From positions 1 to 50,150 of the forward strand of contig JABMNV010000043.1 of assembly GCA_013203475.1 (NCBI GenBank): a DNA stretch of 50,150 nucleotides. The letters are read 5' to 3'. This document shows positions 1 to 50,150 of the stretch, piece by piece (positions within the stretch are counted from its first letter, which is position 1; each line of letters opens with the position of its first letter). The position numbers and the translations under genes are program-made. Under the pieces are notes generated by a model, which saw only the letters and a program-made list of their open reading frames with translations, was not told the DNA's origin and did no database searches. The stretch is from Acidobacteriota bacterium. GTDB taxonomy: Bacteria > Acidobacteriota > Vicinamibacteria > Vicinamibacterales > SCN-69-37.

Positions 1-144
1 CCCGGGGGGGCGCGACCCTGCTCCAGTAACCGCAGGGCGTTGGCGAGTTTCAATCCACGCGCCCCCGGGGGGGCGCGACGCGAGTTGTTTGTGTCATCTG
101 CTGTCTCCCTTGTTTCAATCCACGCGCCCCCGGGGGGGCGCGAC
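1..144 (-). CRISPR. Type I-C CRISPR array, leader-proximal end
   Basis: Two complete identical 33-bp repeats lie at 47-79 and 112-144, and the last 16 bp of a third occupy 1-16. The spacers between them are 30 bp (17-46) and 32 bp (80-111). Read on the minus strand the repeat begins GTCGCG and ends GTGGATTGAAAC, the classic type I-C repeat end. The core is a run of seven C followed by five G, flanked by CGCG on both sides, so the crRNA repeat can fold into a pure G:C hairpin with a 3' tail that becomes the 5' handle after Cas5 cleavage. The array is downstream of cas2 and on the same strand as the cas operon. It continues past the left window edge, so the total spacer number is unknown. Confidence 0.97.
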
Positions 145-320
145 CCCGGCCAGTCTAACTGATTCAAAGTGAGTCACTTATGGCCGCAAATCCGCGAACT
201 CACCCAAATCCAGCGTGATTGAGCATGCGCGACGCCAAGTGATCCAACATGTTCAGAACTGTCAATGACTTAGGCCCGCGCGAACCTTCGGCGACGACCA
301 CGACTGCTTGGGGTTCGCGC
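145..320 (-). promoter_or_regulatory. CRISPR leader region
   Basis: This non-coding stretch lies between the cas2 stop and the first repeat (112-144) and is where the type I-C leader is expected. Its base composition is more mixed than the flanking coding DNA. A perfect inverted repeat, AAGTGA-G-TCACTT, lies at 167-179, 22 bp from the first repeat. No convincing -35/-10 pair was identified. The role as leader is inferred from position and array orientation. Confidence 0.6.
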
Positions 321-611
321 TCAGGCGATCAATGGCCCTTTCATGTCCACGCTAGGCTTCACTCCGAGATGTTCGATCCGCCGCTTCCAGTTGCTTCCGA
401 GCAAGTAGAACCGCAGACTGTCTTCCTTGAGATCGACGACATCCAATAGGCGCGCCTTTAGCGTAGCGAACTGAGCAGGGTCGACATCGCACTCGAACAC
501 TGAGTGCTGAACCCGCTGCCCAAACCCCACGCAGGTCTTCGAAACGCGGCTTAAGCGGTTCCGCCCTTCAGGGGTACGGGTACTGACGTCATAGGTCACT
601 AGGACCAGCAT
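321..611 (-). CDS. cas2: CRISPR-associated endonuclease Cas2 (type I-C)
   Basis: This 96-residue protein is the usual size for Cas2. It forms the structural core of the Cas1-Cas2 integrase that inserts new spacers. The N-terminus MLVLVTYDVST is the ferredoxin-fold beta-strand carrying the conserved aspartate (D8). The motif QHSVFECDVD and the C-terminal NWKRRIEHLG are typical of the I-C Cas2 group. It starts only 3 bp after the cas1 stop, with GGAG seven nt upstream of the ATG, so it is translated from the cas operon mRNA. It is the last gene before the leader and array. Confidence 0.97.
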   Translation of the reverse strand: MLVLVTYDVSTRTPEGRNRLSRVSKTCVGFGQRVQHSVFECDVDPAQFATLKARLLDVVDLKEDSLRFYLLGSNWKRRIEHLGVKPSVDMKGPLIA

Positions 612-614
612 GCG

Positions 615-1646
615 CTATCTCCAGAGGAATGATGGATACGCGTCGAGGTCGCCTCTCAAGTGGCGAGCGAGTAACAGGGCCTGCACATAGATCAAATGCC
701 CGATAGTGACCTGCTCAGCGAGAAATGGATGCAACAATTCCTCGAGTTTTCGCTTCTGGTAGGCGGCGATCACCTGTTTCCGTGTGCTGTCGTTCATTAC
801 CACGCCGCCGACGGGGGTCTCTACAAAGCCCTCGGCTGATATTTGCTCCCGATTGATGAGAGACAAGACCAGCCGATCTGCCAGGAACGTCCGAAATTCC
901 TCCATGAGGTCCAATGCCAGTGAGGGCCTGCCTGGGCGATCGCGGTGGAGGAATCCGACCTGGGAATCAAGCCCCGCGGCTTCAAGCGCGGCCCTGGCAT
1001 CGTGCATCAGGAGCGTGTACACGAACGACAAGGCGGCATTGACATTGTCACGTGGGGGCCGCCGGCTGCGTCCTCTGAACTCGAAATCACCAGGTCTACT
1101 GATCAAGAGCCGGAACACGGAGAAGTACGTCCTGCCGGCGTCACCCTCGACCCCGCGGAGGCCGTCGAGGTCTGCTACGTGCCGGGCTGACAGAGCACTG
1201 GCGGCCAGGCTTCGGATAGCCCGACCAACGTCTCCATCGCCAGCGCACTGCGGCACATCACGAACCGCGCGTTGCAGGACCGTTCGCGAATTCAGGATCT
1301 TGGCTAGGACCATCGGCCGCGCGAGCTCCAAGCAACTCTCGTCGACCCGGTCCGCTCGTCGGTACTGCTCACGTCGGAGCAACACATTCCCCGGTGTGCA
1401 ACCAGACACCCGGGCCAGGAACCGGCCGCGCTCAGAGAGGTACGTGACTGCAATACCCGTCTCGGCGCATCGTCCCAACAGCCTCGGACTGACACCGACG
1501 TTTCCAAAACAACAAATTCCGCCGAGGTGATGGAGCGGGACGCGCAGCACGGTCTTCCTCTCGACCTGCACCGCAAGCGCATCCCCCTCCTTCCTGAGGT
1601 AGGCGCCTTGAGTCGTCACGAACAGGGTATTCAAGTGCTGTCGCAT
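615..1646 (-). CDS. cas1: CRISPR-associated endonuclease Cas1 (type I-C)
   Basis: The 343-residue product is the metal-dependent integrase that, with Cas2, inserts protospacers at the leader end. The N-terminal beta domain (about 1-100) is followed by the helical catalytic domain. Likely metal ligands are E167 in GVEGDAGR, H234 in VGFLHRDRPGR, and the acidic residues D246/E249-E250 in LALDLMEEF. All expected motifs are present, so the protein looks intact. A Shine-Dalgarno AGGAAG lies 5 nt before the ATG, in the 9-bp gap after cas4. Gene order cas4-cas1-cas2 is standard for type I-C. Confidence 0.98.
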   Translation of the reverse strand: MRQHLNTLFVTTQGAYLRKEGDALAVQVERKTVLRVPLHHLGGICCFGNVGVSPRLLGRCAETGIAVTYLSERGRFLARVSGCTPGNVLLRREQYRRADRVDESCLELARPMVLAKILNSRTVLQRAVRDVPQCAGDGDVGRAIRSLAASALSARHVADLDGLRGVEGDAGRTYFSVFRLLISRPGDFEFRGRSRRPPRDNVNAALSFVYTLLMHDARAALEAAGLDSQVGFLHRDRPGRPSLALDLMEEFRTFLADRLVLSLINREQISAEGFVETPVGGVVMNDSTRKQVIAAYQKRKLEELLHPFLAEQVTIGHLIYVQALLLARHLRGDLDAYPSFLWR

Positions 1647-1655
1647 CGGTTCTTC

Positions 1656-2288
1656 CTACTCCGCCTGTAGAATCATCTCCACTGCGTCGTCCAGATATCG
1701 CCGGGCCGTCGCCCTCGCCTTCAGGGCTCCAGGTATGCACTGGTGCAAGAGCGAGCACCGATCACACTTCAGCTCTCGGCGGGCGATAGGGGTCCTACCG
1801 TGAGAGATCAACTCATGGAGTCGGGCCGCAGCCGCCTCCGTCCGGGCGCGCAACTCGACCGAAAAAATCACCTCCACACGTCTCCGGATGGTGCCGTAGA
1901 ACAGTTCGCCAGCAGGCACGTGGCAGGAGAGCATTTCCTCGAGGCACATCGCTTGGGCACAGAGCTGAACTTCATCAGCATCGTGGGCCTTTGGGCGGCC
2001 GCGCTTGTACTCGATTGGGTGCGGCGGGCCGCCTGGGTCGAACTCCACCATATCTGCAATACCGAACAGGCCCAGTCGCTGCGAACACAGTTGCAGTCCC
2101 CGCTCGTGCCGAATGGCTCCCCTTACCGTCTTTCCGGCCTCGTGAACACGCTCATGCAACAGTCGCCCCTCAACAGTTCGGCGATTCTCAGCCCACAATC
2201 CCTCAAGGTGGATCAGAGCACACTGCCGTTCGCAGAACTGCAGGTGCTGCAGCGCAGAAATCGGCAGGAGATCGCGGTCCTCTTCCAT
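1656..2288 (-). CDS. cas4: CRISPR-associated exonuclease Cas4
   Basis: This 210-residue RecB-family nuclease trims prespacers and checks the PAM for the Cas1-Cas2 complex. The nuclease motifs are H45 in HERVHEAG, D79 in GIADMVEF, and E93/K95 in PIEYKRGRPK. Four cysteines suited to an Fe-S cluster are C19 (FCERQC) and C175, C178 and C184 (KCDRCSLLHQC). The length is normal for I-C Cas4. It sits 11 bp after cas7 and 9 bp before cas1. GGGAG directly abuts the ATG, so translation may be partly coupled to cas7. Confidence 0.97.
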   Translation of the reverse strand: MEEDRDLLPISALQHLQFCERQCALIHLEGLWAENRRTVEGRLLHERVHEAGKTVRGAIRHERGLQLCSQRLGLFGIADMVEFDPGGPPHPIEYKRGRPKAHDADEVQLCAQAMCLEEMLSCHVPAGELFYGTIRRRVEVIFSVELRARTEAAAARLHELISHGRTPIARRELKCDRCSLLHQCIPGALKARATARRYLDDAVEMILQAE

Positions 2289-2299
2289 CTCCCGAACCG

Positions 2300-3211
2300 C
2301 TACATCAGCGGCATGTCGATGGTCTCGACGCCCTGGGGCGACTGGCCGGTCACAACCGCGTAGTCGGAGAAGTCGCGCGGCGGCTTTGCTTCATCCTTCC
2401 GACTGACGGTCACGAGGTCGAAGAGCATATGCGCAGGCGCGTTTCCAAGCTCGCCGGCGTGCTTGAACACGATCAGCTTTCGAAGCGACATCAGGCCGCG
2501 AGCCGCACTCCGATCGTGCTCAAACATGCCCTTGACGGCCTCCCAGAAGACCCCAAGGTCCTCCTCAGAAAAGCCCGTCTGTCTCGCTAACTGTGAGGAG
2601 ATGAAACCATGGGCGCGGTAGAGCCCGTACGGCACGGTGTTCTTCCGCCCCATGGTGCGGTTGTCGCCACCCTGCTTCTCGGCTTCTGCCTCCGTCGCCA
2701 CGGCCATGCGGGTGATTGAGTGTTCGAGCGCGACGATCGGGTCGATGGACCGGGCAAAGGTGAGCTGCACCGGCCCACGGACCTGGCCCGCGTTGGCCCC
2801 AGTCGACATGACGGCGCCGAAGGTCCGTACATCGAAGAAGGTGCGCTGCATCTGCCCCCGCGCTGCCTCCACCTCGCTGCCCTGCCCCTGGTCCTCCTTG
2901 TTCCGCTTCTTGCCGTCCTTCTCGCTCTTCGGCGGCTTCGTGAGGTCAATCTTGAGGTCGGCGTAGGCGCTGTCGATCAGGCGATTCAGCACGCCTTTCT
3001 CCTTCACGAAGATGTCCAGTCCGGCTTGCCCGCTACGAGTCAGAAGGACGTAGTTGCGAATTTTCCGCTTGAGGCACACGTCGGTCACGATGCCGTGGTT
3101 TGTCTCAGGGTCCACCCGGGGCAGGTTCCCGGCGTCTGGATCCCCATTCGGATTCCCGTCCTTCACATCGAAGAGGAGCACGAAGTCGTAGCGGTTCTTG
3201 ATTTCGGTCAT
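2300..3211 (-). CDS. cas7: Type I-C Cascade backbone subunit Cas7 (Csd2)
   Basis: This 303-residue RAMP protein forms the crRNA-binding filament of the I-C Cascade. The N-terminus shows the Csd2 signature [16 protein letters not shown] followed by [19 protein letters not shown], and [16 protein letters not shown] and [12 protein letters not shown] occur in the middle. A charged, lysine-rich segment at about 92-115 is probably a surface loop. The strong ribosome site AAGGAGG lies 7 nt before the ATG, inside the end of cas8c. The cas8c stop and cas7 start overlap by one base (TAATG), which fits translational coupling and the high copy number of Cas7 in the complex. Confidence 0.97.
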
Positions 3212-3588
3212 TACACGGCCTCCTTGGTGGCGTCCTTCTTCGTGAAGAAGGCATCTCGTTGGTGGTAGTACCCGATGGCGAACATGCCCTGATCGGCGAG
3301 GGAGAAAAGGGCAGGGAACCGTTTCGCCGGCAAAGCGCTCACGATGTCTTGGATCCTCCGTTCGATCCCGAAGCCTCGGTTCTCGGCCTTGGCTTTGGAC
3401 ACATGGTGCTGGGTAAGCCTCAAGAGACGCGGGAACACCGTCCCCGGTGAGGTCGAAGCAGCAGTGAAGTACCGGTCACGGATCGTCGCGTTGAGCCCGG
3501 GGAGGGCGTTTTCCTGAGCCTTCTCGAGCGTCGCGAAGAGCCTGCCGAGTAGATAGGCTTGGTCAATATTCAGTGCATCCAGACTCAC
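3211..3588 (-). CDS. cas11c: Predicted Cas11c small subunit from an internal start in cas8c
   Basis: Inside cas8c an in-frame GTG (3586-3588) is preceded at 3595-3600 by a perfect AAGGAG with 6-nt spacing. Starting there gives a 125-residue, mostly helical protein (beginning [18 protein letters not shown]) that ends at the cas8c stop. It is established that type I-C systems make their small subunit Cas11c from an internal site near the 3' end of cas8c, at about this size. What is seen is the ribosome site, start codon, frame and length. That it is used here is an inference. Cas11 subunits line the target strand in the Cascade belly. Confidence 0.75.
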
Positions 3589-4983
3589 ATCGGTCTCCTT
3601 CAGTCGTGGTGGGGACAGGTTTACGAGGCACGCCTTGATGATGGCTGCTCGCGAAAACGCCAGGTACTCTTTGTCGTCCCGGCGGAATCGCAATAGCGCG
3701 TGCCGGAGAAGGTCTGCGGGAAGTGCTCGCCCCCAGAGCGCCGACATCGTGAGCCGCGAGGAGATGCTCGGCGGCAGTTCGGCATTGCCAGGTGGATCGA
3801 GCGACTTCAGGATCCGCGGTATCGTCGGGCTCTCTTCGGTGCTTCCCCGCTTCAGTGAGAGCGCCCTGAACCAGTGCCGGACGTTGGCTTTCGCGTCGGC
3901 CACGCTGGTGTTGAAGGAACCGCGCACCACCGCGCGCGCCGCATTGCCGGATAGGATGACCCCAAATAGACCGACCGTATCGTCGTCTGCAGCCGGCGCG
4001 GTGAGCCTCTTCCACGGAGCCTCGACAATAAGCTCGACTTTTCCTTCTGCCAATGAAGCACCGACGACCGACCGCCGCTTCTTGGGTTTCGCCGCGTCCT
4101 CGTCCTTAGAGACAAATGGTGGGTCCAGCGTGGCCACAAGCTCGTCGGCGAATGGGCTGTCTGCGTCGGTCCAGGCAAGGAGTACCGCGCCCTGACCCAG
4201 CCGAATGCCTGATCGGTGAGGCCTGGTATCTGTCCCCGCTAGCATGAAGTTGAGCGCCGTGCTGTACGCGACTGCGGCCTCCTTGGAAATTGGCGCGTTG
4301 TCGCCCTGGGTCAGGCCATGCGATGCGAAGGCATCTCCGTTGAAAGACACCAGACTAGTTCCACTGCTCTGGCCGTTCGGGACGCGTTTCAGCACAGGGT
4401 GCAGGCGGGCCGTAGGCCCGCGGCGTCCTGTTACCAGGCAACGCACGCGCCCTTTGGACAGCGACCGGCTTCCGCTGACCATGGTAGCCCGAACAAGCGG
4501 TCGTTGGTGAACTGGCTCGGTATCGGTAACGAGCTGAAATCCGAGCAGCTCGGAACCCGTCCACGTCGCTTGGGACCTCGCAGCGGCCTGCCTGGCTTGG
4601 GTGTCGCAAAGGAACGCAAGCGTCCCTTCAATTCCGGCATCCCCCTCGACGGCCTCAGACAGTTCCTCCACGCGCTTCCGGAATGCTTCAGCGCACTGGG
4701 CAAGACGGTCCGAGCCCTTCCTGTCGTCCCCCACGCCAAGTACGTACTTGGCGTTGTCCACCAAGAGGCTTGCCGACACCCCACTGGTTCGCTTGGGTAG
4801 TCGGGGGATCTCCATCACAGCACCAACGAGCTTCTTGCCCTTCTTCTCACGACGATCGACCAAACCAAGGAATTGTCCCCGCTCGTTGATGTGAACGAGA
4901 AAGTCCACTGCCTTCTGCTCGAACGCTATGTCGTCAACGAGCCGCTTTCGTTCGGCGAACCGAACAAGTGATGCTAGCAGCAT
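3211..4983 (-). CDS. cas8c: Type I-C Cascade large subunit Cas8c (Csd1)
   Basis: The roughly 590-residue product is the PAM-recognising large subunit of the I-C complex. The family assignment rests on length, operon position between cas5 and cas7, and Csd1-like stretches such as [36 protein letters not shown] and [16 protein letters not shown] codon at 4984-4986 would add one residue. The ATG at 4981-4983 is preferred because it overlaps the cas5 stop by one base (TGATG). The C-terminal quarter also appears to be translated on its own as Cas11c. No frameshift is seen. Confidence 0.96.
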
Positions 4984-5636
4984 CAATGCCCCCCGTTCTC
5001 GGCAAGGACGTCCGACAGCGCTGGCACACGGAGCACACCAGACTGAAGAAATGCCTCAAAGAAGAGCGGCTTCGGAGGCGCTGTCCTGAAATCAAAGTCG
5101 TAGAACATCAATCCGAGTGGACGTCGGACCTTCGCCAGCGCTGGGTCCACCGTGATAGTCTCGGCCACGGGCCGGATGTCCGCTGCGAATTCGCGACATC
5201 CTAGGTACGGTTGCTGGAAGCACTGGCCTTTCGCGAGGCGACGCTCAAACATCTCCTCGAACTTCCCGACGTTGTCCTGGGCACCAGCCTTCTCCGTCAT
5301 CACAAAGTGTGCCTTGACGACGTATGCCACGTCCCTAAGCGCGACCGTATTCCGCTGCGCCCGGTCTTCGTCAGCGAAGTACGCGCCCATTCGTGGTGAA
5401 GAGCGGCTATTCACTTCATTTCGGCGGAACGATACCCAGTCGATTGGGTTGAGAACGACGATTTCATCCGCTTGCCACGTGATCGCGGGCTTCCAGAGAA
5501 CGGCCTCAAGCGCTCCTCGGGCAGCAGAAGGCGTCATGACGTCGTAGCTGACGCGCTCAGTCTTCAGCTCCGGTCTGGTGAAGCACGCGAGCGGTCCAGC
5601 AATATGAACGAGAAAGTCTTTGGATCTGGTTCTCAT
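4983..5636 (-). CDS. cas5c: CRISPR-associated Cas5c, pre-crRNA endonuclease
   Basis: In type I-C this RAMP protein replaces Cas6: it cuts the pre-crRNA below the repeat hairpin and stays bound to the 5' handle. The product is 217 residues from the ATG at 5634-5636 (MRTRSKDFLVHIAGPLACF). Family motifs include YDVMTPSAARGALEAVLWKP and WVSFRRNEV. The open frame extends to a TTG at 5679-5681, but that lies inside cas3 and adds a non-conserved 15-residue tail, so the ATG 19 bp after the cas3 stop is preferred. The 3' end overlaps the cas8c ATG by one base. No cas6 is present, as expected for this subtype. Confidence 0.95.
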   Translation of the reverse strand: MRTRSKDFLVHIAGPLACFTRPELKTERVSYDVMTPSAARGALEAVLWKPAITWQADEIVVLNPIDWVSFRRNEVNSRSSPRMGAYFADEDRAQRNTVALRDVAYVVKAHFVMTEKAGAQDNVGKFEEMFERRLAKGQCFQQPYLGCREFAADIRPVAETITVDPALAKVRRPLGLMFYDFDFRTAPPKPLFFEAFLQSGVLRVPALSDVLAENGGH

Positions 5637-5655
5637 GTTCTTTGTATCCGTTTGC

Positions 5656-7911
5656 TCAGACGATGAAGTCTTCCGGTTCAAAGTTGCTCAGTCGCTCAGG
5701 CAGCAAGCCAAAGCGTGCGTCGTAGGCCATAGGGTTCTCCAGGACATGGATTGTATCGTCCACCAAGCGCAAGGCTGCCGCGGACTCAACCACCCGTCTA
5801 GGCAAATTGACGGTGAACCGCTGAAGTGCCCGCATTCGCGTCCGGGAGACACCGTGCCGCACAATCTCGTCTACCGCCGCGCAGGCCGCCGTGTTACCAG
5901 GCACGGGCTCAGTTAGGGGTGCTTCGCCATGGACGCGGAGGGCGATGACCACAGGCACCATGCCGCTCTCGATGAGGCGGAACGCCTGCGCGACTTCTCC
6001 GAACTTGCGCTCAGTACGCAGCTCCTGAATGTTCTGGCCACCCTCCATGCTGACGTTGGCGTAGAGACGCCGAAAGAAGTCCGCGTGGGTTTGCGGGGAA
6101 AACAGATCCAACTCCCGCCCGGCCGCCATCGCCGCACTTCGCATGACCTTCGTCACCGACAGCGCGGTGCGAAGCACGCCCGGAGGTGGTTCCGTCTCAG
6201 CCGTGAAAATAAATAACTGGCCGAGACCGCTGAGCCTGCCTTCACGGTTGCAGCGACCTGCTGCCTGCGCAAGCGCGTCAATACCAGCCATTGCGCGGAA
6301 GACCACCGGGAAATCAATGTCGACGCCAGCCTCCACGAGTTGCGTCGCGACGCAGCGGACAGGATGACCAGACTTGAGTCGCTTCTTCAGGTTGCCCAGC
6401 ACTGCGGATCGATGCGCCGGAGCCATCAAGGCCGTCAGGTGCAGCGCCTCGGTATCGCCCGCGATCTGGTCAAGGTGCTCGCACAGTACGCGGGCATCGG
6501 CACGACGATGGACGATGCTCAGTGACGAGGGATGCTGCGCGACGAACTGCGCAAGAGCGGAATACGGGACAGACGCTTCGCCCATGAACGTCGGGCAAAC
6601 ACGCTGGATCCGGCGAGGGAGGTCGAGGCTGGCAGGACAAATTTCGCGTACATTCTCCAAGAACCACCGCATCCCGCGGGGCAGTATGTCGCGGGTCCAC
6701 GCCGGCTGCGTCGCCGTTGAGATGACGAGGGTTGTTCCGAGGTCGCGGACTAGGGACGACACCATGTCGACAATCGGTGGCAAGAGCTTCGGCACCACGA
6801 CCTGGGCCTCATCGAGGACGAGGACGCTCCGAACGAGGGAGTGAAGCTTGCGCGCCTTCGAAGTGCGGTTGGCGAAGAGGCTTTCGAAAAGCTGGACTGT
6901 TGTGGTCACGACGATAGGCGCGTCCCAGTTCTCGCTGGCCAGTCGGTTGCGCGGCGTCTCTTTGGCTGAGTCGATGGCGCTGTGGTGCTCGACAACGTTC
7001 TCCGCGCCAAAGACACGTCGGTATTCGTCGGCCGTCTGCTCAATGATCGATGTAAAGGGAATAGCCACGATCACACGGTCCAGGCCGTGCAACTCGGCGT
7101 GACGCAGCGCGAACGCCATCGACGCCAGGGTCTTGCCGCCCCCCGTCGGAACCGTCAGAGAGAAGGCGCCAGGCCTGAGCTCCGCAGCGGTGGTGCAGGC
7201 ACGGCGCACGTCCTGCCGAACATCGTGAACGGCCCCGGCACCGGCCTTCGCCTTCTTGTCGAGGTAAACATCGAGCGTCATCCGAAGGTCAGATAGGCTG
7301 GCGAACCCTCCACGTGCCGACTCGCTGTCGCCGTCGTGAAACGTTTCGGTGTCGAGGAAGTCGGCATCGCAGAGCGCAGAAAACAACAGTCTCACGAAAA
7401 ACTCGAACGCCAGCGCGTCGTCCGCTTCAGTGCCGCGATCGGTCCAAGTCGGCAGTTCGAGAGCTGACGGTGCCGCTTGCAGGATCTCAGAGGGAGGCTC
7501 CTTCTCAAGCACCCGGTCGAGGAGTTCCCGTTTTCTCCTAAGCCGGTCGTTAAGATCCGCTTCGTCTGAGAGGCCCGCGTGGTGGCCGGCAATGCACCAT
7601 GCGAGGGCCCAGCCAACGTCGTCACCAATCCGTTCCCTGGCGAGGAGGGCGCCAGCCGTCGAATGGTCGCGGGGACCGCCTTCAGCTTCGATGTGCGCTT
7701 CCAGCCCGTATACCCCATGGATCATGGTCTGGAAATCCCCAGAGAACTTCCCGAGGTCGTGCCAACGCCCGGCCAACCCTCCGCATTCGGCAGCGCCGAA
7801 ACGCGCACCCAATTTTCGAGCGAGCTGTTCCACGCCGCGCAGGTGGTCGACCAAAAGGTGGAGCCTCCCATCCTTGTCTATGTGCGCGAGAGGAACGTGC
7901 GTGTTCGCCAT
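5656..7911 (-). CDS. cas3: CRISPR-associated helicase-nuclease Cas3
   Basis: This 751-residue effector is recruited by Cascade after R-loop formation and unwinds and degrades the target. The N-terminal HD nuclease shows H23, HD at 51-52 (RWHDLGK), H83 (RDHSTAG) and H110/H111 (AGHHAGLSD). The SF2 helicase follows: Walker A VPTGGGKT at 254-261, DEAQ at 367-370, STATQ at 398-402, and late motifs VEAGVDIDFP and QAAGRCNREG. An upstream ATG at 7983 is in frame, but the ATG at 7911 has AGGAG seven nt upstream and a normal HD-domain start, so it is chosen. This is the first gene of the operon. Confidence 0.96.
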   Translation of the reverse strand: MANTHVPLAHIDKDGRLHLLVDHLRGVEQLARKLGARFGAAECGGLAGRWHDLGKFSGDFQTMIHGVYGLEAHIEAEGGPRDHSTAGALLARERIGDDVGWALAWCIAGHHAGLSDEADLNDRLRRKRELLDRVLEKEPPSEILQAAPSALELPTWTDRGTEADDALAFEFFVRLLFSALCDADFLDTETFHDGDSESARGGFASLSDLRMTLDVYLDKKAKAGAGAVHDVRQDVRRACTTAAELRPGAFSLTVPTGGGKTLASMAFALRHAELHGLDRVIVAIPFTSIIEQTADEYRRVFGAENVVEHHSAIDSAKETPRNRLASENWDAPIVVTTTVQLFESLFANRTSKARKLHSLVRSVLVLDEAQVVVPKLLPPIVDMVSSLVRDLGTTLVISTATQPAWTRDILPRGMRWFLENVREICPASLDLPRRIQRVCPTFMGEASVPYSALAQFVAQHPSSLSIVHRRADARVLCEHLDQIAGDTEALHLTALMAPAHRSAVLGNLKKRLKSGHPVRCVATQLVEAGVDIDFPVVFRAMAGIDALAQAAGRCNREGRLSGLGQLFIFTAETEPPPGVLRTALSVTKVMRSAAMAAGRELDLFSPQTHADFFRRLYANVSMEGGQNIQELRTERKFGEVAQAFRLIESGMVPVVIALRVHGEAPLTEPVPGNTAACAAVDEIVRHGVSRTRMRALQRFTVNLPRRVVESAAALRLVDDTIHVLENPMAYDARFGLLPERLSNFEPEDFIV

Positions 7912-8220
7912 CCCAATACTCCTAGTGACACCAGGCACGACCGCGACGACCCGAGCAAAACTGGCCATGCGGGTCGAAGGCATCCTGACTGCGGTGGTAT
8001 CTGTTAACGTCCGACCTCTCCACAGCCTCTCGTCTAGTGTCGCGAGTCAGAGATTCGCCGCCATATTCCGGAGCGTGCCGTCCGCCTGGCCATGTGCCTC
8101 GCCGCGCTTGGTGCACACCGAACTTCAGAGACACGACACCAGTTCGACCAGTGCAATCGTATACTGGGAGGTGTGACAGGACAGGTCAACTGCACCTTCT
8201 GACTTCCGAACGAGGTTAAA
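7912..8220. other. Intergenic region upstream of cas3
   Basis: No gene is supported in these roughly 310 bp. The promoter of the cas operon must lie here or further upstream. The only candidate I could see on the minus strand is TTGACC (8184-8189) with TATACG (8158-8163), but the 20-bp spacing is long. The AGGAG of cas3 is at 7919-7923. Short open frames here lack ribosome sites and recognisable sequence. Confidence 0.35.
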
Positions 8221-9204
8221 TCAAGATGTCTCTAGAGCGGTTCGGCTGTGCTGCGCTCGACAGCGGCAGTGAAGGAAGCCCTGCTGCAGAAACCCACCGC
8301 GGAATGACTCAAGACCCGCTTGACCATCATCCGGGTTCTTCAGCTCGTCGACCTCGGTGAAACCGTCTGCGCTGACCGAAAAGGCCCTCAAGCGAAGCCG
8401 AGGATGGCCAGGCTGATCAAACTCCGATACCACCAGCCGGCGACGTTCGGCGTCGTACGCGATTCGGGTCTCGGTGGCGGTCACCCGTCGCGCCACGGCC
8501 TTTGCCGATGGAATGTCAGCCGCCACCAGATGGCGGTCGTGGGTGGCAAAGAGGTAATGGCCAGTCGGATCCGAATCGAGGTAGGCGGGCGTCACCAGTT
8601 TCGGCCAAGGCGCGAACGTATGCGTGGCGGCATCAATGACATACAGGCCAGACTTGTTGGCCACTGAAAAGCACAATTTGCTCGGGACGGTCTCAAACAT
8701 CGAGGCGTACCACCCTGGTAATTTGATCGTCGTGCTCCGCTCACCACTCTCGGCGTCGTAGACGACGAGTCCCGATTTGCTGGTGGGGACATACATTTCA
8801 CGCAGCGTCGGTTCATATGCGAGCCGGGCGGTGCGCCACTGACGTCCGCCCAGGATCTTCGGTGGCTTGCTGGAGCTCAGGTTGATGTAGCCGAGTTGAT
8901 CGGGCGTGGTGTAGAACAAACGGCCCGGTTCCGGCGCGACGTCGATCGTACCGATACTCTTGCGGAAGATCGGTCCTCTGATTCGCGGATCGGCGTCACG
9001 CACGTCGATCTATTACACACCCTGTTGCGACCCCGCATAGAGCCGCTGGTCCACTGGGTCGAACGCGAAGCTGGACAACGCCTGCCCATTGACGATGGAA
9101 GGCACGCGAGCCACCTGTGAGTAGGGCGCGGCATCGGCACGGCCGAAGACCACGCTGGTCGCCAGGAACACTACGGCAATTCGGAGCGAGAGGGACGTCG
9201 TCAT
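8221..9204 (-). pseudogene. Secreted beta-propeller (YVTN/WD40-like) protein, interrupted by two stops
   Basis: The ATG at 9202-9204 begins a clear signal peptide (MTTSLSLRIAVVFLATSVVF ending near DAA). Propeller-like sequence FAFDPVDQRLYAGSQQGV follows, then consecutive TAA and TAG codons (9013-9015, 9010-9012). The same frame then continues without a shift as IDVRDADPRIRG and blade-like repeats (VYDAESGERS, YVIDAATH, DSDPTGHYLFATHD) to 8221. Because the frame is unchanged across the stops, this is one gene split by two adjacent nonsense codons. The Cys/Arg-rich last 20 residues look unlike a propeller and may reflect a second lesion. It is downstream of the TonB receptor on the same strand, 82 bp away. 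Substrate unknown. Confidence 0.7.
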
Positions 9205-9285
9205 GCGTGGCACTGGTGTGCTCCCTGTCCCTGCGCGACAGTCCAGGCTAGCTGGCGAAGCCATTGTCCGCTACGGTGAAGTGGG

Positions 9286-11805
9286 CTACCAGCGAAACCT
9301 CACGCCGAACGACGGCAGGCGGGGCAGGGAAATGTCGCTCATGCGGGTGAGGCGCGGGCGATCGGAGTTCGGGTCGAATTCGAGGTTGGCGCGCAGGCGG
9401 CTGGCGTTCTCGCGGTTCAACAGGTTGATGACTTCCAGATAGAAATGCCAGCGACTTTGCTCCCCGCCTGGCGTGTACGACAGTCGCATGTCGACCCGCG
9501 CGAAGGCCGGGAGCCGACCGACGTTGAGCGCGTCGGTCGATCCGTAGTCGACGACCCAGACCGGGAGTCCACCCCGGTCGCGCTCGGGGACGATCTCTCC
9601 CGTGTTGCCGTCGTGGTCGGCATCGAGTTGGTCTTCGATGCCGGACACTCTCAGGCCGATGGGTTCTGAATCCGGGAAGCCCGACTGCGCGCGGATGGTG
9701 GTTGCCAGTTCGAGTCGTCTCGACAATCTGTAGCTGGTGACCAGGCTGAATGCGTGCGGACGGTCGTAATCGGACCGGTACGTTCGTCCGTATGAGGTTG
9801 TCTCGGCCCGACCGGTCTCGTAAGACATCCAGCCGGTGAGCCTCGTGGACGCGGATGTCGCGCGCCGTGCGACATACAGTTCCACACCAGAGGACCGGCC
9901 CCGGCCATCGTTGCCGGGTGTGCTGGTAATGATCGGTGCGGTCGGGATGCTGAAGGCCAACTCGGCAGGGAAGTCGTAGTTGGCCACCCTCGCCGCTCGC
10001 GTTTCTTCGGTTTCCAATTGCCCGACGATGAGCCGGTCAAAGCGCTTGTAGTAGCCCTCGAGTCGTGCCGTTACGCCGGAACCGAGTGTGCGTTCCAGAC
10101 CGGCGACGAGATGCCACGATCGCTCGCTCTTCAGGTCGAGTGTGTCGGCGTCGCTGAGATCCACAAAGTAGTCGGACTGCAGCAGCTTTTCGTAGCCCGG
10201 ACTCTGGGTGAAGAGGCCGCCGGAGAGGCGCAAGGCTGTTCGCGTCCCCAGGTCGAGCGTGGCTGCCAGTCGAGGTGACACCGTGGTCTCGCCGGCGAGT
10301 CCGCTCCAGTCTGCCCGAAGGCCCGGCTCGATCTTCAGACGTGGAGTGACCGTCCACCGGTCGGTCAGCCACGCACCGACTCTGGTGTTCGACCGAGACG
10401 AGTCAAGGATGGATGGCAGGCCCACGCCGCCCTGGATGCTCGAGCCATTGGCCTCGCTGACATTGCGGGCGCCTGGAATACGCCAGGCCCAGTCGGTCTG
10501 CAGTGCGTGGATCTCGACCCCGGCGTCCACGACCTGCGACTGTCCGCGGCGCAGCGACAGCTCGTTGCGAACTGCGAGGTCACGGATGACGAGATTGCGC
10601 GTGAAGAGCACGTTGGTGAGCGGCGTATCGTTGGCATCAGGGGCGTTCGATCGTTTGTCGGAGTCTCGAAAGTCACCATCGAAGTTCAGGTCCTCGGCGT
10701 TCCGGTACCACGAGAGCGTGAGCTTGTTGGACACTCGGTCACCGACCAGGGCGGACCAGGCCACACCTCCCAACGTATTCCGCGTCTTTGACTTGAGTGC
10801 CCCTCGTTCGCCGCCGCCATCGTCTTCCTCAAACGTTGCGTCGGCCCCTTCGCGACTGCCGAGCCCGAAGACGGTGACTCGATGCCCGGTCGTCGGCTCC
10901 CACGTCGCGCGCAACTGCACGTCAGCGAAGCCCGGCAGGTCAGTGCCCACGATCCGATCCGCGATCAGGTCGTAGTAGGTCCGGCGTCCGGTGATCAGGA
11001 ACGACGCGTTTGACAGACCGGGAATCCGTCCTTCGGCCACCAGATTGCCGTCGGTGATCGTGAGCGCGGTCGAGCCGCCAAACGTTCGGGTGGCATCGCC
11101 ATCTCTGTTCTCCACGACCAGGAGCGACGACAACCGGTCGCCGTACTTGGCGCTGAAACCGCCGGCGGTCAACTCGAAATTGGCGATGGTCTCCGGGTTG
11201 AAGGCACTGGTCAGGCCGAAGAGTCGATAGGGATTGTGGATCTCCACGCCGTCCATGATCGTCAGATTCTGATCGGGACCACCGCCGCGTACGGCAACGC
11301 GGCTGTCGAACTCATTGACGGCGGCCACGCCAGGGAGGGTCTGGAGGGTTCGAAAAATGTTCTCGGCCGCACCCGCCACACTGCGGACTTGCATGGGACT
11401 GACGTCGATGGAGGAGGGCGCCGCGCGATTCGTGCGCTGGTCACCCGTCACGAGGACCGAGCCGGAGAATCCAGCCACCTTCATCGTGAGAAGTACGGAG
11501 ACTGTGGTGCGAGCGAGCGTGATCTCGGCATCGACTGCAAGCGGCGTGAATCCCTGTCGATCGGCGAGGACGGCGTAGCGCCCCACTGGAAGATCGGTAA
11601 TCGAAAAGCGTCCGTCCGGTCCTGTCGCCGAGACCCATTCGGCGACGGGACTGATGCGGGTCACCGTCACGCGGGCATCGGCCAGGGGGGCGCCGGTCTC
11701 GTCGAGCACCACGCCGACGATCGACCCCAGATTCGTTTGGGCCGCGGCGACCGTGGACACGGCAAGCGCGCAGGCGACGAGGGCCGTGTGGAAGGCAGAT
11801 ACCAT
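9286..11805 (-). CDS. TonB-dependent outer-membrane receptor with N-terminal carboxypeptidase-regulatory domain
   Basis: This 839-residue protein has a signal peptide (1-22, cleavage near AAAQ). It is followed by a carboxypeptidase-regulatory-like beta-sandwich (about 25-105: GSIVGVVLDETGAPLADARV, DGRFSITDLPVGRYAV). A plug domain comes next (about 130-240: TLQTLPGVAAVNEFDSRVAV, IMDGVEIHNPYR), then a long beta-barrel ending in the aromatic-terminal SFGVRFRW that BAM substrates require. It should import a TonB-energised ligand across the outer membrane; the ligand cannot be read from sequence. AGGA directly abuts the ATG. It is divergent from the toxin-antitoxin pair, sharing an 82-bp upstream region with two palindromes. 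Confidence 0.9.
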   Translation of the reverse strand: MVSAFHTALVACALAVSTVAAAQTNLGSIVGVVLDETGAPLADARVTVTRISPVAEWVSATGPDGRFSITDLPVGRYAVLADRQGFTPLAVDAEITLARTTVSVLLTMKVAGFSGSVLVTGDQRTNRAAPSSIDVSPMQVRSVAGAAENIFRTLQTLPGVAAVNEFDSRVAVRGGGPDQNLTIMDGVEIHNPYRLFGLTSAFNPETIANFELTAGGFSAKYGDRLSSLLVVENRDGDATRTFGGSTALTITDGNLVAEGRIPGLSNASFLITGRRTYYDLIADRIVGTDLPGFADVQLRATWEPTTGHRVTVFGLGSREGADATFEEDDGGGERGALKSKTRNTLGGVAWSALVGDRVSNKLTLSWYRNAEDLNFDGDFRDSDKRSNAPDANDTPLTNVLFTRNLVIRDLAVRNELSLRRGQSQVVDAGVEIHALQTDWAWRIPGARNVSEANGSSIQGGVGLPSILDSSRSNTRVGAWLTDRWTVTPRLKIEPGLRADWSGLAGETTVSPRLAATLDLGTRTALRLSGGLFTQSPGYEKLLQSDYFVDLSDADTLDLKSERSWHLVAGLERTLGSGVTARLEGYYKRFDRLIVGQLETEETRAARVANYDFPAELAFSIPTAPIITSTPGNDGRGRSSGVELYVARRATSASTRLTGWMSYETGRAETTSYGRTYRSDYDRPHAFSLVTSYRLSRRLELATTIRAQSGFPDSEPIGLRVSGIEDQLDADHDGNTGEIVPERDRGGLPVWVVDYGSTDALNVGRLPAFARVDMRLSYTPGGEQSRWHFYLEVINLLNRENASRLRANLEFDPNSDRPRLTRMSDISLPRLPSFGVRFRW

Positions 11806-11841
11806 TCCTACAAACTTACCCTTTCGGCCGCACTTCGATGA

Positions 11842-11856
11842 TCCACCTCAGGTGGA
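11842..11856. promoter_or_regulatory. 15-bp palindrome between TonB receptor and antitoxin
   Basis: TCCACCT-C-AGGTGGA is a perfect inverted repeat with 7-bp arms. It lies 37 bp upstream of the TonB receptor start and 31 bp upstream of vapB, overlapping where a -35 element for the antitoxin would be. It is unrelated in sequence to the 16-bp palindrome at 11874-11889. It may be an operator for a separate regulator, possibly of the receptor gene. The function is inference. Confidence 0.4.
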
Positions 11857-11861
11857 CGCGG

Positions 11862-11889
11862 TGATGACGTGATATGATGACGTCATCAT
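11862..11889 (+). promoter_or_regulatory. vapBC promoter/operator: direct repeat plus 16-bp palindrome over the start codon
   Basis: ATGATGAC-GTCATCAT at 11874-11889 is a perfect palindrome that includes the first two bases of the vapB ATG (11888-11890). Its half TGATGACGT also occurs at 11862-11870, 13 bp upstream of the copy at 11875-11883. A -10-like TATGAT lies within it at 11873-11878. Ribbon-helix-helix antitoxins typically autoregulate by binding such repeats, so this is the likely operator. There is no ribosome site, so the mRNA may be leaderless. Confidence 0.6.
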
Positions 11890-12106
11890 GCGCACCATAA
11901 TTGAGCTTCCTCAGGACCAGTTACTCGACCTGGATGCCCACTGCCGTCGCGAGAACCTTTCGAGAGCGGAGGCGATCCGGCGGGCAGTGGAGGCAATGCT
12001 GTCCGAGCGGTCGACGGGGGAAGCCGCTGCAGCCTTCGGATTGTGGCGCGACCGGGCCGACGATGCGCTGGCGGAGCAGGAACGGCTCCGGAACGAGTGG
12101 GCGTAG
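11888..12106 (+). CDS. Ribbon-helix-helix (CopG/VapB-type) antitoxin
   Basis: This 72-residue protein begins MRTIIELPQDQLLDLDAHC, then LSRAEAIRRAVEAML: the beta-strand plus two helices of a ribbon-helix-helix DNA-binding domain (about 1-45). The C-terminal tail is acidic and alpha-helical (WRDRADDALAEQERLRNEWA), as expected of the toxin-wrapping part of an antitoxin. It should neutralise the PIN toxin encoded 2 bp downstream and repress its own promoter. The start codon lies in the 16-bp palindrome described separately. Confidence 0.85.
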   Translation: MRTIIELPQDQLLDLDAHCRRENLSRAEAIRRAVEAMLSERSTGEAAAAFGLWRDRADDALAEQERLRNEWA

Positions 12107-12108
12107 CC

Positions 12109-12483
12109 GTGGCTGGTCCACATATCGAGGCGGTCTTTGACACGAACATCCTGATCGATTTCCTTGTCGGCCGCGACGAGGCCCAGCAGGAGTTTGATCG
12201 CTACGCTCGTCGCGGCATCAGCATCGTCACCTGGATGGAACTGCAGATTGGAGCCAGGTCCGAAGGCGACGCCGACGTGATCGATCTCTTCCTCCGCGAA
12301 TTCCGCGTCCTGGAGATCACGCGGTCGGTGGCGCGCAGGGCGGTTGAAATCCGGCGTCGCACTCGAGTGCGGCTCCCGGACGCGATCATCTGGGCGACGG
12401 CCCAGAGCGAGTCGGCCTTGCTCGTCACTCGCAACACCAAGGACTTTCCCCCCGACGATTCCAGCGTTCGGATTCCGTACTGA
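12109..12483 (+). CDS. PIN-domain ribonuclease toxin (VapC-like)
   Basis: The 124-residue PIN-domain protein is predicted to cut RNA when freed from its antitoxin. The four expected acidic metal ligands are present: D11 (VFDTNILID), E44 (TWMELQIGA), D91 (RLPDAIIWATA) and D112 (VTRNTKDF). The chosen GTG (12109-12111) is 2 bp after the antitoxin stop. An in-frame upstream ATG at 12043 would overlap the antitoxin heavily and add a non-PIN tail. The pair is a normal toxin-antitoxin operon and the toxin appears intact. Confidence 0.87.
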   Translation: MAGPHIEAVFDTNILIDFLVGRDEAQQEFDRYARRGISIVTWMELQIGARSEGDADVIDLFLREFRVLEITRSVARRAVEIRRRTRVRLPDAIIWATAQSESALLVTRNTKDFPPDDSSVRIPY

Positions 12484-12498
12484 ATCACTGGGGCGGCG

Positions 12499-15315
12499 TT
12501 ACCGGATGATCGGGTCTGCCCGCACCGCGAGCGTTCCCGTCGCCTCGTTCGGTCCGAGCCGGAGGGTGAGTTGATACGTGCCCGGCTCGAGGGCGCCGCC
12601 GCCACCGCCGCCCCGGCCAGTGCCGCCACGACCCGCCCCCCGTCCGGCGGCCTGACCGGCCTGACCCGGCGCGGCCAGACGTCCGTCCCACTGATAGCGT
12701 GTGATTCCGGGCTTGGCCGGCAGGTCGATCTGAGCCGACTGCCCGCTGGGCGCCGTGATTTCGAGCGTCGCGGTGCCGCTCGCCGCGGCTCCCATCGAGA
12801 CGGTAATCACCGGCGTGTTGCGAATCCGCGCGCGGTCCCGCTGGCCAAACGCTGCCGGCGCTACCGACGGAGGATTCTGACCGGCGAACGTGTTCTCGCC
12901 CAGCTGTCCGCTCCGGCTCTGATCGACCCAGAGCGTGGCGTGGCGCTGCTCGAAGACGTGGACCGGTCGCGCCGCGACCTCGTCATCCCACTGTTCAAGT
13001 GCCGTGATGTCGTCGAGGATGTACAGCCCACGCCCGTGCGTGCCTGCGATGAGATCACGATCACGCGGATGAATGACGAGGTCGTGTACGGCCACGGTCG
13101 GCATGCCGTGGCTCATGCGGCCGCCAAACGGCTGCCACGACTGACCGGCGTCCTGCGAGATCTGCACGCCGAACTCCGTCCCCACGAACAGGAGATTCGG
13201 GTTGCGGTCGTCCTCGACCAGCACATAGAGCGGCTGATCCGGTGCCAGGCCTCCAGACAGATTGGTCCACGTCGCGCCTGCATCTGTGGTCTTGAACAGC
13301 CAGGGATCGCGATTGTCGCTCCGGTGTCCATCGAACGTCACGTAGGCCGTGTTCGGATTGGCCGACGATGCCTCGACGTCGCTGACCCACAGATAGGGGG
13401 GCACGCCGTCGATCGCCTGATCGACCCGCGACCACGTCTCGCCGCCGTCACGCGTGAGGTGGACGTAGCCGTCATCGGTGCCGGCCCAGATGAGGCCTTT
13501 GCTGAGGGGCGATTCCGACAGCGATACGACCGTGGCGTACGTCTCTGCTCCCGAACCGTCCGGCGTGAGCCCGCCCGACTCGGTCACCAGTGTCTCGGGC
13601 ATGGACCGCGAGAGGTCCGGGCTGATCGCCCGCCACGTCAGGCCGGCATCCGACGTCCGCAGCACATGGTTGCCGGCGAGATAGATGACTGACGAATCGT
13701 GCGGCGAAAAAATCATGGGGCTCTGCCAGTTGAACCGCAGATTGCCATCGGGTCCGGCGACCTCATCGAAGTTCTCGACCGTCGTCGCGCGGGGGCGGCG
13801 ACTCGTGTCGGTGCGGGTCAGCGGGTCGAACAGACGGAAGCTGCCGGCCTCGGCCGACGAATAGACCTTCCGCCAGTCACTCGGGTCGATCAGCACGTGC
13901 ATGCCGTCTCCCCAGTGCATCTTGTACGCCGCGTCGTTGCGAATGCCGAGCACATCGCGCGTAAAGCTCATGGTGGCAAACGACCCGTTGTCCTGCAGCC
14001 CGCCGTACACCGCGTAGGGCTCCCGCATGTCCACACCGATGGCGTAGTACTGGGCGATCGGCAGGTTGTCGAAGAAGTGGAAGGTGCTGCCGTGGTCCTG
14101 TGTCAGCGTCAACCCCTTGTCCTTGCCAAGGTAGAAGCGGTCTGGATGGTTCGGATCGATCCACATCGCGTGATGGTCGTAGTTGGAGCCAAAGGGCGGG
14201 GGAGCCGCCGTGATCGTTCGTCCACCGTCGGTCGACATCCGAAAGCTCGTCGTGAGCACGTACACGAGTTGGTCGTCAGATGGGTTGATGCGGATCTGGC
14301 TGTAGTAGAACGGCCGGTTGTTGTACCGGTTCATGTAGACCCAGGACTCGCCGCCATCCTCCGATCGATAGACGCCGGTGCCCAGCTGTGTCATGTCGCT
14401 GTAGTCAGGCGAGTCCTGATCGGGCTGGAACCCATGCTCGACCAGCGCCACCAGAATGCGCGGATCGCGCCGATAGATATCGAGGCCGATACGGCCAGTG
14501 GCGCCCTCGGGCAGGCCCGTGGTCAACTTCCGCCACGTGCGCCCACCGTCGGTGGTCTTGAAGATCCCTCCGTTCGGCCCGCCACTGTCGAAGCGGTACG
14601 GTCGCCGCAGCCGCTGATAGAACGCAACGTACAGCGTGTCGGGATTCGTTCGGTCAATCACGAGGTCCGTCGCCCCAGTTCGTCCGTCGTTGGGCAGCCC
14701 CCCCGCCAGCTTCTGCCAGGTGGTGCCACCGTTGGTCGTCTTGAACAGGCCGCGGTCTCCCGTCTCGCCCCAGAGGTTACCGACGGCGGCCACGTAGACG
14801 ACGTTGGGGTCGGACGGGTGCGTGACTACACGCCCGATTTGGTGCGTGTTGCGGAGGCCGACGTTCTGGAATGTCTCGCCACCGTCGGCAGACTTGTAGA
14901 TGCCATCGCCCCAGGCCACGCTGTTTCGATTATTCGCCTCGCCGGTGCCCACCCAGACCAGATCGGGGTTCGGTTGAAACACGGCCACGTCTCCGATGGA
15001 TGCCGAGCCGTACCGATCGAAGATGGGTGTCCAGGTCGTGCCCGCATTGCGCGTCTTCCACACGCCACCCGAGGCGGCTGCGACAAAGGCCACGCGGTAG
15101 TCACTGTCGAGTGCCTCGACGTCGGTGATGCGGCCGCCCACGGATCCGGGGCCAATCGAACGCCACTGGTAGTCGGCCAACGCCGTGGAGGCCGACGGCG
15201 TGTCGACGCCGACGGGCACCTGCGCCGCTGGCTGCGCACCACCCAGGGCTGCTGCCAGCAACACCGCTGTGCCCACTACCGCGCCGCTCGTCGTCATCAT
15301 TCTGGTTGTGTTCAT
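12499..15315 (-). CDS. Secreted sortilin/VPS10-like BNR-repeat beta-propeller protein
   Basis: This 938-residue protein has a signal peptide (MNTTRMMTTSGAVVGTAVLL...GGAQPAAQ) and then many BNR/sortilin-type repeats. The Asp-box-like signature S/T-x-D-x-G-x-T-W appears repeatedly (SADGGETFQNVG, TTNGGTTWQKL, TTDGGRTWRKL, SEDGGESWVYM, TRDGGETWSRV). These build a large beta-propeller of the VPS10 class, often annotated as glycosyl hydrolase although catalysis is unproven. The C-terminal part has a Gly/Arg-rich linker (around AAGRGAGRGGTGRGGGGGG) before a small beta domain. The ATG at 15315 has GGAGG six nt upstream; an earlier start at 15372 is less likely. It is probably extracellular or periplasmic. 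Confidence 0.85.
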   Translation of the reverse strand: MNTTRMMTTSGAVVGTAVLLAAALGGAQPAAQVPVGVDTPSASTALADYQWRSIGPGSVGGRITDVEALDSDYRVAFVAAASGGVWKTRNAGTTWTPIFDRYGSASIGDVAVFQPNPDLVWVGTGEANNRNSVAWGDGIYKSADGGETFQNVGLRNTHQIGRVVTHPSDPNVVYVAAVGNLWGETGDRGLFKTTNGGTTWQKLAGGLPNDGRTGATDLVIDRTNPDTLYVAFYQRLRRPYRFDSGGPNGGIFKTTDGGRTWRKLTTGLPEGATGRIGLDIYRRDPRILVALVEHGFQPDQDSPDYSDMTQLGTGVYRSEDGGESWVYMNRYNNRPFYYSQIRINPSDDQLVYVLTTSFRMSTDGGRTITAAPPPFGSNYDHHAMWIDPNHPDRFYLGKDKGLTLTQDHGSTFHFFDNLPIAQYYAIGVDMREPYAVYGGLQDNGSFATMSFTRDVLGIRNDAAYKMHWGDGMHVLIDPSDWRKVYSSAEAGSFRLFDPLTRTDTSRRPRATTVENFDEVAGPDGNLRFNWQSPMIFSPHDSSVIYLAGNHVLRTSDAGLTWRAISPDLSRSMPETLVTESGGLTPDGSGAETYATVVSLSESPLSKGLIWAGTDDGYVHLTRDGGETWSRVDQAIDGVPPYLWVSDVEASSANPNTAYVTFDGHRSDNRDPWLFKTTDAGATWTNLSGGLAPDQPLYVLVEDDRNPNLLFVGTEFGVQISQDAGQSWQPFGGRMSHGMPTVAVHDLVIHPRDRDLIAGTHGRGLYILDDITALEQWDDEVAARPVHVFEQRHATLWVDQSRSGQLGENTFAGQNPPSVAPAAFGQRDRARIRNTPVITVSMGAAASGTATLEITAPSGQSAQIDLPAKPGITRYQWDGRLAAPGQAGQAAGRGAGRGGTGRGGGGGGALEPGTYQLTLRLGPNEATGTLAVRADPIIR

Positions 15316-15399
15316 TGGAGCCCTCCGAAGGTGGGAGAAGGTCAAGTCGTTCGCGATTGTACATCCTGGCATCGCGGGTAGCGCGAGCCTCGCGGGTAG

Positions 15400-15405
15400 T
15401 AGACT
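15400..15405 (+). promoter_or_regulatory. TAGACT -10-like element, 6 nt before the phosphohexomutase ATG
   Basis: TAGACT lies 6 nt from the ATG at 15412 and no Shine-Dalgarno sequence is present, consistent with a leaderless transcript. The same hexamer occurs before the genes at 31177 and 40924. There is no clear -35 match. Confidence 0.3.
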
Positions 15406-15411
15406 CGCCCC

Positions 15412-17082
15412 ATGCCTGAAGCGAAGTGGCTGCAGTCTTACTCAGGAGTCCGGGCCACCATCGGTCTCGGCCCTGGGGTGAGCGCGGATGATGACGCCTT
15501 CGCGTTTCGCCATGCGTACTGTTATGCGCTGTCCCGTTTGCAGGCCAACCCGGCGTCGCACGTTCGGCTCGTACTGGCTCGCGACCCTCGCCCCACCGGG
15601 CCCTCGCTCGCCGGTGCCCAGGCGCGCGGACTGGCATCCGCGTGCCGCGACCTGGGTGTCCACCTCGACCTCATTGACCTCGGTGTGGTCACGACACCGA
15701 TCTGGCAGCACTCCGTTCGTCTGTTCGACGCGCATGGAGGTGTGATGGTCACGGCGAGTCACAATCCGATCGATGACAACGGCTGGAAGTATGCGACGGG
15801 GGTCGAGACGTTCGGCGTCGAACCGGCACCGCCGGGCGCCCTGCTCTCCGCGCCTGAAATGGGCAACCTGATTCGCGCAGCCAGAGCGTTCTCGCCAGCC
15901 ACGACCAGCCTTGAACCGGTCGGCGCTGCTGATGAGACCGCTCACACGCGGGCGGTGTCGCAGTATCTGACGTTCATTTCGAATGCGTACCACACGCCTG
16001 CCGCCGGCGCGCGGGTGGTGGTCGATCCGAACGGCGGGGCCGCGAGCCGTGTCGCCGAGCGCGCGTTTCGAGCACTGGGTGTCGAGCCCATCATGGTCAA
16101 CGACCAGGAAGGGCATCCGGCGCACGAGATCGATGTGGAGCACGCCCAGCCGGACGGCACACACGTGCTCGATCAGCTGGCCGAACGCGTGCGCCGCGAG
16201 CAGGCCCTGTTCGGCCTCGCGTACGACTTCGACGCAGACCGCGGCAACCTGACGTTCGTGGACGCGGCAGGCACGGGGAGAATCCCGTCCCCCCAGGAGG
16301 CCGCGGCCATCAACACCGCCATTGCGCTCGCCGTGCATCGCCGCTCCGGCGACACCCGGCCGGCAGCCATCGTCGCGTCCGATGCCACCTCGTGCCGGGT
16401 CCATCAGGTCGCGGCCGCCTTCGGCGCGGAGGTCTTCGAGGTGGAGACCGGAGAAATCCATGTGGTCACGGAGATGCAGTATCTGGAACGGCGAGGGTTC
16501 TGTGCCGTCGTCGGCCTCGAGGGGGCGAACGGCGGCACGATCTTCGCCGGAACGACGTGCCGCGACGGCACACTCGTCGGCGCAGGCGCCCTGCTCGCCT
16601 CGGCCGACCCCGAACTACGGGACATGGTCGCCCGCGCGCTCGGTCCGCATGACGGTCACATGGCACCAGGACTTGCTGGATTCATCGACGTGCTGCCGCG
16701 ACAGCGGTCGTTCTCCGACAAGCGCGCCGCGCCTGGGGACTGGGCGGCGACCGTGACGTCGCTGGAGCTGGAGTTTCCGAAGGCCTTCGCGTCCACACTC
16801 GCCGGGACGTGGGAACGCTTCGAGATCGTCTACTCCTACGGACGGCACGTCGGTCCGGACCGCCCACTTTCCTCTGGGTTCGGCTGGAAGGCGCGCGTGT
16901 CCCGGCCGGGCGCGGAGGGCTTTCTGTGGATTCGCCGGTCGAAGACCGAAGCCCAGGTGGCCCGCCTCGTGGGCGACGGCCCGGACGACGCCTCAGCCCG
17001 CACTCTGCTTGACCTCGGCCGGCGGCTGCTCGACACCGCGGCTACCGCACGACCACGGTCGTCGGTGCGGCCCGTCCCGTAA
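15412..17082 (+). CDS. Alpha-D-phosphohexomutase family protein (phosphomanno/gluco/glucosamine mutase-like)
   Basis: The 556-residue enzyme should move phosphate between C1 and C6 of a hexose via a phosphoserine. Active-site landmarks are S116 in VTASHNPID, the metal loop D272-F-D-A-D276-R, and the sugar loop E370-G-A-N-G-G. GEIHVVTEMQ resembles the GlmM/PMM region. It is longer than the usual 440-470 residues, mostly through insertions in the middle and C-terminal domains. The substrate cannot be fixed from sequence. The last dozen or so codons overlap the antisense of the alpha-2-macroglobulin remnant (17042-17082), so the native C-terminus may have been replaced. Confidence 0.85.
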   Translation: MPEAKWLQSYSGVRATIGLGPGVSADDDAFAFRHAYCYALSRLQANPASHVRLVLARDPRPTGPSLAGAQARGLASACRDLGVHLDLIDLGVVTTPIWQHSVRLFDAHGGVMVTASHNPIDDNGWKYATGVETFGVEPAPPGALLSAPEMGNLIRAARAFSPATTSLEPVGAADETAHTRAVSQYLTFISNAYHTPAAGARVVVDPNGGAASRVAERAFRALGVEPIMVNDQEGHPAHEIDVEHAQPDGTHVLDQLAERVRREQALFGLAYDFDADRGNLTFVDAAGTGRIPSPQEAAAINTAIALAVHRRSGDTRPAAIVASDATSCRVHQVAAAFGAEVFEVETGEIHVVTEMQYLERRGFCAVVGLEGANGGTIFAGTTCRDGTLVGAGALLASADPELRDMVARALGPHDGHMAPGLAGFIDVLPRQRSFSDKRAAPGDWAATVTSLELEFPKAFASTLAGTWERFEIVYSYGRHVGPDRPLSSGFGWKARVSRPGAEGFLWIRRSKTEAQVARLVGDGPDDASARTLLDLGRRLLDTAATARPRSSVRPVP

Positions 17083-17446
17083 TTTCCGGCGCATAGAGAT
17101 AGAGCGCTTCGCCCCACGTGCCCTGGGTTTCGAATGTGCCAGAGGTTGTGGCCCGAGCGAGATAGCTGATTTCGTGCCGACCGGCACTGAGCCTCGTTGC
17201 GAACGCCACGACCCGGTCGTCGTGTTTTTCGATATGGTCACCCCCCCCGCGCCGCCACCATTCGAACACGTTCCTGTCACTTGACTGGCGAGTCGCCTGC
17301 TCTCCGAGATCGCTCGCCGTGGTCCTGAGTGCGCCATCGATGGGCTCAAGCCCTGCGGGCCCGGGATCGGTAATGGCAAGGAACCGGCTGTCGCGAGGAC
17401 GACTTTCGTCAGCGAAGTGATCTGGGTCATGAGTCTGTCGTTCAGA
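17042..17446 (-). pseudogene. C-terminal remnant of a bacterial alpha-2-macroglobulin gene
   Basis: An open minus-strand frame bounded upstream by a TAG (17447-17449) encodes about 134 residues. They contain FLAITDPGPAGLEPIDGAL, then EKHDDRVVAFATRLSAGRHE, ISYLARATTSGTF and ALYLYAPEITGRAAP, ending TVVVR and a stop. These are the hallmarks of the last domain of bacterial alpha-2-macroglobulins (roughly 1,500-1,900 residues). The bait region, thioester domain and all upstream domains are absent, and there is no start codon or ribosome site at the left of the frame. It is therefore a 3' scrap left by deletion. The LYLY duplication is unusual. It overlaps the phosphohexomutase 3' end by 41 bp. Confidence 0.75.
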
Positions 17447-17495
17447 CTACGCCGAGGCCCCCCGGCCGTCTGCAAATGGCGCCAGTGGACAGGCC

Positions 17496-18341
17496 CTAGC
17501 GATCAAACAGCCGACTCGCAGCGGCCGTGCTGACGATCTGCCGCGTCTGCTGGTCGGGACACCAGTCGCGTCGCGTAGAGAGCACTCGGTCCGTTTCCAC
17601 GGGGGGCGACACATCAACGTGCGGCCAGTCGCTGCCCCAGAGACAGCCTTCCGGATTGGCGGCGACAAGAGCGCGGGCCAGGGGCGCCACATCGGGCCAG
17701 GGCGGGGCGTCGCTTGAAAGGCGATAGGGCGCAGAGAGTTTCACGAAACAGCGCCCGCTGCGGACGAGATCGATGAGCGCCGTCGGGTCCGCTCCGTCAG
17801 GATCAATGCAGCCGGGCGTCGGTCGGCCCATGTGATCGACCACCACGGGCACGTCCAGGTCACGCAAGCGGTCCACACTCGCCGGCACGTCCGCAAGAGG
17901 CACGTGGATTTCCACATGCCAGCCGAGCGCGCGCAGAGCTGCGCCCCAGCCGCTGACGACATCGAGTGAGAGCCCGCCCGGATTGATTAGGTTGCAGCGC
18001 ACCCCGCGCACGCCATGACGATGGAGGCGTTCGAGATCGGCGGGGGTCGCGTCTGGCGCCGGGACCGCGATTCCGGCCAGTCGGCCGCTTGCGCGGTGCA
18101 GTGCATCGAGCAGGCAGCCGTGATCGAAACCGTAGACACTCGGCTGTACGAGGACCCCGTGCGCCAAACCATGGCGGTCGAGCATTGCCAGATACGACTC
18201 GAGCGATGCGGGTTGAGGTGTGTAGCTTCGGCCAGGCGCGAACGGGAAGTCGCGCTCGTCTCCGATCACGTGCGCGTGAGCGTCCCATCCTGACAAAAAG
18301 CTCCCGGTCGGGGCGTCGGCAGCTGGGTTTGAGTCGGTCAC
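17496..18341 (-). CDS. Amidohydrolase-2 family TIM-barrel hydrolase (LigI-like)
   Basis: The 281-residue protein has the amidohydrolase-2 metal/active-site pattern: H22-A-H24 in WDAHAHVIG, a histidine in VVVDHMGRP, and the C-terminal aspartate in LWGSDWPH. Relatives hydrolyse lactones such as 2-pyrone-4,6-dicarboxylate or sugar lactones, or decarboxylate acids. It follows the IlvD/Edd dehydratase by 15 bp and is very likely co-transcribed with it. Together with the TRAP transporter this suggests a lactonase step in a sugar-acid pathway, which is inference. The protein appears complete, with no signal peptide (cytoplasmic). Confidence 0.85.
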   Translation of the reverse strand: MTDSNPAADAPTGSFLSGWDAHAHVIGDERDFPFAPGRSYTPQPASLESYLAMLDRHGLAHGVLVQPSVYGFDHGCLLDALHRASGRLAGIAVPAPDATPADLERLHRHGVRGVRCNLINPGGLSLDVVSGWGAALRALGWHVEIHVPLADVPASVDRLRDLDVPVVVDHMGRPTPGCIDPDGADPTALIDLVRSGRCFVKLSAPYRLSSDAPPWPDVAPLARALVAANPEGCLWGSDWPHVDVSPPVETDRVLSTRRDWCPDQQTRQIVSTAAASRLFDR

Positions 18342-18356
18342 TCGGCGCTCGCGGAA

Positions 18357-20087
18357 TCAGTCAGAAACGAGAAAATCGAAATCGCACCCGCGGTCAGCTT
18401 GCAGCACGTGCTCGGCGTGCAGTCGGGCGTACCCTCGGGCCGGGGATGTCGGTGCCTTGAACGCGGCGCGACGTCGCGCCAGTTCGTCCTCGGGCACAAG
18501 CAAGTCGAGTCGCCGACCCGCGGTGTCGAGCCGGATGCGGTCGCCATCTCTTACGAATGCCAACGGGCCACCAGCGGCGGCTTCCGGCGCCACGTGAAGA
18601 ATGACGGTTCCGTACGCCGTCCCACTCATGCGCGCATCGGAGATCCGCACCATGTCTTTGACACCAGCGCGCGCCAGCTTTGCCGGAATCGGGATCGAGC
18701 CGGCTTCGGGCATCCCCGCGCCGATGGGGCCCGCGCCCCTCAGGACGAGAATGTGCTCGGCAGTGACAAGGAGTGCGGGATCGTCAATGCGTGCGGTCAA
18801 ATCGTCCAGGCCTTCGAAAACCAACGCTGGCGCTTCGTGCTGAAGCAGCGAGCCACTGGCCGCTGCGAGTTTGAGCACGGCCCCGTTCGGCGCAAGCGAT
18901 CCCCGCAACACCGCAAGCGCCTCGCCTGGGGCGACAGGCCGCTCCAGAGTTCGGATGACGCGATCATCGGTCCAGTCGGGCCAGTCTTCAACAACCTCGC
19001 CCAGCGTCCGCCCGTCTGCAGTGAGCACATTGAAATCCAGCGACGACCGCAGGCGCCGCATGAGTGCCGGCAGGCCGCCCGCGTGATGAAAGTCTTCCAT
19101 GAACCCGCTGCCGATCGGTTTTAGATCCACCAGCACTGGTGTCGTCCTGCCGATGCGATCCACCTCGTCGAGATCGAGTGTCAGTCCAGCGCGTCCGGCG
19201 ATGGCCGCCAAATGGATCAGTGCGTTTGTCGACCCACCCAGCGTTTGCAGGACCCTGATCGCGTTGCCAAGGCTCCCGGCCGTCATCAGCGATCGCGCCG
19301 TGGGGCCGCCACGCGTCGCCATCGCGACGGCTCGTCGACCCGTATCCTCACCGAACCGGAGGCGCTCGGAGTGCACCGCCGGGATGGAACTACCGCCGGG
19401 CAGGACGAATCCCAGCGTTTCGGCGAGGCAGGCCATGGTGCTCGCCGTGCCCATCACCATGCAGGTGCCGTGCGTCGGCATCAACCGGCCCTGCGCACGG
19501 GTGAGTTGCTCGGCGTCGATGTCGCCGGCGCGATGTCCGGCCCACAGCCGTCGGCAGTCGGTGCAGGCGCCCAGTCGTTCGCCGCGGTCCCACCCGGCCA
19601 GCATCGGGCCAACCGGGGCGACCAGGGCCGGCACGTCGGCGCTGATGGCGCCCATGATCTGTGCGGGCAGTGTCTTGTCACAGCCACCGACCATCACGAC
19701 GGCGTCAAGGGGCAGCGCGCGCAACATTTCCTCGGTGTCCATGGCCAGGAGGTTGCGAAGCAGCAAGCTGCTCGGGTACGCGAATGATTCGTGTATCGAG
19801 ATGGTCGGGAATGTGAACGCAATGCCACCCGCCATGGTGACGCCGCGGCGAATGGATTCGATGAGTGCCGGCGCCGTGGCATGACAGGGATTGAAGTCGC
19901 TTCCGGTTGACGCGATACCGACCACGGGCCGGTCGAACGCGTCAGGCGTGAGTCCCGTGGCCTGGAGAAACGCATCGCGCAGAAACTGCGCAAAGCGATC
20001 GTCACCGTAGCGCGTCAGCCGACGCGACAAGCCACGCGAATTCGGTCGTGCTCCTGCGCCAATGTCTCCGCCGTCGTCGTTCGCCAC
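18357..20087 (-). CDS. IlvD/Edd-family dehydratase, probably sugar-acid dehydratase
   Basis: The roughly 576-residue Fe-S enzyme removes water from a 2,3-dihydroxy acid. The cluster cysteines lie in SDFNPCHATA, VMVGGCDKTLPA and PTHGTCMVMGTAST, and RISDARMSGTAYGTV is the C-terminal active-site motif. The PTHGTCMVMGTASTM version and the neighbours (TRAP transporter, amidohydrolase, Gfo/Idh, GH31) favour an aldonic/sugar-acid substrate over valine biosynthesis. The frame runs to a TTG at 20100-20102, but the GTG at 20085-20087 is preferred because it leaves 24 bp to the divergent dctP ATG. Neither start has a good ribosome site. First gene of a two-gene operon. Confidence 0.87.
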   Translation of the reverse strand: MANDDGGDIGAGARPNSRGLSRRLTRYGDDRFAQFLRDAFLQATGLTPDAFDRPVVGIASTGSDFNPCHATAPALIESIRRGVTMAGGIAFTFPTISIHESFAYPSSLLLRNLLAMDTEEMLRALPLDAVVMVGGCDKTLPAQIMGAISADVPALVAPVGPMLAGWDRGERLGACTDCRRLWAGHRAGDIDAEQLTRAQGRLMPTHGTCMVMGTASTMACLAETLGFVLPGGSSIPAVHSERLRFGEDTGRRAVAMATRGGPTARSLMTAGSLGNAIRVLQTLGGSTNALIHLAAIAGRAGLTLDLDEVDRIGRTTPVLVDLKPIGSGFMEDFHHAGGLPALMRRLRSSLDFNVLTADGRTLGEVVEDWPDWTDDRVIRTLERPVAPGEALAVLRGSLAPNGAVLKLAAASGSLLQHEAPALVFEGLDDLTARIDDPALLVTAEHILVLRGAGPIGAGMPEAGSIPIPAKLARAGVKDMVRISDARMSGTAYGTVILHVAPEAAAGGPLAFVRDGDRIRLDTAGRRLDLLVPEDELARRRAAFKAPTSPARGYARLHAEHVLQADRGCDFDFLVSD

Positions 20088-20111
20088 GGCGACAGCATAC
20101 AATGTCCGCCT

Positions 20112-21110
20112 ATGTGCAATTCAGTTCGGGCCCTGGTGCTGGTGACGGTCGCCTGCGCCGCGACGGTGGCCGCGTGCGGCGGGGAGACGCCGACGAGCGT
20201 CACGCTGCGCCTGGGCCATGACCAAGCGGCGGGTCATCCATACGATCTCGCGGCTCAGCGGTTTGCCCGCGGCGTGGAAGAGGCGTCGAACGGGGCGATT
20301 CGAATCTCGGTGTTTCCATCGGCACAACTCGGCGATTCGCCGGAGCAAATCGAGGGGCTGCGCCTTGGCACGCTGGACCTGGCGCTGGCGGCGTTTAGTC
20401 ACGCCAGCCAGTTCTGCCCGGAACTGGGGTTGTTCGGCGCGCCCTATCTGTTTGAGAGCGAGCCACACTTTGCCGCCGTGTTCGATGGTCCCATCGGCGA
20501 GGAGCTCGACGAGACATGCAACGCGCGGTATGGCATCCGGCTGCTGTCAACGCTCACGTCGGGTGATCGCGTCTTCTTCAACGGCCGCCGGGCCGTCAAT
20601 CGCATCGAGGACCTCGAAGGACTCAAGGTGCGCGTCATGGGGGGAGAAGCGGACGCGCTGACGTGGCAGGCGTTCGGCGCGCTGCCCGTGCCTATGCCGT
20701 ACTCCGAGGTGTATTCCGCGCTGCAAGCCGGTGTGATTGATGGGGCCGAGAATGAGCCCGCGTCGATCCTGAGCAATCGTTTCTATGAGGCCGCACGCTT
20801 TATCGCCCCCACGCGGCACCTGGTGCTGCCGATGGGGGTGTTCATCAGCGATCAGACGCTCAGCCGACTGTCCGAATCGGACCGAGCGATGGTGCGCGAA
20901 CAAGCACGGTTGGCCGCCCAGTGGGAGCGCACGATGATGGCCGAGCGCAACCGGGCGGCGCTGACCGAAATGCTGGAGCGCCATGGGGCCAGTCTTTCGC
21001 AGGTGGATACCGCGCCGCTGCGAGAGAAGGGACGGCCTATCCAGGATCAGGTGGCCGAGCAGCTGCAGGTGCAGGCGCTCCTGGCCAGCGTTCGGGAGGC
21101 TGGGCGCTGA
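20112..21110 (+). CDS. dctP: TRAP transporter solute-binding lipoprotein DctP
   Basis: The 332-residue protein has a lipoprotein signal with lipobox TVAAC near residue 22. The TRAP SBP fold follows: LRLGHDQAAGHPYDLAAQRF at the start, SAQLGDSPEQIEGLRLGTLD, and the substrate-orienting region LKVRVMGGEADALTWQAFGA then PMPYSEVYSALQAGVIDGAE. It captures an organic acid, commonly a sugar acid or keto acid, and delivers it to DctQM. A TACAAT hexamer (20098-20103) lies 8 nt before the ATG with no Shine-Dalgarno. It is the first gene of a rightward operon and divergent from the dehydratase. Confidence 0.93.
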   Translation: MCNSVRALVLVTVACAATVAACGGETPTSVTLRLGHDQAAGHPYDLAAQRFARGVEEASNGAIRISVFPSAQLGDSPEQIEGLRLGTLDLALAAFSHASQFCPELGLFGAPYLFESEPHFAAVFDGPIGEELDETCNARYGIRLLSTLTSGDRVFFNGRRAVNRIEDLEGLKVRVMGGEADALTWQAFGALPVPMPYSEVYSALQAGVIDGAENEPASILSNRFYEAARFIAPTRHLVLPMGVFISDQTLSRLSESDRAMVREQARLAAQWERTMMAERNRAALTEMLERHGASLSQVDTAPLREKGRPIQDQVAEQLQVQALLASVREAGR

Positions 21111-21113
21111 CCG

Positions 21114-21608
21114 ATGTGGACACTCAACCGCTACGTGGCCGTCATCGTCTTTGCGGCCCTGACGATGGTTGTGGGGTTGCAGGTGTTGGACCGTCTCGTG
21201 CTGCATCAGTCGTTCATCTGGTCTGAAGAGGTGGCACGCTTCCTCTTTTTCTGGGTCGTGCTGCTGGGGGCGGCCATGAGTGTGCACACGCGTCGGCACT
21301 TTGTGCTCGACATCACGAAGAGGCGTGGCCGGGGACCGCGTGGCGTCGCCGGCTTGATCCTCGATCTCATTCCTCATGTCTGCGTTTGTGTGTTCTCGGC
21401 GTTTCTGTTGTGGCAAGGCATCGACTATGTGCGGGCAGGGTTTCTGCGTACGGCCACCAACTCTGATCTCAACATGGGTGTGGTCTATGCGGCCATTCCC
21501 GCGTTTGCTGCCTTGTCGGTCCTCTACTCGGGCCGCAACATGCTGACCGACTACCGGACGTTCCGCGAGGGTCGGCGCGTGGACGTGCCGGTCCTACCGG
21601 CCGAGTGA
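21114..21608 (+). CDS. dctQ: TRAP transporter small membrane subunit DctQ
   Basis: The 164-residue protein has four hydrophobic segments (about 8-28, 45-65, 83-106, 120-140). The family motif FIWSEEVARFLFFWVVLLGA lies in the second and the conserved TRRHFVLD follows it. It pairs with the large DctM subunit to form the membrane part of the sodium-dependent TRAP importer. It starts 3 bp after dctP and overlaps dctM by 4 bp (ATGA), so the three genes are translationally linked. Confidence 0.93.
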   Translation: MWTLNRYVAVIVFAALTMVVGLQVLDRLVLHQSFIWSEEVARFLFFWVVLLGAAMSVHTRRHFVLDITKRRGRGPRGVAGLILDLIPHVCVCVFSAFLLWQGIDYVRAGFLRTATNSDLNMGVVYAAIPAFAALSVLYSGRNMLTDYRTFREGRRVDVPVLPAE

Positions 21609-22900
21609 TGCTCTGGTTACTCTTCGGTGCGTTCGCGGTTCTGTGTGTGCTTCGTGTGCCGATCGCGTTCGCGATGTTGATCTCGGCGACCGTGGCCATT
21701 GCGGCACAGGGTGATGTGCCGTTAGCCATCGTTCCGCAGCGCATCTGGGTTGGATTGAACAACTTCCCGTTGCTGGCCGTACCGTTCTTCCTGTTTGTGG
21801 CCCAGGCGATGAATGAGAGCGGCGCGTCCGTCCGCCTCATCGACTTCACGCGCGCCGGTGTCGGGTGGCTGCGCGGCGGGCTGGCCCAGGTCAACGTCAC
21901 CGTCTCGATGATCTTCGCCGGCATCTCCGGCGTGTCGTCAGCCGACACGCTGGGCGTCGGGTCCATCATGATTCCCGCGATGAAGCGCGAGGGGTATCCT
22001 GCTGGATTCTCTGCCGGCATCACCGCGGCGTCGTCAACGCTGGGCAACATCATCCCGCCGAGCCTGATGATGATCATTTACGCGGCCACGGCCGGGCTGT
22101 CGGTCGGCGCCATGTTTCTGTCGGGCATTGTCCCGGGTGTGCTCATCGGCGTCGCGCAGATGGCGTGGGCGAGCCGAGTAGCCTCGCGTCTGGGTATTGG
22201 TGACTCAACGCCGTTCTCGGTTCGTACGCTGCGATCGACTGCGCGGTCAGCGTGGACTGCGCTGGTGATTCCCATCATCGTGATCGGCGGCATTCTCGGC
22301 GGTGTGTTCACGGCGACGGAGGCCTCGGTCATCGCGGTCGTCTACGTCCTGGTTGTGTCACTGGCATCGCGTCAACTCAGACTCAACCGTCTATTTCGGC
22401 TCACCGAGGACAGCATTGGCCTGTTCTCGCTGTCGCTGCTCTGCGTGGCCGCGGCGTCGCTGTGGGGATGGGTGCTGGCGTTCTACGGTGTGCCGCAAGC
22501 GGTGGTGGCGTGGCTGGGTGAACTGGGCCTGCTGGGTTCGACGTTTGGCATCTTCGCGGTCGTGATTGTGGTGTTCCTCGTCATCGGCACCTTCATGGAT
22601 GCGATTCCGGCGATCATCATCTTGCAGCCGATCGTCGGTGCACTCACGTTGGCGGGCGGCATTGATCCGTACCATATGGGCATCGTGGTCGTGCTCACGC
22701 TGGCCATCGGACTCATCACGCCACCCTACGGCCTCTGCCTGTTGATTGCGTCCGACCTGGCCGGACTGTCAACGGTGGAGGCCGTTCGGGCGCTGGTACC
22801 GTTCTACATCATCTCGCTCGGCGTGCTCGCGGTCGCCGCATTCTTTCCTGACCTGGTCCTCATGATTCCCCGGCTCGCGATGGGGGGGCTTTCGCGATGA
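21605..22900 (+). CDS. dctM: TRAP transporter large permease subunit DctM
   Basis: The 431-residue polytopic protein (about 12 membrane segments) is the cation-coupled translocation subunit. Conserved features include the early LRVPIAFAMLISATVAI, FAGISGVSSADTLGVGSIMI, GYPAGFSAGITAASSTLGNI followed by IPPSLMMIIYA, and the C-terminal LITPPYGLCLLIASD. The length is standard and no break is seen. It overlaps dctQ and the following oxidoreductase gene by 4 bp at each end, a tight operon that ties the imported solute to Gfo/Idh chemistry. Confidence 0.95.
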   Translation: MMLWLLFGAFAVLCVLRVPIAFAMLISATVAIAAQGDVPLAIVPQRIWVGLNNFPLLAVPFFLFVAQAMNESGASVRLIDFTRAGVGWLRGGLAQVNVTVSMIFAGISGVSSADTLGVGSIMIPAMKREGYPAGFSAGITAASSTLGNIIPPSLMMIIYAATAGLSVGAMFLSGIVPGVLIGVAQMAWASRVASRLGIGDSTPFSVRTLRSTARSAWTALVIPIIVIGGILGGVFTATEASVIAVVYVLVVSLASRQLRLNRLFRLTEDSIGLFSLSLLCVAAASLWGWVLAFYGVPQAVVAWLGELGLLGSTFGIFAVVIVVFLVIGTFMDAIPAIIILQPIVGALTLAGGIDPYHMGIVVVLTLAIGLITPPYGLCLLIASDLAGLSTVEAVRALVPFYIISLGVLAVAAFFPDLVLMIPRLAMGGLSR

Positions 22901-23946
22901 TTCGTATTGGCGTGGCCGGCGCCGGCTGGGTTTCGGGCCATCACCTTGAGGCGTGGCGTCAGCTTGCCGAGCGTGCCACCGTCGTGGCGATTGCCGACCC
23001 GGATCTCGCAGCGGGCCGGAGCCGCGCAGACGCTTTCGGCATACCAGCTGTGTACGGGTCTGTCGACGCCATGCTGGATGCCGAGTCGGGTGAGTCGGGT
23101 AAATCCATAAACGCGATCGACGTGGCCGCGCCTCGTGAGTTTCATGGGCCGATCTGCCGAATGGCCGCCGATCGGGGACTGGCGATTCTGTGTCAGAAGC
23201 CGCTCGCTCCCACGCTGGACGAAGCGGAGGAGCTGGTGGCCGCCATCGAAGGACGTTGCCGACTGATGGTGCACGAGAACTGGCGCTTCCGGCCGCACTA
23301 TCGCCGCATCGGCGACTGGCTCCGCGCGGGTCACATCGGCGATGTCCGCACCGTCTCGCTGTCGCTCTTGACGTCGGGATTGCTGCCCGATGGGGATGGC
23401 CAACTCCCCGCGCTCGTGCGTCAGCCGATGCTGGCGACACTCGATCGGATGTTGGTGATGGAGGTTCTGATTCACCACGTCGACACGTTGCGGTTTCTGC
23501 TTGGTCCGCTGCAACTGGCCGGTGCCACGTTGGGTCGATCGTGCAAGATGGTTCGCGGTGAGGACCGCGCTGCACTGTTGTTGACGACCGACACCGGCGC
23601 GGCTGTGACCATCGTTGGAGACTTCGCGGCCTACGGGTATCCTCCTCAACAACGTGACCAGCTCGAAATCTTCGGTACCCGCGGTCGGGTCAGCCTCGAC
23701 GGGGACCGACTACGTCGCTTCGGTGCCGCGGGGCCTCGAACGCTTCAAGAGCCTGAAGAGGACGTGGTGATCGATCTCGCCGCTGACTACAAGGCCTCGT
23801 ACCTCGGTGCCTTGACTCATTTTCTCGATCGCCTGGCGGACGGCCGACCGTTCGAGACCGGACCTGAAGACAACCTTCAGACGCTGCGAATCGTGGAGGC
23901 CGCGTACCGTGTCGGTGGTGGCTCAGTACCTTCTCTCAGTCGTTGA
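22897..23946 (+). CDS. Gfo/Idh/MocA-family oxidoreductase
   Basis: The 349-residue protein begins with a Rossmann nucleotide-binding motif (IRIGVAGAGWVSGHHLEAW). The family signature, usually EKP, is here QKPLAPTLDEAEELV. The C-terminal alpha/beta domain contains the H-x-x-x-D-like IHHVDTLRFLLGP, where catalytic residues usually sit. It probably oxidises or reduces a sugar or cyclitol with NAD(P). The start codon overlaps the dctM stop by 4 bp, so it belongs to the uptake operon. The glutamate-to-glutamine change in the EKP motif is a modest oddity. Confidence 0.9.
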   Translation: MIRIGVAGAGWVSGHHLEAWRQLAERATVVAIADPDLAAGRSRADAFGIPAVYGSVDAMLDAESGESGKSINAIDVAAPREFHGPICRMAADRGLAILCQKPLAPTLDEAEELVAAIEGRCRLMVHENWRFRPHYRRIGDWLRAGHIGDVRTVSLSLLTSGLLPDGDGQLPALVRQPMLATLDRMLVMEVLIHHVDTLRFLLGPLQLAGATLGRSCKMVRGEDRAALLLTTDTGAAVTIVGDFAAYGYPPQQRDQLEIFGTRGRVSLDGDRLRRFGAAGPRTLQEPEEDVVIDLAADYKASYLGALTHFLDRLADGRPFETGPEDNLQTLRIVEAAYRVGGGSVPSLSR

Positions 23947-23970
23947 ACGACCCTATTATTGGTGGCGCCT

Positions 23971-26301
23971 ATGGCTCAACAACTCACGCGACGTCAGGTT
24001 CTACGGCAACTCGGCGCTACTGCGGGGGCCGCGATGCTTCCACTGGGCGTGATTCGCGGTCAGGACGCGCCAATCATGGTGGCCGGCCGTCCCGTGGAGG
24101 TGGCCGTGTTCTCGGCCAGTGCCGACACAGTGCGAATCACCGTGCGTCCTCTCGAAATCGGCACGCCAGCGCCTATAGCAGACACGGGCGCGCTGGTCAG
24201 CGCGGAGTTCGGCGCGGCACGAGGACGAAGTCGGACGATGGGCGGTGTGAGCCGAGTCAGCGCGGGCAGCCTCGTCGTCGGTGTGGAGGACGAGCAGCCC
24301 ACCATCAACATCGTGCGAGCGGCTAGCGGAGGGACGCCCGCAAGTGTCGTCCAACAACTCAAGCTCAGCGCGACCGAGCCCGGCATGTCGTTCCTTCTTC
24401 CAAACGGCCCCCTGCTCGGCCTCGGAGAAGGCGGCGTGCAGTTCGATCGCAAGGGCGCGACGGATCGGATGCGGAACGGTCAGGTGAATTCCGACGCCGA
24501 TGGCTATCGGCTCGCCATTCACGGGACGCGAATGCCGATTCAGTGGTTGGTGGGCACCGACGGGTGGGCCATGTTCATTCACCAACCGTATGGCGCGTTT
24601 GACTTCACCGGGGAAGAGGGGCGGTTCACACCGACAGACGCGGCCGCGTTGCCGCTTGATGTCTTCGTCGTCGCTTCCAACGACCCGGCCGTGATCATGC
24701 GCGAGTATGCGGCAATCACGGGACTGCCAGAGATGCCCCCGATGTGGGCGTTTGGGTATCAGCAGTCGTCGCGAACGCTCGACGGCCCCGAGGAAATCCT
24801 CGGCGTGGCGCGGTCGTTTCGGGAGAAGAAGTTGCCATGCGACACACTCATCTATCTTGGTACTGAGTTCGCGCCCTCGGGATGGAACACGCGGAACGGC
24901 GAGTTCACGTGGCACGAGACCAACTTCCCTGATCCAAAGGCGATGATGAGCGCCCTGCACGACGAGCACTTCAGGGTCGTCGTGCACGTCGTTATCGAAG
25001 GGCGACAACTGATCGGTCGTGTGTCCGACCCATGCACAGCCGAGCCGCTGCCGAGCGGGCGAACGCCCGACGACCGCTGGCCCCGGTCTCGACAGGTGTC
25101 GTGCTACTGGCCGGTGCACAAAGACGTCATGGACGCCGGTGTTGACGGATGGTGGCCCGATCAGGGTGACGGCTTCGATGGTCCTTCGCGGTTCAACCGC
25201 CATCGCATGTATTACGAAGGCACGCAGGTGTTTCGCCCGAACGAGCGACCGTTCGCCCTGCATCGCAACGCGTCGGCTGGCGTCCAGCGTTTCGGCGGGT
25301 TCATCTGGTCAGGCGATGTGCAGACGCGGTGGGAGACGCTCAAGACCCACATCCCCGTGGCGATTAATACGTCGCTTTCCGGATTGCCGTTCTGGGGCAC
25401 GGACATCGGAGGATTTAATCCCACCGAGGAATACACGGCCGAGTTGCATGTTCGGTGGTTTCAGTTTGGCGCGTTCAATCCGCTGTTTCGCGCGCACGGG
25501 CGCAACTGGCACCTGCGACTGCCGTGGGGCTGGGACGCCGGCGACGGAGGGCCGTTTGAATCGCGAGACTGGCGAGTCGCGCCGGAGGAACTCAAGCGCC
25601 CGGACGTCGAAACGATCAGCCGGAAGTACCTCGAACTGCGCTATCGCCTGATGCCGTACCTGCACACGGCCGTGCGCGAGGCCCACGAGACGGGCCTGCC
25701 GATCATGCGCGCGTTGTGGCTGCACTATTCGAATGACGCAGCGGCGGTGGCGCGTGGTGACGAGTACTTGTGGGGCCGCGACATTCTTGTGGCGCCCGTG
25801 GTGGAGAAGGGCGCGACGAGTCGACGACTGTATCTGCCGCGCGGCACGTGGGTGGATTACTGGACCGAAAAACCTCAGACCGGGGGCCGCGAAGTCGACC
25901 GCCCAGTCGACCTGACGACCATGCCACTCTACGTGCGCGCCGGGGCTGTGGTGCCACACGGCCCGGTCAAGCAGTACGTGGACGAGGTGGTGGATGAGCC
26001 GCTGACGCTGGTGGTCTATCCCGGCGCTGATGGGGCATCCACCTGGTACGAAGACGATGGCCGGAGCTTCGACTACCGGACCGGTGCATGGATGAAGGTC
26101 GCCATGACCTGGAGCGACTCGACGCGGCGTTTGACGCTGGAACTGGCGCCGGGTGCGCGACTGTTACCACCCATCCAGCGGCAGCTTGTCGTCCGCGTCG
26201 CTGGCGAAACAGAAACGCGGGCGATCACGTTCGAAGGCCGACGCATGGAGATCGACCTGCCCGGCAACGTCTACGTTGGGAGGACACGCGGCGGCCGCTG
26301 A
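23971..26301 (+). CDS. Tat-exported glycoside hydrolase family 31
   Basis: The 776-residue enzyme carries a twin-arginine signal (LTRRQVLRQLGATAGAAML) and so should be exported folded. GH31 features are present. The likely nucleophile is D397 in VDGWWPDQGDG. The likely acid/base is D449 in FIWSGDVQTRWETLK. NTSLSGLPFWGTDIGGF follows, and a C-terminal beta domain with VYPGADGASTWYEDDGRSF closes the protein. GH31 members cleave alpha-glucosides, alpha-xylosides or sulfoquinovosides; the exact substrate is not readable. The ATG at 23971 places the RR motif at the usual distance; a TTG at 23959 is also in frame. It follows the oxidoreductase by 24 bp. Confidence 0.9.
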   Translation: MAQQLTRRQVLRQLGATAGAAMLPLGVIRGQDAPIMVAGRPVEVAVFSASADTVRITVRPLEIGTPAPIADTGALVSAEFGAARGRSRTMGGVSRVSAGSLVVGVEDEQPTINIVRAASGGTPASVVQQLKLSATEPGMSFLLPNGPLLGLGEGGVQFDRKGATDRMRNGQVNSDADGYRLAIHGTRMPIQWLVGTDGWAMFIHQPYGAFDFTGEEGRFTPTDAAALPLDVFVVASNDPAVIMREYAAITGLPEMPPMWAFGYQQSSRTLDGPEEILGVARSFREKKLPCDTLIYLGTEFAPSGWNTRNGEFTWHETNFPDPKAMMSALHDEHFRVVVHVVIEGRQLIGRVSDPCTAEPLPSGRTPDDRWPRSRQVSCYWPVHKDVMDAGVDGWWPDQGDGFDGPSRFNRHRMYYEGTQVFRPNERPFALHRNASAGVQRFGGFIWSGDVQTRWETLKTHIPVAINTSLSGLPFWGTDIGGFNPTEEYTAELHVRWFQFGAFNPLFRAHGRNWHLRLPWGWDAGDGGPFESRDWRVAPEELKRPDVETISRKYLELRYRLMPYLHTAVREAHETGLPIMRALWLHYSNDAAAVARGDEYLWGRDILVAPVVEKGATSRRLYLPRGTWVDYWTEKPQTGGREVDRPVDLTTMPLYVRAGAVVPHGPVKQYVDEVVDEPLTLVVYPGADGASTWYEDDGRSFDYRTGAWMKVAMTWSDSTRRLTLELAPGARLLPPIQRQLVVRVAGETETRAITFEGRRMEIDLPGNVYVGRTRGGR

Positions 26302-26368
26302 TCGATGCGGCCGAGGGACGGCCGAACCACTACGTGGCGCCCGACTACGACGTGCTGGCCGCTACTGG

Positions 26369-27110
26369 GTGAGTGCCAGTCCCTGGCGGGCCGGCCAGGG
26401 TGATGTCGTGCGCGAGTTTGTCGACGCGTGTCGCGCTGAAGGTCTGCGGACGGGACGGTACTTGTCGCCATGGGACCGTAATCATCCCGCGTACGGTGAG
26501 TCGCCGCGGTACAACGATGTCTACATCGCGCAGTTGACCGAACTGCTGACCCACTACGGGGCGCTCGCGGAAGTCTGGTTTGACGGTGCGAATGGCGAGG
26601 GGCCGAATGGGCGGCGGCAGGAGTACGATTGGCCGCGTGTGTGGGCCACCGTGAAGCGGCTGCAGCCTGGCGCGGTCGGGTTTTCTGACGCCGGGCCTGA
26701 CATGCGGTGGGGCGGGAATGAGCGTGGCGTGGCTGGGGACCCCAATTGGTCGAGCGTCGACCCCGTGCGGGTCGGCCGAGGCCGACGTGTCCATTCGGCC
26801 CGGCTGGTTCTATCACCCGGCTGAGGACACACGCGTCAAGACCGTCGATCAGCTCGTCACCCTCTACCTCCAATCGGTCGGGCGCAATTCGAAGCTCCTG
26901 CTCAACGTGCCACCGACGCCAGACGGACTGATTCACGACATTGATGCCGACCGTCTTGTCGGCATGCACGAACGCCCGCGCGAGTTATTTGCGACCGATC
27001 TCGCAGGGGGCCGCGAGCACGTCTCCGTCGATGGTCGCGTCAGGGACGTGGACCTGACCGTACCTTCACCGCTCGGCTTCGTGCGACTCGCCCCGCGCCC
27101 CTCGCCTTAG
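26369..27110 (+). pseudogene. Remnant of a GH29 alpha-L-fucosidase (5' truncated, internal deletion and frameshift)
   Basis: Frame one (26369 to about 26764) encodes SPWRAGQGDVVREFVDACRA, TGRYLSPWDRNHPAYGESP, YIAQLTELLTHYGALAEVWF and YDWPRVWATVKRLQPG, ending WSSVDP. These are typical of GH29 fucosidases, including the DG of VWFDGANGEGPNG. Homology then resumes in another frame from about 26778: EADVSIRPGWFYHPAEDTR and SVGRNSKLLLNVPPT to 27110. A joining segment of a few dozen residues is missing at 26765-26777, and about 90 N-terminal residues, including the start, are absent. The gene cannot make an active enzyme. It points to a former fucosidase step in this glycan locus. Confidence 0.8.
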
Positions 27111-27155
27111 CGCGTACGCCCGGCCTGAAGCAGATGCGGACCACACTTTTGTCAA

Positions 27156-27173
27156 CTCCGTCACCTCCGTCAC
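27156..27173 (+). repeat. Perfect tandem 9-mer upstream of the DUF5695-like gene
   Basis: CTCCGTCAC occurs twice head to tail. It follows a -35-like TTGTCA (27149-27154) and precedes TAAGGT (27177-27182), which sits 7 nt before the ATG at 27190. It may be a binding site or a slippage product; function unknown. Confidence 0.4.
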
Positions 27174-27189
27174 TGATAAGGTTCCCGCT

Positions 27190-30042
27190 ATGAAGAACTC
27201 AGTCCGTCGCCTGGGCCTTGCGCTGGTCCTGTTCCTTCTCCCGTTTGGCGCGGCGAGCGCGACTCAGGGCCAGCAGGCCGGTCGCGGGAATCAGCCGCCG
27301 CCTCCGCCGCCGACCTTGGGACTGGAGCAGGGGGTACTGGAGTTCGACACGCCCGACTTCACGCTGAAACTGGTCAAGGCGTCGCAGACCATTGCCGCCC
27401 TGGAACCCAAAGGCGTGCCCACGTATACACCGACGCCGAGGCCGCCGCGCGGCCGAGGCCGCGGGGCTCAGGCCGGCGCGGCGCCGGCGTCCACCACACC
27501 ACCACCGGCCCCGACACCGCTGAACTTCGACTTCACGCCGGCGGACCGGCTGGCCGAGCGAGCGGCCGACGGCTTCAATCACCTTGGCGACATCACACTG
27601 CGTGTGCGCACGGGGACCACCGGCGACTGGAAGGACTATGCGAGCTCGACCGAGCGCAAGCCGGTTACGGCGCTGCCGGCATCGGGCACGACGCTGGCGG
27701 CCGCCGACCTTTCGCCCACGCTCCCTGCCGATATTCCCGTCAAGGTCACCCGTGCATGGACGCTGGTCGGCGGCAAGTTGGCGTTGACGTTCGACGTGAC
27801 GAATCGATCTGTCACGGCCGTGCAGATCGGGGCGCTGGGCATCCCCGTGGTGTTCAACAACATCATTTCTGGTCGAAACCTGGAAGAGGCGCACGAGATT
27901 TGCTCGTTCTTCGACCCGGCGATCGCGGGCGATGCGGGTTTCGTGCAGGTGACCCGCCTCTCGGGTGAGGGCCCGGCACTGGTCGTGGTGCCTCAGGGCC
28001 ACACGCCGCTTGAAGGGTGGCGCACGGTGGACGATCGAACGCGGCGCACGCAGACATCCGAAGGCGTCTTTGAGTGGATGGCCCACACGAGCGCCTACGC
28101 CGAGAACGAATGGAAAGACGCGCAGCCGTGGAACGAGCCGACCTCGGCGACGCTTCAGCCGGGTGAGTCGCGCGCCTATGGGCTGGAGTTCCTGCTCTCG
28201 CCCTCCATCAGAGCGGTGGAAGACACACTGGCGGACGCCGGGCGTCCCGTGGCCGTCGGCATCCCTGGCTACGTGGCGCCCATGGACGAGGACATGAAGC
28301 TGTTTCTTCGCTACGCCGCGGGCGTGTCGTCCGTGGACGTCGCGCCCGCCGGCGCGATGACAGTCACGGCCGCCGCCAATACGACAGACGACTGGAAGCA
28401 ATATACCCTGCGCGCCAGGCAGTGGGGACGTGCGCGCGTGACCGTGCATTACGCCGACGGTACGAACCAGGTGTTGTCGTACTACGTGACGAAACCGGCC
28501 TCAGAGGTGGTGTCGGACCTTGGTCAGTTCCTGTTCACCAAGCAGTGGTTCGAGAAGCCCGACGACCCGTTCGGCCGGAGTCCTTCAGTCATGAGTTACG
28601 ACCGTGCGAACGACCGCATCGTGGAACAGGACGCGCGTGTGTGGATCGCCGGACTGGGAGACGAAGGCGGCTCGGGGTCGTGGCTGGCGGCCGGGATGAA
28701 ACTGTTTGGACAGCCCACCAAGATCGAGGTCGCCCAGTACGAGCGCTTCATCGATGGTGTGCTGTGGGGCGGCATTCAGTACAGCGACGGTGCGCGCAAG
28801 TACGGCGTCCGCAAGAGCCTCCTTTACTACGACACGAAAGACAAGCCAGATTTCCCCTACGACCCGGAGTTGAACTGGACGACGTGGACCAGTTGGAACA
28901 AGGAGGCGTCCGAATCGACCGGTCGCGCCTATAACTATGTGCACGTGGTGGGGGCGTACTGGTCGATGTATCAGGTCGCGCGCAATCACGAAGGCCTTGC
29001 GACCGCTCACGCCTGGGACTGGTACCTCAATCAGGCCTACGAAACGATGATGTTCCTGACGGATCCGGCGACCAAGGTGGGCTACACCAACGTCGGCCTG
29101 ATGGGCGCAGACGTGTTCGTGCTCACGCTCAAGGACATGAAGCGGGAAGGGTGGGCCGACAAGGCTGCCAGTCTGGAAGCGCGCATGAAGACGCGGACCG
29201 ATCGGTGGGCGGCACAGGCGTATCCGTTCGGCAGCGAGATGGCCTGGGACTCCACGGGCCAGGAGGAAGTCTTTGCGTGGACCAAGTACTTTGGCCTTGA
29301 GCCACAGTCGCAGTCGGCCCTGAGTTCGATTGTCGGCTACATGCCGCTGATTCCTCACTGGGGGTACAACGGATCCGCACGGCGCTACTGGGACTTCATC
29401 TACGCAGGTGCCCCGGGCTCCAGCTACGAGCGGCAACTGCACCACTACGGATCGGGCCTGAACGCCATTCCGGTGCTGGCGCAATATCGTCAGCAACCCG
29501 ACGACCTGCACCTGCTCCGCATCGGGTACGCGGGCACGATGGGCGCACTGACGAATATCGATCAGGAGGGTTTCGCGTCGGTGGCGTTCCACTCGTTTCC
29601 GGAAACACTGAAGTGGGACGCGTATTCGGGAGACTACGGTCCGAACTTCCTCGGCCACGCGCTCAACGCGGCCACGTATCTTATCAACCATCCAGAATTC
29701 GGCTGGCAGGCATTCGGCGGCAACGTGTCGACGACAGGCACAGGCGTGACGGTGCACGTGACGGACTCACTGCGCAAGCGCATCTACATCGCGCCCGCGG
29801 GGCTGTACCTCACGCTCGACGCGGGTCAGTTCGAGCGTGTGGACGTGGATACGCGCACGATGGCCGTGCGCGTCACGCTGGCGCCGGCCAGCGTCGCTAC
29901 CCCGCGCGCGCGATTGCGTGTGGAGCAACCGTTCACACCTGTCGGGGGCGGAACCTATGCGGTCACGGCCGCTGCGATGGAGCGCGGGGCTTACACGATC
30001 GCGCTCGGCGCGTCGCCGACTCGCGTTGACATTGTGCGCTGA
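27190..30042 (+). CDS. Large secreted protein, DUF5695-like (putative carbohydrate-active)
   Basis: The 950-residue protein has a signal peptide (MKNSVRRLGLALVLFLLPFG, cleavage near ASA). A proline-rich stretch and an Arg-Gly segment (RPPRGRGRGAQAG at about 85-97) follow. A beta-sandwich region (about 110-480) precedes an alpha-helical, aromatic-rich region (about 500-830) that resembles an alpha/alpha toroid (SWNKEASESTGRAYNYVHVV, AHAWDWYLNQAYETMMF, GSEMAWDSTGQEEVFAW). A C-terminal beta domain closes it. The layout and wording resemble DUF5695 proteins, which cluster with glycan genes; I am moderately sure of that name. The catalytic role is unproven. It is the last gene of the rightward glycan locus, and its start is probably leaderless. 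Confidence 0.6.
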   Translation: MKNSVRRLGLALVLFLLPFGAASATQGQQAGRGNQPPPPPPTLGLEQGVLEFDTPDFTLKLVKASQTIAALEPKGVPTYTPTPRPPRGRGRGAQAGAAPASTTPPPAPTPLNFDFTPADRLAERAADGFNHLGDITLRVRTGTTGDWKDYASSTERKPVTALPASGTTLAAADLSPTLPADIPVKVTRAWTLVGGKLALTFDVTNRSVTAVQIGALGIPVVFNNIISGRNLEEAHEICSFFDPAIAGDAGFVQVTRLSGEGPALVVVPQGHTPLEGWRTVDDRTRRTQTSEGVFEWMAHTSAYAENEWKDAQPWNEPTSATLQPGESRAYGLEFLLSPSIRAVEDTLADAGRPVAVGIPGYVAPMDEDMKLFLRYAAGVSSVDVAPAGAMTVTAAANTTDDWKQYTLRARQWGRARVTVHYADGTNQVLSYYVTKPASEVVSDLGQFLFTKQWFEKPDDPFGRSPSVMSYDRANDRIVEQDARVWIAGLGDEGGSGSWLAAGMKLFGQPTKIEVAQYERFIDGVLWGGIQYSDGARKYGVRKSLLYYDTKDKPDFPYDPELNWTTWTSWNKEASESTGRAYNYVHVVGAYWSMYQVARNHEGLATAHAWDWYLNQAYETMMFLTDPATKVGYTNVGLMGADVFVLTLKDMKREGWADKAASLEARMKTRTDRWAAQAYPFGSEMAWDSTGQEEVFAWTKYFGLEPQSQSALSSIVGYMPLIPHWGYNGSARRYWDFIYAGAPGSSYERQLHHYGSGLNAIPVLAQYRQQPDDLHLLRIGYAGTMGALTNIDQEGFASVAFHSFPETLKWDAYSGDYGPNFLGHALNAATYLINHPEFGWQAFGGNVSTTGTGVTVHVTDSLRKRIYIAPAGLYLTLDAGQFERVDVDTRTMAVRVTLAPASVATPRARLRVEQPFTPVGGGTYAVTAAAMERGAYTIALGASPTRVDIVR

Positions 30043-30051
30043 CGGGGCTCT

Positions 30052-31068
30052 CTACCATCCGGCATGCACAGAGTGTCGGATGTACGCGTCGTACACGTCG
30101 CCGGCCGCGGCCAGCGTTGAGGCATCAAGCGGCGACAGACGAGCCGCGCCGGCGTTGAGACGGGCCTGTTCCGGCGTGCGGGCGCCAGGAATGGCGCACG
30201 TCACCGCATCGCACATCAGAACCCAGCGAAGGGCAAACTGGGCGAGTGTCGCGTCGCCCGGAACCAGCGCCCGGAGCGCCTCAACGGCGGCCAGGCCCAC
30301 GTCGTACGGAACGCCGGAAAACGTCTCGCCCTTGTCGAACGCTTCTCCCTGCCGGTTGAACTGGCGGTGATCGTCGGCGGCAAACGTCGATGACGCCGAC
30401 AGTGTTCCGGTCAACAGGCCACTGGCGAGCGGCACTCGGGCAAGGATGCCGACGCCGCGTTTCGCGGCCGCAGGAAACAGTTGCTCAAGCGGTTTCGTCC
30501 GAAACAAATTGAAGATCACCTGAATGGACTGCAGGTTCGGATGGGCGAGGGCGCGAAGGCCCTCGGCGACTGTTTCGACGCTGGCCCCGTAGTAGCGTAT
30601 TTTGCCGGCCGTCGTCAGGTCGTCCAAGACGCCGAAGACCTCGGCGCTGTCATAGACGTCGGGATGTGGGCAATGGAGTTGGAGCAGGTCGAGCCTCTCT
30701 GTTTCCAGGTTCCGAAGGCTCTGGTCCACCCAGCCGGTCAGGGCCTCTCGGGTGTATCCGGCCAGCGTCTGCGTTGGCAACTGTCGCCCGGCCTTGGTCG
30801 CGACCCAAATGTTCTCGCCTGGTCGCTCGCGCCGCAAGCGCCCGACCAACCGCTCACTACGACCCATGCCGTAGACGTCTGCGGTGTCAACGAAGTTGAC
30901 GCCCGCATCAATCGCCGCGTGCAGCGTGCGCATCGACTCTTCATCGTCGACCGCACCCCAGGACCCACCAATCGCCCAGGCACCGAACCCGATCTCCGAC
31001 AGCATCATGTCCGTACGGCCGAGACGACGATGGTGTGGCAAGTCGCGGCGGCTCTCGACGTTGGGCAT
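30052..31068 (-). CDS. Aldo/keto reductase
   Basis: The roughly 338-residue NADP(H)-dependent TIM-barrel reductase has the full catalytic tetrad: D61 and Y66 in FVDTADVYGMG, K92 in VATKAG, and H132 in LLQLHCPHP. The cofactor region is CAIPGARTPEQARLNAGA. The open frame extends to 31248, but the first 60 codons are non-homologous and would overlap the divergent gene, so the ATG at 31066-31068 is used. It is convergent with the DUF5695-like gene (9-bp gap) and divergent from the metallopeptidase-like gene. Likely cytoplasmic. The natural carbonyl substrate is unknown. Confidence 0.9.
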   Translation of the reverse strand: MPNVESRRDLPHHRRLGRTDMMLSEIGFGAWAIGGSWGAVDDEESMRTLHAAIDAGVNFVDTADVYGMGRSERLVGRLRRERPGENIWVATKAGRQLPTQTLAGYTREALTGWVDQSLRNLETERLDLLQLHCPHPDVYDSAEVFGVLDDLTTAGKIRYYGASVETVAEGLRALAHPNLQSIQVIFNLFRTKPLEQLFPAAAKRGVGILARVPLASGLLTGTLSASSTFAADDHRQFNRQGEAFDKGETFSGVPYDVGLAAVEALRALVPGDATLAQFALRWVLMCDAVTCAIPGARTPEQARLNAGAARLSPLDASTLAAAGDVYDAYIRHSVHAGW

Positions 31069-31102
31069 GAGGCCGATTGTAACCGTGGCCAGACGACCAT
31101 TT

Positions 31103-31130
31103 TTGAGAAACGTCAGGACAGGAATAGACT
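31103..31130 (+). promoter_or_regulatory. Promoter of the HExxH gene (TTGAGA-N16-TAGACT)
   Basis: TTGAGA at 31103-31108 matches the -35 consensus at 5 of 6 bases. TAGACT at 31125-31130 lies 16 bp downstream. This would start transcription about 40 nt before the ATG at 31177, leaving room for the purine-rich GGTGGGAAAGGG ribosome-site region. It is the best -35/-10 pair on the plus strand of the window. Confidence 0.5.
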
Positions 31131-31176
31131 GAAGTCGACGATCCGGCAGACGCTGTGAGGTGGGAAAGGGCTGAAG

Positions 31177-32157
31177 ATGCGACGCATGTGGATGTTGTTG
31201 GTGGTCTCGCTCACGGTCGCCCCTGTCGTCGGGAGCGCGGTCGCACAAGGTGCTGGTCAGGCCACGCCGCGGCCACCTGGTGGCGTGGCGACCGGGCCAC
31301 CCATCGTCGCCAGTTACGAGAGCGCGATGATTACGGCGCCGCCAGAGGCCCTGGGGCTCGACCCGTTCTACAAGAAGTACGCAGACGCGTACGGGATTCC
31401 GATCGTATCGTCAGAGCACGTTGCCGACGCCGCCCTGCTCATGGCGCGCGACATCGTGAACTACATGCTCCTGAAGCGGCCCGACATTCGTGACGTGATT
31501 GTCGGACGCAAGTCTCGCGTGCTCGTCATGGCCCAGACGGAAGGCGAGACCGATCTGCCGGAGCGCAGCAATTGGAAGAAGCCCGCCATCGATGATCGAC
31601 GCCTGACGCCAGGCGAGCGCGCCAACTACAACGGCCCGAACGGCATCGCGAGCAAGACGGACAAGGAGTACTGGGATGGTCGCGCGCGTGGGATGGGTGG
31701 CAACATCACATCATGTGCTGAAGAGAATCTCCTGGGCATTCCCGGGACCAGGTACTACGGGGAACACATCACCGTTCACGAGTTCAGTCACAACATCATG
31801 GGGGCATTGCGGACGGCCGATCCGGCGTTGTACGAAGAGATCCAGATCGCGTACGCCGCCGCGAAGGCCAAGGGGCTCTACCAGGGACCGAACGGTCGTC
31901 CGCAGTACGCGATCAACACGGCCGCTGAGTATTTCGCCGAGGGGACGCAATGGTGGTTCTGGTCGAACATCGAGTTCTACGACGGCACGACACAGGCGCG
32001 CGTGCAGTCACCAGACGACCTGAAGGCGTACGACCCGGCGCTGTTCGGAATTCTTGACCGGATCTATGCCGGACACCACATTCCCGCAGACGTCTACTAC
32101 GGGAGGAACCTGCGTCCGGCGCGTGTCCCCGGCGCGTGGCCGCGGTCTACCAGTTGA
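31177..32157 (+). CDS. Secreted HExxH-containing protein (zincin-like metallopeptidase candidate)
   Basis: The 326-residue protein has a signal peptide (MRRMWMLLVVSLTVAPVVGS, cleavage near AVAQG). A zinc-binding HExxH is seen as H201-E-F-S-H205 in ITVHEFSHNIM. A plausible third ligand, E251 or E255, lies in NTAAEYFAEGTQWWF about 50 residues later, the arrangement of gluzincins such as the anthrax lethal factor-like group. FYKKYADAYGIPIVSS near the N-terminus recurs in that group. Substrate unknown. Its last 11 bases overlap the end of the convergent TonB receptor gene, so the C-terminal tail (ARVPGAWPRSTS) may be poorly conserved. A promoter and a purine-rich ribosome site precede it. Confidence 0.7.
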   Translation: MRRMWMLLVVSLTVAPVVGSAVAQGAGQATPRPPGGVATGPPIVASYESAMITAPPEALGLDPFYKKYADAYGIPIVSSEHVADAALLMARDIVNYMLLKRPDIRDVIVGRKSRVLVMAQTEGETDLPERSNWKKPAIDDRRLTPGERANYNGPNGIASKTDKEYWDGRARGMGGNITSCAEENLLGIPGTRYYGEHITVHEFSHNIMGALRTADPALYEEIQIAYAAAKAKGLYQGPNGRPQYAINTAAEYFAEGTQWWFWSNIEFYDGTTQARVQSPDDLKAYDPALFGILDRIYAGHHIPADVYYGRNLRPARVPGAWPRSTS

Positions 32158-35100
32158 TCCGGAAGACGAGCTGGCCAATGCGGCCGCCGGGATCAAATGT
32201 GGTGTTCGTGTCCGTGTACGCCGAGGTGATCCGGAACGCATTGGCCGTGTCGCCCGGGGTCAATTGGTGATTGAAGTTGACGTTGTTGAACGCGTTCAGC
32301 ATCTCGACGTCGACTTCGAGGCTGCCATGGCCGAGGAACGGAAATAGCTTCTTGGCGCGCAGGTCCACCCGAACGAACACGGGGCCGTTGATATTGATGT
32401 CTGGCGCGGTGCAGTCCTGACGGTAGATCGCGAGGCAATTGGCGTCACTTGACGGCTTGATGTACCGGCCAGAGGGGACCCCCAGCGAGCTGTACCCCGT
32501 GGGCGACGTGGGGTCAGTACTGAACGCCCTGCGCGTATTGTCGATAATGGCCTGTGACATCGAGTACACCGTCGTTGTCCCCGTGGCCGTGTCCGTGTAG
32601 ACCCGAACCTTGAACTCCTTCTGGAGTTCCTTGACGGACATGCCGACCAGCTTGACGTCGCGCAGCTGGAATCGTGACGTCTGGAAGCGGGCGTTACCCG
32701 AGAATTCCCAGTTGCCGAGAATGCCGTTGAGAAGAGAGTGCATGTCGGTGCCGAAACGCCGACCACGCCCGACCGGCAGTTCATAGGTCCAGTTCACCTT
32801 GAACTCATGCGGCACTCCTGTCGAATCCACCTCCATACGATCGAGTCGGATGGAGCGGTTGATCAGCGACTTGCGAATGCCATACGTGTAATTGGCGCCG
32901 ATCAGCAGTCCCTTGGACAGGCGGCGACGCAGTTCCACTTGGAGGCTGCCGTAGCGCGTCCCTTCGCGGTCTGTCACCACCTGAGCCGAACTGGCCGACG
33001 GGTTCAGGACAAAGAAATTTGCTGGGAGCCCAGCCGTCAGGGCCCGAACTCGATTCGCGGTCGTATCGAGGGCCGACGCGGCCCCGATGATGTTCGGCTG
33101 AAAGTCACTGAGCCGCGCCAGGAACGCCGAGTTGGCGTAGGAGGTTGACGTGTACAGCGATGGATTCCCGGAATCCGCACCCGACCGGCCACTCAAGTAG
33201 GCCTGGTGAATTGGGAGCGGCGAGGTTCCCGCGGCGCCCGTATAGGCGAACGTGTTGCCGCGTCCGGCGGCGATGTTCGCCTTGAGATTCGCTTTGGCGA
33301 GCAGGAACTCATCGTAGAAGCCGTTTTCGAAAATGACACGTTCGTTCCAGGCTTCTTCAGCCCAGCCGTACTGGTTCTTGTTGCCGACATAGCGCACTTC
33401 GAGCGCCATGTTGTCGCCGATCGATCGCTGGAAGCCCGCCGAGAAGGACTGCACCCGTGGCGTCCTCAGGTTGGGCTGGAAGAGTTGAATGGTCTGCGCC
33501 GCCGACCCGTCGATGGGATAGTTCGGGGCGTCCGGGAACGCTGGCGCGCCGAGCCGACTCGTTTCGCTGTAGAGCAGGGGCCAGGCTTCCCCTGGACACA
33601 CGAGGCAAAAGCCTGTGGTGGCGTTCCGGTTGGCATTGAGCGTTCCACCCGGATTCGCCCCAATGCTGCCCGTAAAGCGATCGATGCGTTCATGGTTGAA
33701 GGTCCTCGAGTAGCCCACGCGAATGGTGGCCTGTTCGGGGTTCCCGAGGATGGTGCGCATCCAGCCCCCCTCGACATGTGGCCGCCACGCAAAGCCCGCG
33801 TTGAAGCCGAAGTCGGCGTAATTCGTGTTGTAGGCCCGCGAACCAGGAGAGTACTGCTGATATTGGGGGACGGCCTTGCCTGAGACGTTGCCGGGCTGGA
33901 ACAGGTTGCAGACGCGTCCATCCGGTCCCGAGCCCACGCCAGAGATGCCGCAGAGATCTGCGAACGTGGCTGTCGAGAACGTCGGCGTGACCGCACTGAA
34001 CGGCAACTGAAGATCCCACCGCACCCCACCGCTGAATGTCAGGGTCGGGGAGACACGCCAGGAGTCCGACGCGTACGCGGCGATCGAGAACTGCTTGGCC
34101 TTCTGGGTCAACTCGCCCAGGTATACGTACTTCCCCGTGGATGCATCCAGACGGGCGGTGCCATTGACCGATGTAACCCGTCCGGTCAGCAGCGCGTACA
34201 GGTTGCGGGCCGACGTCAGGTTGGCCGACGACGCCCCAGGGAAATTCGCCGTCGAGAACAGTCCCGCGGCTGGGTCGTTGTTCGTGTCAAAGCCCAGGTC
34301 CACCGTCGACACGTTGTCGTAGGGGCTGGACCGGTTGTGGACACCCGCCAACGACGCGCCGAAGGCGAGGCTATGGTTCCCCTTGAGCCAGCTCAGATTG
34401 TCGCTCACGCTCCACGTCGTCGTGTTGCGCGGCGCGGCGCCGACACGAGCTGTGGCACTCGTGATCGTGCTGCCATCGATGGCTGTAAAGCCGATGCTGT
34501 GACCACCCTGATCGTCGAACATCGACGGGGTGATGTTGCTGAAGAAGTCGTTCGGTGACCACTGCCAGCCACCCCTGAGCTCGTTGACCATGTTCGAGGT
34601 CAGGGTTGACCGCAAACCGATAGAGCCCGTGGTGCGGTACGAGTTCTGCGTGCCGAAGTTGGCGAAGCCCGGGAAGCGCGCCTCCACGTTGTTCAGCAGG
34701 TCAGGGTTACTCTTGAATCTCTGCCAGTAGTAGGTCGCGCTGATTCGATTGTTTTCAGTCAGGTTGTAATCGAGACGCAGGGTCGGCGTGTACTGATCGC
34801 TCTCGCGTGTGGGCTGGAACACATATTGGTTGACGTTCCGTGCTGTCGTTTCGTTGATCGTGCCGACGGTGGCCGTTGCCGCCTTGATGCGAGAGAGAAT
34901 CGACATCACCGTCGGATCCGGCGTCGAGACCTGACCCTGGGCTGCCGCCAGCGCCAGCAGGTTCACCGTCTGCTGGGTCGTCACGCCTCCAACGACGCGG
35001 TCGTAGGTGAAGATGCCGGCAATGGCGCTGTCCTTGAGGACGTTGCGCGTGCGGGTCGCCGAGGACGGCTGGCGCTGGTGCTCCATGTTGAAGAAGAAGG

Positions 35101-36001
35101 ACGCTTTGCCTCGCCCGTTATAGCCCGGCAGGACGAGCGGGCCGCCGACGCGGCCGCCGTACTGATACACCTTGACCTCGTTCTTCGGGAGGTTGTTCAC
35201 TGCATTGAAGAAGTAGTTGGTGTTGAACTTCGGGTCACGCCAATAGAGATAGACGCTCGAGTCGAAGGTGTTCGAGCCGGACCGGGTCACAAACGCAATC
35301 TGTGTGGAGCCGGCACCGGCACCCACGCCAGGCACCGCGCCCGTGACCGTGACTTCTTCCACGGCATCCATGCGGGGCGTGACCATGGAAAAGAACCCGT
35401 CGGCAGACTGCAGCGCGTTGCCGGTCCCGATGCCGTCGATCGTGATGTTCACCGTGTTGTTCGGCAAGCCGTTGATCAGGGCCCCGCGCGGACCGCCGGT
35501 CGTCGATATGCCGGGGAGGGTGGTCAGCGCGTAGAGCGCATTGCGTGAGACCAGAGGCAACTCGGTGAGCTGCTCGGTGGTCAGCGTTGAGGACACGGTC
35601 GCAGTCTGGCTCTGCACGAGTGTGGCATTGGCTCGCACTTCAACGGTTTCGGAGATGCCTCCCACGTCCAGGTTGACGGTCAGTGCACTGGGCCGTGAGG
35701 AAATCAGTCGGACGTCGCTGGCCACAAAGGTCTTGAACCCGATCAGAGTGACGGTCACGGAGTACGTGCCACGGTCGAGCACCGGAAAGGAAAACTGTCC
35801 GCTCGAATTGCTGAGTGTTTCGTTGGTGACGCCCGTCGCCGCGTTCGTCACGAGGACGGTGGCGCCGGGGATGGCACCGCCGTCCGTGTCCCGTACGGTG
35901 CCCGTCAGAGAGGAGGCAGACGTGGCCTGCGCGAACGCAGGTGTGCTGGCAATCGCCAGGAGCAGGACAAGCAGAGACAATCGTACCAAGTAGTTCTTCA
36001 T
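32147..36001 (-). CDS. Oar-like TonB-dependent receptor with carboxypeptidase-regulatory domain
   Basis: The 1284-residue outer-membrane protein starts at the ATG 35999-36001 with a clear signal peptide (MKNYLVRLSLLVLLLAIAST, cleavage near AFAQ). A regulatory beta-sandwich (about 30-115: SLTGTVRDTDGGAIPGATVL) and a plug (about 120-260: TLPGISTTGGPRGALINGLP, ITIDGIGTGN) follow. A very large barrel ends in GRIGQLVFRINW with terminal aromatic Trp. The open frame continues upstream to 37309, but that part is only antisense to the permease gene and is excluded. GGAG lies 12 nt before the ATG. Such receptors are abundant in Acidobacteriota and are thought to import or export large ligands; the specificity is unknown. 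Confidence 0.9.
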   Translation of the reverse strand: MKNYLVRLSLLVLLLAIASTPAFAQATSASSLTGTVRDTDGGAIPGATVLVTNAATGVTNETLSNSSGQFSFPVLDRGTYSVTVTLIGFKTFVASDVRLISSRPSALTVNLDVGGISETVEVRANATLVQSQTATVSSTLTTEQLTELPLVSRNALYALTTLPGISTTGGPRGALINGLPNNTVNITIDGIGTGNALQSADGFFSMVTPRMDAVEEVTVTGAVPGVGAGAGSTQIAFVTRSGSNTFDSSVYLYWRDPKFNTNYFFNAVNNLPKNEVKVYQYGGRVGGPLVLPGYNGRGKASFFFNMEHQRQPSSATRTRNVLKDSAIAGIFTYDRVVGGVTTQQTVNLLALAAAQGQVSTPDPTVMSILSRIKAATATVGTINETTARNVNQYVFQPTRESDQYTPTLRLDYNLTENNRISATYYWQRFKSNPDLLNNVEARFPGFANFGTQNSYRTTGSIGLRSTLTSNMVNELRGGWQWSPNDFFSNITPSMFDDQGGHSIGFTAIDGSTITSATARVGAAPRNTTTWSVSDNLSWLKGNHSLAFGASLAGVHNRSSPYDNVSTVDLGFDTNNDPAAGLFSTANFPGASSANLTSARNLYALLTGRVTSVNGTARLDASTGKYVYLGELTQKAKQFSIAAYASDSWRVSPTLTFSGGVRWDLQLPFSAVTPTFSTATFADLCGISGVGSGPDGRVCNLFQPGNVSGKAVPQYQQYSPGSRAYNTNYADFGFNAGFAWRPHVEGGWMRTILGNPEQATIRVGYSRTFNHERIDRFTGSIGANPGGTLNANRNATTGFCLVCPGEAWPLLYSETSRLGAPAFPDAPNYPIDGSAAQTIQLFQPNLRTPRVQSFSAGFQRSIGDNMALEVRYVGNKNQYGWAEEAWNERVIFENGFYDEFLLAKANLKANIAAGRGNTFAYTGAAGTSPLPIHQAYLSGRSGADSGNPSLYTSTSYANSAFLARLSDFQPNIIGAASALDTTANRVRALTAGLPANFFVLNPSASSAQVVTDREGTRYGSLQVELRRRLSKGLLIGANYTYGIRKSLINRSIRLDRMEVDSTGVPHEFKVNWTYELPVGRGRRFGTDMHSLLNGILGNWEFSGNARFQTSRFQLRDVKLVGMSVKELQKEFKVRVYTDTATGTTTVYSMSQAIIDNTRRAFSTDPTSPTGYSSLGVPSGRYIKPSSDANCLAIYRQDCTAPDININGPVFVRVDLRAKKLFPFLGHGSLEVDVEMLNAFNNVNFNHQLTPGDTANAFRITSAYTDTNTTFDPGGRIGQLVFRINW

Positions 36002-36112
36002 CGTGACTTCATTCTCCAACCGGAAAGCAGCGAACTCCACAATAGAACGGCGGGTCGCTGTCGTCAATGAAATGGAAGGGGGCAGTCGCCGAACCGAAGC
36101 CGCCATAGTTCG

Positions 36113-36118
36113 TATGAT
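36113..36118 (+). promoter_or_regulatory. TATGAT -10-like element 6 nt before the ADOP permease ATG
   Basis: TATGAT (5 of 6 matches to TATAAT) ends 6 nt before the ATG at 36125, and there is no Shine-Dalgarno. This suggests a leaderless mRNA. No -35 consensus is evident in the 123-bp divergent region shared with the Oar-like receptor. Confidence 0.35.
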
Positions 36119-36124
36119 TAGGGC

Positions 36125-38536
36125 ATGCTCAACCAGGACCTGCGATACGCCCTGCGGAGTCTGATCACGCAGAAGGCCTTTGCGGCGGTCGTCGTCACGT
36201 GTTTTGGGCTGGGCATCGGGGTCAACGCCACGATTTTCTCGGTGGCTGACGGTGTGCTGATTCAGCCGTTCCCGTATGCCGAGCCGGACCGCCTGGTCGT
36301 GCTGTACACCACAAATCAACCCCTGGACGTCGACCAGGGGAACGTGTCGTATCCGGACCTGGTCGACTATCGGGAACAGTCCTCGACGCTGGCAACGCTC
36401 GGTGTGACTTCCGGCAGAAGCTTGACGCTGTCCGACGGCCAAGAGCCGACTCGGTATCGCGGCGCCGCGATCTCCTGGGACCTCTTTCCGATGCTGGGCA
36501 TCACACCTGTCGTGGGCCGCACGTTCGGAAAGGCCGATGACCAACCTGGGGCCCCGGAGGTGTTGCTGTTGAGCGACGAGGTCTGGAACCTTCGGTATCA
36601 ACGTGAGCCGTCGATTGTGGGCCGCAAGATTCTGATCAACGGCCGGCCCCATGAGGTGGTCGGCGTGATGCCCGAAGGGTTCAAGTTCCCGAGTAGTCAG
36701 CAACTGTGGGTGCCGATAACGCCGCTGGCGCACTCGGACCCGCGCCAAGCCCGTAGCCTGTCCGTCTATGCCCGACTGGTGCCCGGCGTGTCGATGGAGC
36801 AGGCGGACCAGGAGGTGCGGGCGATCGCCGGTCGGCTTGAGGCCACCTATCCAGCAAGCCACCAGGACTGGAGCGCCCGGGTGGCGAGCCTGCGCGAAGA
36901 GTTCATTCCCCCGGACGTGTCGCTGGTCATCTGGCTGATGCTGGGGGCGGCGACTCTGGTGCTCTTGATTGCCTGTTCTAACGTGGCCAACCTGCTGCTG
37001 GCGCGTGCCACCGTCCGCCGGCGCGAGATTTCGGTCCGGGCTGCGCTGGGCGCAGGGCGCGGACGCATCATCCGGCAGCTGCTGACCGAGAGCGTCGTCT
37101 TCGGCGTGGTGAGCGTGCCCCTGGGATTGGCGATCGCCTACGTGGGGACCCAACTGTTGACGTCGGCGATGCCACCCGATCAGGTGCCGTACTACATCCA
37201 GTGGCGAATCGACTGGCGGTCGGTGGCGTATGCCGGGACGGTGTCGGTGCTGACCGCGATTATGTTCGGCCTGGTGCCCGCGTGGGAGGCGACGAGTGGC
37301 TCGCTGCATGGCGAACTGAAAGAAGGGACCCGGGGGAACACGGGGGGGCGCTCGATAGCGCGCAACGCCCTGGTTGTCGCCCAGGTCGCGTTGGCCATCG
37401 TATCGTTGGTGGGCGCGGCGCTCTTTGTCCGGACGTTCGTCAATCTCGATGGCTACGATGTCGGTTTTGATCCGGCGCCCCTGATGACATTTCGCATCTC
37501 GATGGCGGGCGAAGAGTACGAGGCTCCGGATGCCCGCCTGCGCCGGGTTCAGGATGTCGCCGGTCGGCTCGAATCCCTCGCGGGTGTCAGTCGCGTGTTC
37601 GCGTCAAACCTCGTGCCGGTCTCCGGCGGGGGCGGTGGCGGAGCCCTGCACATCGACGGTGTCCCGTTTGAAGTCGGCCGGGAGCCCTTCACGGCCGTGG
37701 TCGGCGTCACGCCGGGCTTCCTCACGACGCTGGGAATCACACCGTCAGACGGCCAGGATTTTACCAATGCTCAGGGGTGGGCCCGCACGCCCGTAGCCCT
37801 GGTCAACCAGACACTGGCGACCCGCTTTTTTGCCGACTCGAGCGCGGTTGGGCGGCGCGTGCGCGTGGCCAATAGCGGCGCGACTGAAGAGTGGCTGACC
37901 GTGATCGGCGTAGTCGAGGACATCCAGCACAACGATATCGACCCCAGCGGCCGGCCGTTTCCCGCGGTGTATCTGCCGTATCTCTATCAGCAGACGTTGA
38001 ATACGGGCTTCACGCTTCGCGTGATCGGCGACCCATCTGCCGTGATGCCGGCCGTCCGGTCCGAGATTCGTCACGCCGATCCCAACGTGCCGATATTCTC
38101 GATCTCGTCGATGGAGGCACTTCGAAAACTGAGCTTCTGGCAGTACGAGGTGTTTGGCTGGGTGTTCGGGATTATCGGCGGGGTGGCCCTGCTGCTGTCA
38201 GCCGTGGGCGTCTACAGCGTGCTCTCGTATGCCGTCTCGCAGCGCACGCAGGAAATCGGCGTGCGTCTGGCGCTTGGAGCGTCGACAGGAAACGTCCAGG
38301 CGTTGATTGTGAGGCAGGGCCTGTTACTGGCGGCGATCGGCGTCGTCGTGGGCGTCGGCGTTGCGGTGGCCGTCACGGGGCAAGCGACCTCACTGCTCTT
38401 TAACGTCTCTGCCACTGATCCGATGAGCTACGTCGGCGTGAGTGTGTTCCTGCTGGCGGTGGTTGGTCTGGCCAGTTGGGTGCCTGCCCGACGCGCGATG
38501 CGCGTGGATCCGATGGTGGCCTTGCGCGGAGACTGA
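36125..38536 (+). CDS. ADOP/MacB-type ABC transporter permease
   Basis: The 803-residue membrane protein has the ADOP layout: an N-terminal TM helix (FAAVVVTCFGLGIGVNATIF), a MacB-type periplasmic core (about 50-250), and an FtsX block of three TM helices (about 270-395). A fourth TM helix (about 415-435), a second periplasmic core, and a C-terminal FtsX block (about 680-795) follow. The cytoplasmic motif ARATVRRREISVRAALGAGR and its C-terminal counterpart SQRTQEIGVRLALGAS are typical. Such proteins work with a separate MacB-like ATPase, not encoded in the window, to drive export or mechanotransmission. It ends with the conserved RRAMRVDPMVALRGD. Confidence 0.92.
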   Translation: MLNQDLRYALRSLITQKAFAAVVVTCFGLGIGVNATIFSVADGVLIQPFPYAEPDRLVVLYTTNQPLDVDQGNVSYPDLVDYREQSSTLATLGVTSGRSLTLSDGQEPTRYRGAAISWDLFPMLGITPVVGRTFGKADDQPGAPEVLLLSDEVWNLRYQREPSIVGRKILINGRPHEVVGVMPEGFKFPSSQQLWVPITPLAHSDPRQARSLSVYARLVPGVSMEQADQEVRAIAGRLEATYPASHQDWSARVASLREEFIPPDVSLVIWLMLGAATLVLLIACSNVANLLLARATVRRREISVRAALGAGRGRIIRQLLTESVVFGVVSVPLGLAIAYVGTQLLTSAMPPDQVPYYIQWRIDWRSVAYAGTVSVLTAIMFGLVPAWEATSGSLHGELKEGTRGNTGGRSIARNALVVAQVALAIVSLVGAALFVRTFVNLDGYDVGFDPAPLMTFRISMAGEEYEAPDARLRRVQDVAGRLESLAGVSRVFASNLVPVSGGGGGGALHIDGVPFEVGREPFTAVVGVTPGFLTTLGITPSDGQDFTNAQGWARTPVALVNQTLATRFFADSSAVGRRVRVANSGATEEWLTVIGVVEDIQHNDIDPSGRPFPAVYLPYLYQQTLNTGFTLRVIGDPSAVMPAVRSEIRHADPNVPIFSISSMEALRKLSFWQYEVFGWVFGIIGGVALLLSAVGVYSVLSYAVSQRTQEIGVRLALGASTGNVQALIVRQGLLLAAIGVVVGVGVAVAVTGQATSLLFNVSATDPMSYVGVSVFLLAVVGLASWVPARRAMRVDPMVALRGD

Positions 38537-38578
38537 GGGCGGCCGGTCGGGAGGGTCACGTATGCTAGCGGGAGGCCC

Positions 38579-39282
38579 ATGTGTCTTGTGACCTTCCGAA
38601 TCTCCACTGTATACCTTCTGCTGTTCTGCCTCGCCGCGCCTGTCGCCGCCGCGCAGGCGCCCGTCAGCCTCGCGCCTCACGCGGGACCAGGAAGATGGAA
38701 GGGTTCGCGGCAAAGAGTCTGGGGCCGCACTGGTCGATCGGGCTTGAGGGGCGCGTGAATGCGTCGGACTTTGGCAACATCAGCTTCTCGTCCCGGCTGT
38801 CTCCCGCCGTGGAGTTCAGTCTGTTCCCCTACCGCGACTACGCGTCCCGCCAGATGCTCTTTCAGTACCAGGTGGGCGTGCAGCACGCGAGATATCACGA
38901 GATCACGTTGTTCGACAAGACTCGAGAGACGCTGCCGAACCACGAACTCCGCATTTCGTTTGACCAACGGCAGCCCTGGGGCTCGGTGAGCACAAGCGTT
39001 GAGTGGTCGCAGTATCTTCACGCCCTGTCGAAGTACCGCATTGAGGTCGACAGCGAAGTGTCGATCCGCATTATCCGAGGACTGTCAGTCAGCCTGGAAG
39101 CCCAGGCGTCACGGATCCATGACCAATTGTCATTGGCCCGACGGGGCGCCACGCCGGAGGAAGTGTTGCTCCGATTGCGTCAACTGCAGAGTAGCTACGA
39201 AGTAAACTTTCAGATCAATCTTTCCGACAGCTTCGGATCAATCTTCAACAGTGTGGTCAACCCGCGGTTTGGAGGCGGCTGA
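38579..39282 (+). pseudogene. Outer-membrane beta-barrel protein remnant (large internal deletion plus frameshift)
   Basis: The ATG at 38579-38581 starts a signal peptide (MCLVTFRISTVYLLLFCLAA, then PVAAAQ) that runs to a stop about 60 codons on. In another frame, from about 38692, the mature barrel appears: SLGPHWSIGLEGRVNASDFG, LSPAVEFSLFPYRDYASRQM, TPEEVLLRLRQLQSSYEVNF, ending FGSIFNSVVNPRFGGG. I recall related acidobacterial proteins as about 400 residues, with the barrel part preceded by a long strand-rich region, which is missing here. The deletion brought the signal peptide next to the C-terminal barrel out of frame. A GTG-started reading of the second frame (38581) lacks a signal peptide. 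The stop overlaps the next ATG (TGATG). Confidence 0.65.
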
Positions 39283-40871
39283 TGGTTCAGTGGAGACTCG
39301 TCCTTGTCGTGGCGTGTATCGCCGGGTTGCCGATGCACGATCTGACACACGCGCAGAGCATGCCGCCACCGGGGCCGGTGCCCTTGCCGGTATTCGATGT
39401 CCTGATTGTCAACGGGCATGTCATTGACGGGAGCGGGAATCCCTGGCTGCGTGAGGACCTCGGGATTGTGGAGGACAGAATCGTCGAGCGGGGACGCTTG
39501 GGGGGCCGGGACGCGAACAGGGTCATCGACGCGAAGGGGTTGGTGGTCGCACCTGGGTTCATCGATGTGCACTCGCACGCCGTGGCTGCGCTCCGACGAC
39601 CGGAACTTCGGACTGCGACCGCGCTGTTGTCGCAGGGCGTGACGACGATCGTCGGGAATCCTGATGGCGGAGGCCCGATTGATCTGGGAGCCCAGCGCGA
39701 GAGTCTGGAGCAGGCCGGCATCGGTGTGAACGTCGGCCTGATGATCGGGCACGGCAGTGTCAGGCGCGCCGTCCTGGGAAACGCCATTCGCGAACCCGAC
39801 GCGAGCGAAGTGGCGCGGATGGAAGCGATCGTGACCCAGGCGGTTGGAGACGGGGCGTTTGGACTGTCGAGCGGACTGTTCTATGAACCCGGCCGCTATG
39901 CCAAGCTCGAGGAAGTGATTGCCCTTGCGCGAGTAGCCGGGGGAGTCTACGAGAGCCATATTCGCGACGAGGGCAACTACGGGAGCGGCCTGGTGGCCTC
40001 GGTCGACGAAGTGATCCGTGTGGCGGAAGAGGCCCAGGTGCGGGGCATCGTGACGCACGTCAAAGCTCTGGGACCTGACTCCTGGGGGTTGTCACAGGCG
40101 ATCGTGGACAACATCGATCGAGCGAGGGCGCGAGGTGTCGAGGTCTTTGCCGATCAGTATCCGTACGAGGCCTCGTCGACCAGTCTGGGCGCTGCCGTGC
40201 TGCCGGGACCGTCCACTCCCGACGCGATTCGTCCTCGTCTCGCTGAGCCTCCGTCTGCCGATCAGCTCCTCAAGGAAGTGACCGAGAACATCCGCCGTCG
40301 CGGCGGACCGGCCTCGATTGTTATTGCCTCCGGACGGGGCGCGCCTGGGCAGGCCGGGCGTAACCTCGCGCAGATCGCAGCGGCCACAGGTGTGTCTCCG
40401 GCGATGGCGGCGATCAATATTCTGCTCGAGGGCGGCGCTTCGATCGTCTCGTTCAACATGTCGGACGGCGACATCGCGACGCTCATGAGACAGCCATGGA
40501 CGATGACCTCGTCGGACGGGGACTTGTCCGTGCCTGGACCGGCGCGACCGCATCCGCGAGGGCATGGGGCGTTCGCTCGCAAGCTGGCGGTCTACGTCCG
40601 CGAGCGTGGAGTGCAGACCCTGGAAGACGCCATTCGCGCGATGACGTCGCTCTCTGCCCGAGTCTTTGGGCTCAATGGGCGCGGCGAACTGCGCGTCGGC
40701 AGTATCGCTGATGTGGTCGTGTTCGACCCGGCGACGATTCAGGACCGCGCGACGTATGAAGATCCGTTTGCGTTCGCGACAGGCGTGCAGCATGTGCTCG
40801 TCAATGGCCAGGTCGCGATCCTTGATGGGGAACCCACCGGTGCGTTAGCCGGGCGTGTGCTGCGACGCTGA
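39282..40871 (+). CDS. N-acyl-D-amino-acid deacylase-like amidohydrolase, exported
   Basis: The 529-residue enzyme has a hydrophobic signal segment (MVQWRLVLVVACIAGLPMHD) and then the urease-superfamily fold. The metal-binding H97-S-H99 is in PGFIDVHSHA, YESHIRDEG carries a further histidine, and THVKALG follows. The D-aminoacylase-type C-terminal region TSSDGDLSVPGPARPHPRGH and the closing LRVGSIADVVVFDP support the assignment. Family members release D-amino acids from N-acyl forms, or act on dihydropyrimidine-like compounds. The ATG overlaps the preceding barrel stop by one base (TGATG). An S9 peptidase follows, so a role in peptide or cell-wall amino-acid scavenging is plausible. Confidence 0.83.
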   Translation: MVQWRLVLVVACIAGLPMHDLTHAQSMPPPGPVPLPVFDVLIVNGHVIDGSGNPWLREDLGIVEDRIVERGRLGGRDANRVIDAKGLVVAPGFIDVHSHAVAALRRPELRTATALLSQGVTTIVGNPDGGGPIDLGAQRESLEQAGIGVNVGLMIGHGSVRRAVLGNAIREPDASEVARMEAIVTQAVGDGAFGLSSGLFYEPGRYAKLEEVIALARVAGGVYESHIRDEGNYGSGLVASVDEVIRVAEEAQVRGIVTHVKALGPDSWGLSQAIVDNIDRARARGVEVFADQYPYEASSTSLGAAVLPGPSTPDAIRPRLAEPPSADQLLKEVTENIRRRGGPASIVIASGRGAPGQAGRNLAQIAAATGVSPAMAAINILLEGGASIVSFNMSDGDIATLMRQPWTMTSSDGDLSVPGPARPHPRGHGAFARKLAVYVRERGVQTLEDAIRAMTSLSARVFGLNGRGELRVGSIADVVVFDPATIQDRATYEDPFAFATGVQHVLVNGQVAILDGEPTGALAGRVLRR

Positions 40872-40895
40872 GCGTCAGGCCATGATCGGTGATGC

Positions 40896-40915
40896 TAGAC
40901 TGCCTCCCGCAGGAG
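40896..40915 (+). promoter_or_regulatory. TAGACT element and AGGAG ribosome site of the S9 peptidase gene
   Basis: TAGACT at 40896-40901 is the same hexamer seen before the genes at 15412 and 31177. AGGAG at 40911-40915 lies 8 nt before the ATG at 40924 and decides that start over upstream codons from 40855. There is no clear -35. Confidence 0.4.
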
Positions 40916-40923
40916 ATTTCCAT

Positions 40924-43134
40924 ATGAGAATGTTGACCCGTGGACTGGTTCTGGCTGTCGTCGGCGTCGTGGCGTTTGGCGTGCAATTTAGTGGCCTGTC
41001 CGCGCAGGATCGCCTGGCGAAAATGCCGGGCGTGGCGCAATTTCAGAAGATGCAGACAGCGCTCACGGACGGGGCGTACGTGTCTGGCGCGGTCTCGGCA
41101 GTCTGGGCCGAGGATTCGAAGGCCTTTACGTATACCCATGCCGGCGAGCGGTTCCGGTTTGATGTCAGCGCGCTGACGGCGGTGAGTGAAGGACCCGCGC
41201 CGGAGGGCGGCGGACGGGGTGGACGTGCTGGTGGCCGCGGTGGGCGGGCCGGAGGGCGTGGCGGCGCGGCACGGCCCGAACTGGGCGGATGCCCACCAGA
41301 GCGTGTCGAGCGTGGGCGGCAAGCCACGTGTTACGGGGCGCCTGATGGTGCGATGCGTGCCATGTACAAGGACCGCAATATCTGGATTGCCAACGCGGAC
41401 GGCACCGGCGAAAAGGCCCTCACCACGGACGGCAGCCTGGAGGGTCGAATCAAGTACGGCACGGGCAGCTGGGTGTATGGCGAAGAGTTGTCGCAGACCA
41501 CGTCGGTGTGGTGGTCGCCCGATTCGTCCAAACTCGCCTTCTATCGGTTCGACGAGAGCAAGGTGAAGGACTTCTATCTGCAGATGGCGCAGACCGACAT
41601 TCAGAGCCAACTCGACGTTGAGGCGTATCCCAAGGCTGGGGCACCCAACCCGGTAGCTGACATCTTCATCTACGACACCAAGACCGGCCAGACCACGAAG
41701 ATGGACGTGCGCGACGGGCGTCCCTTTACCGATATTCCAGAAGATGGATCGGCATTCCTCGATGACAACGTCGGCCACTACGTCTATCGCGTGAACTGGG
41801 CGAGCGACAGCAGCGAATTGTTGATGAATCGCACCAATCGCAAGCAGAACAAGCTCGAGATGGCCGGCTGCCTGCCGGCGTCGGGCGAGTGCCGCGTGAT
41901 TCTGGCCGAAGAGTGGCCCACCGGATGGGTGGTCAATTCACCGGCCATGCAATATCTGAGCGACAACAAGCGCTTTATCTGGACGTCCGAGCGCAACGGT
42001 TGGAAGAACCTCTATCTCTACGACATTGCGACGGGCCTGTTGGTCGCGCCGTTGACGCTGCACTCCACGTTTGAGGTGGTCGGTATCACCAAGGTGGATG
42101 AGGCTGCCGGCGTGGTGTATTACACGGCGCGGTCGGGCGATAACTGGATGAAGGTGCAGCTGCACCGCGTCGGCCTCGACGGCAAAGGCGATGTGCGTCT
42201 GACCGACCCCAAGTTCACGCACACCGTGTCGATCTCGCCCGACAACACGTTCATCGTCGACACCTATCAGACGCACACGGATCCGCCGGCGACGCAGTTG
42301 CTCGATGGCAGCGGCAAGGTCGTCAAGCCGATTGCCTCCAGTGACATGACCAAGTTCACGACCCTGGGCCTGAAGAAGAGCGAGCAGTTCACCTACCTCG
42401 GCGCCGATGGGAAGACGACCCTGTATGGGATGATTCACTTTCCGGCGGACTTTGATCCAGCGAAGAAGTATCCGGCGCTGGCGTCGGTGTATGGCGGTCC
42501 TGGATCCTCAGTGACGAACGAGAACTTCGCCACACCCAATCCAACCGCCAACTATGGATTCCTGATGTTGCAGCTGAGTTCGAGGTCGGCGCCAGGCATG
42601 GGCAAGCGGACGCTTGATGCGGCGTATCTCAATCTTGGTGTGACCGAGATGGACGACATGGCGCTCGGTGTGAAGTCGCTCTGGAGCCGTCCGTACTTCG
42701 ACAAGGCGCGCGTTGGGATCTATGGCACGTCGTACGGTGGCTATTCGGCAGCGCTGTCGATTCTCAAACACCCTGACGTCTGGGCGGCGGCGTCGGGCTC
42801 GTCGGCGGTGACCTCGTGGTACCACTACGACTCGATCTACACCGAGCGATACATGTGGATTCCGCAGGAGAACAAGGCTGGGTACGAGGCTGGGAACACC
42901 ATGAACCTCGCCAAGAACCTTGAAGGCCGGTTGTTGCTCTACTACGGCACCGCCGACAACAACGTGCACCCGAATAACTCCATGCAGCTCATCAAGGCGC
43001 TGCAGGCGGCAGGCAAGAGTTTCGAGCTCCAAGTCGGCCCCGACGCCGGCCATAGCGGCGTGAACAACGGCCGCATGATGGAGTTCTTTATCGAGAACCT
43101 GGTCATGAGGCCGGAGCGGTTGAAGGGGGCGTAA
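40924..43134 (+). CDS. Secreted DPP-IV-like serine peptidase (family S9)
   Basis: The 736-residue exoprotein has a signal peptide (MRMLTRGLVLAVVGVVAFGV, cleavage near LSAQ). An eight-bladed propeller domain (about 60-480) and a C-terminal alpha/beta-hydrolase follow. The catalytic triad is S603 in GIYGTSYGGYS, D678 in YYGTADNNVHP and H710 in PDAGHSGVN. An Arg-Gly-rich insertion (about residues 95-117) with a nearby cysteine pair (GCPPE...ATCYG) separates the first strands from the propeller. DPP-IV enzymes cut dipeptides from N-termini, usually after Pro or Ala. The start is fixed by AGGAG 8 nt upstream. It is downstream of the D-aminoacylase-like gene. Confidence 0.9.
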   Translation: MRMLTRGLVLAVVGVVAFGVQFSGLSAQDRLAKMPGVAQFQKMQTALTDGAYVSGAVSAVWAEDSKAFTYTHAGERFRFDVSALTAVSEGPAPEGGGRGGRAGGRGGRAGGRGGAARPELGGCPPERVERGRQATCYGAPDGAMRAMYKDRNIWIANADGTGEKALTTDGSLEGRIKYGTGSWVYGEELSQTTSVWWSPDSSKLAFYRFDESKVKDFYLQMAQTDIQSQLDVEAYPKAGAPNPVADIFIYDTKTGQTTKMDVRDGRPFTDIPEDGSAFLDDNVGHYVYRVNWASDSSELLMNRTNRKQNKLEMAGCLPASGECRVILAEEWPTGWVVNSPAMQYLSDNKRFIWTSERNGWKNLYLYDIATGLLVAPLTLHSTFEVVGITKVDEAAGVVYYTARSGDNWMKVQLHRVGLDGKGDVRLTDPKFTHTVSISPDNTFIVDTYQTHTDPPATQLLDGSGKVVKPIASSDMTKFTTLGLKKSEQFTYLGADGKTTLYGMIHFPADFDPAKKYPALASVYGGPGSSVTNENFATPNPTANYGFLMLQLSSRSAPGMGKRTLDAAYLNLGVTEMDDMALGVKSLWSRPYFDKARVGIYGTSYGGYSAALSILKHPDVWAAASGSSAVTSWYHYDSIYTERYMWIPQENKAGYEAGNTMNLAKNLEGRLLLYYGTADNNVHPNNSMQLIKALQAAGKSFELQVGPDAGHSGVNNGRMMEFFIENLVMRPERLKGA

Positions 43135-43135
43135 C

Positions 43136-43530
43136 GTGGGACTACTTGATAACGTGCTGGGCAGGTCACCGGCGGTGGCGGAAATGACCAGCTAATGAGC
43201 CTGGTGATGGGCATGCTGACCGATCAGAAGAGCGGTGGGTTGGCTGGATTGCTGAAGCAGTTCGGCGCGGGTGGCCTGGGTGATGTGGCCAGCTCGTGGG
43301 TGGGCTCGGGCCAGAACCTTCCGGTTTCTGGCAGCCAGATCGCCAGTGTTCTGGGCTCGCCGTAAATCGCCGAGATGGCCGCCAAGCTCGGACTGTCGCC
43401 GGATGCGCTGTCTGGTCAACTGGCGGGCATCCTCCCGCAGATTGTCGACAAGCTGACCCCTCAGGGCAACGTGCCAAACGAATTGTCGAAGGTGGACGGG
43501 ATTGAAGGCTTACTCAAGGGGTTCCTCGGC
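43136..43530 (+). pseudogene. YidB (DUF937) family gene, broken
   Basis: A GTG at 43136 starts GLLDNVLGRSPAVAEMTS and then a stop. A second frame from the ATG at 43195 gives LAGLLKQFGAGGLGDVASSW and VGSGQNLPVSGSQIASVLGS, then an in-frame TAA (43363-43365). The same frame continues IAEMAAKLGLSPDALSGQLA, GILPQIVDKLTPQGNVPNEL and EGLLKGFLG to about 43530. All parts are clearly YidB-like. The lesions are a frameshift near 43190, an in-frame stop, and loss of the natural stop codon where the frame runs into the opposite gnd. YidB homologues are small proteins of poorly known function. It abuts the peptidase stop. Confidence 0.85.
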
Positions 43531-44325
43531 CAGCGCGCGTGCCGTCAGGTCAAGCAACCAGGAACCAATCACGCTGCCTCGCCGCCACAGTTCTGCGATT
43601 TCAGGCAAGGGCAGGTCGTACTTAAAATGTTCAGGTTGGGCGAGCGGGGCAGTCTCTGCGTCGGTCGGCCGGTCTGCCGCACCCGCGTTGGCGTGCGCCA
43701 GGAGGTTAAAACCTTCGGCATACGCTTCCATCAAGGCATACTCGATCCCGTTATGCACCATCTTCACGAAGTGTCCTGAACCGGCCGGGCCGCAATGCAG
43801 GTAGCCCTCGGCGGCGGTGGTCTGGACCTCACTCTTCGGCTGGTCTCGCCCAGGTGTGACCGGCGCGGCATTCACGCCAGGGGCCAGCGTGGAGAAGACC
43901 GGGTCAAGTCGTTTCACCGCCGGCCCGTCACCGCCGATCATCAGGCAGTAACCGCGTTCGGTGCCCCACACTCCACCGCTCACGCCGACGTCCAGGTAGT
44001 GCAATCCCAGTGGCGTAAACTCCTTTGCGCGTCGAATGTCGTCCACATAGTGGGAGTTGCCGCCATCCACCACCACGTCGTCGCTCTTGAGCAGGGGCAT
44101 CAGATCCTTCAGCGTGGCATCGACGACCGCCGAGGGAACCATCAACCAGACCACGCGCGGCCGGGCCAACTGGGCCACGAAGTGTTCAAGTGATTTCGAA
44201 GCCGTGGCGCCCGCGCTGGCGACGTCGGCCATCGCGTCCGCACTTCGATCATAGACAACGCAGTCGTGCCCACCGAGCAGCAGGCGTCGAACCATGTTGC
44301 CACCCATCCGGCCGAGACCGATCAT
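43510..44325 (-). CDS. gnd: 6-phosphogluconate dehydrogenase (decarboxylating), C-terminally truncated
   Basis: The 271-residue product resembles the short GntZ/YqeC-type NAD-dependent enzyme, which makes ribulose-5-phosphate. The Rossmann motif MIGLGRMGGNM is at the start. VVVDGGNSHY, DVGVSGGVWGTERGYCLMIG and GSGHFVKMVHNGIEYALMEA cover the substrate and catalytic regions, including the lysine of FVKMVHNGIE. Homologues usually begin four residues earlier; the matching codon here is ATA (44335-44337), not ATG. They also continue roughly 50-60 residues beyond WLLDLTARALAEEP, but here a TAA follows within three codons, inside DNA belonging to the opposite YidB gene. It is probably non-functional or impaired. 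Confidence 0.8.
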   Translation of the reverse strand: MIGLGRMGGNMVRRLLLGGHDCVVYDRSADAMADVASAGATASKSLEHFVAQLARPRVVWLMVPSAVVDATLKDLMPLLKSDDVVVDGGNSHYVDDIRRAKEFTPLGLHYLDVGVSGGVWGTERGYCLMIGGDGPAVKRLDPVFSTLAPGVNAAPVTPGRDQPKSEVQTTAAEGYLHCGPAGSGHFVKMVHNGIEYALMEAYAEGFNLLAHANAGAADRPTDAETAPLAQPEHFKYDLPLPEIAELWRRGSVIGSWLLDLTARALAEEPLE

Positions 44326-44607
44326 TCCAATTTGTATGTGTCTTCACACCATACCGCACTCTCTGGTCGCCTAGAGGTCTGGAGATTTGGGGATACCCCA
44401 CACGTCAGGACAGCCTGAAACGCACGCTCGACGAATGTCGGCAGGCCCTGCCCATCGCGACGCACCACCGCCGGCGCTTACCAGAGATTCGCGGCGCAGC
44501 CCGGTTCGATGGCACTGCGCGAAGTACCTTCGGCCCGACCGGCAAGGGACCACGACCGCTTACGATTCCTTATGAGTGCGCGACGGGCCTGAGATAAGCT
44601 CGGTCGG
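44326..44607. other. Intergenic region with no recognised gene
   Basis: These 282 bp separate the truncated gnd from the exported methyltransferase gene. Open frames exist on both strands but none has a ribosome site or recognisable protein sequence. The only signal is TAAGCT at 44595-44600, 7 nt before the ATG at 44608, a possible -10 element of a leaderless transcript. No tRNA, terminator or repeat was seen. Confidence 0.4.
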
Positions 44608-46245
44608 ATGCGCGCTCTAAAGAATTCCGCTTCTGTTCGGATCATCGCCGCGGGACTCCTGCTGCTGACCGCGACCGTGCCGTTTTCGGCCCAGTCGTCG
44701 CCGACGCGGGACCTGCGAAACGGCTGGGAAGTCCACCGCGAGTTGGTGGTCGCCCCCGAGGCGCGGGCCGATGCTCCGAAGTACTTCCCGAGTTTCTTCG
44801 ACTACCACGACCTCGTCATGTTTCACCCGACGGTCGGGTACTACTCAAGCGGCCGGGTCGACTTTGTTGACCACTTCCGCACCTATCCTGTCGTGCTGGC
44901 GCCCCTGTTTGGCCACATGGTCGCCGAGCAAGTGTTCACCATGTGGAACGGTATGCGCAGCGCAGGCACACTCGGTGAGCGCGACCGGTTCACGATCGCC
45001 GAGTTCGGCCCGGGGGACGGAGCGCTGGCCGAAGCGATTCTGGCGTATGTGGTGGGCAAAGCGGAGGAGGATGCGGACTGGCGGAGATTCGCCGGCCAGG
45101 TGCTCTACGTCTGCTACGACCGGTCCCCTGCGCTCAACAAGATACAAAAGGAGCGCAATGTCCGCTTCGGTGCCCGCTTCGACGCGCGTGTGGCCGACGC
45201 CACCGACATGACGGCCACGATCGCCAGAGACAGCCTGAATGGCGTCATTCTTTCCAACGAACTGCCGGACGTGTTCAGCGTCCACAAGGTCATCCTCTCG
45301 GCCGACGGAACAGCGGAAGTGGCCTTTGTGGTGCCGATCATTCCCGCCGGGACGTGGGCGACCGTGCAGCCGCTGCTGCCGGCGACCCTCGTGCGAGCCA
45401 TCGACGAAGACGACCGTGCCGTCGAAGACCGGTTGTTCAACGGGCGGCGAGAGTCGGCGGTCTACCTGACACGCGCATCATTTGTGACGCTGCTCGAGCA
45501 ACTGCAGTCGAGCCGCGACTACGAATCCATCGCCAACGCCGTTGAGTTTCGGGAGCTCTACGCCCCGGTGTCGACCGTCCCCATCGCCGCGGAGCATGTG
45601 CGCCGCTACGCCGAGATGTATGCCAACGTCCTGGCCAGGGACCCCAACGGGCTTGTCACCTACGTCAATCCTGGCGCGGAACGTTTTATTCAAGACTCGG
45701 CGCACGTCCTGCGCGCCGGGTACGTCTTGACGCTCGACTACGGGGGCAACTGGGAGGAGATGCTGGCCCAACAGACCTACCCGCGCCTTCGGACCTATGG
45801 ACCCGCGCAACGAGACGAGGCGAATCTGGCTCCGAACAAGATCGACACGTCGGCGCCGTATGTCGGCCCAACACTTAACGACCTCACGACGGACGTCAAC
45901 TTCAGTCTGCTGGCCGCCCAGGGGGCGTCGGTCGGATTGCGGCCGGTGTATTACGGCGCCCAGCGCGCGCTGCAGGCCGGCACCCGCGTGTCGCTGAACC
46001 GCGTCCCCGCCGAACGCGTGCGCGAAGGCAACGCCGACGAATTCCGGAGCTGGGTGGAGAGTTTTTCGGGACCGAGTGTGTACAAGATGCTGCTGCAGCA
46101 GAAGAGCGGAACAGATCCGAAGTACACCTTTCCGGGCCAGTCCCCCGAATCGCTTGACCTCGGCACGGCTGCCTTGACCACCGAGGAACGACGTCGCGCG
46201 GAGCAGATTGCCCAACGCCTGAAGGGGCTGGGCGGCCTGCGCTGA
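44608..46245 (+). CDS. MidA/NDUFAF7-like SAM-dependent methyltransferase with signal peptide
   Basis: The 545-residue protein has an N-terminal signal-like segment (VRIIAAGLLLLTATVPF, cleavage near FSAQS). A MidA-type methyltransferase follows: YYSSGRVDFVDHF, the SAM-binding EFGPGDGALAEAIL (132-145), VILSNELPDVFSVHKV, and the late LTLDYGGNW. These match the order of motifs in the MidA/NDUFAF7 group, whose mitochondrial member methylates an arginine of complex I. The oddity is the export signal: SAM is cytoplasmic, so either the segment is an anchor or the fold has a new role. There is no ribosome site; a TAAGCT lies 7 nt upstream. Confidence 0.7.
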   Translation: MRALKNSASVRIIAAGLLLLTATVPFSAQSSPTRDLRNGWEVHRELVVAPEARADAPKYFPSFFDYHDLVMFHPTVGYYSSGRVDFVDHFRTYPVVLAPLFGHMVAEQVFTMWNGMRSAGTLGERDRFTIAEFGPGDGALAEAILAYVVGKAEEDADWRRFAGQVLYVCYDRSPALNKIQKERNVRFGARFDARVADATDMTATIARDSLNGVILSNELPDVFSVHKVILSADGTAEVAFVVPIIPAGTWATVQPLLPATLVRAIDEDDRAVEDRLFNGRRESAVYLTRASFVTLLEQLQSSRDYESIANAVEFRELYAPVSTVPIAAEHVRRYAEMYANVLARDPNGLVTYVNPGAERFIQDSAHVLRAGYVLTLDYGGNWEEMLAQQTYPRLRTYGPAQRDEANLAPNKIDTSAPYVGPTLNDLTTDVNFSLLAAQGASVGLRPVYYGAQRALQAGTRVSLNRVPAERVREGNADEFRSWVESFSGPSVYKMLLQQKSGTDPKYTFPGQSPESLDLGTAALTTEERRRAEQIAQRLKGLGGLR

Positions 46246-46292
46246 GCTAGCTAGTGTCCTGCCGGACGCTCACTGGGTGCGGCACTCCCGCG

Positions 46293-46667
46293 TCAGCCGA
46301 CGATGACTTTGCGGACGCCGCGCTCGATGAGGACCTGAGCCAATCGCTTGCGGTGATCGCCCTGCAGCATCAGGCTGTTGCCTTCGACGCTGCCGCCGCA
46401 GCCGAGCGTGGCCTTCAGCGCTTTGAGCCAAATCTCCAGATCAGCAGGGGAGAGTCCGAGCTGTTCCACAACGGTGGCTTCTTTGCCGCCACGTCCAGCG
46501 CGTTCCATCCGCACGACGGCGCGGGGAACGGGGCCGGGCTTTGGGGGCCGACGGGAGTCTGGGGTCCCGGGATCCAGAGGTTCTGGGGTTCGCGGTGGCT
46601 CCGCAGCCTCCCTGGACTCCGGCAATCCAAGCTGTCCTCTCAGTCCCGCGAACGGGTTATTTTTCAT
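46293..46667 (-). CDS. SUI1/eIF1-like translation initiation factor (YciH-like)
   Basis: The 124-residue protein ends with a SUI1 domain (about 50-124). VRMERAGRGGKEATVVEQLG carries the conserved basic loop, WLKALKATLGCGGSV follows, and LQGDHRKRLAQVLIERGVRK leads to the terminal VIVG. The first 50 residues are proline-rich and low complexity. Members bind near the 30S P site and influence start-codon choice. The ATG at 46665-46667 is used; an in-frame start at 46691 would lie within the heptamer repeat. It is 59 bp downstream of glnA on the same strand. An initiation-fidelity factor is of interest beside putative leaderless genes. Confidence 0.87.
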   Translation of the reverse strand: MKNNPFAGLRGQLGLPESREAAEPPRTPEPLDPGTPDSRRPPKPGPVPRAVVRMERAGRGGKEATVVEQLGLSPADLEIWLKALKATLGCGGSVEGNSLMLQGDHRKRLAQVLIERGVRKVIVG

Positions 46668-46670
46668 ACG

Positions 46671-46698
46671 CCAGCACCCAGCACCCAGCACCCAGCAC
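46671..46698 (+). repeat. Tandem heptamer repeat (CCAGCAC x4)
   Basis: Four perfect head-to-tail CCAGCAC units are followed by one degenerate copy (TAAGCAC, 46699-46705). On the minus strand the array (GTGCTGG units) occupies the short gap between the glnA stop and the SUI1 start. Copy-number variation here could alter SUI1 translation; that is speculation. Confidence 0.8.
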
Positions 46699-46726
46699 TA
46701 AGCACTCAAGCCCCCAGCCCCAGTTC

Positions 46727-48166
46727 CTAGAACTGCCCCCACAAATACTGGTTCGTCACCTCGTGGTGGAACATGACCTCCGCAGCCTTGATGCGAGAGC
46801 CCAACGCCCGCGGGCAGCGGTCCGCCGAGGCGGCCTTGACGTCCACATAGCGTTGGTGCACGTCCGAGCCGAGCACTTCCGTCATGAACTTGCTGCTCTT
46901 GAACAGGCGGATGGCGTCGTACACGTTGTCGGGCAGGAACTTCGTGCGTGTGCGACGCGTCTCCGCGTCTTCGTCACCGACCGGGCCTTCCAGGCCGGTG
47001 CGCAGCAGGATGTAGAGCGCGAGGTAGGGGTTGGCGTCTGGCGCGATCGAACGCACTTCGATACGCGCCGACTTTTCGTTGCCGATCGGGATGCGCACCA
47101 TCGCGCCGCGGTTGACCGCCGAGGCCTTGATCTGGTTCGGCGCCTCGTAGTGCGGGTCCAGCCGACGATAGGCGTTCACGCTCGGATTCAAGGTCAGACA
47201 AATTTCCTGTCCGCTGGCCAAAATACGCTCGATGAAGTTCCACGCCGACTTGGAAACCTGGTCCTGCCCTTTGGCGTCCCAGAACAGGTTCTTGGCACCC
47301 TTGGAGATCGAAATGTTCGTGTGCATGCCGTTGCCGTTGACGCCGGTGACCGGCTTGGGCAGGAAACTGGCCGTCAGGTCGAGGCGTGCGGCGACCTGGC
47401 GACAGACCAGCTTGTAGAGCAGCACTTGGTCGGCAGCGATGTTGGCCTCGGTGTACGAGTAGTTCATCTCAAACTGCGACGGGGCGACTTCAGGGTGGTC
47501 CTTTTCGTTCGAGAACCCGAGCGCGCGCTGCACTTCCGCAGCGGTGTCAATGAAGGTGCGCAGGGTGTCTCCGGGAAGCGAGTGGTAGTACCCGCCGGTG
47601 CTGATGAACTCAAACCCCCCAGTCTCGTGGTACCGGCGCTCCGCGTTCTGGCCCTTGAACAGGAAGCCCTCAATCTCGTTCGCCGCATTAATGACCGTGC
47701 CGTTCTTCTTGAACAACTGCTCCGTGTAGGCCTTCAGGCGCGAACGCAGATCCGCCACGTAGGGCGAGCCGTCTTTCTCAAGGACGTCGGCAAACACCAA
47801 CACCTTGCCCGGACCGAACACGTCAGCTGGCAGCCAGTAGAACGCCGGCCAGTCAATGGCCAACCGCAGGTCTGATTCGGCCTGCTGCGAAAAGCCCCGA
47901 ATCGACGATCCGTCAAACGTAAGGTTGTCGGCAGACTTGAGCAGGAACTTCTTGTCGTAGTCGAGCATGTGCAACCGACCTTCGAGGTCGGCGAAACACA
48001 CGGTCACCGCCTTGATGCGCTTCTCATCGTTGAGATACTTCATGTGCTTCTCGCGCATCTTGCCGGGCGAGACACGTTTGAGCCGGGCCTCCTTGGTGGC
48101 CAGGTTCATCTCTTCAAGCTTGTCGTACGGAATCTCAAGGAAGTCGCGGAGGGGGGCAGTCGGCAT
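46727..48166 (-). CDS. glnA: Glutamine synthetase (type I)
   Basis: The 479-residue enzyme makes glutamine from glutamate, ammonia and ATP. Recognisable regions are LTFDGSSIRGF, AANEIEGFLF (active-site glutamates), EKDHPEVAPSQFEMNYSYTE, GVNGNGMHTNISISKGAKNL, LNPSVNAYRRLDPHYEAPN and NRGAMVRIP. The typical adenylylation-site context of enteric enzymes (NLYDLP) is not seen, and the protein ends VTNQYLWGQF, so control by adenylylation is unlikely. AGGAG lies 7 nt before the ATG. Upstream is an AT-rich promoter region with a good -35/-10 pair. The SUI1 gene follows on the same strand and may be co-transcribed. Confidence 0.93.
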   Translation of the reverse strand: MPTAPLRDFLEIPYDKLEEMNLATKEARLKRVSPGKMREKHMKYLNDEKRIKAVTVCFADLEGRLHMLDYDKKFLLKSADNLTFDGSSIRGFSQQAESDLRLAIDWPAFYWLPADVFGPGKVLVFADVLEKDGSPYVADLRSRLKAYTEQLFKKNGTVINAANEIEGFLFKGQNAERRYHETGGFEFISTGGYYHSLPGDTLRTFIDTAAEVQRALGFSNEKDHPEVAPSQFEMNYSYTEANIAADQVLLYKLVCRQVAARLDLTASFLPKPVTGVNGNGMHTNISISKGAKNLFWDAKGQDQVSKSAWNFIERILASGQEICLTLNPSVNAYRRLDPHYEAPNQIKASAVNRGAMVRIPIGNEKSARIEVRSIAPDANPYLALYILLRTGLEGPVGDEDAETRRTRTKFLPDNVYDAIRLFKSSKFMTEVLGSDVHQRYVDVKAASADRCPRALGSRIKAAEVMFHHEVTNQYLWGQF

Positions 48167-48178
48167 GGAATGGCTCCT

Positions 48179-48271
48179 GGATATAAAGAAGAATATTTAT
48201 AGCAGAAAAATGAGTCCAACTAGCTCTATTTTCACTGAGATAATATTTGTGATGCTCTAATTAACAAAAGG
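48179..48271. promoter_or_regulatory. AT-rich divergent control region between glnA and the ArsR-methyltransferase gene
   Basis: A hand count gives about 29% G+C over these 93 bp (27 of 93), against clearly GC-rich surroundings. On the minus strand TTGTTA (48262-48267) and TATTAT (48240-48245) are 16 bp apart, matching the sigma-70 consensus at 4/6 and 5/6 bases. That would start glnA transcription about 70 nt before its ATG. No matching plus-strand promoter stands out. Further regulator sites are possible in the remaining AT-rich DNA. Confidence 0.6.
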
Positions 48272-48354
48272 CTGGCCTCCAGTTGCCCGTGTTGCCCATC
48301 GCCTTGACAGGCGAAGGCGCACCATCTATCCTTGAATCCGGATTGACGGATGTA

Positions 48355-49308
48355 ATGACAGCGACCCTTCCACTCCTTGACTCGTTGTCGGCACTGGCCG
48401 ACGTCACCCGCTGCCGCATGCTGGCCGTGGTGGAAGATCACGAGCTGACCGTCTCTGAGCTGTGTGCCGTGTTGCAGCTGCCACAGTCGACCGTGAGTCG
48501 TCAGCTGAAGATCCTGTCGGATGGGGGATGGCTCGCCTCCCGCCGGGACGGCACCAGCCGCTACTACGCACTGGCACTCGACGATGATTCGCGGGCTCAG
48601 GTCTGGCGGTTGACCCGCGCTCAGGTCACCGATCGGCCCAACGCCGCCCAGGATGTTCGGCGTCGTGAGCGAGTGCTCAAGATGCGGGCAGCTACGTCGC
48701 AGCAATTCTTCGCCTCGACGGCGGGCGGCTGGGATTCGGTGCGCGAAGAGCTGTTCGGCCGTGAGTTCCTGTCGGCCTCGCTGCTGAGCCTGCTTGACGA
48801 CACCTGGGTGGTCGGCGATCTGGGGTGCGGAACGGGCCTGGCGACCGCCGCGCTGGCACCCCACGTGGGGACGGTGATCGGCGTGGATGTGTCAGACGAG
48901 ATGCTCGGCGCCGCGCGCGAGCGGCTGGCGGCCATCGACAACATCGAATGGCGCGCCGGGGCGCTTGAGGCCCTTCCGATTGCGCCCGACACGCTCGACG
49001 CCGCCGTGATGTTGTTGGTGCTCCATCACGTCCCGTCTCCGGGCGTGGCACTGGCGGAGGCCTATCGGGCGCTCCGCCCCAACGGTCGCCTGCTCATCGT
49101 CGACATGACTCCCCATCATCGCGAGGAATACCGGCGGCAGATGGGTCACGTGTGGCTGGGATTTGGCGATGACCAGATTCGGCGGTTTCTGGCCCAGGCC
49201 GGTTTTGAGGCGGTGCGCATTTCGCACGTACCCGAGGATCCTGATGCCCGGGGGCCTGGATTGTTTGTAGCGACGGGAAAGAAGAGCACGCGAGGCATGA
49301 AGGCATGA
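48355..49308 (+). CDS. ArsR-family regulator fused to a SAM-dependent methyltransferase (SahR-like)
   Basis: The 317-residue protein pairs an N-terminal winged helix (about 1-75: LSALADVTRCRMLAVVE, LTVSELCAVLQLPQSTVSRQ with recognition helix, SRRDGTSRYYALA wing) with a class I methyltransferase (about 115-310). The SAM motif is VVGDLGCGTGLATAAL at 153-168 and the late motif is MLLVLHHVPSPGVALAEAYR. This fusion next to ahcY matches SahR, which senses S-adenosylhomocysteine and controls the methionine cycle. The match is from memory of the family, and the operator was not found. The ATG at 48355 is preferred; a TTG at 48283 is in frame. Confidence 0.85.
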   Translation: MTATLPLLDSLSALADVTRCRMLAVVEDHELTVSELCAVLQLPQSTVSRQLKILSDGGWLASRRDGTSRYYALALDDDSRAQVWRLTRAQVTDRPNAAQDVRRRERVLKMRAATSQQFFASTAGGWDSVREELFGREFLSASLLSLLDDTWVVGDLGCGTGLATAALAPHVGTVIGVDVSDEMLGAARERLAAIDNIEWRAGALEALPIAPDTLDAAVMLLVLHHVPSPGVALAEAYRALRPNGRLLIVDMTPHHREEYRRQMGHVWLGFGDDQIRRFLAQAGFEAVRISHVPEDPDARGPGLFVATGKKSTRGMKA

Positions 49309-49336
49309 AGAAAGGGCTTGGAGAACTATTTCTTCA
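49306..49336 (+). other. Inverted repeat at the ArsR-methyltransferase stop codon
   Basis: TGAAGAAA (49306-49313) and TTTCTTCA (49329-49336) form 8-bp arms around a 15-nt loop, beginning at the stop codon. It could be a weak terminator/attenuator or an operator in the 110-bp gap before ahcY. No run of T follows, so strong intrinsic termination is unlikely. Confidence 0.35.
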
Positions 49337-49418
49337 CGCCTCCACGGCTCGTGTGCCGGGAAAAAGGCAGAACGAGACACAAGTGCGACTGAACTTTGAT
49401 TGACTAAGGAGAGAGTGA

Positions 49419-50150
49419 ATGACGACCGCGACAATGACTGCACATCCGTTTGACCTGGCCACGGCGGCCGGAAAACTTCCGTACAAGGTGGCTGATCTTG
49501 GCCTGGCCGAGTGGGGGCGCAAGGAAATTCGGCTGGCTGAGCACGAGATGCCGGGCCTGATGGCGATCCGCGCTGAGTACAAGGGCCAGTTCCCTCTCAA
49601 GGGCGCGAAGATCATCGGCTCGCTGCACATGACGATTCAGACCGCGGTGTTGATGGAGACGTTGACCGTACTGGGCGCCGATGTGCGCTGGGTCTCGTGC
49701 AACATCTTCTCGACACAAGACCACGCGGCGGCCGGTGTGGCCGTGGGCCTCGACGGCACGGTGGACAACCCGCGGGGGATTCCCGTCTACGCCTGGAAGG
49801 GCGAAACGCTGGACGAATACTGGTGGTGCACGGACCAGGCCCTGATGTGGCCGGATGGGTCGGGCCCGAACATGATCCTCGACGACGGCGGCGACGTGAC
49901 GATGCTGGTGCACAAGGGGCTTGAGTACGAGAAGGCCGGCGCCGTGCCGGCGTTCAACGCGGACGCGGAACCCGAAGAGTGGGGCGTCATCCTCGAGTTG
50001 CTGCGCACGCAGCTCACGGCGAACCCCGGCCGTTTCACGAAGATGGCCGCTGACATCAAGGGCGTCACCGAAGAGACGACCACAGGCGTGCATCGCCTCT
50101 ACGAAATGATGAACGCGGGCACCCTGCTCTTTCCTGCGATCAACGTCAAC
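49419..50150 (+). CDS. ahcY: Adenosylhomocysteinase, 5' part (runs off the window)
   Basis: The 244 visible residues match the first half of S-adenosylhomocysteine hydrolase, which splits SAH into homocysteine and adenosine to keep methyltransferases active. Landmarks are [37 protein letters not shown] and [14 protein letters not shown], followed by [16 protein letters not shown] (substrate-binding Asp). The NAD-binding domain lies beyond 50150. The start is decided by AAGGAG (49406-49411) 7 nt upstream of the ATG. It follows the SahR-like regulator by 110 bp. No SAH riboswitch was recognised there. Confidence 0.96.

Follow-up and report, generated by a model that had tools for sequence, protein, structure and literature searches.

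The window, a 50,150-nucleotide stretch of Acidobacteriota DNA, encodes a 545-residue protein that, judged by its sequence, is a lineage-restricted variant of the known MidA/COG1565 superfamily with a well-supported export signal. We see about an even chance that this protein is a periplasmic SAM-type enzyme, a Sec-exported member of the family with a putative envelope or extracellular substrate. SAM is not known to occur in the periplasm and is generally regarded as confined to the cell interior, which makes an export signal on a protein with a SAM site odd; we also know of no donor supply for SAM-dependent methylation outside the cytoplasm in free-living bacteria.

Fold, SAM-site residues and distribution of the MidA-type protein

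The protein is encoded by an open reading frame that begins with ATG and lies where it was first noted. Its sole significant Pfam family is Methyltransf_28 (PF02636/COG1565), matched over residues 104-445 (E 4e-24; 85.7 bits, cut-off 23.3), and no other PF02636 gene was found in the 3.58-Mb genome. The gene and the features of its domain are as follows.

44608..46245, + strand: MidA-type (Methyltransf_28) gene for a 545-aa protein with export signal, from the open reading frame, Pfam, model and fold matches
44992..45021, + strand: SAM motif I, residues 129-138 (TIAEFGPGDG), from alignment
45112..45126, + strand: acidic post-I motif, residues 169-173 (CYDRS, with D171; canonical E), from alignment
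45253..45285, + strand: SNELPDVFSVH motif, residues 216-226 (canonical ANELLDAxPVH), from alignment
45343..45627, + strand: mostly helical insertion of about 75 aa net compared with canonical MidA, lying within residues 246-340, from alignment A3 and the model
45736..45744, + strand: DYG motif, residues 377-379, from alignment

An AlphaFold model of the protein, computed from a 29-sequence alignment, reached a pLDDT of 78 and a pTM of 0.80, with low certainty in the signal region and in residues 390-424. VIA-align placed it closest to 4g67 (COG1565; Z 28.9, 336 aligned, rmsd 3.9), with MidA 5ztz (Z 27.4, 343 aligned, rmsd 3.8) and 1zkd (COG1565; Z 26.9, 320 aligned, rmsd 3.6) also among the top five matches, all of which are COG1565/MidA structures (Z 26.9-28.9) compared with Z 16.6 for the next family. 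Sequence profiles assign the same family. A fold search reports family resemblance rather than activity. The Pfam score and the MidA fold at Z 27-29 uphold the initial description of the protein as MidA-like.

Three orthologues were identified in the searched genomes, namely the window protein and its counterparts in G004 (L024, 75% identity) and G003 (L025, 73%). The carriers amount to 3 of the 193 genomes of the class and all belong to one genus of seven genomes. No PF02636 gene was detected in the remaining four genomes of the genus or in the rest of the family, and canonical MidA, present in many other families of the order, was not found in this one. As regards taxonomic labels, L025, labelled Vicinamibacterales, falls into one genus with the window genome and G004, and VFZF01000005.1 (L024), labelled Acidimicrobiia although G004 groups in that genus, is probably mislabelled.

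The GYY, ExGxGxG motif I, acidic post-I, NExxD, DYG and D(I/L)T motifs are all present (alignment A3). Residues E132, G134, G136, G138, D171, N217, E218, D221 and H226 are invariant in the three orthologues, as are D377-Y378-G379, D425 and T427. The methyltransferase motifs that had appeared intact in the single sequence are thus kept in all three, and the proposed comparison of SAM-site residues with MidA likewise finds the signature retained. Preservation of the whole signature under purifying selection speaks for a putative capacity to bind SAM or a SAM-like ligand.

The window protein shares with MidA and NDUFAF7 (5ztz, 5zu0; human NDUFAF7, PMC3829151) the Methyltransf_28 fold, motif I and NExxD as well as the H, DYG, D(I/L)T and Q motifs. 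Whereas these relatives are cytoplasmic or matrix proteins, it carries an export signal, together with the insertion of about 75 residues (model pLDDT about 77-94 over residues 246-340) and a changed GTL..H block and C-terminus. The nearly invariant DAxP of MidAs is replaced by D(V/A)FS, the GTLxx(F/Y)xxH block is lost, with a poorly ordered segment in its place, and a different C-terminus stands where the MidAs of the phylum have PGGLGSxxKVL. The best structural matches (Z 27-29), the COG1565/DUF185 proteins 4f3n/4g67 from Burkholderia thailandensis and 1zkd from Rhodopseudomonas palustris, are 18-20% identical to the window protein and shorter (374-387 residues solved), with no such export signal or insertion in the matched stretch; 4g67 has an S-adenosyl ligand according to the structure title. 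Given the predicted insertion, the altered GTL..H block and the confinement of its orthologues to two same-genus genomes, the protein is not a canonical MidA.

The altered DAxP motif, the replaced GTLxx(F/Y)xxH block and the insertion, along with the expectation that the periplasm holds no SAM, support the main rival to a periplasmic SAM-type enzyme: an exported protein that is no longer a methyltransferase and has become a periplasmic binding protein, or an enzyme with a nucleoside, SAH or another cofactor. This SAM-free re-use of the fold, which the preliminary description had raised as a SAM-independent secreted paralogue, sits poorly with the retention in three species of the motif I glycines, E132, D171, N217/E218/D221, H226 and DYG, and with a protein identity of 73-75% at a dN/dS of about 0.1-0.2. 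The residue evidence favours ligand binding and the cell-biological argument disfavours SAM; we consider the re-use unlikely, though it deserves serious attention.

Comparison of the neighbouring genes revealed no operon partner common to all three orthologues. The window gene is flanked by a 6PGDH-like gene and SUI1/glnA; in G003 and G004 it occupies one common neighbourhood, with DUF305, GNAT and SSF symporter genes, that differs from its location in the window genome, and in G003 a DPP4-SUI1-glnA block lies about 95 kb from the MidA-type gene. The gene looks stand-alone, and acquired or relocated. A mobile or phage origin was considered and rejected, as no match was found in plasmids, phages or viral contigs.

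Three other reading frames of the window were also noted.

43510..44325, - strand: 6-phosphogluconate dehydrogenase-like open reading frame, 271 aa, matching the NAD domain
46293..46691, - strand: SUI1-type translation factor, adjoining glnA
48283..49308, + strand: open reading frame with an ArsR-type-regulator-like N-terminus fused to a Methyltransf_25 domain

In the first of these, only the first 29 of 290 C-terminal-domain positions were matched, so that it may be truncated or a short variant; within the genus, just one further genome has a close homologue.

The N-terminal segment and the start codon

The start region comprises three elements.

44595..44600, + strand: TAAGCT, a -10-like box lying 7 nt upstream of the ATG and putative leaderless promoter, present in the three orthologues
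44608..44697, + strand: signal peptide or anchor made up of residues 1-30, with the n-region at 1-11, the hydrophobic core at 12-26 and the c-region at 27-30, from composition, L024/L025 conservation and controls
44698..44790, + strand: conserved linker, residues 31-61, longer than the canonical MidA N-terminus, from alignment and dN/dS

The N-terminus, MRALKNSASVRIIAAGLLLLTATVPFSAQS, combines an n-region of charge +3, a hydrophobic core of about 15 residues and a c-region with AQ (..FSAQS), and thereby has the positive n-region, hydrophobic core and small c-region residues of Sec SPI-type signals. The c-region of one prolyl peptidase from the genus, ..QFSAQD, is similar. As a signal rule we used a mean above 2.0 over a hydrophobic 12-mer plus a positive n-region. 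In 400 kb of a same-genus genome, 2.1% of internal start codons (106/5162) passed this rule, and 0.15% (8/5162) did so when AQ behind the core was also required. A passing N-terminus was found for 85 of 231 genes in 400 kb of a same-genus genome, a generous figure because starts were accepted anywhere in the first 300 nt, and 34 of these 85 had AQ. Among the canonical MidA loci of the phylum, which begin directly before the conserved domain without an N-terminal extension, 1 of 27 passed, and that match is a helix inside the conserved domain. Conservation in three orthologues and the chance rate of 0.15% including AQ make the signal-peptide-like segment, as the preliminary description termed it, credible.

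Residues 1-60 contain no RR twin-arginine motif and no Cys; a Tat substrate or lipoprotein was rejected on the absence of the twin-arginine motif and of a lipobox Cys. Cleavage after A28 would place F26 at -3, which is suboptimal, so the segment may instead remain as an uncleaved anchor, with no change in topology.

If the N-terminus were an inefficient export signal, or none, the protein could act inside the cell like a canonical MidA, perhaps tethered to the membrane. SAM is available in the cytoplasm, and with canonical MidA missing from this family the window protein could be its replacement. However, with its n-region charge and AQ c-region the segment resembles the genus's own signal peptides, the positive-inside rule predicts an outside domain even without cleavage, and the canonical MidAs of the phylum have no such N-terminus. 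Together with the absence of an Arg target in the NuoD that could be read (described below), these points make a cytoplasmic enzyme distinctly improbable.

The same ATG opens all three orthologues, each with TAAGCT at 6-7 nt from it. A TANNNT box about 12 bp before the start is a mark of leaderless genes (PMC3160421). In the same-genus control region for leaderless starts, 400 kb of G003 (G003:C11:680001-1080000; L062-L081), TANNNT stood 6-7 nt upstream of 27 of 381 early ATGs compared with 1 of 1468 internal ATGs, which indicates that leaderless starts are usual in this Vicinamibacterales genus. Across the orthologues, dN/dS is about 0.1-0.2 for the full protein, and residues 31-60 have a dN of 0.09-0.20 with a dS of 1.3 or more or saturated. 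Residues 1-30 evolve faster than the rest, in a signal-peptide-like manner, yet the AAxLLLL core is kept.

The preliminary description had named a start after residue 30 as the finding that would overturn its reading; the conserved -10-like box and the coding selection in residues 31-60 contradict such a start. An in-frame TTG/GTG does exist at residues 46/47, and translation from there or from M71 would leave the export signal untranslated. Nevertheless, the -10 box is conserved at the upstream ATG instead, no TANNNT box was seen just before the late starts in the sequence read, and residues 31-60, upstream of and around the codons at 46/47, are conserved at the codon level. A mis-annotated start is accordingly very improbable.

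The complex I analogy and other methyltransferases with export signals

It had been suggested that an anchored enzyme might act on a respiratory membrane complex, as NDUFAF7 acts on complex I, and our results speak against this. NuoD/NDUFS2 faces the cytoplasm or the matrix, whereas the exported domain of the window protein would face the periplasm. NuoD of the window genome (L117, G000:C61) reads VGYLHTGIEK, with Thr where human NDUFS2 has Arg (LHR85GTEK). This Arg85, in the peptide DPHIGLLHRGTEK, is dimethylated by NDUFAF7 in the mitochondrial matrix (PMC3829151). The test for the target Arg rests on L117, as a fragmentary locus on C227 gave no readable site. That second NuoD-like locus (G000:C227:28427-29008; L118, L119) consists of two adjacent pieces with short frames and possibly reflects a frameshift, a divergent hydrogenase subunit or an assembly error.

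The MidA fold and the presence of a complex I 49-kDa gene in the genome are what a membrane-anchored, NDUFAF7-like assembly factor has in its favour. Since the domain is predicted to lie on the wrong side of the membrane for NuoD and L117 reads LHTGIEK rather than LHRGTEK, the analogy is unsupported; PF02636 also went undetected in most of the genus (four of seven genomes) and elsewhere in the family, and we find such a role scarcely credible. In E. coli, a Wolbachia MidA reportedly methylates DNA (PMC12455994), which leaves the native substrate of bacterial MidAs uncertain.

Clear signal peptides were found on methyltransferases at 2 of the 30 Methyltransf_25 loci scanned in the same genome.

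L099:1301-1870: class-I methyltransferase with signal peptide, same genome
L106:1105-1914: class-I methyltransferase with signal peptide, same genome

L106 has relatives in 37 of 199 Acidobacteriota genomes, many of which hold several of them. At 27 of the 29 readable Acidobacteriota loci of this group, a signal-peptide or lipobox N-terminus precedes the DLG(S/C)GDG motif, a count in which the start codon could lie as far as 110 residues upstream. Like the window protein, these small methyltransferases (L099, L106 and relatives) have an export signal ahead of an intact SAM motif I, but they are of another family (Methyltransf_31/25 type, 190-275 aa), unrelated to the MidA form. The suggested search of other Acidobacteriota therefore gave a divided answer: the MidA form with an export signal was found in only one genus (3 of 7 genomes), whereas class-I methyltransferases that carry such a signal but belong to another family are common.

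The small methyltransferases often lie beside an amino-acid permease gene, unlike the MidA form. A related permease was found within flanks of about 1.5 kb at seven Acidobacteriota loci (L141, L142, L144-L147, L149). Plasmid relatives of L106 from Agrobacterium (WP_217006168.1, signal peptide), Leptolyngbya (WP_017292073.1, lipobox) and Chelatococcus (WP_019404735.1, as annotated with only a short hydrophobic segment at the N-terminus) each adjoin an annotated amino-acid permease. This permease is a candidate exporter or importer of SAM, SAH or methionine.

A proposed route to a periplasmic SAM-type enzyme

From the start, signal segment, predicted fold, signature and purifying selection, all read from sequence, we infer export, a SAM ligand, methyl transfer and a substrate along the following lines. 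A leaderless mRNA would be transcribed from the ATG at 44608, and the first ~30 residues would direct the protein through the Sec pathway. The signal would be cleaved near ..FSA/QS or retained as an N-in anchor, either of which would leave the Rossmann domain and its insertion in the periplasm. There the conserved pocket would most likely bind SAM or a SAM-like nucleoside, and the enzyme may methylate an envelope or extracellular substrate.

Precedent for such a periplasmic SAM-type enzyme comes from L099 and L106, two further methyltransferase folds that bear signal peptides in this genome, and from the high proportion of L106 relatives with an export signal. Against it stand the unexpectedness of periplasmic SAM, the lack of a twin-arginine motif, F26 at -3 and the absence of an operon partner common to the three orthologues. 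Sec substrates cross the membrane unfolded, so the protein cannot carry SAM out with it. A literature search, with most subscription journals outside its reach, turned up no description of a periplasmic methyltransferase or an exported MidA.

The MidA-type protein does not stand alone in this respect: other proteins of methyltransferase fold also seem to be exported by these bacteria, and their recurrence in Acidobacteriota makes the puzzle of SAM outside the cell wider than the MidA-type gene. It is conceivable, if rather doubtful, that Acidobacteriota maintain SAM or a related methyl donor in the periplasm, perhaps supplied by the neighbouring permeases, and that several independent methyltransferase families, the exported MidA among them, draw on it to modify envelope molecules outside the cytoplasm. 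The alternatives are export of SAM itself or the recruitment of a familiar enzyme fold to a further role that needs no SAM; the MidA-type protein with its export signal and the widespread methyltransferases with such signals, which often adjoin a permease gene, make the question of SAM outside the cytoplasm directly testable.
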